This document shows positions 1 through 64,000 of a stretch of 64,000 bases of DNA, in pieces. Below the pieces are notes generated by a model. It made no database searches, was not told the origin of the DNA, and saw only the letters and a program-made list of their open reading frames with translations. Each line of letters begins with the position of its first letter. Within the stretch, counting starts at the first letter, position 1. A program made the translations under genes and the position numbers. The stretch comes from Hansfordia pulvinata (taxonomy: Eukaryota; Ascomycota; Sordariomycetes; Xylariales), in NCBI GenBank assembly GCA_006538405.1, contig BJKQ01000001.1, positions 1,116,001 to 1,180,000 of the forward strand, in the 5' to 3' direction.

Positions 1-103
1 CGCAAGCTCAGGACGACCGAGAGGCAAGAGACTTTGGCGCGCGCGTGATCCGGAGGGGCGGGGGGCGGGGTGTCAAGAGACGGAGAGAAACGTCGCTACT
101 CAC

Positions 104-231
104 GTCGGGTTGATGCTGGTCACCTTGGTCCCCGACTTGGCCTTGACAAACTCATTGTTGATGAAGAGGCCCGTGTCGAGGGTGATTTGCTTGCCGTTGG
201 GCGCGGTGAGGTTGGCCTTGAGGTCAGCCAT
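104..231 (-). CDS. Aldehyde dehydrogenase, first coding exon (partial gene)
   Basis: This is the first coding exon of an NAD(P)+-dependent aldehyde dehydrogenase, which oxidises aldehydes such as acetaldehyde to acids. The ATG is at 231 on the minus strand. The 42 codons plus a split Thr contain LFINNEFVKAKSG and TSINPT, the usual N-terminal entry of fungal ALDH enzymes (GLFINNEFV...INP). The exon ends at 104 before a consensus donor GTGAGTA (complement of 97-103), and the intron continues past the window edge, so the catalytic Cys/Glu part is not visible. The open frame upstream of the ATG lacks family similarity. The family call is fairly sure; the isoform and its location (cytosolic or mitochondrial) cannot be told. 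Confidence 0.85.
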
Positions 232-3200
232 GGTGGCAGCACTCTCGGGTATCACTTGGGGTGCTATAGGTATATAAGTATGTGCTCTCTGGGACACAGT
301 CAAGGTCGTCAGGTAAGATCGCCAGTGCTGGGGAGACCGGTGAGTATTGAATATTGGATGGTAAGAGAGGGGTCTCAGAAAAGACTGCCGTGCGATGCGG
401 CATGGGCTGACTGTCTGCCTATATATGTGTCCCACCCCATTTTGCCGTGGACTCCCACGCGTTACGCTATGTGCTGTCGGGGCCGTTCTCCAACTCTCAT
501 TACACAGAGTGAGTCCACTTGCTTGTACACGCCCCCTCCTTCCCCACGGTGGCACACAATGCGTATCACGTCTCCATTCGCGAGGGGTCCGCACGCCGGC
601 GTTCAGCGTTGCGCCGCGCGACAGCCTCCCGGCACCAGCCCCTCACTCCTCGCCGCTTCACCGGGCTCGAGTCCCTCCGCGGGGGCCCCGGCAGATCAGC
701 CATGAGCTGAACCCCCCCGCCCCGGACTCTTGTCACTCTCCGGGCCCCCTTCTCTCCCTCTCTCCTCCTCTTTGAATCAAAGATCTACCTTTCGGGGAAA
801 GCAAGAGACCAGGGCGGTGCGTGCGGGCAAGGCCCGCGTCAGCCCCGAAAAGCCAAGACCACGAGGCCCCCGCAAGCTGGCATGGCTGGCTGCAAATTCG
901 TTTACAAATCCGCGGCTCAAAGCGCGAGCGAGCGAGTGGGGTGGGGAGGCAGTCGCAGTGCAGCGCAGTGGATCGGATAAAGTGGTGTTGTCAACCAGGA
1001 TGTACCTGGAGACCAGTCGCCAGGGGGGATGGGGCAACTGGAGGTACTCGTCCGAGCAGGGCAGAGCAGAGCAGAGCAGGGCGGGTATGTAGTCCGAGTA
1101 GTAGGGCAGCAAAATGCGATGTGATTTCCTGCGCTGGCGAGGCGCCGTCCGCTGGTTGCGCTGGCGCGTCCGCCCGCGCAGAGACGAATAGTCCGATTCG
1201 TATAGTCTGACGGGCGGCCGGTGCTCTCACTGGCCAATGCCACCCGGACGGACCCATGTCGAGAGCGGGCGCGCGTGCGAACGCCTCCCCCGCACCCAAC
1301 CCCGGCCCGTTTTTTTCAGGCTCGCTGCGCTGCCTCGGTCGACGCTCCCGGGGCGCTCGCAGCTTGGTAATGACGGAGGAGCTGTGCGCGGGGGCTCATG
1401 GTCAGGCGTGCCAGGCTCTAAGGATAAGGACAGTGCGGATGTGATCAGCGCGGTCAGTCCGCAGGCCAGGGGCAAAGAAGACGTGAAGTAGACACGGGGG
1501 GCTCCTCTCTCACCACGCCCACGACTAGTTCGTGACACCGTGATTGCGAGAGTGCGAGTACCGTGCTCAATAGTCGTAGCTGCGGCCCAGGTATTCTCCG
1601 ATGCCCCCAGGCAGCGGCGCCCCCTCGCCCTCGATGCGATCGACGTCAACCCCTCCCCTCAGCAGCATCGTGCCATGTCGATGCACTGCAACCGGGGGCG
1701 AGCCCCTTGCTACCTGTCTTTGAGCTAGAGAGTTTGCTGCAGCCCTGTTCGGAGCAACTGGTTGATCCATGGAAGCCGAGGCCTGTCGCGGGTTCTTGCT
1801 GCTGGATAGTGCGGAACTCGTCGTGTCCCTTTGCGTGAAAGACCATCGTGTCTTGTTCAGGTGGGATTCAGTTGGTTCTCGGCAAACGCAGAACAGTCTT
1901 GCTCTGCCCTCGAGGTTCATGCCGGGGGCGATAGGTAGGTAGGTATGAAGCGTGGGGTTCAACTGGGAGGGAAGGGCCAACTAGGACAAAGAGCCTTTGG
2001 TGTCCTCTTTGTTTCCTTTAGGACTCCCTGATGAAGCAGTGTTACTCAATATTCCCTCTGGCTACCTACCTACCTGGTGGGTAAGTTCACAATGTCTTGG
2101 TTGGAGCAACAGGAGACCGAAGGTGACCTTCTTATCAGGTAGACTGTTTCGACTCGATCATGGCAGGCAAGGATCGGATTTCCCGGTTTCCCCAACTCAC
2201 TCCGCGGCTCAGGCCAGCTCAGCGAGAGGTCCACTGCGTACCTGGGAGTTGAGCTGAAGATTGGTGCTGCGCGAAACTCGGAATGGTTCGAGTGGCGATG
2301 ATCCAGGTGTACGTGTGTCATGTGGCATTGCGACCTCCAGACTGCGTAGAAACGGGCTCCGAGGCTGCGACGGCGATGGATCAATCTGCGGCAGTTCAAA
2401 AGACTGGAGGGTTGTGGCGTGGCTGCTGGAGTGAGTGTGGCTGGGTACGACCAAGTTGGATTTGATGGACCGGAAACGGTGCCAGGGGGTGAGGCAGTGT
2501 CGCCCTCGGTACTTAAGGCGAAGTATGCGTACCTTAGGCTGGGTACTTGCCAAAGTCATGGAATCGCGGCGTGCATTGATGTCATGTACTCGTACTGCAG
2601 GTACAGGTGCCGCTGGATAGAATGGATGGAAGGTGCTCAGGTGCTGATTGTGTACGAGTACTCCGTACCTGCCTACCTGCATCCTGACTCGTAGGTCCGG
2701 CCGGTGCAGGAGTCACCGCATCAATAGTTCATCCGCCCAACGCAGACGGGGTCTCTCAGGTGCTAGAAACCGGTGACTCTGTACTTTGATGTGTGTACCC
2801 TCTCTTTCGGGCGGCCATGGGCACAGTGAGTGGGCAGGCAGGGCGCTTGGACCACTGCAGACTCCAGCGGCCGACCAACCTGCTGACCCGCTTTACCAAA
2901 AGGTGAGCCAATCATAGATCCAGAATCACCCAGCAACAATGGCGAGGCTGCTCCATCCAGGCAGAGAAAGAGCATCCGTCTTTGCCAGCGGATTCGAGCG
3001 AACAACCTTCACAACGCCAGGTTGCTTATTAAGGGACGTCATTCCAGCTGTCTCCCCCCCCGACCGACTCGCCGCCAATTTGCCCCCGTCCAGTCCTGTC
3101 CTCGGATTCCCGACTCCTCAACCCCGACTTCAATCACGTCCAATATCACGACCGACCGTAGCCTCCTCCCAGCTTGCGGCTCTGGCTCGACCGTCCGCAC

Positions 3201-3574
3201 AGCCCAGCGAACCCGTCGGTTCATCCTCATCAACCGCGCGATCCGCCTGCGATCCTTGGACAACTCGTGGCCACACGACCGACAGCCCGCCTGCGCAAAC
3301 CTGTCTTCTCTCCATCCCCATCACATCCTACCATCCATCCCCTTCTGCCATCGTCTCCCGCGCACCGCCGCTCTGTGAGAGAGCCTCACCACCGATCGCA
3401 TATCGCGACCACTCCGCTCCCACAAAGCCGCGCGTCGCCGCCGTATCGAAGTAATTCAGCAGCTGGTCTTGCTTCCGCGCCGTTCTTTCCGCATCCCCTG
3501 CGACTTGCATCGCCACGCGCCATCATCCCCTCGCTACATCTTCTGCCCTGCAATTCGAAGCGGGATCTATCACC
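232..3574. other. Intergenic region, aldehyde dehydrogenase to NAB2-like gene
   Basis: A divergent 3.3-kb spacer with no recognisable protein. All open frames here are low-complexity and mutually antisense. It holds a TATA-like TATATAA around 271-277 near the aldehyde dehydrogenase start, GGTA/TACC repeats near 1936-1948 and 2062-2077, and two copies of the TACTCGTA/TACGAGTA octamer at 2587 and 2653. From about 3040 to 3574 it becomes C/T-rich, as expected for the promoter and leader of the plus-strand gene at 3575. An open frame at 2939-3454 lies in that leader and has no recognised domain. Confidence 0.6.
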
Positions 3575-5149
3575 ATGTCTGTCGAGATAGCAATGAATAC
3601 GCCTCTGGCGGAGGCCCTCAATAACGCCATCCAGCCCAAGCTCGTCGAGGTCGGATGGTCGACCGGCGCCGACGATGGCGCTCTCTCGGAGTACATCATT
3701 CTGATGCTCGTTAATGGTAAGACCCAGGAGCAGATCGCCTCTGAGCTCTCCGGCGACCTACTCAGTCTCGGTCCGGATGATCCTGGCGCCAGAGACTTCG
3801 CGGCATGGCTCTTCGAGCAGATCAACGCTTTCAACGCACAAATCAACGGCGCTCCGGCCCAGGCTCCGGAGCCTCAAGAAGCTGCTTCCATGGCCATGGA
3901 CCAGGACACCGACATGAACAGCGCGACTGATGTCGCTGAACTCAACGCGTACGTACCTCCTCACACTGACTCGCTTCCACTGTCGCTGACCCTCCGCAGA
4001 CCCACGGGGCCCAAGTCGATGCGCAATGGCAGCGGCAATATGCGCGGCGCCCGCGATAAGCGTATGTTTGGCCAGATGAACAAGGCCATGGACCGGTCGC
4101 ACGACTCCGCCCTGCATCGCGTCCGAGGCAACGCCGGCACCGAACGCAACAGCAGAGGTCCTCCGACAGGACCCCGGGCTGGCCCAGGTCGTGGCAACAA
4201 CCGCGCCATGAACAACCGCAACCCCACCATACACGCCGGCCTACAGAACCTGGAACATCCCGGCTTTCCCTCTCACCCGGCCGAGATGAACTTCCCTCCG
4301 GGGGGTCCGAACTGGATGATGCAGGGCGGCATGCAGGCTGCCAATGGTGGCGACCAAACCCAGATATTCAACCTCCTGCAGCAGCAGAACCAGATGATGG
4401 CGCAGCTTTCGCAGCAATTACAGCAGCAGCAACAGCAAGGAGGCGGACGCGGTGGTAGATCCCTGTTTGACCGCACGCAGCGCGGCAACAGACGAGGTGG
4501 CCACGCCAATGGTCAGCGATCGCAGTACCACAACAAGAACAACGGCTCCAATGCCGAGGCTGGTGGTGACGGCCAGGATGTTGACATGACAAGCAAGGAG
4601 CCGCCCAACCCAGACACCAGCGTGTGCAAGTACAATCTCGCTTGCACCAACAAGGACTGCAAGTTTGCGCATCAGTCGCCGGCGGCGCGCCCGGGCGTCA
4701 CCGTCGATGTCAACGATGTGTGCTCGTTCGGCGCCGCGTGCAAGAACTTCAAATGCGTTGGGCGCCATCCTTCGCCTGCGGCGAAGCGCGGGTTCCAAGG
4801 CGAGCAGGAGTGCAAGTTCTACCCCAACTGCACCAACCCCAAGTGCCCATTCAAGCACCCCGACATGCCCATCTGCCGCAATGGCGCGGACTGCACCACG
4901 GAGGGCTGCAAGTTCACGCACCTGCAGACCTTGTGCAAGTACAAGCCCTGCACCAACCGGTACTGCCCCTACAAGCACGAGGATGGCCAGCGCGGGACGT
5001 ACCAGGACAAGGTGTGGACGGCGGACGGATCCAACGACCACGTCAGCGACCGCAAGTTTGTCGACCAGGAGAACGAGGAGATGGTGGTACCGGGACAGGC
5101 GAACGAGGCCGAGGCGGGCGCAGGAGCAATGGACGACGGAATTGCTTAA
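3575..5149 (+). CDS. Nab2/ZC3H14-like nuclear poly(A) RNA-binding protein
   Basis: The protein probably binds poly(A) tails through tandem CCCH zinc fingers and acts in mRNA 3'-end control and nuclear export, as known for Nab2. The N-terminal ~90 residues match the PWI-like Nab2 fold (ALNNAIQPKLVEVGW ... FAAWLFEQINAFNAQ). The middle is Gly/Arg/Asn- and Gln-rich (QQLQQQQQQGG). Five CCCH fingers follow near the C-terminus, starting CKYNLACTNKDCKFAH and ending CKYKPCTNRYCPYKH; yeast Nab2 has seven. The frame is open throughout, but 3949-3999 looks like a 51-nt intron (GTACGT...CTCCGCAG) whose length is a multiple of three. Its removal gives ELNA-PTGPKS and a protein of about 507 aa instead of 524. 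The start is the first ATG of the conserved domain. Confidence 0.88.
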   Translation: MSVEIAMNTPLAEALNNAIQPKLVEVGWSTGADDGALSEYIILMLVNGKTQEQIASELSGDLLSLGPDDPGARDFAAWLFEQINAFNAQINGAPAQAPEPQEAASMAMDQDTDMNSATDVAELNAYVPPHTDSLPLSLTLRRPTGPKSMRNGSGNMRGARDKRMFGQMNKAMDRSHDSALHRVRGNAGTERNSRGPPTGPRAGPGRGNNRAMNNRNPTIHAGLQNLEHPGFPSHPAEMNFPPGGPNWMMQGGMQAANGGDQTQIFNLLQQQNQMMAQLSQQLQQQQQQGGGRGGRSLFDRTQRGNRRGGHANGQRSQYHNKNNGSNAEAGGDGQDVDMTSKEPPNPDTSVCKYNLACTNKDCKFAHQSPAARPGVTVDVNDVCSFGAACKNFKCVGRHPSPAAKRGFQGEQECKFYPNCTNPKCPFKHPDMPICRNGADCTTEGCKFTHLQTLCKYKPCTNRYCPYKHEDGQRGTYQDKVWTADGSNDHVSDRKFVDQENEEMVVPGQANEAEAGAGAMDDGIA

Positions 5150-6154
5150 AAGCGTGCAGACGAAATTCTTTGCTCAAAGGAGGCGTTGCGAGTGGGACGT
5201 TTCGTTTTGGTGCCGGCGTCGGGAGGATGGGTTTCGGAGGACGCTGCCGTTCTGCAACTTGGACGGCGAGGACGAGGAACCCGGTGACGGAGACAGCAGA
5301 GTCGAACCAGGGCGGTGGGTGCGAGGCGGGGTGTATAGTTAGGCCCAGGACGAGGGCGCCAGCTTGTGGCCTGGGAAATTGGCGTCCGGACTTGTGAATA
5401 CTACTAAAGCATACAGGAGTTTTTGGTCTCTTTGGAAAAAATAGGCTGCCAGCGATGATGACAATATACCCAACTGCATTGTGTGATTTGTAACCAATAC
5501 GTCTTTCTCAGTGCCCTCGGTTGGTGATGATGCGGAATGTGATTGAACGGTCGGTCTCTGGAGCCAAGATACGGATATTTGAGTGACCAGTGTGGCCTGG
5601 ACGTCCGGGTTCTCGGTTGGATCCATCTACCACTGTCTGATAATGTGCTACATGTCTGGGTGGCCACAGTACCAGCAATGACTGGATGGCACTGGAGCAC
5701 ATGCAGTTGAGGGCCGCACGGTATCGTGCGATGCATTAATGGCTGGGCTGGCTCTGAATATTATGTAAGTTATCATCGACATAACTGCTGCCTCGTGCAC
5801 GTGTTATGCTCATACATAGTACCCAGCCTCTAGAAGATCTGGCAGGGACATACCAGATGTACATGTTATGTAGTGTACCCAGCCGCATTGACGACATTCA
5901 TATGATGCATATAAGTTATGCAAATGGTGTAGCACCCGGTGTGCATACGCTGGAGTGACTGCTGCATGTGGTAATGGCCAGTCGCTAGGCCCAGAATGAT
6001 AAAGTGTTGGTGCATCATACGACATCGAAGTAGACGTCAGGGACGTCTTTCGCAAGGGTCCGAGGCTCGACATCTTTTTGGCCACAGCAGCAGGCCTTCT
6101 TCTGTCCCACCTCCCTTGCTGCTGCCGATCTGGGAGGCCAATTGCGCACCTATC
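5150..6154. other. Intergenic region between NAB2-like and protoporphyrinogen oxidase genes
   Basis: About 1 kb containing the 3' flank of the NAB2-like gene and the promoter/leader of the next plus-strand gene. It is less GC-rich between 5400 and 6000 than the flanking exons. The frame at 5996 runs into the next gene without a stop, but its first 53 residues show no conservation signal, so I treat it as leader. No RNA gene or repeat was seen. Confidence 0.5.
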
Positions 6155-8490
6155 ATGCTTCCCAGGCGCTCCGAAGACGCCTTCTCGGCTCTACTGCGGA
6201 CAGCGTACCATCGATCTTGGCATGGCCCGTCTCCGCGGCTCCTTCGGCGCGTCGCGCCCACCGGCAACTGCAGCCCTTCGCGTCAACTGAGCGGCAGCAC
6301 GCCGTCGCGACCTATTCTGGATCATGACCGCGGCTCAGCAACCCCATCACCTTTTCGTCGCGGAGTCGCGACAAAGCCCCCGCGGCAAGAGGTCGCCGTC
6401 ATCGGAGGCGGCATCACCGGTCTGACCACGGCCTACTACCTAGCAAACGAGAGGGAGGACATCCACGTCACCCTGTACGAGAGCGGTAAGCGGTTGGGCG
6501 GCTGGATAGATGCCGACATCATCCGGGTGGACCCGGGCGAGGGCGAGGGCGGCAGCGATCAAGTCGTCTTCCAGCGCGGGCCGCGCACCCTGCGATCCGC
6601 AAAGGCGGCCTCGCACTACGACGACCTGGTTCTCTACGACGTGGTAAGCTCTCGGCTTTGGGACCTGCCGGATCACGGCCTTTTGCTAACCGCACCCTCT
6701 CCCTACTAGATCGATAGCCTGGGCCTCAAAGACAAGATCCGCCACCCCAAGAGCACCTCCGACGGCCGATACGTCTACTACCCCGACCACCTCGTCAAAT
6801 TGCCCGGCAACACGCTTTCCTTGGAGAACATTGTCTCCTTTGTGCAGACCTTCGCCACAGAGCCGGTATGGGACGGCGCGATTCCCTCCCTGCTGCACTA
6901 CATGTACAAGAGGGAGGACGAGCCGACCTTGGCCGAAGTCAAAGCACATGGGTCGATGGATGCTTTCGTCCAACACAAGCTAGAGAACCTGGGTTCCGCG
7001 TTTGATGACAATGAAGAGTCTGTCGGCCAGTTCATCCGAAGACTGTGTGGCGATGACCGCTTGGCTGAAAATCTCATATCCGGCATGTTGCATGGGATCT
7101 ACGGTGGTGACATCTGGAAGCTGGACGTCAAGCGTACCATCTTTGCCCGCGCGTGGTTCAATTCCATCTGCCGCCTGCCCAAGGAGGTTGAGGTCGTGCG
7201 CATGCTCGACATGGCTCTCATGCGGGAGATTATGTCAAAGGATGTAAAGGGAGCAGCCCCAGGAACAAACAGCGGTGTCGCGGTCTTGGTTGATCTAGCG
7301 ACAGACTGGAACCTGATAGCGTTCGACGACGGCCTCGTAACGCTGGTAAAGGCTCTTGCCCGTCACCTTGAAAAACGTAAAAATGTCACAATCAAACTCA
7401 ACGAGCCGGTCACTTCTATCAAAGAGGGGGGCAGCGAAGTCGTTCTGGTAAGACCGCGCACTCAGCCTGGGCTTATTACGCTTGTGGTTCACGCACTGAC
7501 TTATGCTTCCAGGTCGAAACCAAGGGCACGGGCAAGAAGGCGCCTGCGAAATACCACCACGTGGTCAGCACCATGTTTTCCAAACACCTGGCGAAGGTGG
7601 TTTCTCCGGAGAACAGCCTGCCGTCGCTGGCGGACACACATGCCGTGACGATCATGGTGGTGAACCTATGGTACCCGAAGCAGGACCTGCTGCGCGACCG
7701 GCACGGCTTCGGCTACCTGGTCCCGGCCGGCACGCCGGACAACCACGAGTGTCTGCTGGGCGTGCTCTTTGACTCGGATCTCAGGACAACGGAAGACGAG
7801 ACGGAGCCCAACGGGACCAAGCTCACCGTCATGCTCGGCGGCCACCACTGGGACGGCTGGAGCTACTACCCCGACAATGACACAGGCATCAAGATGGCCG
7901 CTTCCATCGTCCAGCGGCACCTGGGCGTCGACCCAGACTCAAAAGTATACGCGTCGGCCCGCCTCTGCCACGAGTGCATGCCTCAGCAATATGTCGGGCA
8001 CAATCGGCGCATGGCGGCTGCGAGCCTCGAGCTGTCTCAGCAGTTTGGCGGGAAGCTGAGCGTCGCCGGGCCCAGCTACACGGACGTAGGGGTCATGGGC
8101 TCCATGGCAGCCGGGTACCGAGCCGGCATGGGCGTTGCCCGCGGAAGCCTTCTGGACGCGACCTGGACCACCCACGACAAGAAGCGGCCCTTCTGGGCCG
8201 ACCGGCGGAAGGATCCAGCCTTTCCTAAGGAAGCGATGCGCATGACTGGGCTGGAGCAATTTGGCCTGTCGGAGAACCCCTCGGCCCCGAATGGCGGGCG
8301 CGCGGTCGTTGCCAAGAACACCTTGCCGATGAGGGGCAAAACGCCGGTTGAGACAACGGATGTACCTGACACGCCTCGCGCTTTAGCGTTCAGGTTCGGA
8401 AAGCCGAATTTTGTCGGGAAGAACAGGTTGTGCGAACCGGATAACGATCTGGGTGTTGTCGCCTTCATGCAAAAGCCGGACCGACGGTAA
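6155..8490 (+). CDS. HEM14: Protoporphyrinogen IX oxidase, mitochondrial (heme biosynthesis)
   Basis: An FAD enzyme oxidising protoporphyrinogen IX to protoporphyrin IX, the penultimate step of heme synthesis, at the inner mitochondrial membrane. Exons by consensus splice sites and frame: 6155-6643, 6710-7447, 7513-8490; both introns are phase 0 with GTAAGC/GTAAGA donors and TAG/CAG acceptors. The product is about 734 aa. Residues 1-75 are Arg/Ser-rich and lack acidic stretches, like a mitochondrial presequence. The Rossmann motif GGGITGLTTAYYLA follows at about 84-97, then ESGKRLGGWI and QRGPRTLR. The C-terminal FAD segment DVGVMGSMAAGYRAG is present, followed by about 115 extra residues. 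It is longer than the yeast enzyme (about 540 aa). The frame continues upstream to 5996, so 6155 is my best but not the only possible start. Confidence 0.92.
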
Positions 8491-9237
8491 CGCTTTACAA
8501 CCCGGTTGAAACGCTGTTATCATCGTTTTCAACCCCCCTCCCCCCACGCACACCGCGGCGTTTGGAAGTAATATAGAGGTATACTACTGCGTCTCTAGTG
8601 ACGGCAGGGTGCTTTCGTCTTTCTTCGAGTGTCGATGACACCGGCTTCCACTGGACGCGTGTCGGAGGGTAACGATAGCCGAAGGGCATCGTCGAACGAG
8701 CACAATGTTCCAGACCTGCCCGGGGGGCAGCCACGAAAGCTGACTGGCACAGCCGCGGGTGGCAGAGAGAGCAAGGTGGCCAGGTAAGGTTCAGACGCAT
8801 TGTACATATGTCACCGGTCACTACTCATAAGGGGGGTTCCCGACGTTTATAGACACGGCGGCGCAGATCAATGTACATCTTGGAATCATAATGGGGGGCA
8901 TCGGTTTCGTGCGTCACCGAGCAACTTTGGACTGCGCGCGATAGGTACTCGTGGTGGTCCTACCGAGTTGTTGAGGCTGAAGTCTTGAGGCGGGGCATGA
9001 TCAGATAGGAGCACGTTCAGGCTGCAGCCGCTATACAGTGGCCGTGAATCCAGGCTGCTGAGGCAGAGACTGTAGAGAGCCAGCATTGCATCGCCTTTTG
9101 ATTTCCTAATCGCCAGTTGCGGGTGCATTCATCAAATCTAGACGTATACTACCACAAAGCATCAGGTTCAATCCCGGGACCAAAAGAGAAGGGGCAGATT
9201 TGTCATCCCATCGTTCCCCCCCCACCCCCCTCCAACC
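8491..9237. other. Convergent 3' intergenic region
   Basis: About 750 bases between two convergent genes, holding their 3' ends. No conserved open frame was seen. A GGTTCAATCCC sequence near 9166 resembles a tRNA T-arm, but no acceptor or D-arm pairs with it. Confidence 0.5.
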
Positions 9238-10616
9238 TCACGACACGCAGACCTCGACGCACGGGCACTCGGCCAGCGGGACGGCGATGGGCTTCTCGAG
9301 GCGCACGCGCACCTGCCAGCCGCGCTCGCGCATGGTCTTGCTGCCGCTCGTGCTCGCGTCGCCGGAGGTGGCGGCCACCCGGAAGTCGGCCAGGATCCGC
9401 TCCGCCACGTGGGCGCCCAGGGCCTCGAGGGTCTCGAAGGACGACTTTTCCATTGCCTGTATTGACCCATGGGGGGGGGGGGGGGGGGGGGTTAGCTTGC
9501 CAAATCGTAAAATCACGGGATGGGGGGGATTGGGGGCTTGGAAAAGTGGAAAAGTGACGGGAGAGAGAGGTAGGGAGAATGGTGGTATATCTTTTGGGAG
9601 GGGGGAATGAAACTCACGTCAACGACGGCCCTCTCAATCTCGGCGTGGACGTCGGCGCGCTCGTCGAACCGCTCAATCTCGACGTCGGCCACGACGAGCT
9701 GCTTGGCGGCGCGCTCGTTGTCGTTGACGCCGATGAGCGTGGGCACGTGCAGGCGGTGGAGGCGGAGCGTGCGGGCGTACGAGGACTGGGGGTTTCCGTT
9801 CCTGTTCTTCTTATCCTCATCTTCGTCCTTCTCGTCGTCGTCATCATCACTGGGCGGCCCCGCCACGTCGCGGAAGCCGGCCGTCACCGTCAGGCTGACG
9901 CCCCCGAGGCCGACCAGCGAGGCCTTGGGCAGGCGGAGCGTCAGGCTCAGGGCGCGCAGGGTCGAGGGGTTGACGAAGGCGACCTGGTCCGGGGGCAGGG
10001 CCACCTGGCTGCCGTCAACGGAGCGGCCCGTCAGGCGGGCCCAGAGCAGGTCGAAGACGTCCGCCGTCGAGGGGCCTTCCCCTCCTCCTGATCCCCCTCC
10101 GCTCGCCTTGACTTCTCCCGAAGAGGAGGCGGAGGGGTGCGAGCTGAGCCCCTCCAGGGTGCCCAGGAGCGCCTTGCTCAGGGACCCGTAGTGCGCCGTC
10201 TCGGCGGGGACGAGGCGGTCGTCGCGCGCGGCCGCCGCGAAGGCGCCCCGGAACGACAGCTCCGCCGACAGCAGCACCGGCTGCGCCCGCCGGGCCCTCC
10301 CCCAGGCGTCCCGGCCCAGAGCCGCCGGGGGCGCCGCCGGCGCCAGGTCCCGCACCGACACCACGGCCGAGGGCTCGCCGGCCGCCGCCCTCACCGCCCA
10401 CGCGCTGGCCAGCGGCGCCGGCGTGGACGGCGCCGTCGTCGCGCTGCCGCCGCCGCCGCCGATCTTGGGCGGGTTCTTGGGGTCCATGCTGTCTCCTGGT
10501 CTTGGTGGGGCTGTGATTGCTGTGATATGGTCGTTTCTTCGATCTTTGTCTTCGTTCCTGTCGTTGCGGTCGTTGTTCTCAGGCGTGGGCGATGTCTTGA
10601 AGAAGCGCGAGAACAT
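9238..10616 (-). CDS. Dihydroneopterin aldolase/epimerase (FolB) domain protein, tandem
   Basis: A protein with two FolB-type pterin-binding domains and no HPPK or DHPS domain, so it corresponds only to the first part of fungal trifunctional Fol1. Exons: 9618-10616 and 9238-9456 (minus strand), with a phase-0 intron (GTGAGT donor at 9617-9612, CAG acceptor). The product is about 405 aa. Domain one is at roughly residues 112-225 (QPVLLSAELSFRGAF ... AHYGSLSKALLGTLEG). Domain two is at about 285-400 (LIGVNDNERAAKQLVVADVE, then ALGAHVAERIL). The two are separated by an acidic insert (DDDDDEKDEDED). The N-terminal ~100 residues are low-complexity. M44 (10487) is an alternative start; I chose 10616 because MFSRFFK follows in frame. 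The intron contains a 21-G run. Catalytic activity is not proven by the sequence. Confidence 0.8.
9471..9491. repeat. Homopolymer run of 21 G (plus strand) inside FolB-gene intron
   Basis: An uninterrupted G tract on the plus strand. In the sense direction of the gene it is a C tract starting 13 bases upstream of the 3' splice site, where the polypyrimidine tract would be. Length errors and length polymorphism are both likely here. Confidence 0.95.
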
Positions 10617-11149
10617 GGGGGCTAGCCCGTGTGTCGTGTGTGTTGTGTGTGTTGTGTGCTTGGGGGGAAAATCGTCGTCCTTGTCTCTGCTGTCGGATCG
10701 CCGCAGGGGTGCGCCTTTTCTGCAGCATAGCACAGCACAGTACAGTACAGGCCTGTGGTGTTTGTCGTGTTGAGGTCGGCAGCGCAGCCCCGCCCCGCGC
10801 GTCACGCGTTTGCGATGGGGATACTCGTAATGATGTAAGGTGGGATGCGCGGGCGGAGGTGGGGCGGGGTTGGTTTGCAGGGGCCTTTCTGCGGCGGGAG
10901 TGTCCGTCTGCATCTGCGGCCACTAATGACTCGGTACTCGTACATGCTGTCGAATGTAATTATAAGCTGTAGGTGTCTTGTTACCTGTATTCGTATCTTG
11001 TTACCACTTGGCGCCTCGGCTCATGCCCCCCTTAGGTTTGTCTGTTGACGACTTGCTGCTTGCTCGTCAGTCTCAACACTTGGACACACTGCTTGCGACC
11101 TGGACCGATCTTCCACCAGCTAATTCATGAGTGTTTCATTAATTCGCCT
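10617..11149. other. Intergenic region, FolB gene promoter and REX1-like gene 3' end
   Basis: About 530 bases upstream of the FolB gene and downstream of the exonuclease gene. They contain a GTGT(T/C) repeat at about 10629-10659, an ACAG(T)ACAG repeat near 10731-10750, and two octamer copies TACTCGTA at 10822 and 10935. No gene was recognised. Confidence 0.5.
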
Positions 11150-13567
11150 TCAGTCATGGGCTGTCAGGGAAGTAAGCAGCTTCTGCGGCCGGCTATTCCG
11201 GGCAGATTGCTTGGGTATCGCAGATGTCTCTTTTTTTCCACGACTAACTCCAATGAACCCAATGCCGCTCTTCGCAACTTCCACCGCGGCCTTCCGCGCC
11301 ATGTCTTCCGTGTCCGTCCACTTCACGCTCAGCTGGTCCCAGTTGGCGTTGGGCTCTTGGTACTCTTTCTGGAACTTCGCGTGCATCGCCTGCAGCCGGC
11401 TCATCTCCCGCGGGTCGCCTGACCCGCTTAACACAATGAACCCCGTGCACGCGCCCGCATTGTCATAGATATGCTTGATGCGCTCCGTCAGGTTCTTCAG
11501 GCAAGTCTTCAGCGACAGACCCGTCAGGTCAGGCAGTAAGTTGTCCTTCTCTTCCTTCTCCCTATTGCGGTTCCACCATCCCTGGAGCGCCTCGAGCTCC
11601 CGAAAACGCGCAAATATGAAGTCGACGCCGCCCTCGGGGATATCCTCGCCGGCAGGGTCGCCCTGCAGCGCCCGCTTCACGCCCTGCACAACCTCTTCGT
11701 CGCTCTTGCACCCGATCGAGAACGTGGCGGCCGCCCCGAACCCCTTCATCGGGTCACCCCAGTCAACCATTGCGCTCGTCTTGTGCACGATCTTACCGCC
11801 CTTGGCCTCGTCCCCACCGCTCGCCTTATACACTTTGCCCGCCCGGTGCAGGTGACGGAAAAGATTTTCCCTGGGAGTCTCGTGGTTTCCCCACGACTTG
11901 CCCTTCTCACACTTTTGCCGCACGAGATCCAGGCATGCTTTGGCGTCCTCCACCGAGTCATGACCCGCCTCGCCCTTCTGGATTTCTCGTTTCAGGAACT
12001 GCTTCGTCAGATCCCTGAGCTTGTTCCTCTTAGGGGGCCCCAACCTGTGCGGGTAGATGATGGTCGTGTCCACAATGAAGGGGTGAGACAGCTGGAGAGC
12101 CCTCATGTCCGAATCCAAGCCGTGTCCTAGGAGGATAGAATGCGGGTGAAGTATGTCGAGGAGTTTGGCCTGAATGTCGCGGAGGGTCGTGGTGACAGGG
12201 GCCAGCATCTCCTCTGTAATACCAGAGAACTGCGTGACGTAGTCGACAATGGGCTTGTCCGGCTTGACCAGCTCGTCCATCACCACAGTACCATCCCAAG
12301 CAATTAGACTGATTCTGGTCAAAGACGAGTCCTCAGGCCTTGGCCCTGTCTTGCACATCTCGCAATCCAGTGCAAAGACGTCACGGCCGGCCGTCACGCT
12401 GCCCTGCTCAATCATATCTTCAGGCACATCGCCGTCTTCCAAATTCTCCACGCGGGTATGAACCCAGCCCTCGGGCTCGTGATAGTCCTTGCGGCGTTCC
12501 GCCGGCAGGCATGCAGGATGTAAGACGTAGCCATCCCGCAAGTCTTCAGGCATGGCGATGAATTCCGTGATGCGGGTGCGAACATCCTTCCATACTCGCT
12601 CCCTTGCGGCCTGGGCACCCTTCCGTTTCTTTTCTGCCTTGGTGGGCTTCTCCAGGGGCGCGGTCAGGATGGTGCTCATGGGGGAGTGCATCGACTTGTC
12701 AGTACCAGGCGTCTTAACAGGCCACAGGTGCGAGAACATGGTGGCGAAGTCTCCGAGAATGGCTGGGAGCTGTTCTTTATTGAGGAGGCGGGGGTAGTAG
12801 TCGGTAGGAGAGGTGAGAACCCGCGAAGTACCATCGCCGTTTTTTGAAGGCTCGTTGAATGTGTCGAAGTTGACGTCCTGCTTGAACATGGCCTCCTCGA
12901 GACCGGGCACCATGATGACGACCATTTTGCGAAACTGGGGACGGTTTGCTATGGCAACCCATTGCGGAGCCTTGCCCTCGGCAAAGATGTAGAGAATGAG
13001 ATCGCGTACATGGTCGAGTGTGATCTTCGACTGGAGCTTCGCGTTGGTGTTGAAGGTGATCGAAGGGAAGTTGGACGATTCTTCGGAGGGGATCTTTTTC
13101 GACCTTTTGGCCTTCTTGTTGGTGACCGTCTCCCAACCGCGCGTGTCATCCTCGTCATGAGGTTTGGGTCGTTTCAAGCTGGCACCGTCGGCGGAATCAA
13201 TGCTGTGGTCCGGCAATGGATTGGGAGAAGCCTGAGCAGGGTTGGGGTTGGCGACCGGAACCACGGATTCGAGGGGGTCAAGGGGCGGCATGATTTCGGC
13301 GGCTGTCGAGTCACCTTGGGCAACGAATGTGTTGTCAGGCTCGAGGGCAGCGTCAAAGTCGGGCTGGGCTTCAAAGTGAGGCTCAGGCTGCGCGGGTCCA
13401 AGGGGGTCGACTGAGGCTTCGAAGTGCGACTGGTCTGAGGGCATGAAGGTGTCCAGACAGTCGACGGGATCCAGAGTAGTGATGGGATCGAGCGACTGAG
13501 CAGGGTCGATAAAGTCGGCCGTGGGATCTAGATGGTCGAGAGGGTCAGGTGGCATTTGCGGATCCAT
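11150..13567 (-). CDS. REX1/RNH70-like DEDDh 3'-5' RNA exonuclease
   Basis: An 805-aa intronless reading frame. The exonuclease domain spans about residues 394-555 and has all five DEDDh residues: D401 and E403 (FALDCEMC), D485 (GHGLDSDMRAL), H536 and D541 (HDSVEDAKACLDL). This is the Rex1/Rnh70 family, which trims 3' ends of 5S rRNA, 5.8S rRNA and tRNA precursors in the nucleus. The N-terminal 100 residues repeat a D-P-L/I/V pattern (DPLDHLDP, DPAQSLDP, DPITTLDP, DPVDCLD). A basic segment (KKAKRSKK, ~151-158) could be a nuclear localisation signal. The C-terminal ~200 residues hold an RRM-like or unassigned region. The start is the first ATG of the open frame. No splice sites are needed. Confidence 0.88.
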   Translation of the reverse strand: MDPQMPPDPLDHLDPTADFIDPAQSLDPITTLDPVDCLDTFMPSDQSHFEASVDPLGPAQPEPHFEAQPDFDAALEPDNTFVAQGDSTAAEIMPPLDPLESVVPVANPNPAQASPNPLPDHSIDSADGASLKRPKPHDEDDTRGWETVTNKKAKRSKKIPSEESSNFPSITFNTNAKLQSKITLDHVRDLILYIFAEGKAPQWVAIANRPQFRKMVVIMVPGLEEAMFKQDVNFDTFNEPSKNGDGTSRVLTSPTDYYPRLLNKEQLPAILGDFATMFSHLWPVKTPGTDKSMHSPMSTILTAPLEKPTKAEKKRKGAQAARERVWKDVRTRITEFIAMPEDLRDGYVLHPACLPAERRKDYHEPEGWVHTRVENLEDGDVPEDMIEQGSVTAGRDVFALDCEMCKTGPRPEDSSLTRISLIAWDGTVVMDELVKPDKPIVDYVTQFSGITEEMLAPVTTTLRDIQAKLLDILHPHSILLGHGLDSDMRALQLSHPFIVDTTIIYPHRLGPPKRNKLRDLTKQFLKREIQKGEAGHDSVEDAKACLDLVRQKCEKGKSWGNHETPRENLFRHLHRAGKVYKASGGDEAKGGKIVHKTSAMVDWGDPMKGFGAAATFSIGCKSDEEVVQGVKRALQGDPAGEDIPEGGVDFIFARFRELEALQGWWNRNREKEEKDNLLPDLTGLSLKTCLKNLTERIKHIYDNAGACTGFIVLSGSGDPREMSRLQAMHAKFQKEYQEPNANWDQLSVKWTDTEDMARKAAVEVAKSGIGFIGVSRGKKETSAIPKQSARNSRPQKLLTSLTAHD

Positions 13568-14481
13568 GGCAGACAGTTCTGGAGCTTGTCCGCCAGTCGA
13601 ACAGGCGAACGCCGAAAAATGCGACGCCGGGGCGAATCAGTCGTCAGCCGACTGATAGGAATCAAGAGATATCGTTCTGAGCGGTCAGCATGTCGGTAAG
13701 TGTAACGAGACTTCCGCAGACCGAGCGCGCGCGAAGAAGTCCGCAAAGAATTGGGACGTGCTGTGCAGTGGTGATGGCGGATCGCCTCGTCTGGGCAATG
13801 GAGGATGCAGAGAGGCCGGAGTCAGACGACATCTGCAAGTCCAATTCAAGTGGGATGCGGAAAAAAAAGAGGAGCCATGCCGTTGACGCGAAAGGGGAGC
13901 TACGACGGTGCCGGCTGTATCGGGTGTGTACCTGTAGGCCTTCGAGTGGGCGCGGTCTACTTTGTACAACTTTATTGCTCGGCAGACCAAAGATGGGATC
14001 CATTGAGGGTGGGCACTACCTTCCCAATGTATCTAATTGATGGCATTAGGTAAGGCAGGTCCTACCTCATGTCGGCCCGGGTACTCGCACAGGTTGAGAC
14101 CGTTTCCATGGCTGTGGAGCGTCCCCAACCTCGTAGGGTTAGGCACCTTAAGCAGATTTTGATGAAAGATCGCGGAAGGTGCAGGCGGGTGCAAGCGCGG
14201 CGGTCCATTTCTATTGTAAAAAGTCGTTTGAGCTGCTGACCATCACAGTCGGCTCACGGTCAATATCGAGCTGGACTTGGCCTGGAGCCCAAGGTTGCTG
14301 GACTCGCAAGGGCTCTCCTCTCTACGGGAGCATGGGGGCTGCTCCCCTCCTCCAAGTTCAAAACGCTCAGCTCACTCGTCTCGGACAGAAAGCTGCGCAG
14401 CTAACAATGAGGTACCACGTAATGACTGAAACGATTACAGTGAGAACATGACAGAGTACTATACAAAGGTATTCATTGATT
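13568..14481. other. Intergenic region upstream of the REX1-like gene
   Basis: About 900 bases holding the 5' flank of the exonuclease gene and the 3' flank of the NLR gene. No conserved open frame, RNA gene or repeat stands out. Confidence 0.5.
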
Positions 14482-17400
14482 TCAAGGCCAACCCCCGCGA
14501 ACGGTAGGCACTCTCGCTGCGTCACGGTTCCCGACGGCAGCAATTGACCCGTGCCCGAACGGTGCGAGCTGCTCGTGCGCGACTGCGAGGTACCATTCTG
14601 TTGTTTTGGGATATAGATGAGCAGATGGAATGCTACCCATCAACGCGAAGCCCGTCAACGCGCCGTGCTGCTCCAAGAGGGTCTTTGCAAATGCGCACTC
14701 ATTCCTTCCAGTCAACGCTTGGTCGAGGGCCGTGCAGCCATCAACGTCGGTCTTGTTCACCTCCACACCGGCGTTGATCAAAATCTCCAGCAACCCGTGA
14801 TGTCCCTCAGCAGCGGCTTGATGTAGAGCCGAGAACCCAAAGGAATCCACGGCGTTGACGTCTGCGCCAGCATCCACAAGAGCCGTGACCGTCTCGGTAT
14901 CCCCCAGCCACGATGCACGCAGGAGAGGCGTGAAACCCTCGTTGTCGGATAAGTCGAGCCCGCTTTTGTCCTCCATGAGCAGCTTAGCACCAGCATGGTT
15001 TGAGTGTCGCACAGCCTGCATGAGGGCTGGCATCCCGTCATCGTCCCGAGCCTTCATGTTCGCACCGGCACCCTTGAGCAACTTGAGTGCCGTGGCACCA
15101 GCAGACTTCGCGGCGTAAAACACCGCTGTCTGGTCTTCTTCATCTTCTGCCTCGAGGTCTGGGTTGTCATCCAGGAACAGCTTGATCGTAGCCGCGTTGC
15201 CGCTGGCGCACGCTTCCATCAGACCCGTTCTTCCGTCGAGGGCTCGTGCCCACCAGTCCGCACCGGCGCGCTTCAACAGATTGACTGCGGCGGCGTGGCC
15301 GGACCTCGCGGCAAGCAGCACGGCAGTTTCTCCCTCATCGCCGCCTCGTGAGTCAAGCTCTGCGCCAGCATTGATCAGTGCTTGCATTGAAGCGATGTCA
15401 CCTACATGTGAGGCGATCATGAGAGGTGTCCACCCGAATCGGCATCGCGTCTCCAGGTTCGCCTTGCGATTGATGAGCCACTTGACTACGGCCGGGTCAC
15501 AATATTCCACAGCCAAGTGTAAAGCTGATTCGCCATCGTGACGTCTGATTTGCACATCTGCATGACTCTCAAGGAGAAGTTTCACGGTGTCCTGATGACC
15601 GCCTTCGGTTGCGCAGATCAGTGGTGTCCGGCCGCAGCGATCTTGAGGGTTCACGTCGGCCCCTTCCTGTAGTAAGATCCAAAGCGTGGACGTATTCCCT
15701 TGCTCTGCAGCATGTAACACTGGCGTGTTACCGTAGTTGTCTTTGTGGTTGAGAAAACAATTGAAGGAGTCGAATCCCGACGGCGGCCAGTGTGGAAAGT
15801 CCCTCTGTGCTCGGGCAATGATCTCTCGAACAATAGAGTCGTAGCCCCCCAGACTGGCGTAAGACAGGGCCGATTGCTGACGGCGTCCGAGGATATGTAA
15901 TACTGCCTCTAGACCTTCATCACTTGCCACTATGCAACTGGCCGTCTTTTCGAGACCGAACAGTAGTGCGAGGATCAGAGGCCTATGTTCAGCATCCGAT
16001 TCATCGTCACAGTAGCGACCGAGCGGCCAATTTAGCTCGCGGCGCCTTTTGAAACGACGAGGGAACCAGAAACGATTGTTGTCGTATTTGAGAAGTTCGG
16101 AGGCAAGAAACTGGAGACTTTGAGACGGTATGCCGCGAGCTTTTCGGAGGTGATCTATCCAATAGTCTGAAGCATATTGATGAAGAACAAAGTCATGGAC
16201 GTCTGACATGGACTCGTCGTCAGAATCTCCACTGTCCATTTTCCCAGGCGAACTCGACATCTTGACATCATCAAGATGAAGATATTGAATGCATTTTTCA
16301 GACATCAAGCTGTGCATTTGTTCCTCGTGGAATCTGTGCATCCACGTCGAGCCAGCACGAGCACTGGGAAGGTCATTATTGGGCTGAACGAGGAATTCTC
16401 GTGCTGTCTGATGGATCAGATAGATTCGCTCGTCTCTGACATCAATGAAAAGTCCGCAGACGGAGCGAAACGTCTCTTTCAGTCGGTCATTATACCCAGT
16501 CGGGAAAAGCCCACGAACAAGATCCTTATGTGTCTCGTGCTTCTCGTCCAGAGACAACATGATGGCCATCTCTTGAAGAGAAAGCGGTCTCTCTGCAGCA
16601 AGGACAAATTGCAGTATCTTCTGCGCCTTATCGCGGTTGCTGCTCTTACTGAGGATCTTCTCGTATGCTTCTTCAATGCTGGTCGGTAACTTCTCAATGT
16701 TCGTGCTCAACTCGGGCATATTGATGAATGTGGGATCTTGATCGATTGATTCCAAGATCAGGTGAGCCCAGAGGTATGTGCGGTTCTCAACTTCAAGAAG
16801 CTTGTTGGCAAGAAGGTCGCCAGATTGTTCGTCCAGCCCCAGTCTTTTCGACAAATCTTCCGCGCGCTGGCGAATGACGACCCTGATCTCCCTCGAGATC
16901 TGCTCCTTCTCCGTGTCGTTCTCCCCGCTGAGATGGATCTCGGGATGGTTGCTGGTAATCTTGGCGAATTGAAGTCGGGTCCTATTGTACGGGCGGCTGG
17001 TGACAAGAAACTTGAGTGCGGGCTTTTGTGCTCTTTGACCGAAATGGCTGGTTAATGCACTCACGAGGACCGAGTGATCAACGCATTCATCGAGTGCATC
17101 GAGTATGCAAACGATCTGCTCGTCGTGGCGGCTTGCCGCCTGGACGAACATCGTCCAAAGACCACTGAAGGAGGAAAATAACTTGGTGCCCTTGTTTTCG
17201 AAGTCGTGAAGGACAGAAGGGGAGATGAGGTTGGGCCTCTGGCAGAATAGCTGGTGCAGCAAGCCGCACAATGCATTCTCTGGGGTCCTTTGGTCTTCGA
17301 AATCGTCCTTGAAGAAGAAGTAACACATCGTTGGAGGTTTGGTGCCTAAGAGAGAGCCGCAGTCGACGAGATACTTGGCCAAGACGGATTTGCCACAGCC

Positions 17401-17706
17401 TGGGTCAGCAGAGACCCAAAGCAGTCCGAAGTCATCTTCCAGCCACCTGTTGAAACGAGGATGGGCTGTGAACCATTGACAGGTGCCTTCAGTCCGATCC
17501 GGGTTCCTATCCTTGCGATCGGGGTATGGCGAAGTGCGGGAGTATAACCCCTGGAGAATCTGGGTCTTCAGCTGCTGGACGTGGATCTCCGAGGAGCAAA
17601 TTTGCTTCTCGGCCGTGGACTCTCCATAGTAGTAATAATTGTTGCCGTTTTGCACCTTGGCGTTGTCACTGGCTGTGAGAGCACCGCCAACATTGATAGT
17701 GACCAT
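14482..17706 (-). CDS. NLR-like STAND receptor: HET-s-type amyloid motif, NACHT, ankyrin repeats
   Basis: An intronless frame of 1074 aa from M at 17706 (1096 aa from 17772). Order: an N-terminal amyloid-like motif at residues 11-24 (TASDNAKVQNGNNY) followed by a YYYYGES tail. Then comes a NACHT NTPase with Walker A DPGCGKS at 101-107, Walker B VCILDALDE at 199-207 and a sensor LVTSRPY near 234-240. A winged-helix/superhelical part follows to about 650 (AERPLSLQEMAIML, IYLIHQTAREFLV). Roughly eleven ankyrin repeats run from about 655 to 1020 (NTPVLHAAEQGN, CGRTPLICATEGGH, EGFTPLLRASWLGD, FGFSALHQAAAEGH). Fungal STAND proteins of this plan sense a ligand through repeats, oligomerise by NACHT and nucleate an effector. 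The gene is divergent from the HET-S-like gene at 18546. I prefer M at 17706 because it puts the motif at the extreme N-terminus. The ligand is unknown. Confidence 0.88.
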   Translation of the reverse strand: MVTINVGGALTASDNAKVQNGNNYYYYGESTAEKQICSSEIHVQQLKTQILQGLYSRTSPYPDRKDRNPDRTEGTCQWFTAHPRFNRWLEDDFGLLWVSADPGCGKSVLAKYLVDCGSLLGTKPPTMCYFFFKDDFEDQRTPENALCGLLHQLFCQRPNLISPSVLHDFENKGTKLFSSFSGLWTMFVQAASRHDEQIVCILDALDECVDHSVLVSALTSHFGQRAQKPALKFLVTSRPYNRTRLQFAKITSNHPEIHLSGENDTEKEQISREIRVVIRQRAEDLSKRLGLDEQSGDLLANKLLEVENRTYLWAHLILESIDQDPTFINMPELSTNIEKLPTSIEEAYEKILSKSSNRDKAQKILQFVLAAERPLSLQEMAIMLSLDEKHETHKDLVRGLFPTGYNDRLKETFRSVCGLFIDVRDERIYLIHQTAREFLVQPNNDLPSARAGSTWMHRFHEEQMHSLMSEKCIQYLHLDDVKMSSSPGKMDSGDSDDESMSDVHDFVLHQYASDYWIDHLRKARGIPSQSLQFLASELLKYDNNRFWFPRRFKRRRELNWPLGRYCDDESDAEHRPLILALLFGLEKTASCIVASDEGLEAVLHILGRRQQSALSYASLGGYDSIVREIIARAQRDFPHWPPSGFDSFNCFLNHKDNYGNTPVLHAAEQGNTSTLWILLQEGADVNPQDRCGRTPLICATEGGHQDTVKLLLESHADVQIRRHDGESALHLAVEYCDPAVVKWLINRKANLETRCRFGWTPLMIASHVGDIASMQALINAGAELDSRGGDEGETAVLLAARSGHAAAVNLLKRAGADWWARALDGRTGLMEACASGNAATIKLFLDDNPDLEAEDEEDQTAVFYAAKSAGATALKLLKGAGANMKARDDDGMPALMQAVRHSNHAGAKLLMEDKSGLDLSDNEGFTPLLRASWLGDTETVTALVDAGADVNAVDSFGFSALHQAAAEGHHGLLEILINAGVEVNKTDVDGCTALDQALTGRNECAFAKTLLEQHGALTGFALMGSIPSAHLYPKTTEWYLAVAHEQLAPFGHGSIAAVGNRDAARVPTVRGGWP
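17635..17676 (-). other. Candidate r0 amyloid-nucleating motif in the NLR N-terminus
   Basis: These 14 codons (TASDNAKVQNGNNY) align without gaps to the second repeat of the neighbouring HeLo protein (SASGNASVHIGSNF). The A, S, N, A, V, G and N positions are identical, and S/T and Y/F are conservative. In the described Podospora system, such a motif at the NLR N-terminus templates the effector's amyloid. The function here is inferred. Confidence 0.72.
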
Positions 17707-18545
17707 TCTGGAACGTCGCAAAAAAGAGGGATGTGACAAACGTGACTGAAAGTGCGAGGGACTTGGGAGCATCGACGTCCTATGCGAATGGGCCCTCCTC
17801 GAAACAGAGGGTTTCGCGGGGAGTTGGGGAGTTGGCAGTGGGCCGCACGTAGACTATATCACGACCGCCAATGCCGTATCTTGTAGGCCAATCGTGCTCT
17901 GGAAACCATTTGGGGCCCCTTGACGGCGTTTAGCCTTGCATCCTTGTTGGAAAAGCTGTGGAGACGGGAGGGGCACAGGGCCTACGAGCGACCCCGGATT
18001 CTCGGCCTTCTGACCTGTCATTGAAAAGGGCCCATTCACGATGATGCTCTCGCGTGGAGGGTGAGGGGGGGCGGGGCACTTATCGAGCTTGTCATCGCGT
18101 CGTGTCTGATGGTCCAATGGATCTGCAAAAAGCATTGTGAGGTACCTCCCCCCGGAGCGCTTAACGTTGCGTCCTCGACGTGGAGAGGTGTGGGGGGTGG
18201 CAGGATGCGACGCGCGAGTGGCCTCGGAGCCGTGGCCTCCTGATGCCTGACTTGCCCAAGAATAACTCACGGTCAACGGTAAGGATAAGACCTTCGCGCT
18301 GGGTGAGTGGGGACAAGACGCGAAGGGAGCGTGTGCTGTAGGTGGCCGTTCCGTTGATGTGCTTGGCCTGGTGGTCATCCAGTCCCATGATACGCGCCAT
18401 GGCCCTTCCCGCGGCGTCTATATCTTCGGCCGAGCTTGACCAGGTAAATCCTGTTGCCATTCACGTACCCATCCCTTCTGTGCACTTCCTGATACTGTCG
18501 ACTTTGTTTGCTATTCCCATACCTATTACTTGACCTCTTCAGCAA
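17707..18545. other. Shared divergent promoter region of the NLR/HeLo pair
   Basis: About 840 bases between the two divergently transcribed genes, so a common promoter is possible. No convincing coding frame was found. No TACTCGTA octamer is present. No specific transcription factor site can be claimed. Confidence 0.5.
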
Positions 18546-19219
18546 ATGGCCGAGGTCTTCGGCACCGTGGCCTCGGCTCTGGGCGTAGCAGGCCTGTTCA
18601 ACAACTGCGTCCAATGCTTCGAGTACGTGCAACTGGGCCGTCACCTCGGCGACGACTATGAGCGCTGTCAGCTGAAGCTCGATATCGCCCAGATACGACT
18701 GAGTCGTTGGGGGCAGTCGAAGCTCTGTCCGCCGGTCCGTCGCCGCCTGACAACAAGAAGCAGGAGGCGCAGGAGTTTCTGTCGGAGATTGAATTGCTGT
18801 TCGAACGGGTGCAAAGGGTGTCCAAGCGGTACGAGCGCAAAGCTCGGCCTGGCGAGCTCGTGCTGGCCACCGACACGGACATGCAACCCGTGATTGCGAA
18901 GCTGCACGTCCACCTCCGCGAGCGTGTGTCCCAGCGCCAGAAGGGAACGAGCCTCCTGATGAAAGCGGCATGGGCTCTATACGACAAGAAGGAGCTGGAT
19001 AAGCTGATCCAGGAGATTGTGGGCTTCGTCGGCGATCTCGAGGATCTGTGGCCCGCCGAAGAGGTCCGCCGCCAGCTGTCCCGACAAGACGTGCAAGACG
19101 TCGACGACTCCGGACTCGCAGCAATCCAAGACATTGCCCCTTCCATCGACAGCCTTCTGGTGGAAGCCGCCAGGGGTAAGGGGGTCATACTGGAATCGAA
19201 GAACTCTGGGGGTCGGATC

Positions 19220-19261
19220 GAGGCTGTGGACGACGCTCGCGTGCAGGTCGGCACCAACTTC
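19220..19261 (+). other. Amyloid repeat R1 of the HET-S-like protein
   Basis: Fourteen codons reading EAVDDARVQVGTNF. The core R-V-Q-x-G-x-N is the signature of the first HET-s prion repeat. It lies about 24 residues before the equivalent core of repeat two, with a GIRDRSTNTADS linker, close to the spacing in the family. Confidence 0.8.
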
Positions 19262-19330
19262 CACTACGTGGAAAGTCCTCTGGGCCCGGAGGGCATCAGA
19301 GACCGATCCACCAACACGGCCGACTCGATC

Positions 19331-19372
19331 AGCGCGAGCGGCAATGCGAGCGTGCATATTGGGTCGAACTTC
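19331..19372 (+). other. Amyloid repeat R2 of the HET-S-like protein
   Basis: Fourteen codons reading SASGNASVHIGSNF, followed by GKRDW, the aromatic C-terminal loop position of the HET-s fold. It is the closest match to the NLR N-terminal motif at 17635-17676. Confidence 0.8.
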
Positions 19373-19438
19373 GGCAAGAGAGACTGGGCGGGGCCGCGCG
19401 CCGACACACGCGTATCATTGGCTTGCCAGTTTCCGTAG

Positions 19439-21147
19439 TGAAGCTAGAGGACGGTCTGGATCGCTTCACTCGGCTTCGGCGCTGCCGCCGCCGCGGGGAT
19501 GCCGATTTCTTCATTGGCTGCTGGCTTGGCTGTTTGGACATGGGCGTGAGGGGCTGATACTCCACACGAGCATAGAAGTGGTGTTGTGGGCACAAGATCA
19601 GCGGGTTGGGGCTGGTTGAGGATGGCCGAGGTTGTATCTCGGGATGCTCTGCAGGTTAGCACTGTCTGGGCAGGACCAGGACCGAAGCAGGGGCTTCTTT
19701 CGATTTTCCATGTACCTTAGGTACGAACCGGGAATCCGGCACACTGGAAGATACCACCTGATCTACCTGCCCGTTTACACCACTACCTCCAGCTGTATGT
19801 ACTCGCACTGCTGCTAACATCGCCTGCAGGCAGGCACGACTGCTGCTCTCCCCTTGACGAGATCATGGCTGGAACCATTCCAAGCTTGGCCATCGTCCAG
19901 TGCGTGCAAGACCGCTGCTGTCAAGGTTCGTCTGCCTTGTGTACAAGTTAGATGAGGTAGATAGGTAGATAGGTAGGTAGGTACCTTACCTTATTACTAT
20001 ACCCGACGGGCTGCCTTAGGTATGTTGTTATATGGACCTTACACCCTAGGTATGAGGTCCGTACCGACCTCACGTACTTACCTACCTGAAGGTAAGTACC
20101 GAACTTACGGACCCCATGGAACCATTGGAATTGTCCGAGGCTGGCTATCGGCTAATTTCTTATTTCGGCGTGATTTGGGTAGTGTTAGGTATCTTGAGTA
20201 ATCATCAATATAACTCAATGAAGCTCTTCGTTCTACAGCATGAAAAAAATATCATGAGATGTCTGCTCTATTCATCTCCATACCACCACGGCAAAACCCT
20301 TGCCGCGTGATCCCGATCCAGAGTCTGAATCTGCATTTTGTGTAACCATGTAGCCAGTGCGGCTGTTGGGATATGCAAGGTTCTTAAGCACTGGGGCCAT
20401 GTCTTGCCGGCGGCAAGTGGTTGTCAGCCGCCCTCGGCCAATAGACGCATGGGAAAAGAGGCCTCAGGATGGCCAACACCCCACACTACTCGTATGAGAG
20501 GCCGGCCGGGGGGCCGCCCGAGGTGTCCTTCGCCCCGGAAATAGGTAAGCGCCAAGGTCCACGAGCGTTGAAGATTGCGGCCCGCGCCGGGCCATGCGCG
20601 CTCTGGTCTGTCTGCCGACTCACATACATACCTCGTGTGGGTGTATGTAGCACCTTGGGTTACGGATCCCGGAGCTACCTTATTAACTCGTACGTGGGCT
20701 CTGCAATCACGCAACCTCCCATTTGTCCTCAGGTACACAAGGTGGAATTCGCAGAGAAATCTCAGCTGTGTTGGCTGCATGCTGCATCGCAGCCAAGCAG
20801 ATCGAGATCACTTCAATAATACAGCTTACCTCCCTCTGAGCCTTTCTCACAGCCTCAGTTTTCTCGGAATCATTCCGTTCCGAAGTCTGCAATCTCGACA
20901 TGGCGGACATGGTTCGTTTCGATGTTACACGTGCCTATTCCTGTCTACCAGATTTCGCGTCCACGATCTCATGCTCATGCTCGACTCATGGCTCCAAATG
21001 CCCTTTTTGCACCCAGTGTAGAAAAGACAGACGCGTCGGTGTCTTTACAACCGTGACAGCGCGCCATCATTCCGCCCATGTCATCGTGAATGCGGAAAAG
21101 GTCCACTACTCTCCAAACCGTACAAGCCCAGCATTCAGAGCCGCTTT
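19439..21147. other. Intergenic region with tetranucleotide repeat cluster
   Basis: About 1.7 kb between the HET-S-like gene and the PEX5 3' end. It contains a GGTA/TACC-rich patch at about 19953-20108 and one octamer TACTCGTA at 20487. No protein or RNA gene was recognised. Confidence 0.5.
19953..20108. repeat. GGTA/TACC-rich, inverted-repeat-like patch
   Basis: A run of AGGTAGATAGGTAGGTAGGTACC at its left end is followed by ACCTTACC, CCTTAGGTA, CCCTAGGTATGAGGTCCGTACC and ACCTACCTGAAGGTAAGTACC. Many short segments are reverse complements of each other, so the patch could form hairpins. The same units recur near 1936, 2062, 39815, 52370 and 59985. Confidence 0.6.
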
Positions 21148-23176
21148 CTAAAATTCAACCTCCCCGCGGAACGACTCCGGGTCGACCCCGGCAACAACGC
21201 GCTCCGCCAGGTCCCGACGGCCCATCTGCGTAAAGACGCGGCGCAGCGTGTCGTACAGGTTGGTAGACCGGTTCTGCGTCGTCATCGCGTCGATCTGTGC
21301 GTCCGACACGTCCCCGCCCAGCAGCTCCCGCGCCTTGTCGCGCCCCTCGCGCTCCACCGACGCGTGCATCTTGAGCGCCGCCAGCAGGTGGCCCGCGGCC
21401 TCGGCGTGGCAGCCCATGTTGATGCAGCTGACGCCCAGGTTGTAGCGCGCGCGTACAAAGTTGGGCCGCAGCGTCAGCGCCTTCTCGTAGGCCGCGATGG
21501 CGTCCTCGCTGCGCCCGCTGTTGGCCAGCGTCGCCCCCAGCCGGTTCCACAGCAGGTGCACCTGGCTGCGCTTGTTCGATGCTCCCTGCTCCGTCGACGC
21601 CAGCGCCGAGGAGAAGCAGTCCACGGCCTTGTCGTACTCCTCGGCCCCGTAGAAGAGCACCCCGAGCCCCACCTGCACGTCCGGGTCCATGTGCACCCCG
21701 TCCGGGCTGAGGCGCGCCGCGTCAATGAACAGCTGCGTCATGCGATCGTGCAGCTGCTGCCGCTCGGTGAAGCCCAGGTCCGCCGGCGACGACAGGTCCG
21801 CCGGCGCGATGATGGTCGGGTACCGCACCGACAGCCACCGCTCCAGCGTCCGGTACGCCGTGCTGTCGTAGCCCTCGTTGGTGTACGACACCGACAGCGT
21901 CATCAGCGCGTCCGTGTTGTTGGGGTCGAGGTTCTTGGCCTGCTCCAGGGCCCGGATCGCCGCCGTCTCCTTCTCGTTCTGCGCCTGCGCCGTGCCCAGC
22001 TGCACCCACGCCTCGACGTGCGTCGGGTCCTTCTGCACCGCCGCCTCGAACGCCAGCGCCGCCAGCGACAGGTTGCCGCCCTCCTCGACGATGCGCATGC
22101 CCTCCTCGAACGGGTGGTGTGTGTCCTTGAACAGATTGTCCTCCTCGAACAGGTACTCCTCGACGTCCGGGTCGCCGACCAGCCGCGACGACCCGAGGCC
22201 GTCCCAGCCCTTGGACCAATCCGTCTGCTCGACCCACTCGTCCTCGTCGAGCGCCTCCTTGGCAGCGGCCTTCTCGGCCTGGATGCCCTTCCATATCGAC
22301 TCGAAGTCGCCAAACTCGTTCGTCTCGCTCTCCAGTATGTGCTCGTCCAGCTTGTTCAGCTCGGGCTCGAGTGCAGCAGCCTGGTCCTCCTCCTGGTGCT
22401 GGTTGTCGCCTAGCTCGAGCTGCTTGAATTGTTCCTCCCACTGATTGTCGTCCAGCTCCACCATGCGGCCCTTGCCCTTGCCGTTGTCCATCCTCTCGGC
22501 GGCCATCGGGTCCTGGGGTTGGGCATGGTACATCTGGTTCATGGGGCTGTAGCCCATGCCCATGCCCATGCCGCCGCCCATGAAGCCGGAACGGCCGTAC
22601 ATCATGCCGGAGGGGCCGCCGTACTGTGACATGGGGGCGGAGGAGGAGGCGGGGCCCTCCATGGACGAGTTGCGCATCTGCTGAAACTTGGCAAAGTCGT
22701 CGGCGCCGAACTGGGTGCCCTGGGGCACCTTGAAGGCGGCCTCCATGGCGGCTTGGGAGGGGGGGCTCATGGGCTGGTTTTGGTGGAACTCGGCGGCCCA
22801 GGCGGGAGAAGCCGGATTCGCGCGCATGTGGACGCCGTGGCCCGGGGAGTCGAGGCGGATCTGGTTCATGGGGTCGAAGTGCGGCATGTCGGGCAGCCGA
22901 CCGCTCTGCTGGGCGAAGCTGTTCATCATCTGAAAGGAGGGGCGCAAGTCAGCATGCGGGCCAAAGCCGAGGTCGGTAACAGGCTTAAGGGGAGAGAGAA
23001 CATACGTCATCCTGGCGGCCATGGGCGGGAGCGCTCCTGAAGCCGCCCATGGAGCCCTGAGGACCGCCATTTGCGAGACGGTCGCGCTGCAGGCTGTTGT
23101 CCTCCTGAGTGTGCTTGGCGAACTGGCTGAGGGGGTTGCCCGAGGTGGAGCACTCGGCGCCGCCCATGAAAGACAT
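21148..23176 (-). CDS. PEX5: Peroxisomal targeting signal 1 receptor (peroxin 5)
   Basis: The cytosolic receptor that binds PTS1 (SKL-type) cargo by a C-terminal TPR domain and delivers it to the peroxisomal docking complex. Exons (minus): 23006-23176 and 21148-22929, with a phase-0 intron (GTATGT donor, TTTCAG acceptor). The product is about 650 aa, normal for the family. The N-terminus is MSFMGGAEC, which places the conserved ubiquitination cysteine at residue 9. WxxxF-type docking pentapeptides are visible (WAAEF, WEEQF). The middle is Gln/Met/Gly-rich. The TPR array includes HVEAWVQLGTAQAQ, DALMTLSVSYTNEG, VQLGLGVLFY-type helices and VHLLWNRLGATLANSGR, NFVRARYNLGVSCINMG. The start at 23176 is chosen because of the Cys-9 context; the open frame upstream of it is not conserved. 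Confidence 0.93.
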
Positions 23177-24644
23177 GGTGGGCGGATGGACAGAGTCGAC
23201 GGGGAGACGGAAGCGGTGCGGCAAGTCGGGAGAAAGTGGCAGCAGAGCGTCGAGATGTGCGCGTCTGCTGTCGTTGTCAGCGGCAAGCAGATGGGGCGAG
23301 GTCGGTACCGCCGGGCGGGCATGTGACTGGCTCGGCTACCCGGGGCTTTGGCTGCTGGGCTTTCGGGTCGACGGGCGGGCGAGCGGTGGGTGACGACGAT
23401 GCTTGCTGGACGCACCTCAGTAGTAGCGACTCAAGACAAGAGAACTGGCCGTCGGTGCCAAAGGAGCTCTCGTGTGGTAATGTTGCTGCGGAATTGGAGC
23501 GGCCGTGGCGTGCATGGAGAAGGGAGAAAAAGAGCAATCACCCGCCGCAGGCTCTGGGTTAGGTACGAGTACATGCACCTGTGGACGCCGTTCGGGTACG
23601 TGACCGCGGTTCAACGGCCCGGCCTCGATTGTAGAATGTACTGGGTTGTCATTCAGCAGTGGTTGACTAATGCCCATCAGCCATCCCGTCGGGTCGGCCT
23701 CCCCCGCGCCAACTATCGATCGCCTGCTTTCGCCGAGCCCTCCTCGCCCGCCTCTGAGCCGTGACCAAGTAGGCAAAATGTGCCGAGGGGCGACCACCCA
23801 CCCACCCACCCACCCACAGCCAAGGCCCCACCTCCCGAGGTCCGGCAGGCCGGCCCACTCTCGCTCTCTCTCCGCGTCACCACCGCCACAAGCATCTTCT
23901 GCCACGCCAGCGTCGTCTGTCTGTTGAGTGGCTGTTCGCGGCTGACCATATGCCCACCGTGTGCGATATCACGAAGCTCGTTCACTCGCAATACATGGAT
24001 CAAATACGCACTGCCACAGTGTGCGGTGCGCATAGTCTACACACGCTGTGTGCACAGTCAGGAAGCAGTCGACACGATTGGGAGTTGGGTTGTATTCATC
24101 TGGGTTGCACGCTCCTGTGCTCAGCGCTGTTCAGCCCATGCACCATGAGAGCCAACGCTCTCTATTCAGCCCGTCGGCGGCTCCATCGACATGGTCCGTC
24201 ACCGAGATGACGCCCCTTCGGGGAGACGCATGATTGCTTCTAGTTTTATACATCTGTACACATGTTCTTACACCTGTCCTGGCCTCCACTGGCCAGCCTC
24301 CGCCCCTCAAGGCTATATGTACAGTATTATATCCCTCTCGTTTTACACACAAAACTCCGCTCTTTTCCAGCGTCGAAGCTTGAGTGACCAGAGACAAGCG
24401 AGTCGGTCGAGTGCGACACTGCTATCCTTCATGAATGCAACAGCAGGAGTTGCTGGCGCGCCCGCTTGCACCCAGCGCACCATGGCTCGGCCCATTCAGG
24501 CGCCTGCATGAGCTGGACGTGATGACGTTGCCCCGAAATCCCGACTCGGGTATTGATTGAGCCACTGCTTGGTCAGTGAGCCTCACCAGGGGCACGCGCC
24601 GGGTGCCAGACCGGGCGGCCAGGTTTGCTGCGGTCAGCACAGCT
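23177..24644. other. Intergenic region upstream of PEX5
   Basis: About 1.5 kb holding the PEX5 5' flank and the 3' flank of the RRM gene. It contains the octamer TACGAGTA at 23564 and a (CCCA)n tract at about 23794-23817. No conserved open frame was seen. Confidence 0.5.
23794..23817. repeat. (CCCA)n microsatellite
   Basis: Six near-perfect CCCA/CACC units in tandem. Confidence 0.9.
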
Positions 24645-25799
24645 TTAGAACGACTCCGACTCCTCGGAACGCTCGCGGTCCCCCCATCGCTCGCGGCCCT
24701 GAGACCTGGCCTCCTTGGCATAGTCGACACGAAGGTAACGGCCGCCGAATTCGCAGCCAGAAAGCACGCGGTGGCCTTCGTCGGACGCCTCCTGAGTGTG
24801 GAAATCAATGTGGGCAAAGCCGCGGGGCCAGCCGGTGTTGCGGTCAACCGCCACACGCACCTCCTTGACGCCCTCCAGCTTGCGGAAGAAATCGTTCAGC
24901 TCCACATCCGTCGACTCGTAGGGCACGTTGCCGACGAAGATGCTCTTGGTGGGCTCGTTCTTGGGGGGGTGCGCCTTGGATCGGGTAGATGTCCGCTGGG
25001 GTTCCGACAGGGCCACGCCAATCTGGCGACCTTGCCAGAAGCTCTCATTGGCGGCCTCGCATGCGGCACGGGCCTGCTCATTCGTCTTGAAGCCGACAAA
25101 GCCGAAACTGCAGAATGTTAGCAAAGAGGCTCTGGATATCGCTGTCGCAAATGCAAGCTCGAGGTGGAGAGCCGCGGCGGCGATAAGGATCGGGCGTGGC
25201 GCATGCCCAGAGTCCTGAGCATGCGCGGTGGGATATAAGCTTACCCTCTGCTCATGCCACGGTTGTCCATGGCGATCTTGACCCTGGTGACGTCGCCGTA
25301 CTGTTCAAACGCCTCCTTCATGTCGGCCTCGGTAACATCGTAGCTGAGGTTGCGGACGAAGCAGTCCCGAACCTCGGGTTGCTCAGACGAGAACACGGAA
25401 ACCTTCTCCTCTCCCTCCTCGGCGGCCTGCTCTTCGGCGACACGAGCAGTCTGTGAGAATTGCCGAGACAGAGACAAGATCTGGGTAGGCCTCTGGGCCG
25501 TGAAGAGCTTGCCGGCGGAGACGGCGAGCGAGGCGGGCTTCTGGGCCGCGGCGAGCGCGCCGGCGCGCACGGCAAACGCGGCAACCTGCTGGCGAGGGAC
25601 GGCGACTGCCAGACCGACCGGCGAAGGGCGGACGGCAGCTCTCAGAGCTGTGCGGCAGATGGGGTTCCTGGGGGGAGAGAAAGGTTAGCATGTTGAATCG
25701 CTGAGCTGAGCCATCCGATGCACTGCAAGGAGGCGGCCGGAATGACGGGAGGAACGGGACGCGTCGCAGTGGCCGTCGCGTGTCCGCAGCGCCTTACAT
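24645..25799 (-). CDS. Two-RRM RNA-binding protein with mitochondrial-type presequence; split start codon
   Basis: Exons (minus): the AT of the start codon at 25798-25799, then 25245-25667, then 24645-25107. The leader exon ends ...CCAAAAT before donor GTAAGG, and the next exon begins with the G of ATG after CCCCCCAG. The product is then about 295 aa. Residues 1-75 (MNPICRTALRAAVRPSPVGL..., RQFSQTA) look like a mitochondrial presequence with a processing-site-like RQFSQTA. RRM1 is at about 102-178, with RNP2 CFVRNL and RNP1 RGFGFVGF; intron 2 splits this RNP1 codon after GG. RRM2 is at about 195-270 (SIFVGNVPY; RGFAHIDF). An Arg/Glu/Ser-rich tail ends the protein. It is likely a mitochondrial RNA-binding protein, but a nucleolar or cytoplasmic role is not excluded if the start is misassigned. 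Confidence 0.82.
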
Positions 25800-27629
25800 T
25801 TTGGATGGAGGCTGATGGTAATGGGGAGTTGGTGTCAGGTAAGAGGCGCTGGATGAGGACAGAGATGTAGATGGAGAAGAGTAGACGGGAATCGATTCGA
25901 GGGTGATGGATGGATGGTGCGAAAGGCAGGTTAGAGCGTGGTTTGACACGAACCGCGAAGGCGCCTTTACATTACGGTCCAATCTCAGGCGCGTGAAAAT
26001 TTCAGGCCGCCTGGCCCAGGAATGGGCCCTGGCGGACGGATAAGGGGCGATAAGGAATAAATGGGCAGTCACCAGTCAAGGGTCTTCTCCACACACTAAG
26101 GTCCACCAGACGTCCCAATACGCTTCGGTCATGCGCGTAGCGTTGGATACGATACGGAGCGCAGCATTTACGGTGTACTCGTAGCGGTGGTAGCGTGCTG
26201 TACGGATACTGAGCCGTGTGAGCCTCACTCTTACGGAAACGGCGCGACACTGACGGAGTTTCTTAAACCGTACTGCAGCCCCTTTACTGCCCGTTTTTTA
26301 CTTGTACGCGGTTGGCAGATCCTCCCTAGAGGACTTCACAGTGATGGATGCCTTGACCAGGTGCCCAGGCCCACGTCAATCTACATCTACGGAGTAACGA
26401 GTCTTGATAGGGTTCTTAAGTGAATGGAGAGATTTGCATGGTTAAAATTCAGGTGAAGTCAGCAGCGAGTCGTACTTTTACGTGCTGCGTTAATAATCTA
26501 CCCAGAATCACATTTTTGTACCCTCCTAATCATCACGTGCTTGGACAACATTTGGTTTCTCGAAATCAGTCAGCCTCGGGTGGGTATCGCCTCTAGGAGA
26601 CGGCTCTGCGTTGCTCGATACCGCTACCTTGCGTGTATGCCTATGCATGGATATCCGGTGACCAATGCTGCTGGGCACTACTATCGCTGCTAGGCCTAGA
26701 AAATCAAAACTCCCGTCTTGTCACCCAAACAAACAAATCCCTGTTACTGTGGACTTTTCGCCTTCCCTGGCTATCCTTGCGCCCTCCCACTACCATTTCC
26801 GCTCACCCATGAGACCCATACAGAACATACCATCGTGTCTGGTACTCCAACTGAACAAAGAAGATATAAGGCGCCCTTGGCGCCATGACTGCTATCCTCG
26901 TGGAATCGCTGTTGAGGCAGGCAAGCCTCTTGCTCCCCATATCCGAGTGGCACGGGCCACGAACCTTTGCCCGGTCCAGCGTGGGCAGAGAGGGGCAACT
27001 GGAAATAAACAGAAAATGAAGTCCGATGACCTCGATAGTAGAACACGACAGAAGGGAGAAAAAGTTTAATGACATATGCAAGAAAATGACACTCTGGTCA
27101 AAAGGACCTGACAAGTCCCTCGCACTGGCTCGAACGGATCGAAAGCAACAGGACTTCAGATACCTGTATCTGGAGAAAACTCCAGTGGTACAGTACTCTG
27201 CGAGTGAAGCCAGGTATTGGTCGGGCTGTTGGCCGCGTTGTCCATGGTAGAGTTCCTCAGATTGTGCCCAGAAGAAGTGCGGTTGGTACACTGTCGTAGC
27301 AAAGAAGGGGGCGCTGTTCTTGGTGCCCCCGAAGACCAAAATAAAAAAGGAAAGGCGAGGCGAACCGCCAGAAGTGGTGTTGCGTGGGGGTTTGGGGTAT
27401 CTTCTTTCAACAATCCGCAAGCTTTACCGTCTGCAGACGCATCACCGCCCACAGTATCCCGAAACATATGGAAGAATTAGTGTGGCTGATTCCGCGAGAA
27501 ATCAACGAGCCCAAGACTGACGCTAAACAGATCGTCTACGTCACGCATGTCGTGCCGTGCGATACTGGTGCTCTGACCGCAGAGCCCTGGAGGAAGGCCC
27601 AGAATCGCTTGTGTCTTGTGTCGATATGA
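25800..27629. other. Intergenic region, RRM gene leader and bHLH gene 3' flank
   Basis: About 1.8 kb. The first 250 bases are probably the 5' leader of the RRM gene. The octamer TACTCGTA is at 26176. The stretch 26400-27500 is less GC-rich, with frames (such as minus 26803-27420) that show no domain. It may be the long 3' untranslated region of the bHLH gene. Confidence 0.45.
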
Positions 27630-29334
27630 TCACTGGTAGCCGTTGGGCCTTTCCGTCTCATACTGGACTCCAGTCATGGACTCGCCTGGCGCCGCGCCGT
27701 GATGGGGGCCGCTTCCACTCAGAGCGCGCAGAGGGGGCAGCTCTGGTCTGGGGTCTCGGCTATAGGGGTCCTGGTTGTATGGGCCACCGGGAGCGGGCTG
27801 GGACGAGACCGAATGGCGGGGTTGAGCTTGCGCTGGAGCGCTAGCGCCTCCTCGCAGCTGCGTGTTTTCCTGCTTCAGGACCTCGAGCTCTCTCCGCAAG
27901 TATTCGTTCTCGTGGCCTCTTGCCCTGACCATGTGCTCCAAGTTGTGGTTGCTGTCGAGGATCTTCTGGTGCTCCGTGATCGCTGGAAACCCAATCAGCA
28001 ACAAGCGAATTTGGAGAGGCTTTCAACCTCGTCTAGGGGTAACATACCTTTGCTCAGAATCTCCCATTTCGAGGCCTTAGACCCACGCTCCTGCGGCATC
28101 AAATCGCGCAGCTGCTCGAAAAGCTCCTTCATCTCTGTCCGTCGCTTTCTCTCAGCGAGCTTGTGGCTGACACGGAGCTCAGGGGTCCTGCTGTATGGCT
28201 GGTTACAATTGTGGGGGCTTCCCTCCTCGCTGTGAATGTCCGAAAGCTGTTTGTGTTGAAGTGAGTGGTGGTGGACTGAGGGATATTCGGCGGATGCTAC
28301 CGAGAGTCGATGGTGGTAGTCGGGCCCCATTTGATCGTCCAAGCGTCGCTGGCCTGGGGGCAGACGAGATTCCGAGGTGAACTGACTGCTTGCAATAGAG
28401 TCGGCCAAGCTGCTGCGTCGAGAGTCGAGGAAGACGTGGTTGGGGGCGGCCGAGGGTATGCTCCGGCCATCGTCGTCGTCATCGTCGTCGTCTTCGGGGA
28501 ACGCCCAAGCCTGACCCTTGATGGGTTCGGCGGCTCGAGCAATGTGTCCTGTCGCAGGGCCGGTGATGGCCGGGGCGGTGCGCGTGGCTTTGGACTGTGC
28601 GTCCGGGGTACGGTCCATGCTGGGCTGGTAGCCATTGGAAATCCGGTGTGCCGACAACTGGTCGAGGCCGGCCCGGGGGTTTCTTTGTTGCGCCAGGCTA
28701 CCCTGGATGGATGTCGTCGAGTGGTTTTGGCTGGCATATGGGGACCCGCCCAGCCTCATCTGTCCAAAGCCCTGGTTCATTCTGCTATCGACGCTCTCAC
28801 GCCTCGAATCAGGCCCAGCACCAGCGGGGCCGCCGTGGGGGATGCCATGGACGGAATCCAACGAGGTGGGCCTGTCGAAGTGGCCGGTCCCGGGAGAGGT
28901 GGGCGATACTATCGAGGCCACACTCATGTTGCCTGTGGGGGATACGAGGTTTGCGGCTGTCGGGGAAGGCGTCTTGTCTTCAGAGCCCGGTTGGAAAACG
29001 TTGATGGCGACGCCAGAGGCCGTCGAGTTGTCTGCATTTCAACGGGGAGTCAGTGAGCTGGCAAGAGTCAAGAATAGTCGCGCGCACCGACAGGGGCACT
29101 TAACGCGCGGCCGTAAGAACCGGTCCACGCAATGCAAAGCGTATAATCACGCTACGCCCTCGCCAGTCAAGTAGGGCCGGTGACGCGAGGGGTGAGGGGG
29201 GGAAACTTACGCTTGCTCGAGGCATCAGTGGAAGAGTAGTAGGCCGAGTCGCGATTCTCCTCAGGCCCATTGAGAACGGCTCCAAGAGGTAGCCGGGCGG
29301 ACACCGGCCGCGATTGGGATTGCTCGGTTGCCAT
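27630..29334 (-). CDS. bHLH-zipper transcription factor
   Basis: A DNA-binding regulator. Exons (minus): 29211-29334, 28048-29031, 27630-27982; donors GTAAGT and GTATGT, acceptors CAG and CAG, with codon phases 1 and 1 that join cleanly. The product is about 486 aa. The basic region and helix 1 are at about 330-352 (SHKLAERKRRTEMKELFEQL), with the E-box-contacting E-R-x-R pattern. The loop (DLMPQERGSKASKWEIL) follows, then helix 2 (SKAITEHQKI), whose codon 370 is split by intron 2. A leucine-zipper-like heptad segment comes next (LEHMVRARGHENEYLRRELE). The N-terminal 320 residues are disordered, Ser/Pro-rich with an acidic run (EDDDDDDDDG). Relatives are uncharacterised Pezizomycotina HLH factors. 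The target genes are unknown. Confidence 0.88.
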
Positions 29335-30381
29335 GGTGTGCTAGGGGACCGAGCCGGGTTGGTTGGTGAAGGCGAGGATGCGAAGTGAGCGTCCAGACTC
29401 ACAACCAAGAGGGCCGCGGGAACTGAAGGCGCGGTCCGAATTGAGGCGTCGCGGCAGAGGGGCTGGTCGAGGCGAGACGAGGCGAGGCTCACTAGGTCAA
29501 CTATGAAGTCGAGGCCGAGTCGGGCTGCCGTAATGCGGCGTCGGTGGTGAGGATGGCGCAGGCTCGGTGGTTGGGCAGTCAAATGCGAGACTGACGAGAG
29601 TTGGGATGGAGAGAGTCGGAGACGACGAAAGCCAAGGTCCTCGAGAGATCGGACCTGGGTCAGCTGCTTCGAGGCCGGGAATTTGCAAAGAATGACACGA
29701 GGGTGGGTGTGGTGGAATAAGAATAGAAGGCTACCTGGCTGGTGGGAAGATGGCCCTGGAGACGAACGGGGAGGTCGATGGATCAAGGGGCAGACGCCAG
29801 CGAGTTGCGGGCGGCGAGATGCTTACACGGGCTTCAGCTGGGCTCGCTGGGCCAGTGGAGACCCGTCAGGTCAGGTTAGTGCTGGAGGTCATGGTAACGC
29901 AACAGCCACCGAGCGAGTGCCGCTGGGGCACCCTCGAGGCCCCAAGGGCCAACGAGAGGTACCGGTAACATCTGACAAGGCTCTCGCGGGCGCGCAGGTA
30001 CACGTTCAGGGGACAAGGATATACGCCTGGACTATTTAGAGCCAGGGAGGTCGCGAGCAGAGAGTGTGAAGTACCGCAAGAGTCGCGCAGACCTGCAGGC
30101 CGGACAAAGATCCCTGTGTCGCGCCTCAATGCACTGGCCACGCCGCAGACGGCTACCATGGGGAGACTTGCGAGTGCTCGGCCACGGTCTCCGGTTCCAC
30201 GTGCAGCCCTGCGCCGCATCATGAAGGTGGTAATGCGGTACGTACCCGACATGGGGCACCCGACCTGGGCAGTCAAGCGGTTCTCGTTACGGCACCTGCA
30301 AAGACCGGCGGTGGGTCACCGCCGGCACTAGTGCATTTGGCAGCGACAAGCAATTGGAGCCCACCTGCAGTCCGGCACACA

Positions 30382-33300
30382 TACTCGTACTTGTACATGT
30401 GCAGGTGGGAGGTAGGTACTCCAGTCGCCCGTCACGTATGAGTACACACTCGACTGTCCACAGCCCGTGCGAGCACGCCCGTCCCCCGGGTTTTGTGGTG
30501 GCGGCTAGAGGGGCTGTCTGTTGCGCAATGCAGCCGCCCAGTACGAGTACTCGTACTTGGTTACGTGAACTCCTACGTTGTATCATAAGAGTCTGCAGGG
30601 GCCCGACCCGCGGTGTCGCACCAGACAGCTGAGGCCAGAGAGCGGAGGGCAGAGGGCGGAGGGCGTATGGCTACAGATACGTGACAGGGGACAGCCCGGT
30701 GAGGTACTCGTAAACATCATACTGGAAACCTGGGTGGCTGATCTGGCACTGTACTCGTAGGGCAGGCCTCGAACCGAAAGAGGGAGGCATTTGACGGAGG
30801 GAATGCGGAAGGAAGCGGGCCCTGTCGACGTCGCCTTTTGCCCCTTTCTCGAGCCCGCAACGCTGAGCTGGCACAGAGAGATTGAGACGGGACGCTTCTC
30901 CTGCTCAAGATCAAACCTACCCTCTCCCTTGAGTGGTTCGGGTGCCTACATTGACATAGGGTAGCCAAATGCAAGTGAGGTCGTCTAGAGATCAGGCATA
31001 GGATTCGTGCCGTATGAGCAACGGCCAGCTTGCTGGTAACAAGGCGACCTTGGTGCGCAGACAGACAGGTAAGTCAGATCCATGTCCGCATCTCGTACTA
31101 TGAGTACATGTCACCCCATGTCCATGTGCGAGATCCGGAGGCACGACTGGGCGATGATCCTACAACCTAGACCCTCTCCACGAGTCGACCAGTACTCGTA
31201 GATTGCGCCGGGCACCAACGTCGGGGCCGGGATGTCTGGATCCGGATGGTCGTCGTCTTCGCCACCGCCGCCGCCGCCGCCACCACTCTACCCAATCAGC
31301 CAGCCGGCGGGCCAGCATCGGGGCCCAGCCAACGACTGGACGTGGGATGATGATGATGCGTTCAGGCTGCTGTCCGTGAACACCGTTCAGTGCCAATACC
31401 ACATGGTGATGCCGACGGGGTCGTATCTGCGCGTCAAGCTGGGCCACGCGCTGGTGCGAGATGCAACACCAGGCTCCCTCTCTCACTAATAAAGAAACCA
31501 GTCTTCTATCACGCGCGCTCATCATAAGCATGAATCATCGCCCACAGGCATTCATCGAGCCGAATGGCCGTCACGTCTGGCTGCCGCGGGCGTCGAAACG
31601 AGGGAGAGGAAGTGTGTGTGTGTATGTGTGTGCGCGGGTGCTTGTGATTATCACTGTGCCGCCAGCTCTTTTGCCCGAGCGCGCGCTCGAGTAACCGGCA
31701 AGCATCGCGGGTCACGCCAGTTTCACCAATCGCTGGAGTCGGCTCTCCCCCTTGCCTGGATCGCGTGTGACGGGGGAGGATCGGCTCGCCAGGGGGGTGC
31801 GGAAGACGACGGTGGGACACGGGCGCCCGCAGCACGGACACCCAGCGCACAGTACTCGTACGTACGAGATGGCGTCCCGTGGCGTGGGGTGCCGTTGCGC
31901 CGCTGCGTGCATTGCACCCGCCGATGTTGTCGAGCACATCAGATGTGGTGGGCCGTGCCACCGTCGCAACTAGAATCGCTGAGCCGGGCCAGCCAGGTAG
32001 ATGGAAGGTACCTAGGTACTCGTATGAGTCGAGTCCGACCGATGGCAGCGCTTCACCAGTCCCCGGACGCAGATTTGCAGCCCGCGCGTGGAAGGGGAGC
32101 GGGTGTGTGACTGGTCCAAAGGCGAGATTACTCCTGCTTGGGAGCGAGACACTCCAACACCATCAAGTCCAGTCATCATCGCGACCTTGTCATCCACACA
32201 CCTAGCAACCTAGATACCTCTAGCTAGCCCTGCGTGCCCCAGTGGGTGTCCTGTCCTGGGACGGCATGTGGCGCGGGACCAGCCCACTAGAGCGGACCGT
32301 CGCATGGCCCTACGGCTTGCCCTGGCACGCCTGGCACGCACCGACGGGCTTGGCCCTGGGAATTGGGCCGAATGGGGGGCGCAGGCGGCACCGGCGTGGT
32401 TGCAAGGGAGACGCGCGAGGGAGGTCAGGGATGGGGGGGCCATGATCTACATGGATGTGCGAGATCCAATGTGAGTGTGTCTGCCGCTCCCGCTGTCGCC
32501 ACGCGAGAAGACAAGACAGCCCAGCCCGCCATATGAGGTAGGTCCAGGCCGCGGGTGTTCGCGCATGTACCGGTTCATCCAGATGCGCGATGATCCGCAC
32601 CTTGCCGGGCACGTGTGGCATGGCGCGCACGCCCGTGTTGGTACGGGTACGAGTGTCGAGAAAGGTACCTAAGTACATGGATGTCCTTCTCGTACGAGCA
32701 GCCAGGATGGAGGTCGCCTCAGGTACTGGGCGACTGGCCGTGGGCGTCTGGGCGTCGGGCTCGGTAGATGTCCACTGGGTACAGCAGTTGACGACTCGGG
32801 CGGCCCACCGTCCAGCCATGGATGGGATCTGAGAGGCCAGCAAGGGCGTTGCTTATTCCGCGTGGCTCTCCACATTTACCATCCGCTATCCAGGGGTGGC
32901 GGCGGCCCAGCCAGTCGCTAACCCAGCACGCCACGCAACGCCGAGGGGCTCACGGGCTGCCACCCACCTGAGGTGGTGCCTCCACGTCCATTGGACCCAT
33001 TGGGAGGCAAAGAGCTCGCTGGAGACGGGCGTTGTGCGCTGCTCCAGTCCATGTGCAGCCAGCTAGCGACGTCTATTGGCGGGGGCGGTCCCGGCCCAGC
33101 GCCAATACTCCAGCTCTCACACACCCACACACACACAAACCCTCCACTGGGATGCAGCCCGGCAGACCCAGTGAAGGAGTGACAGGGTCGCTGGAGAGAG
33201 CCGGAGAAAGGGCCACCGGCTTATTAGGTCGTCGCCACCCGCCCATTGCCCCTCGGGCAGGCCGCACTATTTGCCGATTGCCCCGGTCACTGAATCAGCA

Positions 33301-36300
33301 CTCTTCGCCCGTCTAATGTTTGATCGCGATGAGCCCACTGCATCGGACGTACGAGTGCTCGTATGGCCGGAGATGATGATGGTGGTAATGAGCTGTGGCC
33401 AGTGGGCACCGGCGCAACATTCGACATTCTCGAGAGACTCCCCGAGGCCCATCCATTCACGAGTACGAGTACTCGTACCAGCACGGAATAAATGCATCAA
33501 AGGCGCGTGTCTCAAAGTCATCACAGGCGGAAAACCGAGAGATTGTCCCGCCGAGCTTTGCAACCACCGGCCAAGCCCTGAGTTCCTCACAGTAATCTTA
33601 CAACAGCAAGAACAACATCCCAGAAACGGAGGGGGGGGCTTGCTGCTAGACTCGGCCATGACTGCATCGTGCCGGCTGGGACGAGAGCGCCTCACGCGCC
33701 GTACGTGCTTGAGTCAAGAACAACGTGGCAAGGACTCGATGAGCCCGCATGTGGTTTCGTTCCGAGCGGCGGGTACTCTCGTATGTGTCCGCGGCGAGCC
33801 GGTATGGGACATTCGTTTGTGACCCAAAACCCAAGGCATCCAGTCCTCGAGGGCCGGACTCTGAGATCCAGATCGGGCGACACGACGAGGCAGTGGCGTC
33901 GCGCAGCTCGAGACACGCAGCTCCCTGTCGTGGCCCTATCTGCCTCTTCCTTTGGGGCCAACGCGCTCTCCGGGTCTGCTTTCGTGCAGAGTCCAGACCA
34001 TGGTCAGTGAGGGAGAGGACCCAGGGCGTCTCTGAAAAGCAAGTCTTTGCTGCGCGTATGGCGCTGAAGTATCCATCACCATCTACTCGTATCACCCGGC
34101 ACGAGCCTCATCAGGTGTATTTTGACGATTTCCCCTCGGTAGGTGTGCGCAGAAGAGGGATAGTCGGATTGAGCCATGCTGTGGCCGTCCGTCTACCAGT
34201 GGCCAGAACGTGAGATTCTGACAGGTGGTTCTGCGAGTATCTCAGGCATAGCACTACTCGTATGTACATGTACTACCCCCCGGATGCTGGGTTCGAGCCC
34301 TCGTGCCCTGTGTCTGTATCCATTCATGCACCATGTGGCAGGTTCTTGCATCTGGGACACAACGTGAGCCGCCACGTTTGAGGGTGGTCCCCGCAGTTCG
34401 GGTTCTCGCTGAGCTTCAACGATTGCTCGACAGGATTCAGTCTCTCATGCCACAAGAGGTAGAGGCGCCGCCGCGTGCTTTTCGGCTTCTCACATTGCGT
34501 GGCCTACGAAGGGTGATTCAGGGGCAGAATATCGAAATTTGACAGGATGCGCCCCAAGGATGTACCGTTCAACTGATGGTCTGACGGTCCGACGGTCGTT
34601 CCCTATCAAAGGTGTCGCGGACGAGTACTCGTAGGCAGATCAGGTACTCGTAGGTGGATACGGAGCGTGCGACAGGCTCCCAAGTCAGGAGCGGAGCGAA
34701 GCGCTTCGGCAGGCCTTACCGGCCGCGGGACGACCGCAACGCTGCCCGGGACGAGGCGGAGGAGGAGGGGCAGGGAGCAATAAGCTACATACTGTCGACG
34801 CGGGTGCAAGACAAGCATCGACCAATGCAGGGCGGCTCCTACGGGCAGCGTGCAAATGACCGCCGCAGTGGAGCCAGCGGATGCTGATAGTCATCAACAA
34901 CGCTCTGTGGACCATCGTCGGCCAGGTCAAGGAGAACCAAGCATCGAATGGACATCTTTTGGTTTGTGAGAGTGAGTGCTTTGTGTTGCACTGCGTATAA
35001 GTACCTAACTCGCATGCGCTGACGGTGGCCTCGCTAGCAGCGTGCGGCGGGCTAAATACGCCACCAGAGCGTCTGGCCTCCCCTCCGGATCTCGGGCTGT
35101 GAATGCTAACCCGACTGGACGCCAGCAAGGCGGGCATGTCTGTCCCGGAACTCGCTATGCGACGCAACAAGGCAAAGGAAGTCAGCGCAGAGGCGTCTTC
35201 TTGTTGGTGCAAGGTGAGGGGCGACCTAAGGTAATCACAACAGAGCGAAGGTTCAGGCCTGGGAAAACGCGGCAACATTGGATTTAGGTAATGTTGGTAC
35301 TTGAAAATCCAACTGCGCTCGGCGAGAGCTACTCGTATGGCGCCTGGGTTCCAAAAGCAACGAAGCCAGTACTTGGATGTGTACGAGTACATCTTCTGAA
35401 CCACGTTTTGCAATGCAGGTATCTAGCCCTGCTTGCCCGGTAAGTACCGGCTTTGGGCACGTAACGTACGAGTACTGCGATACGTCCATGAACATGCAGG
35501 CCTACACGGGCTGCAGTGTGTGTAACCCATACGCGTACGAGTACCCGGTATCTAAGCCATGTGGATCTCGAGACCAACTCAAAGAGCACGTGGCTGTAGA
35601 CGGTCGTCACGTTTCGATGCTGACGGGCTGAACTGCTCGGGACCGCGGATTCGACCGGAAACCTGCACAAATAGGTAAGGTATGTACGTACATTACTCTT
35701 CTGGATGAGGATGAGTACATCAGCTGGGGAGGTAAGGTACCTACTTCTCACAGCACCACTTAATGGATGTACGTATGTCTATCTTCGGTGCGAAAGGGGA
35801 TATCAAGCAATGGATATTCTCAATCGTCAACAAGGTGCGGTTTCGGGGACTGTCTGATACCTCTTCTCCCTACAGAACACTTCCACTCGTCACTTAATCA
35901 GGAGTGCTCGTTCTGAGACTCGGACAGGTCCTCTACGCAGCAGGGGAGGGACGTGCGAATCCTGCACGCAAATGAAAGGACTCCAGGTTTACCCCGGATG
36001 CTTTGGAAGATGCACGTGCTTGCATCTAAAGCCCGTGCGAGTACAGTAAGAGAGGTGGTAGGTACATGTAGTAGGTAGACATACAAGGCTATGTAGTTGT
36101 GAATAAAAGTAAGCACCCCTTCATCCGAGAGGTTTGCGTAAGTACACCCTCCCCAAGGTAAGCATTCCCTGGGACACCTGAAGATACTTGAGGGGGGATT
36201 CATGTTAGGACCTGGGCTTCCGGGCTTCACGTGGCAGGCGGGCTTATGTGGATTGTACCTGCACATCAACGTCCTCCGGATTCCAGGTGCCGGATCTCAG

Positions 36301-39300
36301 CAGCCAATGTACCTGACACTCGCAGAAGAAAGATCCCTGTTGCCACGCCTGTCAGTGGAGGCTGGAGGTGCCTGCCCGGAGAAAGATGTATGGGAAAATA
36401 TCTACCTAAGTGCCTCCACCAATAGGTACTCGTACGGGTACTACTGTGTCCGTTCTCCTGAAGAGTACGAGTACGCGTAGTGGCCGCCCTGGGTCCATGG
36501 AGATTCGTACCCGTACCTACGGGCAATGGGAATGCCATCCATGAATCCATCCATGAATGAATGGCGGGATCTGCCAGATCGGATCCGTGCCTACTGTCGG
36601 GATACTGGTGGCGCAGGTGGCGAGATGCTACCCTACCCGCAATGAGTACATGCAAGCTGGTGCGATTTCTCCTCAATCTTGAGGTAGCTAGGCCTCCCAA
36701 GACTATCTAGGTACTTACATCTCAAGTACTGCATTCTGCAGCCTCAGCAGCTCTGGCGAACGTCCAGTGCGTGCTGGTCTTGCCCCTCCCTCCCTCATGC
36801 CTCTCCATTGCCCCCTCCCGTCCATCCCTCCCCAGTTCTCCACATCCAGCTTCCCGCCGCCCAAGCCAAGCCCTCTCTCAATCTGCTGCATCGCAATCAT
36901 TACGAGTCTTCATGGGAACTACGGAACCTACCTGGAATCGTCTCTCGTGCTAACAAATCTCGCTTGCTTACAGAGATACGAGAATGGAGGCCATCAGTTC
37001 GATTCACGAGCCCGCACGCTCCCAGCACCGGCCGCCTTGGGAGCCGTCAGCATCCAAAGGAAACCTCCACTCCCGGCCGAGACTGTCCGGATTGACCAAT
37101 CTGCGCAAAGCCAGCCAAACCCCTTCCAGCGCCGGTGGCGCGGGCGCCGGCTAGCGTCGCGTGTGCCTGCTCATTCCTGTCCGCGGCACATGGGGCCTCG
37201 TGGCACCAGGGCTCTCGCCTACTCATGCAAAATTCAATAGTGCTTGCCGTCCCGCGCTGCTATTCATGCCCTGACGTCCTCTTCTGGAGTGGATATGGTC
37301 AGACGTTAGGGCAGACTGATGAGGCCTGGAGCGAGGTGGCTGGTAACGCAAGCAGGCAAACGGAGACGGCAAGGAAAATTCTGGAGAGAGTGCTGACAGC
37401 GGCACCTGGGAAGACGCACAAAAGCGACGGCCGGTGAAGGAACCTCATGCGACGCATAATGAACGCGTCTCGAAACAGTTATCAAGTCCGTTCGCCCAAC
37501 GCCTGGCAATCGACGCCGCCCCGTGTTGCCCCTCAAAAGCAGGATGTGTCGCCTCTGTCGGGGCGAAGGTATAAGGGCTATTTCCAGACTCACGTCGGTA
37601 GCTGCTCATTCTTGAGAAGCACGTGGGAGCTGCTCGATTCTCACAGTCAGGGGAAGCACCCAAGCAACCAGCTGTGGTGGTCTTCGCCGCCGCGCCTTCG
37701 CCTGTGCACGCGGCTCGTTTGCGTCGAGGTTATTAGATGAGCAAGGGTGAGCATCCCCCCCCACGCCGACCGGGCTGCCAAGGGCTGGCGCCGATCTCAC
37801 ACAGCCATCACAGTGCTAAGGCGCCGCGTCGGCCAGGGCCGATCGAACTGTATACTCCATTCGGAGCTTGGACCTGGGTGAGGCAGGGGCCGGCCTGGAA
37901 GATGGACTGGCCACTGGGCTGGCCCCCCAGGCGGCCAGGGATGGAACGCCGACGGCTGCCTTGCCATGCTGTGGCGCCTTGACCGACCCCTCTGTCCGGC
38001 AAAACGGCCGTCTGCCACTACGAAAACTCCGTACAGGTGGATGCTCGTGCGAGAGCGGATTCCCGTCCAGGCGCTGCCGATGCAACACTGTGCCCAGCAA
38101 TGAGGGCCAGGCGGTGCTGGTGGTCAGTCCCGACCGGAGGCTGCTTGATCGAGCCCGCGCCATGTGGGTGGTCCGACGCGAGGACAGGGCTCGGGAAGCA
38201 ACCCACTACGAGTATGGAGCATGGTACTCGCTCGTGGAATACCGCCGACGAACAATGGCGAGACGATTGGCAGGGTCTCTGGGCCTCGAAACTCGCGCGA
38301 GGCCAGGGAATCCGGGAGGTGAGCAATTGGAGCGTGGCGAGCGGTGCGACGGCAACGAGGGACGCCAAGGCGTGCACAGCCCAGTGCGCGCAGGCAATGG
38401 CAATGTACTCGTACGGGTAGACGACACCAGTGCCAGGGAGCGGCGAGGTTCATCACAAAGGGCGGAATGCCCCCGTGCGCAATACGTCCCCACAGGTCTC
38501 ACGCTGAGTAACGCACGGCACAAGCAACGGTTCATCAGTCGGTCTCCGTGGTTTTAAGAGTCTACCGGTCTCCTGGGCGTCACCCTTCGAAGGAGCGTTT
38601 TGTGAAGTCGACAAACGCCACAGTCTCATGTCACTGTGAACCAGAGAGACTCTACACAGTCGACTACCAACGAGTGGAAGACCTCGATTGAACTCGAATG
38701 AATCCTTCGGCCACCACTGGCGACAACAAGTATATACCCTTGTCCGTGGCGAAAAGGGTGACGAGGGTACAAGTTTTCGCGTTCAACACGCATCGCGTCA
38801 GTCATAGTGGCTGCTTATCGCCTCGTCCCCTTCTTCCTTCGCAGCGGCTTGGATCCTCGAGGCGCCCGGTCTGAGGCTGTCACGGACGCCCAGCAACACG
38901 CGGGACTCCGGATACCTTTTGGCCTTCGTCTCCCCTCTCTCCCACCAAGTATCCGTACTGCCTCGCTGCTCAGGAAGCTGCCGCCACCGCCGCGGCCTGG
39001 ATTCTGCTGTTTCGCCCCGAAGGACACGTCGATTGCGATCCTCTCACGAACGCTTGTACGGCCTGTTTGTTGCATCTCCGTGGCCGTCGTCTGCCCCGCA
39101 AGAGTGGGAGGTCGTGCTAATAGTCCCCGGCACCCGCACCAAGGATCGACCCGCGTCCACGTCACTGGCGAGCCGGGTTCCTTTCCGGGCCCGACAAGGC
39201 TCGCGCGAGAGACGAGTTTATACGAGGACTCGGAAACAGCTAACAAAATACCAAACGTAGCGCTCTCTCACTCCCTCCCACGCCTCCCTCTTTCTGACGA

Positions 39301-40137
39301 GTACTCACTCGGGCGCGTCCTGCTCTAGGGAGGCGTCGCGTGCCCGCCCACGCCGCCCCGCGATGGAATTTCGGGACCGGGCCAGTCTGTTAATGATGAT
39401 CGCCGAATCACAGGGGGGAGGAGGGCGTTGCGTGGTTGCGCAGCCCTCTCTCGGGCCGCGATGTCTGCCCCATTGGCCGTTCGTCCCAGCTGAACCCTGA
39501 TTTTCCTTCCTTTTCGCCCCGATACTAGTCGGTATTGGTATCGTATTAGACCCTTTGCCTCACTATTGGCTATCGGTGGACACAAGCGTTTTGCAATCGT
39601 GCGCCTGCCGCTGAGCCTCTACTCGTGCGCGTTTCGGACTTGTAAGGCTTGACGGCACTGCTCTTTCTCTCCTCCTTCTATCAACAATCATGTCAAGGCC
39701 TTGTGCTCGTACATGGGCAGAAGACTGCGCTCGAAACAGGGCAGACTGGGTACCGTGTACGAGTGCCCGTGGGACGGTTAAGGTAGTCAGCCCTCTACTT
39801 GAATGTGGGTACTGGGTAGGTAGGTAGTTGGGTGTGATGCGCAAAGAAAAGCAAAAATCTCTATGAGTACTCGTACTGTTTCTTTTTCCTTCAAGTTGCT
39901 GCCACGGTTAGGGAGTATTCGTACGAGTAGGTCCCCATACTCCACTCTGCTCATAGAATACCATGTGGCCCCCAAACCGGCGTCATGCGCAAATGAGCGA
40001 CCCTCTCACAGAGCCGTGTGATGGCTTCATGGTACGAATGCTGCCGACGTACTCGTACAAGTTGAGTTGTCAACTCCCAGAGAGGTCTTCGTAGACCCAG
40101 ACCCCCGACAAGTCGGCTTTGGTCAAGTGTACTCGTA
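30382..40137. repeat. Cluster of 26 TACTCGTA/TACGAGTA octamers
   Basis: Exact copies (starts, either strand): 30382, 30542, 30548, 30705, 30752, 31193, 31853, 32017, 33464, 33470, 34084, 34255, 34626, 34645, 35330, 35382, 35467, 35536, 36427, 36466, 38207, 38406, 39868, 39922, 40050, 40130. The pairs at 30542/30548 and 33464/33470 overlap into a palindrome reading TACGAGTACTCGTA. Elsewhere in the window about 15 more copies occur (2587, 2653, 10822, 10935, 20487, 23564, 26176, 46643, 46738, 52127, 57341, 59494, 59599, 60533, 61051). None falls in a called exon. Confidence 0.85.
31611..31640. repeat. GT-rich microsatellite
   Basis: An imperfect (GT)n run (TGTGTGTGTGTATGTGTGTGCGCG). Confidence 0.85.
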
Positions 40138-42764
40138 CCCGCGCGGCTCTTTCGTGGACGAGGAGACGTCGTCTGCCCAGGCTGATTCAGCGCTCGCGTG
40201 CTCGTGGACATGGCTATTTTCTCTCGCGCAACTGCTTCCGTCGAGAACCCCAGCTGGTTTCAGCAGCTCTTGAGAGGTCTGAGTCAACGACTGAGAACAT
40301 GTCTTTTGCTGAATCATGCGTAGAAGACCGGAGGTGTTTGTCGCAGAGGGGAGGGTTGCTGCGTTGTCCGAATCCGTGGCAGAGACTGAGCCATCTCGCA
40401 CCCAGTCTCACTTCTTCCCTCCTGTCTGTCTCTCAGCGTCCCAAGTTGGTTTCTCATCGTGATCATGGAGCATTAGAATATTCCAGAGACTGGTCCTTTC
40501 CTTGCCCGTCCTCTCTCTACCACCCGCCCTCCCCAGAAAGTCCCCGCCGCCGTCCATCTCCCTCTCCCAACGAGGCGAAGATCGGTCTGCCCGCTCGACG
40601 TCGGACGCAGGCAAGGCACCCAAGCAGGGAGACTTTCAGGCCGTCCCAGGATCCCGGTCGAGCAGGCTCTCACAGCTTCTCCTCATGCAGGTCTTCCCCT
40701 GCCCCAGATCGCCCGAGCAGACCAGAAATCGGATCACTACGGGGGAACGACGCGGAGAGGGCAGAGACCTGAAACCTTATCGGCCGTAGCAATCACTACC
40801 ACATGGTTGTGTCCTCATTGTCTCCCGGGTCAACGTCAGGTCGGTTCTGTGATTAATCATCGGGAACGTGTCCTGGCGGCTATCAGAGTCGTGCATGTAC
40901 GCTCTGGTGTGAGCGGGATGGGGTTGCACACACGGTCAGGGGCAGGGCCGGCACTCACTCTAGTGTACTCCCACAGTTCTTGCGGCGAGTATGTCCCTGC
41001 CCTCCCCGTGAGAGAGTGAGGCCGGGCTGTGTAACCCTCCATCTCGCATCCATGGCATCGTTCAGGCGTGCGCTGGCGAGATCGTCTGCCGAGCCGATGC
41101 GCGCGCCCCCTCCCCCTCCTGGAGAAGAATCCATGTGTTGCCATCGTTTCCCACCGGCCGAAAGCTGCTGCAGGGTGCCGCTATATGACACAGTATCACA
41201 TCCGCACCGCGCGAACGCTCCGCGGTTTTCTGCGAACACGCCGGTATTGCAGGACACGCCCACGGTTTCTCTTCCTTCTCTCTGGTCCTACCTGAACTCG
41301 CTGCCCCGGACTCCAGGGAAGGACCATGCAGGCACCCTGAAATCACGTGGCTGCTTGTTCGTGCGGTCTTTGTGTGGGCAGATCGAGCCAGACTCGTGTT
41401 TCTTGCTCTCCCACGTTTGCGGCTCCTCTCCCTCTTCCCTCAGCACCCGACCTTCTTGCCCGGAGCGACACTCTCATTCTTAGACCAAGTCTCTTGTCTT
41501 CCCCTTCCTCTCTCTCTCTTGCTCTCATTTGCCGAGACACGACCTCCGCGGCGCGAAAGGCCCCAGGGGTCTGAGACTTCGGGGGGCCGCTGTCTCGTCC
41601 GGGCTTTGCGGAAGCGCGGGAGTGATTCCGGTGCGGTGCGCGCTCTCGCGTGGGAAAGGAAGACGATGGGCATTGCTTGTGGTCAGAGTTTTGCACTCAC
41701 CCAATCGTGGGATGTACAGCGGGCTTTCACACACAGTAGCCAGTTTCGCTGCTTTCGTCTCTCCATTCCATGTAAGCGAAAATCAATCCTTAGGGCCCCA
41801 TGGAGTTATCTTGGAAAGATTCTCGCCTGCCCTGCCGCGTTTCTCCAACGGTGAGTGTGATCGGATCACACCTCATCTCGTCTCAGATGACGAACGCAGC
41901 GCAGTGATGCTTCCGCCAAAGTGTCACTCGTTTCTCGAACCTGCAGCGGGCACCAATCTTCTTTCGAGCGCGTTCGCTCTCGTCCCGTAGCTTTCCTGCA
42001 TATTCCAGCCGCCGTCATCATCGGTGACTTGCCGCGTACGGCTGCATGTGTCCTTTTTTTTTTCGAAGCCACCATCAGGCCACTCTTGACAGGCCGGATT
42101 GGAATGTCTCTCCCGTTTTGGATGTTCGGCTGAACGACGAGGCGCCTCTTGACGACAATCGAGATCTTGAAGAGGCAGGGGATCCAGTCACGAGTCAGCT
42201 AAGGGGCCCAATCTCGTTTCTTGTCAGGGTAGTGTTTTTCGCACAGGTTGATGTCAAATGTGGCTGCGGTTTCTGCACTGTACGAACGACAAAACATAAA
42301 CGAAGAGAAGTATACACGTATGTGACGAAGACTCGATCGGGCCTGGATGAAATCCCAACATCATTGTCGACATCAAGACCAGAAACACAATGACGACCGT
42401 CCCGATCGAATTACTTAAGTAGCGCGCATGTCCACTGAAGGGGACCACGAGAGCATCGAGACCAGTTGATGCCTCGATCCTCCGACTATCCAGCCATTGT
42501 TCTAGCAACAGAGAGCTTGCGAGCTCTTCAACAGGCTGCCGCCCGAATTCGCACCGAGGGGGTGATCCCAGTCTTGTTATTAGCCACCGCTAAATCTTGA
42601 CTGTTATGAATAAGCAACCTGGGAATTTGAAATGACTTTTCGTCGAAGCCGGCAATGAGATCAATCTGAGGCTGTTTGCAACCGTCATGTTGGTACCTCT
42701 TCGTGCACTCACTTGGTCAGCTGAAATAGAACAGTCGCAGGAATTGGATGTAGCGGAGGGGGAT

Positions 42765-44849
42765 TCAGCCTTGGGTAGGGCGTGCCGATACCGCCGTGCG
42801 ATGTTCGAGAAACCGCCTGACAAACTCCTGCCGCTGAAGGAAAGCAGTCTCACGGCGAGTAGCGGCTTGCAGAGGCTGGCAGCTGTCCCGGACAGACGTC
42901 ACACCCACATTCGCACTTTTCTTAGGAAGCCACGCCCACTCTCTCACATCTTCCTGTCTCATTGCCGTGAATGGGGGGTTGTTCTGATATCCAGAGGCTT
43001 GATCTTGTGACCCTAGATTTCTTGCGCGAGCTTGTTGGGCCACTATCCTTTGAATGCTCGTTTGTGGTCGTCTGGGATCATTGTCATGCGTTGCGTCCGA
43101 TCCCGAATCTCCATACGAGTCCATGCTTGAAGCTGAAGAGACGCTTGGTGTTGACGTCGATCTCTCCAGACCGCGCTGGCTCTTGTCGCGCTTCATCCCT
43201 GGAAAGACGGACCTGAAACCACCAATGAATCGACGGGAAAGGCTGGTTCTGTGAGGGCTACCCTCTTTTCTGCATCCACTGGAGGAGCCTGGTTTGTGTG
43301 ATGGAATGCCATCCTCTGATTCTTCTTCAGAATCGTCCCGCGGATCTTCTGCTGAGGGATTCCCACAGAGTGACCCCCCGTACTGATCTGACTCATATGA
43401 AAGCGGCCTGCTTGCAGCGTATTGACCCCGACTATTCTCCGAAGAAGGTTGCAAGGAGTGTTGTTCTCGACATTGATCTTGGCGCTGGTTCGGTCCGGAA
43501 GACATCGCAGAGACACTATTCCCATGTGCGCTTGCTATGTTTTCTGCATTCCGAGGTAAGTATCCGTTTAATCGGTCTCTTACTTGACGAGCGGTAATCT
43601 CGCGGTCCACCCAGTGATCGATTGGTGCGGGAGACATGCGTGGTGAAGGTTTTGACGATGTATCTTTTCAGCCATCAGCAAGATCTCAAGTCTCCGAGCT
43701 TGCTTGAGCGATCTGGGCACTTTACCTCTTGTGCGCTCGACGATCACATTGTGCGCATTTGCAGCCATGGCAATGATTTGTTTCTTGACCAGCCTGAAAT
43801 TGGAGCAATCAGGGCTTGCGAATTTGTTCATGGTGGTGTGCACAGCATCCAGGGCTATGTGATTGGAACCGGCGAGGCATGCAGACGTTTTGGAAACGAG
43901 CTATCGCTGTTAGCGACATTGAAGTTCTCTCGGCGGGAGACATTCAGTCCTCACAAGCACTTTCTTGCTCACTCGCAGTGGCCTCAAGAAAAGATGACTG
44001 CGCCCCATCTTTTTCAATAAATCGGTTTTGTGTGTCTCGTAGAAGCATGCTGTTGGCAGCTTCAAGGTTGTAGTCTTTGTGATGTTGATGAAATCGTGCA
44101 CACTTTGCCAGATTGACTCATCTTGCCTTTCTAAGCCTCGTATGAGAGGGGCTGAGGCTGACCGGCCCATGATCCCTCTGACTGTGACGAGCCATTGGGC
44201 TGGCGATGCGGCCCTGCTGCCCTGGAAGGGGGTTCCTAGGAACACGATCCCGACAGCTCGCATGAGAATCTGTCGGTAGATGCTGCCTGCTTGGGCAGCT
44301 TGATTGATCGCCTGTATCGTCCTGATGAGCCGCGGACTCTGTGACAAATGAGCTCACTCACCATCACCAACATGAGTCCTCCAAAACAAGATGCCACGAA
44401 TATGATTGGCCGGGTCGACACATTACATCTCTCATCGATATGGGCGAGAAGATTACTGGCGTGGCCGTGGAGAGTCTGAACAGGAGCGTCATCGAAGCAG
44501 GCGGCGTCCCAGTCATAGGTGTAGATCCGGGCGCCTGGCAGAGCGCGAGGGAGCATGTTATAGTCTGCTAGCCAGTGGACGATCTTATCATCTTCTTCGT
44601 ACTGCCATGTCCCCGGCGAAGCTGCATCGAGGCCATGAATAGCAATAATACTGCGTGTGTCAGCGCTCGGGATGAGATCATTGACAGGTGGCGTCCGTAC
44701 TCGAGTGTGGTTTTGTCGGTTGCCCCAAGGGCGGAGCAACTTGGTGAAGCCCTAAGTGCCGGTTCTTCGATCGAGGAGACTTAGAGTAACACGAGTTAGT
44801 GATTGCGGTGATGAGAGAGAATGAAACTTACCATTATATCCTGTGACAT
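42765..44849 (-). CDS. Alpha/beta-hydrolase (SesB/DUF676-like) with Cys at the nucleophile position
   Basis: Five exons on the minus strand: 44832-44849 (18 nt, MSQDIM), 44362-44751, 43955-44311, 43726-43900, 42765-43663. Introns are 80, 50, 54 and 62 nt, with donors GTAAGT, GTGAGT, GTGAGG and GTAAAG; all joins keep frame. The product is about 612 aa. The fold is visible in SIIAIHGLDAASPGTW, ARIYTYDWD, RPIIFVASCFGGLML (nucleophile elbow with C128 where Ser is usual), GIVFLGTPFQGS, CFYETHKTDLL, and LVSKTSACLAGSNHIALDAVHTTMNKF (the usual H-containing end). The last ~300 residues are Ser/Arg-rich and disordered. Such hydrolase domains are often the N-terminus of fungal NLR-like proteins; here there is no NB-ARC/NACHT or repeat. 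If intron 4 is retained, translation ends early at 43580. The substrate is unknown. Confidence 0.78.
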
Positions 44850-45375
44850 TCAGTTTATGGCCTTCTGGGGAAGATGTGTTGAAGGAGAGGAAGAGAGCGG
44901 ATCCAACCCGGCCCAACTTTGAGGTAAGGCGGCCTTTGTGAAGGGGCTGGCACGGTAGCTCTGATTCGTGCCCGCAACACCCGGAGACGCAGACGGCACA
45001 GCCATGCATCGATAGCCAGCCTGACTGCGGGCGAAGGCACGCCATAGCTCGTCTTGCCAGCGAACGAGATCTGTGTCCGAATGTATCATGCGGACACTTT
45101 TGCGGAGCGAGAGCCGACCATGTCATCTCGGGCCTCTCGTTTGACTTGCCCCCGGGAAAAGCGTTGCTGTTGAGGTTGAGCGTACGAGAGCGGGCCAGCC
45201 GTCTTCATTCCGCCAAGAACTCTGATTGAAAGAATCGATTATTTGATACTGATTATCGTGCGTCTTATGTCTCCAATCTTCAATCTTCGAGGGGCTGTTC
45301 TCAAGTGACCGCTCCAGCAGCTTTGGAACGTCGTCGGGGGGCATTCGCATTATCTAGACCTCTCCATCGGGGCCC
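44850..45375. other. Intergenic region upstream of the hydrolase gene
   Basis: About 530 bases between two minus-strand genes. Short frames only. It likely holds the hydrolase promoter and the acetyltransferase 3' end. Confidence 0.5.
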
Positions 45376-46095
45376 CTACTTTACTGCGTCGCCTCTGGAC
45401 TTCGTCATCATGGACCAAGTGCGGTGCTCGTCGACGGCACCCCAGCGGCCGAGATCCAGGGCCATGACCTCGACGTCGGCGAACCCGCAGCGCTGGTACA
45501 GCGAGTGGCCGGCCTCGCTGGCCTCGAGATAGGCGGGAAGCGCGCGGCGGGCGGCCTCGGCGACGCCCCAGGCAACGAGCATGCCGCCGGCGCCGCGGCC
45601 CTGGTGGGAAGGGTCGGTGTGGAGGAGCGATAGGTCTGGCGAGTTTTGCGTGAGTGGAAGTATGAGATGAAGGGACGAGAGGGGTGAAAGGAAAGGGGCA
45701 GCCAACTCACAGACGTAAGGGCGGTCGCCGAGGATCCGGGCGCGCTGCTCCGCGATGCCGCCGAAGAGCATCTCGCAGGCCTCGGCGTTGCAGCCGGGCC
45801 CGAAAGTGCGGGGAGTCGGTCGCGGGCGCTGCGTGTAGATGTGCCACTTGGCGAACGCGATCATGGGTGGCTCGTTGTCCTCAGCCGCGTCCGTGTCCAC
45901 CACCTTAAGCCATCGTGCCGTGTTGTCAGTCTGCAGCTCTTGAGCGAGATCGTCTGCCCGTTTCTGCAGGGCATCGGGCGGAAACGGCCCAGGAAAGAGG
46001 ATGTGGTTGAAAGGATTGGGCGCGTATGCCGCGGCCTCGATCTCGGCGGCGCGGAGGGCGTCTCTTTTGGTGGCGGGTTTCAGCTTCAAAGGCAT
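45376..46095 (-). CDS. GNAT-family N-acetyltransferase
   Basis: An acetyl-CoA-dependent acyltransferase of unknown substrate. The frame is open over 239 codons, but 45636-45710 is a 75-nt intron (donor GTGAGT after TACGTCT, acceptor GCCAG). Its length is a multiple of three, so it hides in the frame. Splicing (exons 45711-46095 and 45636 minus one, i.e. 45376-45635) gives 214 aa and restores the conserved strand VYLSLLHTDPSHQGRGAG. That segment holds the acetyl-CoA-binding Q-G-R-G-A-G at about 140-145. Other GNAT features are the N-terminal RDALRAAEIEAAAYAPN and C-terminal LPAYLEASEAGHSLYQRCGF. The gene is divergent from the SET-MYND gene at 47098. Confidence 0.86.
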   Translation of the reverse strand: MPLKLKPATKRDALRAAEIEAAAYAPNPFNHILFPGPFPPDALQKRADDLAQELQTDNTARWLKVVDTDAAEDNEPPMIAFAKWHIYTQRPRPTPRTFGPGCNAEACEMLFGGIAEQRARILGDRPYVCELAAPFLSPLSSLHLILPLTQNSPDLSLLHTDPSHQGRGAGGMLVAWGVAEAARRALPAYLEASEAGHSLYQRCGFADVEVMALDLGRWGAVDEHRTWSMMTKSRGDAVK

Positions 46096-47097
46096 TCTGA
46101 ACGTTGTGTTAAGCTATGCTATGCTTGGCTTTGAAGAAGTTCTGGTGGGTGAGTAAAGATGATGCACCGACAACGCGGGCGAGTCCGAGGAGGGGTGGCA
46201 GCGGCTTATGAGGGCAAGATATCAGTCTGTAGCCGACCGCCCGATCACTGTCAGCGGCCGCTGACTGAGGAGAAATAGCCGCCGGGTTCAGCTGTTGATT
46301 CGTTCCGGTGACCATGTTTGAACAGCCAAGGCCGAAGGCCCCCTAATGAGGCAGGTGTTGAGCGGTGATCTGCCGCCACAGCTTCGAACGGGACCACGTT
46401 AGTGGCGTTGGCGGCTGTAGACAGAGCGCCATTGTGATCGCGTGATGACAAGGCGATGCAGTGAATCAGAATGTCCTCGTCTGTAGTCGGGATTGCTGCT
46501 TTGATGAAGTAGAGCGATGTATCAAAGAGTGAGCTTTGATGATATGAGAGGTTGACAAAGGTCAACTGGAAGCTCGAATCTGTCCATTGGAGAACTCGCC
46601 CACCACAGCCTTCCGGGCTGATAGGAGCCTCAGACTGGTGACTACGAGTACAGCACCTGAAGGTCCCCCGTTAGAGGCAGGTTCGGCACTATGCCGCCTG
46701 GAGACGCGCCCTAAACGTTCTAGGTTTCACCCCGTTGTACTCGTACGGCTGTACATCCGATATGGATCACAGCTGGAGCGCCGTCCAATTCGAACCAGTG
46801 ATGCCCCTCCAATTTTTTGGTAGACCCGACGTCACTGCACCCCCACCACGACTTATACCGGAATTTCAAGACCGGAGGGGAAAAAATCGGGCGGAAGAAG
46901 AAAGTAAAGAAGTAGAACCACACCAACAAAAGCATCAGATTCACAAGCTGCCTGTTAACGAATCACATCCGGTCAGGCAAAAAGCCGCGATTCTGTTCTC
47001 AGTCTCGCGCGCTTCTTCAGAGGCAGGGAGAAGAAAAAAAATCTTCAAAAATCACCATCCCCGCGTCCCCCCACAGAGCCAGCACACACGCCCCGCG
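46096..47097. other. Divergent promoter region of the GNAT and SET-MYND genes
   Basis: One kilobase between divergent starts, with two octamers at 46643 (TACGAGTA) and 46738 (TACTCGTA). The frame at 46735 joins the SET-MYND frame without a stop, but its first 121 residues look non-coding (A-rich just before the ATG at 47098). Confidence 0.5.
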
Positions 47098-49076
47098 ATG
47101 CCCTCACCGCCTCCGACGCTGAGGCTCGTCGGCTCCCGGGCCACCGACCCCAGCTCCGGCTCCAGCTCCGGCTCTGACACCGGCGCGGGCCGCAGCCTGG
47201 CCGCAGCCCGGACCTTCGCGCCGGGCGACGCCGTGGCCGAATTCGGCGCGAGCGGCGACAGCACGATCGCGATCCCGCACTCGTCGCACCTGGCGCAGAC
47301 CTGCAGCTGGTGCCTGGTGACAGGGGCGGCGGCGGGAGAGGCGGCAGCAGCAGCAGCCCTCCCCTCCCTTCAGACGTGCGCGGGCTGCCGCACCGTGTAC
47401 TACTGCGGCGCGGCGTGCCAGCGGGCCGACTGGACCCGCGGGGGCCACGGAAAGGGCGAGTGCAAGGCCTTCCGGCGGGTGCGCGACGAGGGCCACCCGG
47501 GCCTGCCGACCCCCGTGCGCGCGCTGGTGCGCATGCTGGTCGTCGAGGCCAAGGCCAAGGCCAAGGGCGAGGACGGCAGCCCCTGGCGCGACCTCGACGG
47601 CCACGCCGCGGCGTTCCGCGGCCACCAGGGGGGCCAGCAGTGGAAGGACCTGGAGCTGCAGGCCATGGCCGCCCTGCACTACCTGGGGCGCGACGCCAGC
47701 ACCGAGAACGTGGCGGGCGCCATCGAGCTGCTCTGTAAGGTGAGTCGAGCTGGCGGTTGTGTGGGTGGATGGCCCGTCGACTGTGGACAGGAGTCAAGAA
47801 AGGCGACAGCAGAAGAAGCTGCAGCGACTGGCTGTGAGAGAGTTGGCTTGATGGCTTGTGGGTGATGCCGGGTGTGCCGAGAAAAGCGCAAGAAGCTGAT
47901 ATATGACCTGCCCCCTTCAGAGCCAAATCAACTCCTTCAACAGATTGGACATGGACATTGGCCAGACGGGGCTCTTCCTCGACCCCGCACTGGCCATGGT
48001 CAACCACTCTTGCGTGCCGAACGCCTTCATCCGGTTCCTGGGCCGCAAGGCCGTGCTCATAGCATACCAGGAGATCAAGAAGGGTGACGAGGTCAACATC
48101 TCCTACATCGGTACGTGGCAGCCGCCAGCCATAAGCGCCGCCCCTGAACGGCGGACGGAGCGACTGACACCCCATCGCAGAGAACACACTGCACCGCTCC
48201 GAGCGGCAGAAGGCGCTGCAGGAGCGCTACCACTTTGCGTGCCGCTGTGCGCGGTGCGCCGAGGACCTCGACGTGTACCAGGTCTGCCAGAAGTACCCGC
48301 ACCTGGAACTGAACCGCCCGAGCCTCAAGACCGACCTGTCCGAGCTCCGCCACCCCTCCGTCATAGGGGCGCTTTCCGGGAGCAGGGTCCTGCGAGAGAG
48401 TGTCTCGGCCATCTACGGGGAGTGCTCGGCGTCGCTCGAGGGCCTCGACCTGGCGGAGAAGAGGCGCCGGATCGCGCAGCGCTGGGCCCAGTGCCGGCTT
48501 CTGCGCGAGGGCGGCATGTACGCCGTCGAGCCGCTGAACCAGGTGCTGGTCGAGGCCAGCATCTACTTCAGCGAGCGCGGCATGTTCTACCCGGCCCTCG
48601 TCATCTCCAGCTTCCTGGCCCTCGAGTGCGACCCGTACCGGGCGCCCGTGCCGTTCGCGCCCGCGAGAGTCAAGACGCTGCTCATGATGGCCAAGATCCT
48701 CACCAACACGGCCGACGGGGAGGCCGTATCGGAAGCGGGTATGGGGCCGGGGACGGCCAAGATCTCGCGGGACGTCGCGGCCATGCTGGACCAGGCCCAG
48801 CAGATCAGGCTGTGTCATGCCCTGCTGACCCTGGTCGTCCACTGCCACGCGGCCGAGCACTGGGAGGGGTGGCCGGTGCTGGGCGAGGCCAAGCAGCTGC
48901 TGGCCATGCTCGAGGAGATTGCCGGGGAGGAAGCCAGCCACTTCATGGTGGAGATGGTGCGTCGGAGTCCCTCGGAGCTGGCGGCGGGGGTCTGGTTCGA
49001 GAAGAACGTGGTGGACAAGGTCCGGAGTCTGCATAAGCTGGGCCTACCAGCTATGGAGGCCGAGTTTGGATCATAA
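47098..49076 (+). CDS. SMYD-type SET and MYND domain protein, probable lysine methyltransferase
   Basis: A probable S-adenosylmethionine-dependent protein-lysine methyltransferase. Exons: 47098-47739, 47921-48110, 48181-49076; donors GTGAGT and GTACGT, acceptors CAG and CAG. The product is about 575 aa. The MYND zinc finger is inserted in the SET domain at about residues 69-122 (CSWC ... CAGCRTVYYCGAACQRADW ... GKGECKAF). The SET core is at about 215-280: MDIGQTGLFLDPALAMVNHSCVPN (cofactor/substrate NHSCxPN motif) and KKGDEVNISYIENTLHRSER. The post-SET Cys set CRCARC follows. The C-terminal ~290 residues are helical, as in SMYD proteins and yeast Set5/Set6 relatives. The start is the first ATG before the SET beginning (GRSLAAARTFAPGDAVAEF). 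Confidence 0.9.
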
Positions 49077-50599
49077 AATTCCGACAAGCAGCGAGGCAAT
49101 GATGGAAAGCCCGGAGGTTCCTGAGTTGCTTTTCATGAAGATGGGCCAGCTTTGATGATGGGGCTGTCGTCTGTGGGCAGAGCCATGCCAGTGGTCTCCC
49201 GTAGCAATGGAAATATCGGCGGCATCGCCTCCGGAATCAAAGAAAAACGGCTTCAGGTCGCTAGACCGACGTGCTAGGAACTATTATGGTTATTTGCTTT
49301 GGTTAGATGGGCTTTTTTTTTTTGGAGTTCTCAACGGAGATATACAGAACTTTGATGGTAGAAAAAGACAAGGGGAAATGAGGCAAACTCGGGGTTGGTA
49401 AGGACACAATGGCTATCAAAATGGAGAGTTCAGTGGAGTTTACTTGTTATTCTTTAGTCGCTCGTTTGATGCTGGTTTTTGGGACGACATCCTTCTTTGT
49501 CACGAGAAAAGAAGAAGGAAAACGAAAAGACCTCGCTGGAGAACGCGTCGCGAAACAGCAGCGTTGGTCTATCACAGAAACACCTTTCAATTGGCGTGAT
49601 AACTACTGGACTGTATTACATGCTCCGTGAAGCGGATGAAAGCTGTATACTTCATTTCAACATCTTTTCTCTCACATGGAACTTGTATAGCCTGTGAGAC
49701 TTTGGACGCGGCCACATATCTGCGAGTGCTTGATGCCCAGAAGAGTCTCCAGTCATCGCGCACGCTAGGCGGAAGCTGTGCAAGGGTGAGGTTCATCGTG
49801 GGTATCACCGGCTCGTTATCGTCACCCTTTGCCTTCCCGAGGACGACCGGTCAAGGATTTGCGGTCTGCAGCGTGATAAACGACCGAATTGAAGCACTTC
49901 ATCTTTCTCCTAATGATGCCACGGTAGCCGAGAATTTCTTATGGAGCTGAACATGCCGAACACACCAGCCGCTTGATCTCCTGCGTCGCGTGTGACGCAC
50001 TTTGCTGGAAGCAAGGGGAGCGGCGTGGAAGGCAAGGGGCGCGCTCAAGCAGAGGAGATAAGCACCCAAGCCGGTCCCGAGGCGCCCTCGCTTTTACCCC
50101 GTCACTCGACGAATCCCTGTCTGAACTGCAGCAGCATCCCAAAGAGAGCGAACTGGACCGTTTGGGCCAAGGGAGAGAGGGAGGGAAACGAACGACGGAG
50201 TAGCAAGGCTGGAGGGCTCTCACCTTGCGCATGGCCTGGTAGCACCCCGGTCGCCATGGCTAAAATGCCTTTGTGATGGTGTACAGCTCTTGTTCATCAT
50301 CGCTGGCAACGAAGTTTCCGGCCATGAAAGACTGCTTTCGGCTGATAGAACGGGCTGCGAGCCAGGGATGGGGTCGACGAGTTCAAAGCAGCCCTTGCAT
50401 TCGAGTGAGGGCTCTGGTCGGCGTCATGTGGCATTGGCCGACGCCGGCTGGACGAATGGATGAAGCAATTCGAGTACAAAAACAGGCGAGAGCCCAGCAT
50501 GACACAGTCTTTTCGCCGGGCATCTCAGGATAACAGATCTGTCTCAAGTTCTATACTCTTGTGTTTCGAGGAATCAGTCAACTCTTGCCAGGATCGACC
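49077..50599. other. Intergenic region between SET-MYND and secreted-protein genes
   Basis: About 1.5 kb with no recognisable gene. A T-rich patch lies near 49312-49324. The last ~300 bases would be the promoter of the secreted-protein gene. Confidence 0.5.
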
Positions 50600-51454
50600 A
50601 TGCAGTTCAGTACCTTCATCTCGGCCTTCGTGGTTTTCGGCGCCAATGGGCTGGTTGTAAGTCATGGAGGAGAAGCCACTCGATCCAAGCTGATGGTTAC
50701 TGCAGGCTTCCACTGGCAGCCTGAGCCGCACTGACGGGCTGCCGGCGGGCACCAAACTTGTGCCGATGCAGTGGACGGGGCCAATCACGCCGGGCGGGCC
50801 GAACCACACCATCGATGGCACGGCGGGTGTGAGTTTGTGAAGACGCCGCCGTGAAGTGAAGCTCAGTTGTTGTTTGCTGACCCTCACTCTCTCTTCCTGT
50901 ATTAGTCGATTCACCGCGAGATCATGAAGCGCAACCCGGACTTCAACAATATCAACAACACCGACAGCCACAGCAACACGACTCGGGCGCGGGTGACGGC
51001 GGCCGTGGACAAGCGGATGGACTGGTACGCCGAGGAGGCCAAGACGAACAAGATCATGTGCAGGGCGCCGCCGGGCAGCCTGGGGGCGGAGATCCCGGCG
51101 ACGCTGCGCAACCTGGACTACCTGCGGGCCATCTCGGGGGAGTGCCGGGTGGCGGGCAAGGCGTGCACGCAGGTGGCGTGCCAGTTCAACTCGGCCATCA
51201 CGTGAGTACCTCGCCCATTCTTCCGTGGCCGCTGTTCGAATAAGAAGAAGCTCGGAATATGACGGAGGGAGTGCTGAATGATATATGTGGACAGGTTCTG
51301 CAACGACAACGAGGGCGACTTCTTCTGGAGGTGCGCGGACCTGGCCGAGTGGGCGCACGACGTGGGGCAGAACTGCCTGATTGGGGCCGAGTGGTGGGGG
51401 CAGAAGTTCAGCAACAAGAACTTCAACGTAATTGTCGGCCGGTCGTACTGCTGA
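50600..51454 (+). CDS. Small secreted cysteine-containing protein, unknown function
   Basis: Four exons: 50600-50656, 50706-50828, 50906-51201, 51295-51454. Donors are GTAAGT, GTGAGT, GTGAGT and acceptors CAG, TAG, CAG; phases 0, 0 and 2 join in frame. The product is about 211 aa. The N-terminal ~19 residues (MQFSTFISAFVVFGANGLV) are a typical signal peptide ending AS. The mature part is hydrophilic with W-T-G-P-I-T-P-G-G, SIHREIMKRNPDF, and eight Cys (CRAP, GECR, KACT, VACQF, TFCND, WRCAD, QNCLI, SYC at the C-terminus), an even number suited to disulfides. It is probably extracellular, either a putative effector-like or cell-surface protein. I recognise no catalytic motif and cannot assign a family. 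Confidence 0.8.
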
Positions 51455-52904
51455 GAACGAGGCGGTGTGTTGGTGGTCTTGTTGTGCGAGATGTTGAGAG
51501 CCTGGGGGTTGAGAGCCTGGAGGGGAGGCTTGGATGATGGATGATGGACGGTGGGTTTCGCTCCTTGCTGTGTCTTTTAATTCTCTTTTTTTTTCTTAAT
51601 TCTTTTTTGTGAGGTGGTAGCAGGTTGGGTGGTGCTGTGAACAAGACGCCTCTGAGCAGGCCCGGAGACTGTATGAAGCCATTGTGTGTGTGGAGTGGGT
51701 GCTCAAGCCAATTGTTGATGGTGGTGACCTCACCGGACTGCGACTACGAGTGAGCCGGTGCGGGTTCGGCAGTCGCGTTGAGGCAAGCCGGGGAAGAAGG
51801 TCCGGCCGGGAGCAGCCCCGCAATCGGTCATTGGAGGCCGGTCGGCGGGGCTCTGCTGCGGGAGGCGCCTTCCTTCCCATGACGCCCTCTCTTTGCAGAC
51901 TTCCAATCCTTTTCGTTCGTTATCCCATTTCTATGACCAATTCGAGTACCCCATCAGGTACTATCCGCTTCTCAAACCAGTGGATCCATCCCAGTGCCCG
52001 ACATGTGCTCTATTGCTAAGATGTATTTTGTCGGGAACCTTAAGGCGTTATTGGACTGCGAGTAGGTACCTTACCTGGTAGTAGCTAACAGGCAACGAAT
52101 ACGTATGGAGGTCACCTGCTCCCATATACTCGTAAGCCGCTTCAAGCCATCGGCCACCGCCACGCAAGCGCGCCTCTACGCGGCTTAACCTGGCCAGTGC
52201 TTTGCCTCACTTCCACTGGCGCTACCAATGAGTCAACATGGATGCAGAAGGGTCCATGGGTGCAGTTACGGTCTGAGCGCTTGGCCGGGCTGTCAACGAA
52301 GCGACATTTGCGGGGGAGGGTCCGGCCCGTGAGGTCTGCGGGTCGTTTAGCCAGGCTTGCTACCCACATACCTACTACCTACAACCAGCATCCAAGGAAG
52401 GCGCATGCCCGGTATTGCATCACCTGCACCGACTCGGCCGCCCGGCCAGGCCGCCCATCCCCGGCGCCAACTGACGGCAGAGATGCTGCCCGCCGTCTCC
52501 TGGGCACCTTACTAAGGACGAGGAAGAAAGCCCACGCTACCTGACCGTTGGCATCGATTCGGCCCGACAAACTCATCGACTACCAACCACCTAACCTAAC
52601 TCACCTACCTGCCTGCCTACATGAAGCTGCATCTACCCTGACAGCTACTTATTACTCTGCTTCTCTTCCATCTCGTGCCCGAATCCTAGTCCCTTGGCTC
52701 TTGCCCACCCCTCTCTATCTTTATTTTTCCCCTTCTGGCGGCCGCCAAGATTCGCTGCTTTTGGCCCGCAATCTGTGCGCTTGTTGAATTCGATTCTACC
52801 TCTTTTATTATATCCCTTCGCCTCTCCCTTACTGCCGTCCCCTCGTGACAAACGCCTGCCATTGGGCAAGCTCGGGCCAGATCTGATCACATCCTGCCTC
52901 TTCA
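51455..52904. other. Intergenic region upstream of the MFS gene
   Basis: About 1.45 kb. Octamer TACTCGTA at 52127. TACC/CCTA repeats at about 52367-52382 and 52583-52620. A C/T-rich stretch from 52650 to 52904 is probably the leader of the MFS gene. No other gene was seen. Confidence 0.5.
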
Positions 52905-54876
52905 ATGGCTCTCCACCGCGTCTCCTCCCTCGAGACCTTCCTGAGCGTCCAGTCCGACGACCAACGCTCCCGCCGCGGCTCCGTCTCGACCATCGACGCC
53001 TCCCTCCGCGCCCGCAAACTCAGCTTCAACCCTCTGCCCGAGTCCTGGGACCCATCCCTGCCCAAGGACGATGACGACCTTGCGCATCCTGTCGGCGCCT
53101 TCGAGGTGCCCGAGTGGAAGAGAATCCGTATGTCCACCCAGCCTCTCCCGTCTTACACCTTCTCTACAGATACCTAACTAACGCCGCCTCACAGTCCAGA
53201 TAGCAGCCGCCGTTCTTTACTGCCTCCTTTCGGCCGGTGTTGTCTTTGGGTACGCCGCGCTTAAGCCTGTCCTCAAACAGGAGGGCGCCTATCACGATGT
53301 GTGTCACGGCGAAGACACGTGCGTCGAGATCCGCCTCAATCTCATGTTCACTGTCGCCGCCGTTGCCACCAACGTGGCCGCCCTGCCCATCGGCGCCATT
53401 CTCGACCACTACGGCCCGCGCGTCTGCAGCGTTCTGGGCGCCGTCTTTCTTGTCGTTGGCGCCCTGCTCCTCTCCTTCGCTGGGAGTGCCCTGCCCGTCG
53501 ACGGCTTCTTGCTCGGCTACCTATTCCTCGCCCTCGGCGGACCCTTCACTTATATTTCCTCGTTCCACCTGTCCAATGCCTTCCCCCGCCGCTCCGGTCT
53601 CATCATGGCCCTGCTGACAGGCGCCTTCGACTCGTCCAGCGCTTTGTTCCTCGTCTACCGCGTCGCCTTCCAGGCCACTGGCGGCAGCCTCGGCTACCAC
53701 CGCTTCTTCCTCTTCTACCTCGCCGTGCCCCTCGCCATCCTCGTCCTGCAATTCACCGTCCTCCCCAAGCAGTCGTACAAGACGGTCGGCGAGCTGATAG
53801 ACCAGGCCGAGCACCCCCCTTTTCCCGAGGGGCAACAACACCATCATCGCCAGCATCAACACCAACACCAGCACCAGCACCACGGCTCCGACGGCGAGAG
53901 CCCGCTCGACTCAGCCGTGGACGACGACGATTCGGCCCTTGATAATGACGACCAGGTAGACGAGGAGACGGCCCTCCTCCGCTCCGAGCAGCAGCACCAA
54001 CACGAACGGGTAGTCAGCGAGATCGAGTCGCTTCTTGGCACAACCGACACCACGGACCACTACGACAGTCACTACAACTACACTACCACTAACAACAGTA
54101 ACAACTACAATACCATCGACCACCATGAAGCGGGCCATGACCCCTCCACCGCAGCGGCTGACGTGGCTTCGGCCCGTGCGCACCGCGAGGCCGCGCGCGG
54201 CCTGCGCTCCGGCGTCTGGGGCGCGATGCACGGCGTGCCCGCAGGGCGGCAGCTTCGCAGCCCCTGGTTCGCGCTGGTCTGCCTCTTCACCGCCGTGCAG
54301 ATGCTGCGCATCAACTACTTCGTCGCCACGATCCGCCCGCAGGCTGAACACCTGCTCGGCTCTCCGCGCGCTGCCGCCGACCTGAATGCCTTCTTCGACC
54401 TGGCCCTGCCCCTCGGCGGCGTGGCCGCGGTCCCCGTAGCCGGCGCGATCCTCGACGCCGCCAGCACCACAGTGGCGCTCGGCGCGCTTGTTGCCGCGTC
54501 GGCGGTCATCGGGGCGCTAGGGTGCGTCCCCGGGCAGGCCTGGGCGGCATATGCGGGCGTTGTGCTGTTTGCCGTGTTCAGGCCGTTCTACTACGCGGCC
54601 GTAGGGGACTTTTGCGCGAAAGTATTCGGTTTCGCGACCTTCGGCACCGTATACGGTGCCGTCATCTGCCTGGCGGGCCTGGTCAACTTCAGTCAGAGCG
54701 GGCTCGACTATCTCCTGCATCAAACCTTTGAAGGGGACCCGGTCCCCGTCAACCTGCTCCTGCTCGCGCTGGGTCTGGCCACGGGCGTGCCTCTCGTGGC
54801 GTTTGTCGCGGCGCAGGCGCGCTTGCGGAGGAAGAAGGAGGTGGCGTTCTTGAGCGCCGGGGGCGGGGGTGACTAA
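52905..54876 (+). CDS. MFS transporter, FMP42/SLC43-like
   Basis: A 12-helix major facilitator superfamily permease, likely in the plasma or vacuolar membrane. Exons: 52905-53127 and 53195-54876 (GTATGT donor, CACAG acceptor, CTAACTAAC branch region). The product is about 634 aa. Residues 1-75 are a Ser/Arg-rich cytosolic tail. Helices 1-6 run from about 76 to 285, with the MFS loop pattern GAILDHYGPRVCSVLGA between helices 2 and 3. Then comes an unusually long loop of about 120 residues with His/Gln repeats (HRQHQHQHQHQHHG), acidic stretches and an Asn/Thr/Tyr-rich part. Helices 7-12 follow (FALVCLFTAVQMLRINYFVA; FRPFYYAAVGDFCAKVFGF; FGTVYGAVICLAGLVNF). The family is fungal FMP42-like, related to amino acid transporters. 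The substrate is not known. Confidence 0.88.
53843..53882 (+). repeat. CAN codon repeat encoding His/Gln in the MFS loop
   Basis: Alternating CAC/CAT/CAG/CAA codons (CATCGCCAGCATCAACACC...) encode a His/Gln tract between helices 6 and 7. Confidence 0.85.
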
Positions 54877-55240
54877 GTCAGGGAGTGGAATTAAGGAGAA
54901 GGGGGGAGAAGGACGAGAAACATATGGTTGTATATATGCTCCGACCTCTGTACTTGCGAGGGCCAGTATCTGCGTGTTCTTGTCGATACCACCTTGACAG
55001 TCTGGATATGTTCCGGGGAGAGGCGACAGAGCCGCATTTGGTCTATTCCTAATCTCTTCAATGAGCCGTCTATATTTAGAATATACCACAAATTTCCGCC
55101 GTCTACTCCTATCATGAAACCATGTCCAACTTGTCCCCTGCGAGCGTCTATGCTCGTCGATTGGTGATACTCATCGTCGAGAAGCAGCCACCCTCCAGCA
55201 GGATACAGACGAACCACGGCGTCCACGGCGCATCTGGGCG
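54877..55240. other. Convergent 3' region of the MFS and DUF3605 genes
   Basis: About 360 bases between the two stops. No gene was seen. Confidence 0.5.
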
Positions 55241-56186
55241 TCACACCTTGTCGCACAGCGGCACGTCGCCGCCGGTGATGTCGCGCACAAAGTCCGGGTC
55301 CGGGTCGTACAGCATGACGTGGAAGTGCTCGACGGCGTGAACCGACTTGAGGGAGCGCCAGTTCTTGAACCAAACGTACTTGAGCGGGCGTTAGCGAAGG
55401 CCACACATCCTGTCCAGCGAAACGATTTTCGTTCACAACAGGAAAGAAAAGAAAGAGAAAAAGAAACCACGATTGGAGCCGTGAAAGAATAGAGAGAGAA
55501 ACAAGATCTTCACTCACATTCTCACTTGGCACCCTGGCCCCGAAGGCGCGCCGGACGTACGCGTCGACGTCGCCGCGGGCGCCGGCCGTCAGCTCGCCGG
55601 TGGCCGGGTCCTCGGGCAGCTCGAAGCGGGTCCAGACGACGAGGTGGACGATGCGCGGGTCGATGCCGTAGGGCCAGTCGTTGCGGAGGACGCGGACCTT
55701 GTCGGGGTCTCGGAACAGGCTGCTCAGCGGACTGCTCAGACTGCTGCTACCACCACCACCAGTATCATCACCGCCGTCGCCGGCAGCGGAGGGTATGCCC
55801 CATCCCAACCTCTCCCCCAGCACGAACGCCTCGACGCTCCCGTACCTCTGCCTCAGCCGGGCCTGGTACCCCAGGTACCGGCGCAGGTCGGAGGGCGCGC
55901 GGCGGAACAGGTCGATGCGCCCCGTGCCGACGACGCCGTCCCGGACCTCGGCCCAGCCGGGCCGCCGGTGGACCGCGTCGGGCGTCCCGACGATGCCCTC
56001 GTCCTTGGCGCTCAGCCCGCGCAGGAAGAGCGGGCACTCGGCCTCGCGGTCCGCGGGCGCCACGTTGACCTGCCAGTACGGCAGCGCCGGCCCCGGCCCC
56101 GGCCCCGGCCCCGCTCCTTCCTCTTCTTCCTCTTTCGAGGTGGCCGGGGCGGGGGTGGGAATGACGGTGTTGTCGATGCTGCCCAT
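55241..56186 (-). CDS. DUF3605 protein (N-acetylglucosamine-induced protein 1-like)
   Basis: A conserved fungal protein of the DUF3605 family, some members of which are N-acetylglucosamine-induced. Its biochemical role is unknown. Exons (minus): 55518-56186 and 55241-55378, with a phase-0 139-nt intron (GTGAGT donor, GCTAAC branch, CTCAAG acceptor). The product is about 268 aa. Visible family blocks: [10 protein letters not shown] and RECPLF-like [11 protein letters not shown], then [57 protein letters not shown], and in exon 2 [24 protein letters not shown] followed by [14 protein letters not shown] Gly/Pro repeat (GPGPGPGP) and an EEEEE run precede the domain. If the intron is not removed the frame reads on without similarity, so the splice is well supported. 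Confidence 0.86.
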
Positions 56187-59100
56187 GTTGCGGGTACGAG
56201 TGCGGCTCCTGTGCTGCTGTTGCCGTTTGGTGCGTTTCTGTGTCCTTTTCCCCCAAGGAGGCGGGGGAGGAGGGGCGAAAGTGCGGATGTTGGGCGCAGA
56301 GACAAGGTGGGGGTTGGACGTGATCGGATCTGGGCCGGAGGTGTCAGGATATGTTAGGTGTGGTACCTACCAGCTGCTTTCCTGCCGCCACACCTGCGAG
56401 TCACCTCGGGCCTGATGAAACTGTAGGACACCACCAAAGAGACTCGTGGCGTTTGTCAGGAATATAGAAGAGTCACCGGACAGGAGAAATCCGAGACAGC
56501 GAAGAGGAGACGGACGTGCGGCCGGCCGGGCGCCGTGCTGCAGTGGGGCCGGCGTCGGAGTTGCTCCTTTCTGCCCAGCGCTGCGCAGTCCTTGTACTCG
56601 TTCGTACCTACTGTCCTGTTCACCTACCTTAAGTACTTACAGACTCCGTTCTCCGCTCCTCCGCACTCCAGCGAACAGCCCGACTTTGACGCTGCCACAT
56701 CGCCGACATGATCAGGTACGAGTTCACTGGATAGAACCTACCTACCCAAATGATCAATGTCAGATACTTCGGCCCAAGACAGCCAGTGAAATACAACCCC
56801 CCACTGCAGTCGAGGCGCACTGGATCTTCCGGAGAACACAAGCGCAGCAACTCTGGACCCTTCTACCCACGTGGGGAATCGAAGGCGGGCCATTCGACGC
56901 GTTTCGTCTCGTTCTGCAGAGTGATCGCCAGCAGCCCGACGGGACGGAGGAACGTTCCTCGGCGAGGACGGCCCAGCCAGCCGCGGATCAGAGTACGATA
57001 CTCGTGGTTCAGAGCACCCAAAGGGTCGTCGCGACCCAAGTCAACAAGTCGAGCCCACAGGTCCCACTCAGAGACGAGTCCATGCCATTGATACCGCAAA
57101 GACAATTGGCGAACAAAGGAATCCGGCGGGGCAGCAAAGCTTATGAGAACAAGACAAGACACGCAATCGGCCGCGGACATGACTCGGCATGCATCGACAC
57201 TCGTATCGTGGACACAAATTGCGGATGCGATGTCCTCGTACTGCGAAGCGGGCGGGCACTGATGATGAGTGGCTGTCTGTCTGCATCAGCTCGCCTGCGC
57301 CGGTCTCGACCGACCCTACGTGCGTGACCCCGATTTCATCTACTCGTACGAGAAATATACCCACGCTGGCCAGCCAGCCAGCCAGCCCAGCCACGGGCCC
57401 TCTCTCCCACCCAGCCGGACTCCAGGGGTGAAGAAGCGCTGCTCATTTTAGCTCCCGCGGGTGAGACATTACCAGATATTTGCCGCCCCACATGATGGGC
57501 AAGCCTAGCAAGCTCCCTGGAGTATCGGGGATCTACGGGAGCGCCGCAAATGACCTGGTGCGGGAAATTGTTCGTCACTGTCGTCGTCGCGAGGGCGTGC
57601 TGGTGTACGTTAAGGGGCGAGGTACCCCTACGAGACGAGTACTCGTGGTGCCCGGACCGGTCGCGGCTGGCCAAAGGTCGCAAAGCAAGGCTGGTTGTTG
57701 GACTCGTAAGCTGTTCACGATGTGGCCGTTGGCGTCGACGGGGCCATCGACCCGCGCCTGAGGTCTCCGTCTCCTCCGATCTGGAGGCAGCCAAACCCTG
57801 CTAATCAACAGCTCGGCTGCACGCCACCCTCGACGGGCCCACCTGGGCCGTGCTGTCAACACGGCCGGAGGGTTGGGTTTATTACCTCAGGCGCTTGGCC
57901 CGCCGCCTGTGTCGTCGGACGGGGCCTGGCATGGGATGGAGCTGCTGCAATCCTCAGAGGCCACCGCGCGTGGTGACTGCAAGCACGAGTAGCTGCATGC
58001 CACCACGTGGATGCTTGCCAGTCCTCCAACTTGTCACCCAGTTGCCCCTATCGTGAATCGACCGCTGGAACTCCGTGGACTTGATTTGTCTGGCTGACCG
58101 CCCCGTCTCTGCCGCGGCTGTTGGGCGAGCACGAGTTCTTCTACAGGGCGGGCGAGGCGATGCGATGCCCACTCGGGGAGGCTCCGTGCGCGGATCGATC
58201 CGAGGCTGAAGGAAGCACACTGGGTCGATGGACCCTCGGTTTATTGCTGTCATGACTACCTTCTTCCCGTTTCCGCGGCTCGCTTCTGGAGGGTCGGTGG
58301 GCGCTCGACCAAGTCGACACGAATGGGGTGGCGTTGGGGGGGAGCAAGGTATCGAGGGGCCAGAAGGCGCCGATCAGGGCCGCGAGTAGTCAAGCCGTCC
58401 GCCTGGGGTCGAACTAATGAGCAGCAAGGCAATACGAGAACTCCCGCCGAAATGGCTTTTTCGAGAGGGGGCCGCGGCTGAATTTCCTGGGTTGGGCAGC
58501 CGCTCGGTCATCGGTGCGGATGACGAGAATGACATCGCAGACTACCGGCAGAGGGCGGCGGGCTTGGGCCCAGAGTTGCAGCGGTCGAGGTAGGTAGGCG
58601 GGCAGGCAGGCAGGCAGGTAGGCAGACCAGAGCACACGCGCGCGCGGGGTCGTGACGATTGCTGCGAGATATCGTCATTCCGAGGGGATGAGGTGGCTGC
58701 CGGAGCACAGGCTGGCGCCAGTCACGTCCAGCCCCCGTCGCTAGAGGGTTGCACGCCGCTCATGCAATGCTGCGAGGTTGATGGGCGGCGATTGCTGGGG
58801 GGGAGCGGCATGCTTGCAGCTTGAGGTGGTACTGGCCCAGCCAAGTGGTGCTGTCCGGTGTCTGTGGAGGAGGTGAAGGTGAGAGACACAAAGGGAGGCG
58901 GGAGCAATGAATTGTGGGCTGGAGGGTGGGCTGCAGTGCCGGTACTTGACTACCTACATAGGTACATGTAGCTCGCACCAGACAAAGCGGGTGGCACGGT
59001 CGGGTGTGGATGGGCAAATGCAATGGCGAATGCCGGCCCACCACCACATTGGCATCCCTTGAGTCGTCGACTTGCGGCAGTACGAGTGCTGGGGTACCTC

Positions 59101-61236
59101 TGCGGCCTGTACGAGCACAAGCGGACACGGCCTCAAGCATGCAGATAAAAGATAGATGCAGAGCCACCTTGAGGGTAAGACATAAAAATGAAGGGGGGGT
59201 CCGCAAGCGACTCTCATCTCTCGAACGCATCGTCATTACGCCAACTGCCAGTGTGTGTTGCTGTGCACGACTGGAAACTGAGGCGCAAAGGGGACGAGGG
59301 AGGGTTTCATTGCCGGCTGGAAAGCCGATCACCGCCGGCTTCCACTTGGTTTTAGCGTTCATGTGGCTTGCCTGTACTCGCGACCCTGCAGGCGAGCAGA
59401 TACAGGTACCTACGTCTAAGTACCTAATGTACTACATGGATAATCTAGAGGTGGCAACCAGGTAAGGCTTCACCTGTTGCCTTATTTCGTTTCTACGAGT
59501 AGATCATCCGAGCCGGCTTCCTGACGAATTGAATGCGGATGGTCAATCAGCTGTGTCCCAGGTTCCATTATGGCTGGTGGGCTGGCCCTTGGTGAGTATA
59601 CGAGTATCTCCAGGATGGAACGGGGTTGTAGAATGCTTACAGGATGTACCCACGTCGTGGGGCACGGTACTTGGTCGACCAAACCTGGCAAAGTACCTAA
59701 CCTTGGTGGGGTGAATATCCCGCGAACCAAGCACCTGTCCTAGCCCAGCCCACCAACATTGAATCTACCCCACCAACCCACCAGCTACCGCTCTGATAGC
59801 TCTGGTCTTGTTTTATTTTTTTTGTTTGGTTCGCCCCTGGACAACGCCCCTCTTCCTCCTTGTGCCACTTTGCCTTCACCTTGCGCAGTACATAGCGTGC
59901 ACCGAGTACATATACGATACTCCCACGAGCACACCGGCGGATACCTCATTTTCTGCCGTCAAGCAGGCGGATGAGCGGTATGTACCTACTTACCTACCTG
60001 CAAGTACGTTCTCCGTGTTGTAGCCTGGATGGGTGGCCCCCCCTTTGTGCGTGATGGGGCATCTGTCGTCGCGGGTGCTAATGGGCCTGACCCCCGACGC
60101 CACTACCCCGCCAACCCACGCACCCACGGCCTCCGTCCAGCACCTACGAGTGCCTGTTCCCGCACCGCACCTTGACCTCCGGCCCTCCAATCTGCCATTG
60201 GATGTACCACAAGTCCTCTCCGTTCTTGCAAGCATCATCCGGACGCATTCCTGGGTGCTGGGCTCGTGTCCCGATCGGCAGCATGCTCTTGCGCCATTAC
60301 CCCTCTTGCCAATCATTCCTTGTCGTGCTAGGCTCCGGAGCGATGACGGCCGCGGGGAAACCGCCAAGTTCGCTCAGATCTCGGACTGCCAGCTCGCACT
60401 TATCAAGCTTCTCGACGACACAAACCGAGCGGCGGGAACTGCTGGGCAAGGCGTCAGGAGGCATCGAGCCGATGGGAAAGACATGCCTACCTACTTCTTA
60501 CTTCTGCATGAGGATGGGGCCTGCTCCAGCCGTACTCGTACCTTGCGAGCGGTGGGAGAACTGCATACCTGACTTTGCCTTGCTTGCCTGCCTGCCTCCC
60601 GTGTCTGTCTGCTCGTCGTACCGCCAGGTATAGCAAGGTACCTTGCCTGACTGGCACTCTGGATTCCAGCCAGCCCGGACGCGCCTGGCTCTCTAGGTTG
60701 CGTACCTGCCCGCACCGCCCTGGCAGTGAATGCTCAACCACACACGCGGGGACGAATACGTCTGGTCGTAATTGGGTCAGATTGGGGGTGCCCACCTCAC
60801 CTGTCGGCCAAAGATTGCCCGCCTTGCCACCTCGGGCTTCAGGTACCTGATGTACTTGCGAATACTCTGACAACGGCGTCTGGACTTGCATGTGGTCTGC
60901 CCGAGCCCACTTTCTTTCACCCACCAACACCTTCCCCTGCTTGCCCTCAACCTTGCTTCCAGGTCGACCTTGTAACCCAGCACCTGCTACTAGTACCGCC
61001 GCTGCTGCTGCTGCTACTGCTACTGTTGTTGGTGCTGCCGCTGCCGCAGCTACTCGTACTCTTCCTCCTCCTCCTCCCCTCTGCCTCTCCTCCACCTTCC
61101 TCCTTCTCCCATCTTCCCGGTCGCCCAGACAGACACCGACCTCGATCTGCTCGCGTCTCCCGCTGTCGCGACGTCTGCTTCCGTGTCCCGCTCCCCATCT
61201 GCCTCTCCCTCGACCACTCTTCCCGACCTGCCCATC
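56187..61236. other. 5-kb intergenic region upstream of the UDP-glucose pyrophosphorylase gene
   Basis: No recognisable protein. Octamers occur at 57341, 59494, 59599, 60533 and 61051. Microsatellites include (CCAG/GCCA)n at about 57368-57392, (GGCA)n/(GGTA)n at 58589-58624, and a CTG/CTA tract at about 60990-61030. The last ~400 bases are C/T-rich (CTCCTCCTCC, CTCTCCC), typical of a strongly expressed fungal promoter and leader. An in-frame GTG extension precedes the UGP1 ATG, but no ATG lies in it. Confidence 0.5.
58589..58624. repeat. (GGTA/GGCA)n microsatellite
   Basis: Tandem GGTA units followed by GGCA units. Confidence 0.9.
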
Positions 61237-63564
61237 ATGGCCGCCCAGGCTATCAAGAGCGCCTTGCCTTCCCACCTCAAGCCCGGCAACAAGGATGACG
61301 GCGCCGACTTCCCCGGCCGTCACCATGGCAAGACTCGCTCTCACATGGTAAGTTGCAGCAGCCTGCAAGGCATTGTCTTCGTCATGTCCACGACGCCTCG
61401 CCGCCTTGAAGCATGCACTGCGCCTTCTCCCCCTTGCGCGTTACCGACTCGCCCGCAGTCCTGTACGAAGTCAAGAGTCCATTTTGCTTGAGCAGATGCC
61501 AACTCTCTTTGGCATATCTTCGCTCAATGCTTTCTGTGCCCTGCACCTTTCCTCTACCCCGAGCTCTGTTCCAGCAAATCCCCACCTTGTACTGCGACCA
61601 AGACGCTGCGAGAGTTCCTCATACCGCCATGGGTGGCCGGCATATGGCCTTGCTGGACGAGCATGCTGGCGCGGCCTGCAGACCTTCTCGCGGACTTTCA
61701 GGTCGCGTGAGTCGAGAGCTGCAGCAACGCCCGCTGTGGCCTTCCATACGCGCCATGCGAGAACCAATATTTAAGCCGCCAGTCGTCACGTCTTGTAATC
61801 GGAATCCTCTCTATCTTCTTGGCAGTCGTGTTTGGTGCCTCCGAAGCCAAAAATCCTGTTGCTCTGCACTTCTCAAATCATGGCGATGTTTGGACACGCC
61901 TTGATGTTTTCATCCTTGTTTCGGGAACAATCCACCGCCATGTCGCACCCGCTAACAGCGCCCCAGGCCTTCGAGAATGCCTCGACCAACGTAGCTGCCG
62001 CGCAGATGCGGAACTCGCTGACCGAGCTCGCCGAGACCGTCACAGACCCTGAGCAGAAGAAGGTGAGCGGTCTACATGCCCCTTCGCTGAAAACCTTTGT
62101 TGGCAGCGTGGCTAACCATCTGCGCTCTACAGCTCTTCGAGACCGAGATGGACAACTTCTTCTCTCTATTCCGCCGCTACTTGAACGACAAGGCCAAGGG
62201 CAACGCGGTGTAAGTGAATCAGCGATCGATCCGAAACCGCCGAACAGAACAGTTGCTTACAGGTGCGGCACAGTGACTGGGACCGCATTGCCCCCCCGGC
62301 TCAGGGCCAGGTCGTTGACTACGAAGATCTTTCTAACTCGGAGTCTGTCGGTTTCCTTAACAAGCTCGCTGTCCTCAAGCTCAACGGTGGTCTTGGTACC
62401 TCCATGGGTTGCGTTGGTCCCAAGTCGGTCATCGAGGTTCGTGACGGCATGTCCTTCCTCGACATGTCGGTCCGCCAGGTCGAGTACCTGAACCGCACCT
62501 ACGGCGTCAACGTCCCTTTCCTCCTGATGAACTCGTTCAACACCAACGACGACACTGCTGCTATCATCAAGAAGTACGAGGGTCACAACGTGGACATCCT
62601 TACCTTCAACCAGTCGCGCTACCCCAGGATTTACAAGGACTCGCTTCTGCCTGTCCCCAAGAGCTTCGACTCGAACATCAACGAGTGGTACCCTCCCGGA
62701 CACGGTGACGTCTTCGAGAGTCTGTACAACTCGGGCATTATCGACACCCTGATTGAGCGTGGCATCGAGATCATCTTCCTGTCCAACGTCGACAACTTGG
62801 GCGCCGTCGTCGACCTGCGCATCCTGCAGCACATGGCCGAGACCAACTCCGAGTACATTATGGAGCTGACCAACAAGACCAAGGCTGACGTCAAGGGTGG
62901 CACCATCATTGACTACGAGGGCTCGGTCCGCCTCCTGGAAATCGCTCAGGTCCCCAAGGAGCACACCAACGAGTTCAAGTCGATCAAGAAGTTCAAGTAC
63001 TTCAACACCAACAACATCTGGATGAACATCAACGCCATCAAGCGTGTCGTCGAGAACGACGAGCTCGAGATGGAAATCATCCCCAACGGCAAGTCGATCC
63101 CTGGCGACAAGAAGGGCGAGTCGGACATCTCCATTGTCCAGCTTGAGACCGCCGTCGGTGCGGCTATTCGCCACTTCAAGAACGCCCACGGTGTCAACGT
63201 CCCCCGTCGCCGCTTCTTGCCTGTCAAGACCTGCTCCGACCTCATGCTCGTCAAGTCGGACCTGTACACTGTCAAGCACGGCCAGCTGCAAATGAGCTCC
63301 AGCCGCTTTGGCGACGCTCCGCTTATTAAGCTGGGCAGCGACTTCAAGAAGGTCTCCGACTTCCAGAAGCGCATCCCCTCCATCCCCAAGATCATCGAGC
63401 TGGACCACCTCACCATCACCGGTAACGTCACCCTCCACCGCGGTGTCACCCTCAAGGGTACCGTCATCATTGTGGCGACAGAGGGTGCCACGATTGACAT
63501 TCCCCCGGGATCCATCCTCGAGAACGTTGTTGTGCAGGGTAGCTTGCGCCTGCTGGAGCACTAA
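61237..63564 (+). CDS. UGP1: UTP-glucose-1-phosphate uridylyltransferase (UDP-glucose pyrophosphorylase)
   Basis: Makes UDP-glucose from UTP and glucose-1-phosphate for glucan, glycogen, trehalose and glycosylation. Exons: 61237-61347, 61967-62062, 62133-62209, 62274-63564. Intron 1 is 619 nt, the longest in the window; the others are 63-70 nt. Splices use GTAAGT, GTGAGC, GTAAGT donors and CAG acceptors, with GCTAAC branch points in introns 1 and 2. The product is about 524 aa, near the usual fungal length. The N-terminus has [11 protein letters not shown]. Exon 4 carries [13 protein letters not shown] (nucleotide loop, about 130-141), [38 protein letters not shown] and a C-terminal left-handed beta-helix ([20 protein letters not shown]). 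Codon use is strongly biased, suggesting high expression. An AATAAA lies at 63840. Confidence 0.96.
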
Positions 63565-64000
63565 GCGCAATCATCATCATGTAGCCAGTGTGGTGTCTGA
63601 TGATTTTCCTTGTCTTCTGCTTAAGTGATGATTCACTGATGGTGTCCTACCATCCACCATACCCCATATACAGACCCCTGTCTGAAAACCCCGCCGCCAG
63701 AGGCAGCGCGGGCGAGCGTTGATCCAGAATGTGCTCAATGCATACTTGTAGTTGCGGGCCCAGCTGGACGAATAGCGTGACGAAGAAGATGGGTGGACAG
63801 ACACGGACATACCCGCTGATAGACTACGGATATTAATGCAATAAAAAACGAACATTACGAAGCAATAAGGCACATGATGTGTCCGATGCGCCTGTCTTGT
63901 TATTGGTGATGAAGAGTGGCGGAGCAAGATCCTGTCGATGGCCGAAGGTTACGGAGAATTCGCGCATGCGCCGCAAAGATCAGCACGATACGCACTACTG
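63565..64000. other. 3' flank of UGP1
   Basis: About 430 bases with the UGP1 3' untranslated region, including an AATAAA at 63840-63845. No further gene is visible before the edge. Confidence 0.5.

What the first reader, a model, noticed from the sequence alone, without database searches (positions are those of the whole stretch)
14482..19438. Divergent NLR / HET-S-like gene pair with matching amyloid motifs
Seen: a NACHT-ankyrin protein starting with an amyloid-like motif lies head-to-head, 840 bp away, with a HeLo protein ending in two repeats of the same motif and an aromatic tail. Known: in Podospora, NWD2 (NACHT-WD40) activates HET-S by amyloid templating, and the two genes are neighbours. 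Inferred: this locus is an orthologous or parallel NLR-to-effector cell-death pair.
Basis: partly seen in the sequence, partly recalled or inferred. Interest (0 to 1): 0.92.

Follow-up and report, generated by a model that had tools for sequence, protein, structure and literature searches.

The report
HET-S/NWD2-type pair with broken effector
In this fungal genome an immune-receptor gene sits back-to-back with a gene for a self-killing protein that carries the same amyloid motif, a known type of fungal cell-death pair, but in this assembly the killer gene's reading frame is broken.

Summary
A NACHT-ankyrin NLR (14482-17706, minus strand) carries a 21-residue HET-s-type motif (r0) at residues 3-23. 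839 bases away, divergently transcribed, lie a HeLo domain and two copies of the motif (r1, r2; Pfam HET-s_218-289, E = 1e-12). The three motifs match each other far better than the other 21-mers in the window. In six other species receptor and effector hits lie on contigs of equal length. This is a new member of the published NWD2/HET-S (HRAM) family; ankyrin receptors and divergent order are already described. No other HeLo or HET-s-domain match was found in the 46.8 Mb genome. Either this strain has an intact receptor with a recently disabled effector, or the assembly is wrong there. Ordinary as a family member; modestly interesting as a receptor whose only visible effector is broken, the reverse of the Podospora het-s haplotype.

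The parts
14482..17706 (-). NLR receptor gene: r0 motif, NACHT (NPHP3_N), winged helix, ankyrin repeats; 1074 aa, one open frame (an upstream in-frame ATG at 17772 exists)
17638..17700 (-). r0: single HET-s-type amyloid motif, residues 3-23 of the receptor
   Evidence: a profile of relatives' r0 motifs finds it at domain E 1.6e-5
16993..17487 (-). NPHP3_N/NACHT nucleotide-binding domain
   Evidence: ILDALDE (Walker-B-like, name recalled) at residue 201; my strict Walker A pattern did not match, the sequence there reads ADPGCGKS
14722..15711 (-). ankyrin repeats (about residues 666-995)
   Evidence: no DNA-level tandem repeat found
17707..18545 (.). 839-base region between the two divergent start codons
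18546..18713 (+). HeLo domain, N-terminal part, reading frame A (56 codons)
   Evidence: PF14479 E 2.1e-23; PDB 2wvo E 3.8e-27
18708..18751 (+). interval in which the effector's reading frame is broken; 44 nt where most relatives have 20 codons
18749..19108 (+). HeLo domain, C-terminal part, reading frame B
   Evidence: PF14479 E 8.1e-23; PDB 2wvo E 1.9e-31
19190..19375 (+). HET-s_218-289 prion-forming domain (frame B)
   Evidence: PF11558 E 1e-12, 48.3 bits against a cut-off of 32.2; predicted strands at both motifs
19196..19258 (+). r1 motif
   Evidence: domain E 0.027 with the r0 profile alone
19307..19369 (+). r2 motif
   Evidence: domain E 0.0012 with the r0 profile alone
19370..19438 (+). 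atypical 22-residue C-terminal tail and stop codon

Best explanation
This is a member of the NWD2/HET-S family of fungal amyloid-signalling gene pairs. In the family's model the ankyrin NLR senses an unknown ligand, its NACHT domain oligomerises, and the clustered r0 motifs fold into a beta-solenoid amyloid rung. That fold templates r1-r2 of the HeLo protein, which frees the HeLo N-terminal helix to attack the cell's own membrane. Shown here by sequence: the domains, the three matching motifs, the adjacency and divergent order, the conservation in relatives, and the broken effector frame. Inferred from the family: ligand sensing, amyloid templating and killing. In the assembly the HeLo reading frame is broken, so as sequenced the pair would not kill. 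I hold a real, fairly recent loss and an assembly error to be about equally likely.
For: Pfam HeLo and HET-s_218-289 above cut-off. Both HeLo pieces match HET-S/HET-s structures 2wvo/n/q. Motif scores far above background. A motif of the same type precedes NACHT in 23 of the 120 listed NLR relatives (of 2873 hits) by a strict pattern. 117 of the 120 listed HeLo relatives (of 239 hits) carry both Pfam domains, counted by eye. In six species a receptor hit and an effector hit lie on contigs of the same length, two with consecutive locus numbers (by eye). The own genome has one HET-s_218-289 match (E up to 1) and HeLo matches (E up to 0.01) only at this locus. 42 fetched regions holding 47 of the 48 other NPHP3_N matches show no convincing r0, and a whole-genome search with the r0 end of the receptor finds only itself. 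A 121-sequence AlphaFold2 model puts strands at both motifs (block pLDDT 66-92) and Foldseek pairs that part with HET-s amyloid entries.
Against: The effector is not one ORF. r0 and r1 have G at motif position 5 and r0 has N at position 18, where the family pattern is hydrophobic (pattern from PMC4518210). No opposite-charge r1-r2 pairs, although 13 of 113 relatives also have none. Atypical tail. Foldseek E-values to the amyloid entries are only 0.07-0.23, and the HeLo matches superpose poorly (TM 0.31-0.35); model pTM is 0.41. By single-sequence search the prion domain reaches PDB HET-s entries only at E 0.05-0.13. Amyloid folding and killing were not tested.
Confidence: 0.87

Rival explanations
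1. The sequenced strain truly lacks a working effector: a recent frame-breaking change in the HeLo gene left an intact NLR without its executioner (a natural null allele). This and the next three concern the state of the pair, not its family.
For: 16-nt net shortage, not a multiple of three, in an interval of the same length in 115 of 120 relatives. Of 25 enumerated introns (41-140 nt, donors 18640-18730, length fitting the frames), none has a consensus donor (best 4 of 6 positions) and, read by eye, each removes conserved HeLo residues. The second half of HeLo is the second most divergent of 119 sequences and breaks 4 of 31 conserved columns (rank 3); the prion domain is fifth of 117. Tail atypical.
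Against: The first 56 residues keep 28 of 29 conserved columns and have ordinary divergence (rank 51 of 118), and no internal stop or second frame change was seen: a real loss would be young. One assembly only. Divergence may simply reflect a distant species.
Confidence: 0.47
2. The gene is intact and the break is a consensus error of the assembly.
For: The break interval holds a short G run, a common kind of site for consensus errors (general knowledge). The rest of the gene is open, and the part before the break is as conserved as in relatives. Length changes in the same loop occur in 5 of 120 relatives.
Against: The interval differs from most relatives by 16 nt, so a single-base error alone does not account for its length. 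Neighbouring genes have long open frames, but these were picked from an ORF list, so this is a weak control.
Confidence: 0.44
3. A nascent [Het-s]-like allele: the frame-B part, started internally, makes a HeLo-dead protein with an intact prion domain that could seed an intact allele in other strains (the pseudogenization route to allorecognition).
For: r1, r2 and their arch glycines remain in frame B. HeLo-dead HET-s and the pseudogenization model are described in PMC10197012 (passages).
Against: No evidence of expression; the first ATG I see in frame B lies well inside the HeLo half (about 18881, read). In Podospora prion-bearing strains it is the receptor gene that is broken (PMC4344463 passages).
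Confidence: 0.06
4. The receptor has switched to another effector in the genome.
For: Ten PF17111 (HeLo-like) matches, seven above cut-off, exist elsewhere in the genome.
Against: Six fetched regions covering nine of those matches show no motif above chance with two profiles (best E 0.27, against 8.6e-12 for the window); the tenth lies in a region scanned. No other HET-s_218-289 match, and no other r0 or r1-r2 by protein search apart from a 14-bit, E 1.9 match at C9:372980.
Confidence: 0.03

Closest known systems
Podospora anserina nwd2/het-S
   Same: Adjacent, divergently transcribed genes (0.6 kb apart in Podospora; 839 bases here); NLR r0 at residues 3-23; HeLo plus two-repeat HET-s domain; HeLo residue 33 is H, the HET-S (killing) type (H33P described in PMC10197012 passages).
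   Different: Receptor has ankyrin, not WD, repeats; effector frame broken here, whereas in Podospora het-s strains it is nwd2 that is a pseudogene (PMC4344463 passages).
HRAM1 (canonical HET-s) subfamily of HET-s-related amyloid motifs
   Same: N at position 3, G at 19, Pfam PF11558 match, repeat spacing, one motif in the NLR and two in the HeLo protein (PMC4518210, parts 1-3 of 5 read).
   Different: G at position 5 in r0 and r1, and N at 18 in r0.
NACHT-ankyrin / HeLo-HET-s pairs of Xylaria, Nemania, Seiridium and Apiospora
   Same: Same receptor architecture (45-48% identity over the first 330 residues in the six paired species) and same effector architecture.
   Different: The six paired effectors are annotated as continuous proteins of 259-347 aa; Xylaria multiplex P0027 is annotated as one protein merging receptor and effector.

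Membership tests
NWD2/HET-S gene pair | Effector with HeLo domain (PF14479) | tested here: met
   Two pieces, 83.6 and 81.7 bits against a cut-off of 23.2, covering profile 1-52 and 70-198 of 205, but in two reading frames.
NWD2/HET-S gene pair | C-terminal HET-s prion-forming domain with two 21-residue repeats | tested here: met
   PF11558 48.3 bits, cut-off 32.2; r1 and r2 with a 16-residue loop, against 15 in 85 and 16 in 16 of 116 relatives.
NWD2/HET-S gene pair | Adjacent NLR with one r0 copy at its N-terminus matching r1/r2 | tested here: met
   r0 at residues 3-23.
NWD2/HET-S gene pair | Effector encoded by one continuous reading frame (after splicing) | tested here: not met
   Frame break at 18708-18751; 25 candidate introns rejected. 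May be an assembly error. Lowers 'working member', not kinship.
NWD2/HET-S gene pair | Pairing kept in relatives | tested here: met
   Six species with receptor and effector hits on contigs of equal length, two with consecutive locus numbers (by eye); gene order itself was not seen.
HRAM1 motif | N3, hydrophobic 5, 8, 10, 16, 18, G19 (PMC4518210) | tested here: inconclusive
   N3 and G19 in all three; position 5 is G in r0 and r1; position 18 is N in r0.
HET-s amyloid | Beta-solenoid fold | tested here: inconclusive
HET-s amyloid | Fibril formation, templating by the NLR, cell death | not testable with these tools
   Needs bench work.

The most novel reading that the evidence does not exclude
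A natural 'executioner-null' allele in which the amyloid-signalling NLR stays intact while the HeLo killer is lost, possibly leaving a HeLo-dead prion-domain product that could act as a [Het-s]-like seed: the mirror image of the Podospora het-s haplotype and an early step of allorecognition by pseudogenization.
Probability: 0.07. Interest if true: 0.6.

Novelty: new member of a known kind. Interest (0 to 1): 0.33.

Why it matters
It adds an ankyrin-type, divergently arranged HET-S/NWD2 pair with a private matching change in receptor and effector motifs (G at position 5 in r0 and r1; in 0 of 26 motif instances from NLR relatives and 0 of 120 relatives' r1), a possible case of concerted motif evolution. 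If the effector break is real, it offers a natural receptor-without-executioner haplotype for asking what keeps such receptors and what the loss does to immunity and allorecognition.

Tried and rejected
Chance resemblance of the motifs: rejected. Splicing as the cause of the frame change: 25 candidate introns listed, none with a consensus donor and an intact conserved core (donor consensus recalled; introns over 140 nt and donors outside 18640-18730 not tested). Backup effectors in the genome: one HET-s_218-289 match, HeLo only here, no SesA match. Other NLRs sharing r0: 42 regions scanned, best match E 0.068 (11.1 bits) in a 29-residue fragment, against 22.9 bits for the window's receptor; one weak NPHP3_N match (C3:2779981) was not covered, and NLRs of other types (NB-ARC) were not looked for. 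HeLo-like (PF17111) genes as alternative partners: nothing above chance in six regions. Recent hypervariable ankyrin array: no tandem DNA repeat. Loss of r1-r2 charge pairs as a sign of decay: not diagnostic (13 of 113 relatives have none). The five-sequence AlphaFold2 model was too poor to use (pLDDT 46). In the VIA-align table unrelated helical chains score as high as the HET-s entries, and the HeLo entries are not among its 50 rows, which says nothing against HeLo. A regex for r1/r2 worked in only 21 of 120 relatives and was replaced by alignment columns. The first effector search found only 4 relatives, the profile search 239, with only 7996 candidates scored.
Full report
What is there. 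The window is from a filamentous fungus (own genome 46.8 Mb in 63 contigs; no species name was available; the nine best receptor relatives listed are from Rosellinia, Xylaria and Seiridium). On the minus strand, 14482-17706 encodes a 1074-residue NLR with NPHP3_N/NACHT, winged helix and ankyrin repeats. Divergent from it, starting 839 bases away, lies a HeLo gene ending in a HET-s prion-forming domain.

The motifs. r0 (receptor residues 3-23), r1 and r2 (effector) share N at position 3 and G at position 19. Their mutual BLOSUM62 scores are 47, 40 and 37; the best other 21-mers among 79,806 in six frames score 23 for r0 and 29 for r1 and r2. A profile made only from relatives' r0 motifs finds the receptor (22.9 bits) and the effector (23.8 bits; r1 alone only E 0.027, r2 0.0012), and the next fragment of the window is at E 0.34. 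PF11558 matches at E 1e-12. The positions follow the pattern in PMC4518210 (parts 1-3 of 5 read), with two departures: G at position 5 in r0 and r1, and N at position 18 in r0. G at position 5 occurs in none of 120 relatives' r1, nor in their r2, and in none of 26 motif instances found by pattern in the 120 listed NLR relatives. Receptor and effector thus share a private change at a core position, which fits concerted evolution, but it is one case.

Relatives. 120 of 239 effector hits were listed, 117 with both Pfam domains (by eye); 120 of 2873 receptor hits were listed, and 23 of them show r0 before NACHT by a strict pattern, a lower bound. Six species (Xylaria longipes, Apiospora phragmitis, Seiridium unicorne, Nemania serpens, Apiospora hydei, Apiospora arundinis) have receptor and effector hits on contigs of equal length, which I take to be the same contig; X. 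longipes and A. phragmitis have consecutive locus numbers (by eye). Five of the six receptors show a full r0; A. phragmitis shows only its second half. Four of the six effectors show both repeats; those of A. phragmitis and A. hydei lack a clean r2. X. multiplex is annotated as one merged protein.

The effector is broken in the assembly. HeLo profile positions 1-52 are in frame A and 70-198 in frame B. Between the conserved W and D there are 44 nt here, against 20 codons in 115 of 120 relatives (19 in three, 23 in one, 14 in one). No candidate intron tested is acceptable. The first half is under ordinary constraint (28 of 29 conserved columns kept, identity rank 51 of 118 from the lowest), the second half of HeLo is second most divergent of 119 and breaks 4 of 31 conserved columns, and the prion domain is fifth of 117. 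Decay is therefore slight: a young loss, or an assembly error. The interval holds a short G run. I cannot decide between these without reads.

Uniqueness. The own genome has one HET-s_218-289 match at E up to 1, HeLo matches (E up to 0.01) only at this locus, no SesA match and ten PF17111 matches. 42 regions of 5.4-5.9 kb, holding 47 of the 48 other NPHP3_N matches, show no convincing r0, and whole-genome protein searches with the two motif ends find only this locus apart from one E 1.9 match. So this receptor's only visible partner is the neighbour whose frame is broken.

Structure. With 121 aligned sequences AlphaFold2 gives mean pLDDT 72.5, pTM 0.41, and strands 161-172, 177-180, 198-209, 214-217, at r1 and r2 with the same layout. 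Foldseek finds the HET-S HeLo structures (E 1.1e-6 to 1.7e-5, TM 0.31-0.35) and the HET-s amyloid entries (prob 0.92-0.99, E 0.07-0.23). This supports but does not prove the fold, since the predictor may know the HET-s entries.

How it would work. By the published model (PMC5485727, PMC4344463, PMC10197012, passages seen) the activated NLR assembles r0 into an amyloid rung that templates r1-r2, and HeLo then attacks the membrane. HeLo residue 33 is H, the killing type. All of this is inferred for the window. As assembled, no complete HeLo protein can be read.

Placement. PMC3321046 (passages) reports adjacent het-S/STAND pairs with variable orientation, and PMC4344463 (passages) reports ankyrin-type NWD2 homologues, a divergent pair 0.6 kb apart in Podospora, 46 of 55 genomes with the adjacent pair, and nwd2 as the pseudogene in het-s strains. 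The locus is thus a new member of a known kind. An intact receptor beside a broken effector was not seen in the passages I read; my searches on this were narrow, so I do not claim it is unreported.

Noticed in passing
P0201, P0227, P0004 (relatives): Annotated HeLo relatives in Apiospora hydei, A. phragmitis and Gaeumannomyces hyphopodioides have a missing or aberrant r2; 116 of 120 relatives have both arch glycines, P0168, P0184, P0215 and P0227 do not. Gene-model errors or repeated effector damage.
   Followed up: partly
P0027 (Xylaria multiplex): One 1543-residue annotated protein holds a NACHT-ankyrin receptor followed by a HeLo-HET-s protein; a merged gene model or a true fusion.
   Followed up: no
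own genome C2:268359, C21:215613, C3:563360, C23:256697: Four of 49 NPHP3_N matches have an in-frame stop: some other NLRs here may be pseudogenes or contain introns.
   Followed up: no
own genome C24:127566 and C23:135905: HeLo-like (PF17111) matches with an in-frame stop, on contigs under 300 kb.
   Followed up: partly
window 17638-17700: r0 has N at core position 18; among 26 motif instances from NLR relatives one also has N there (P0029, Microdochium trichocladiopsis).
   Followed up: partly
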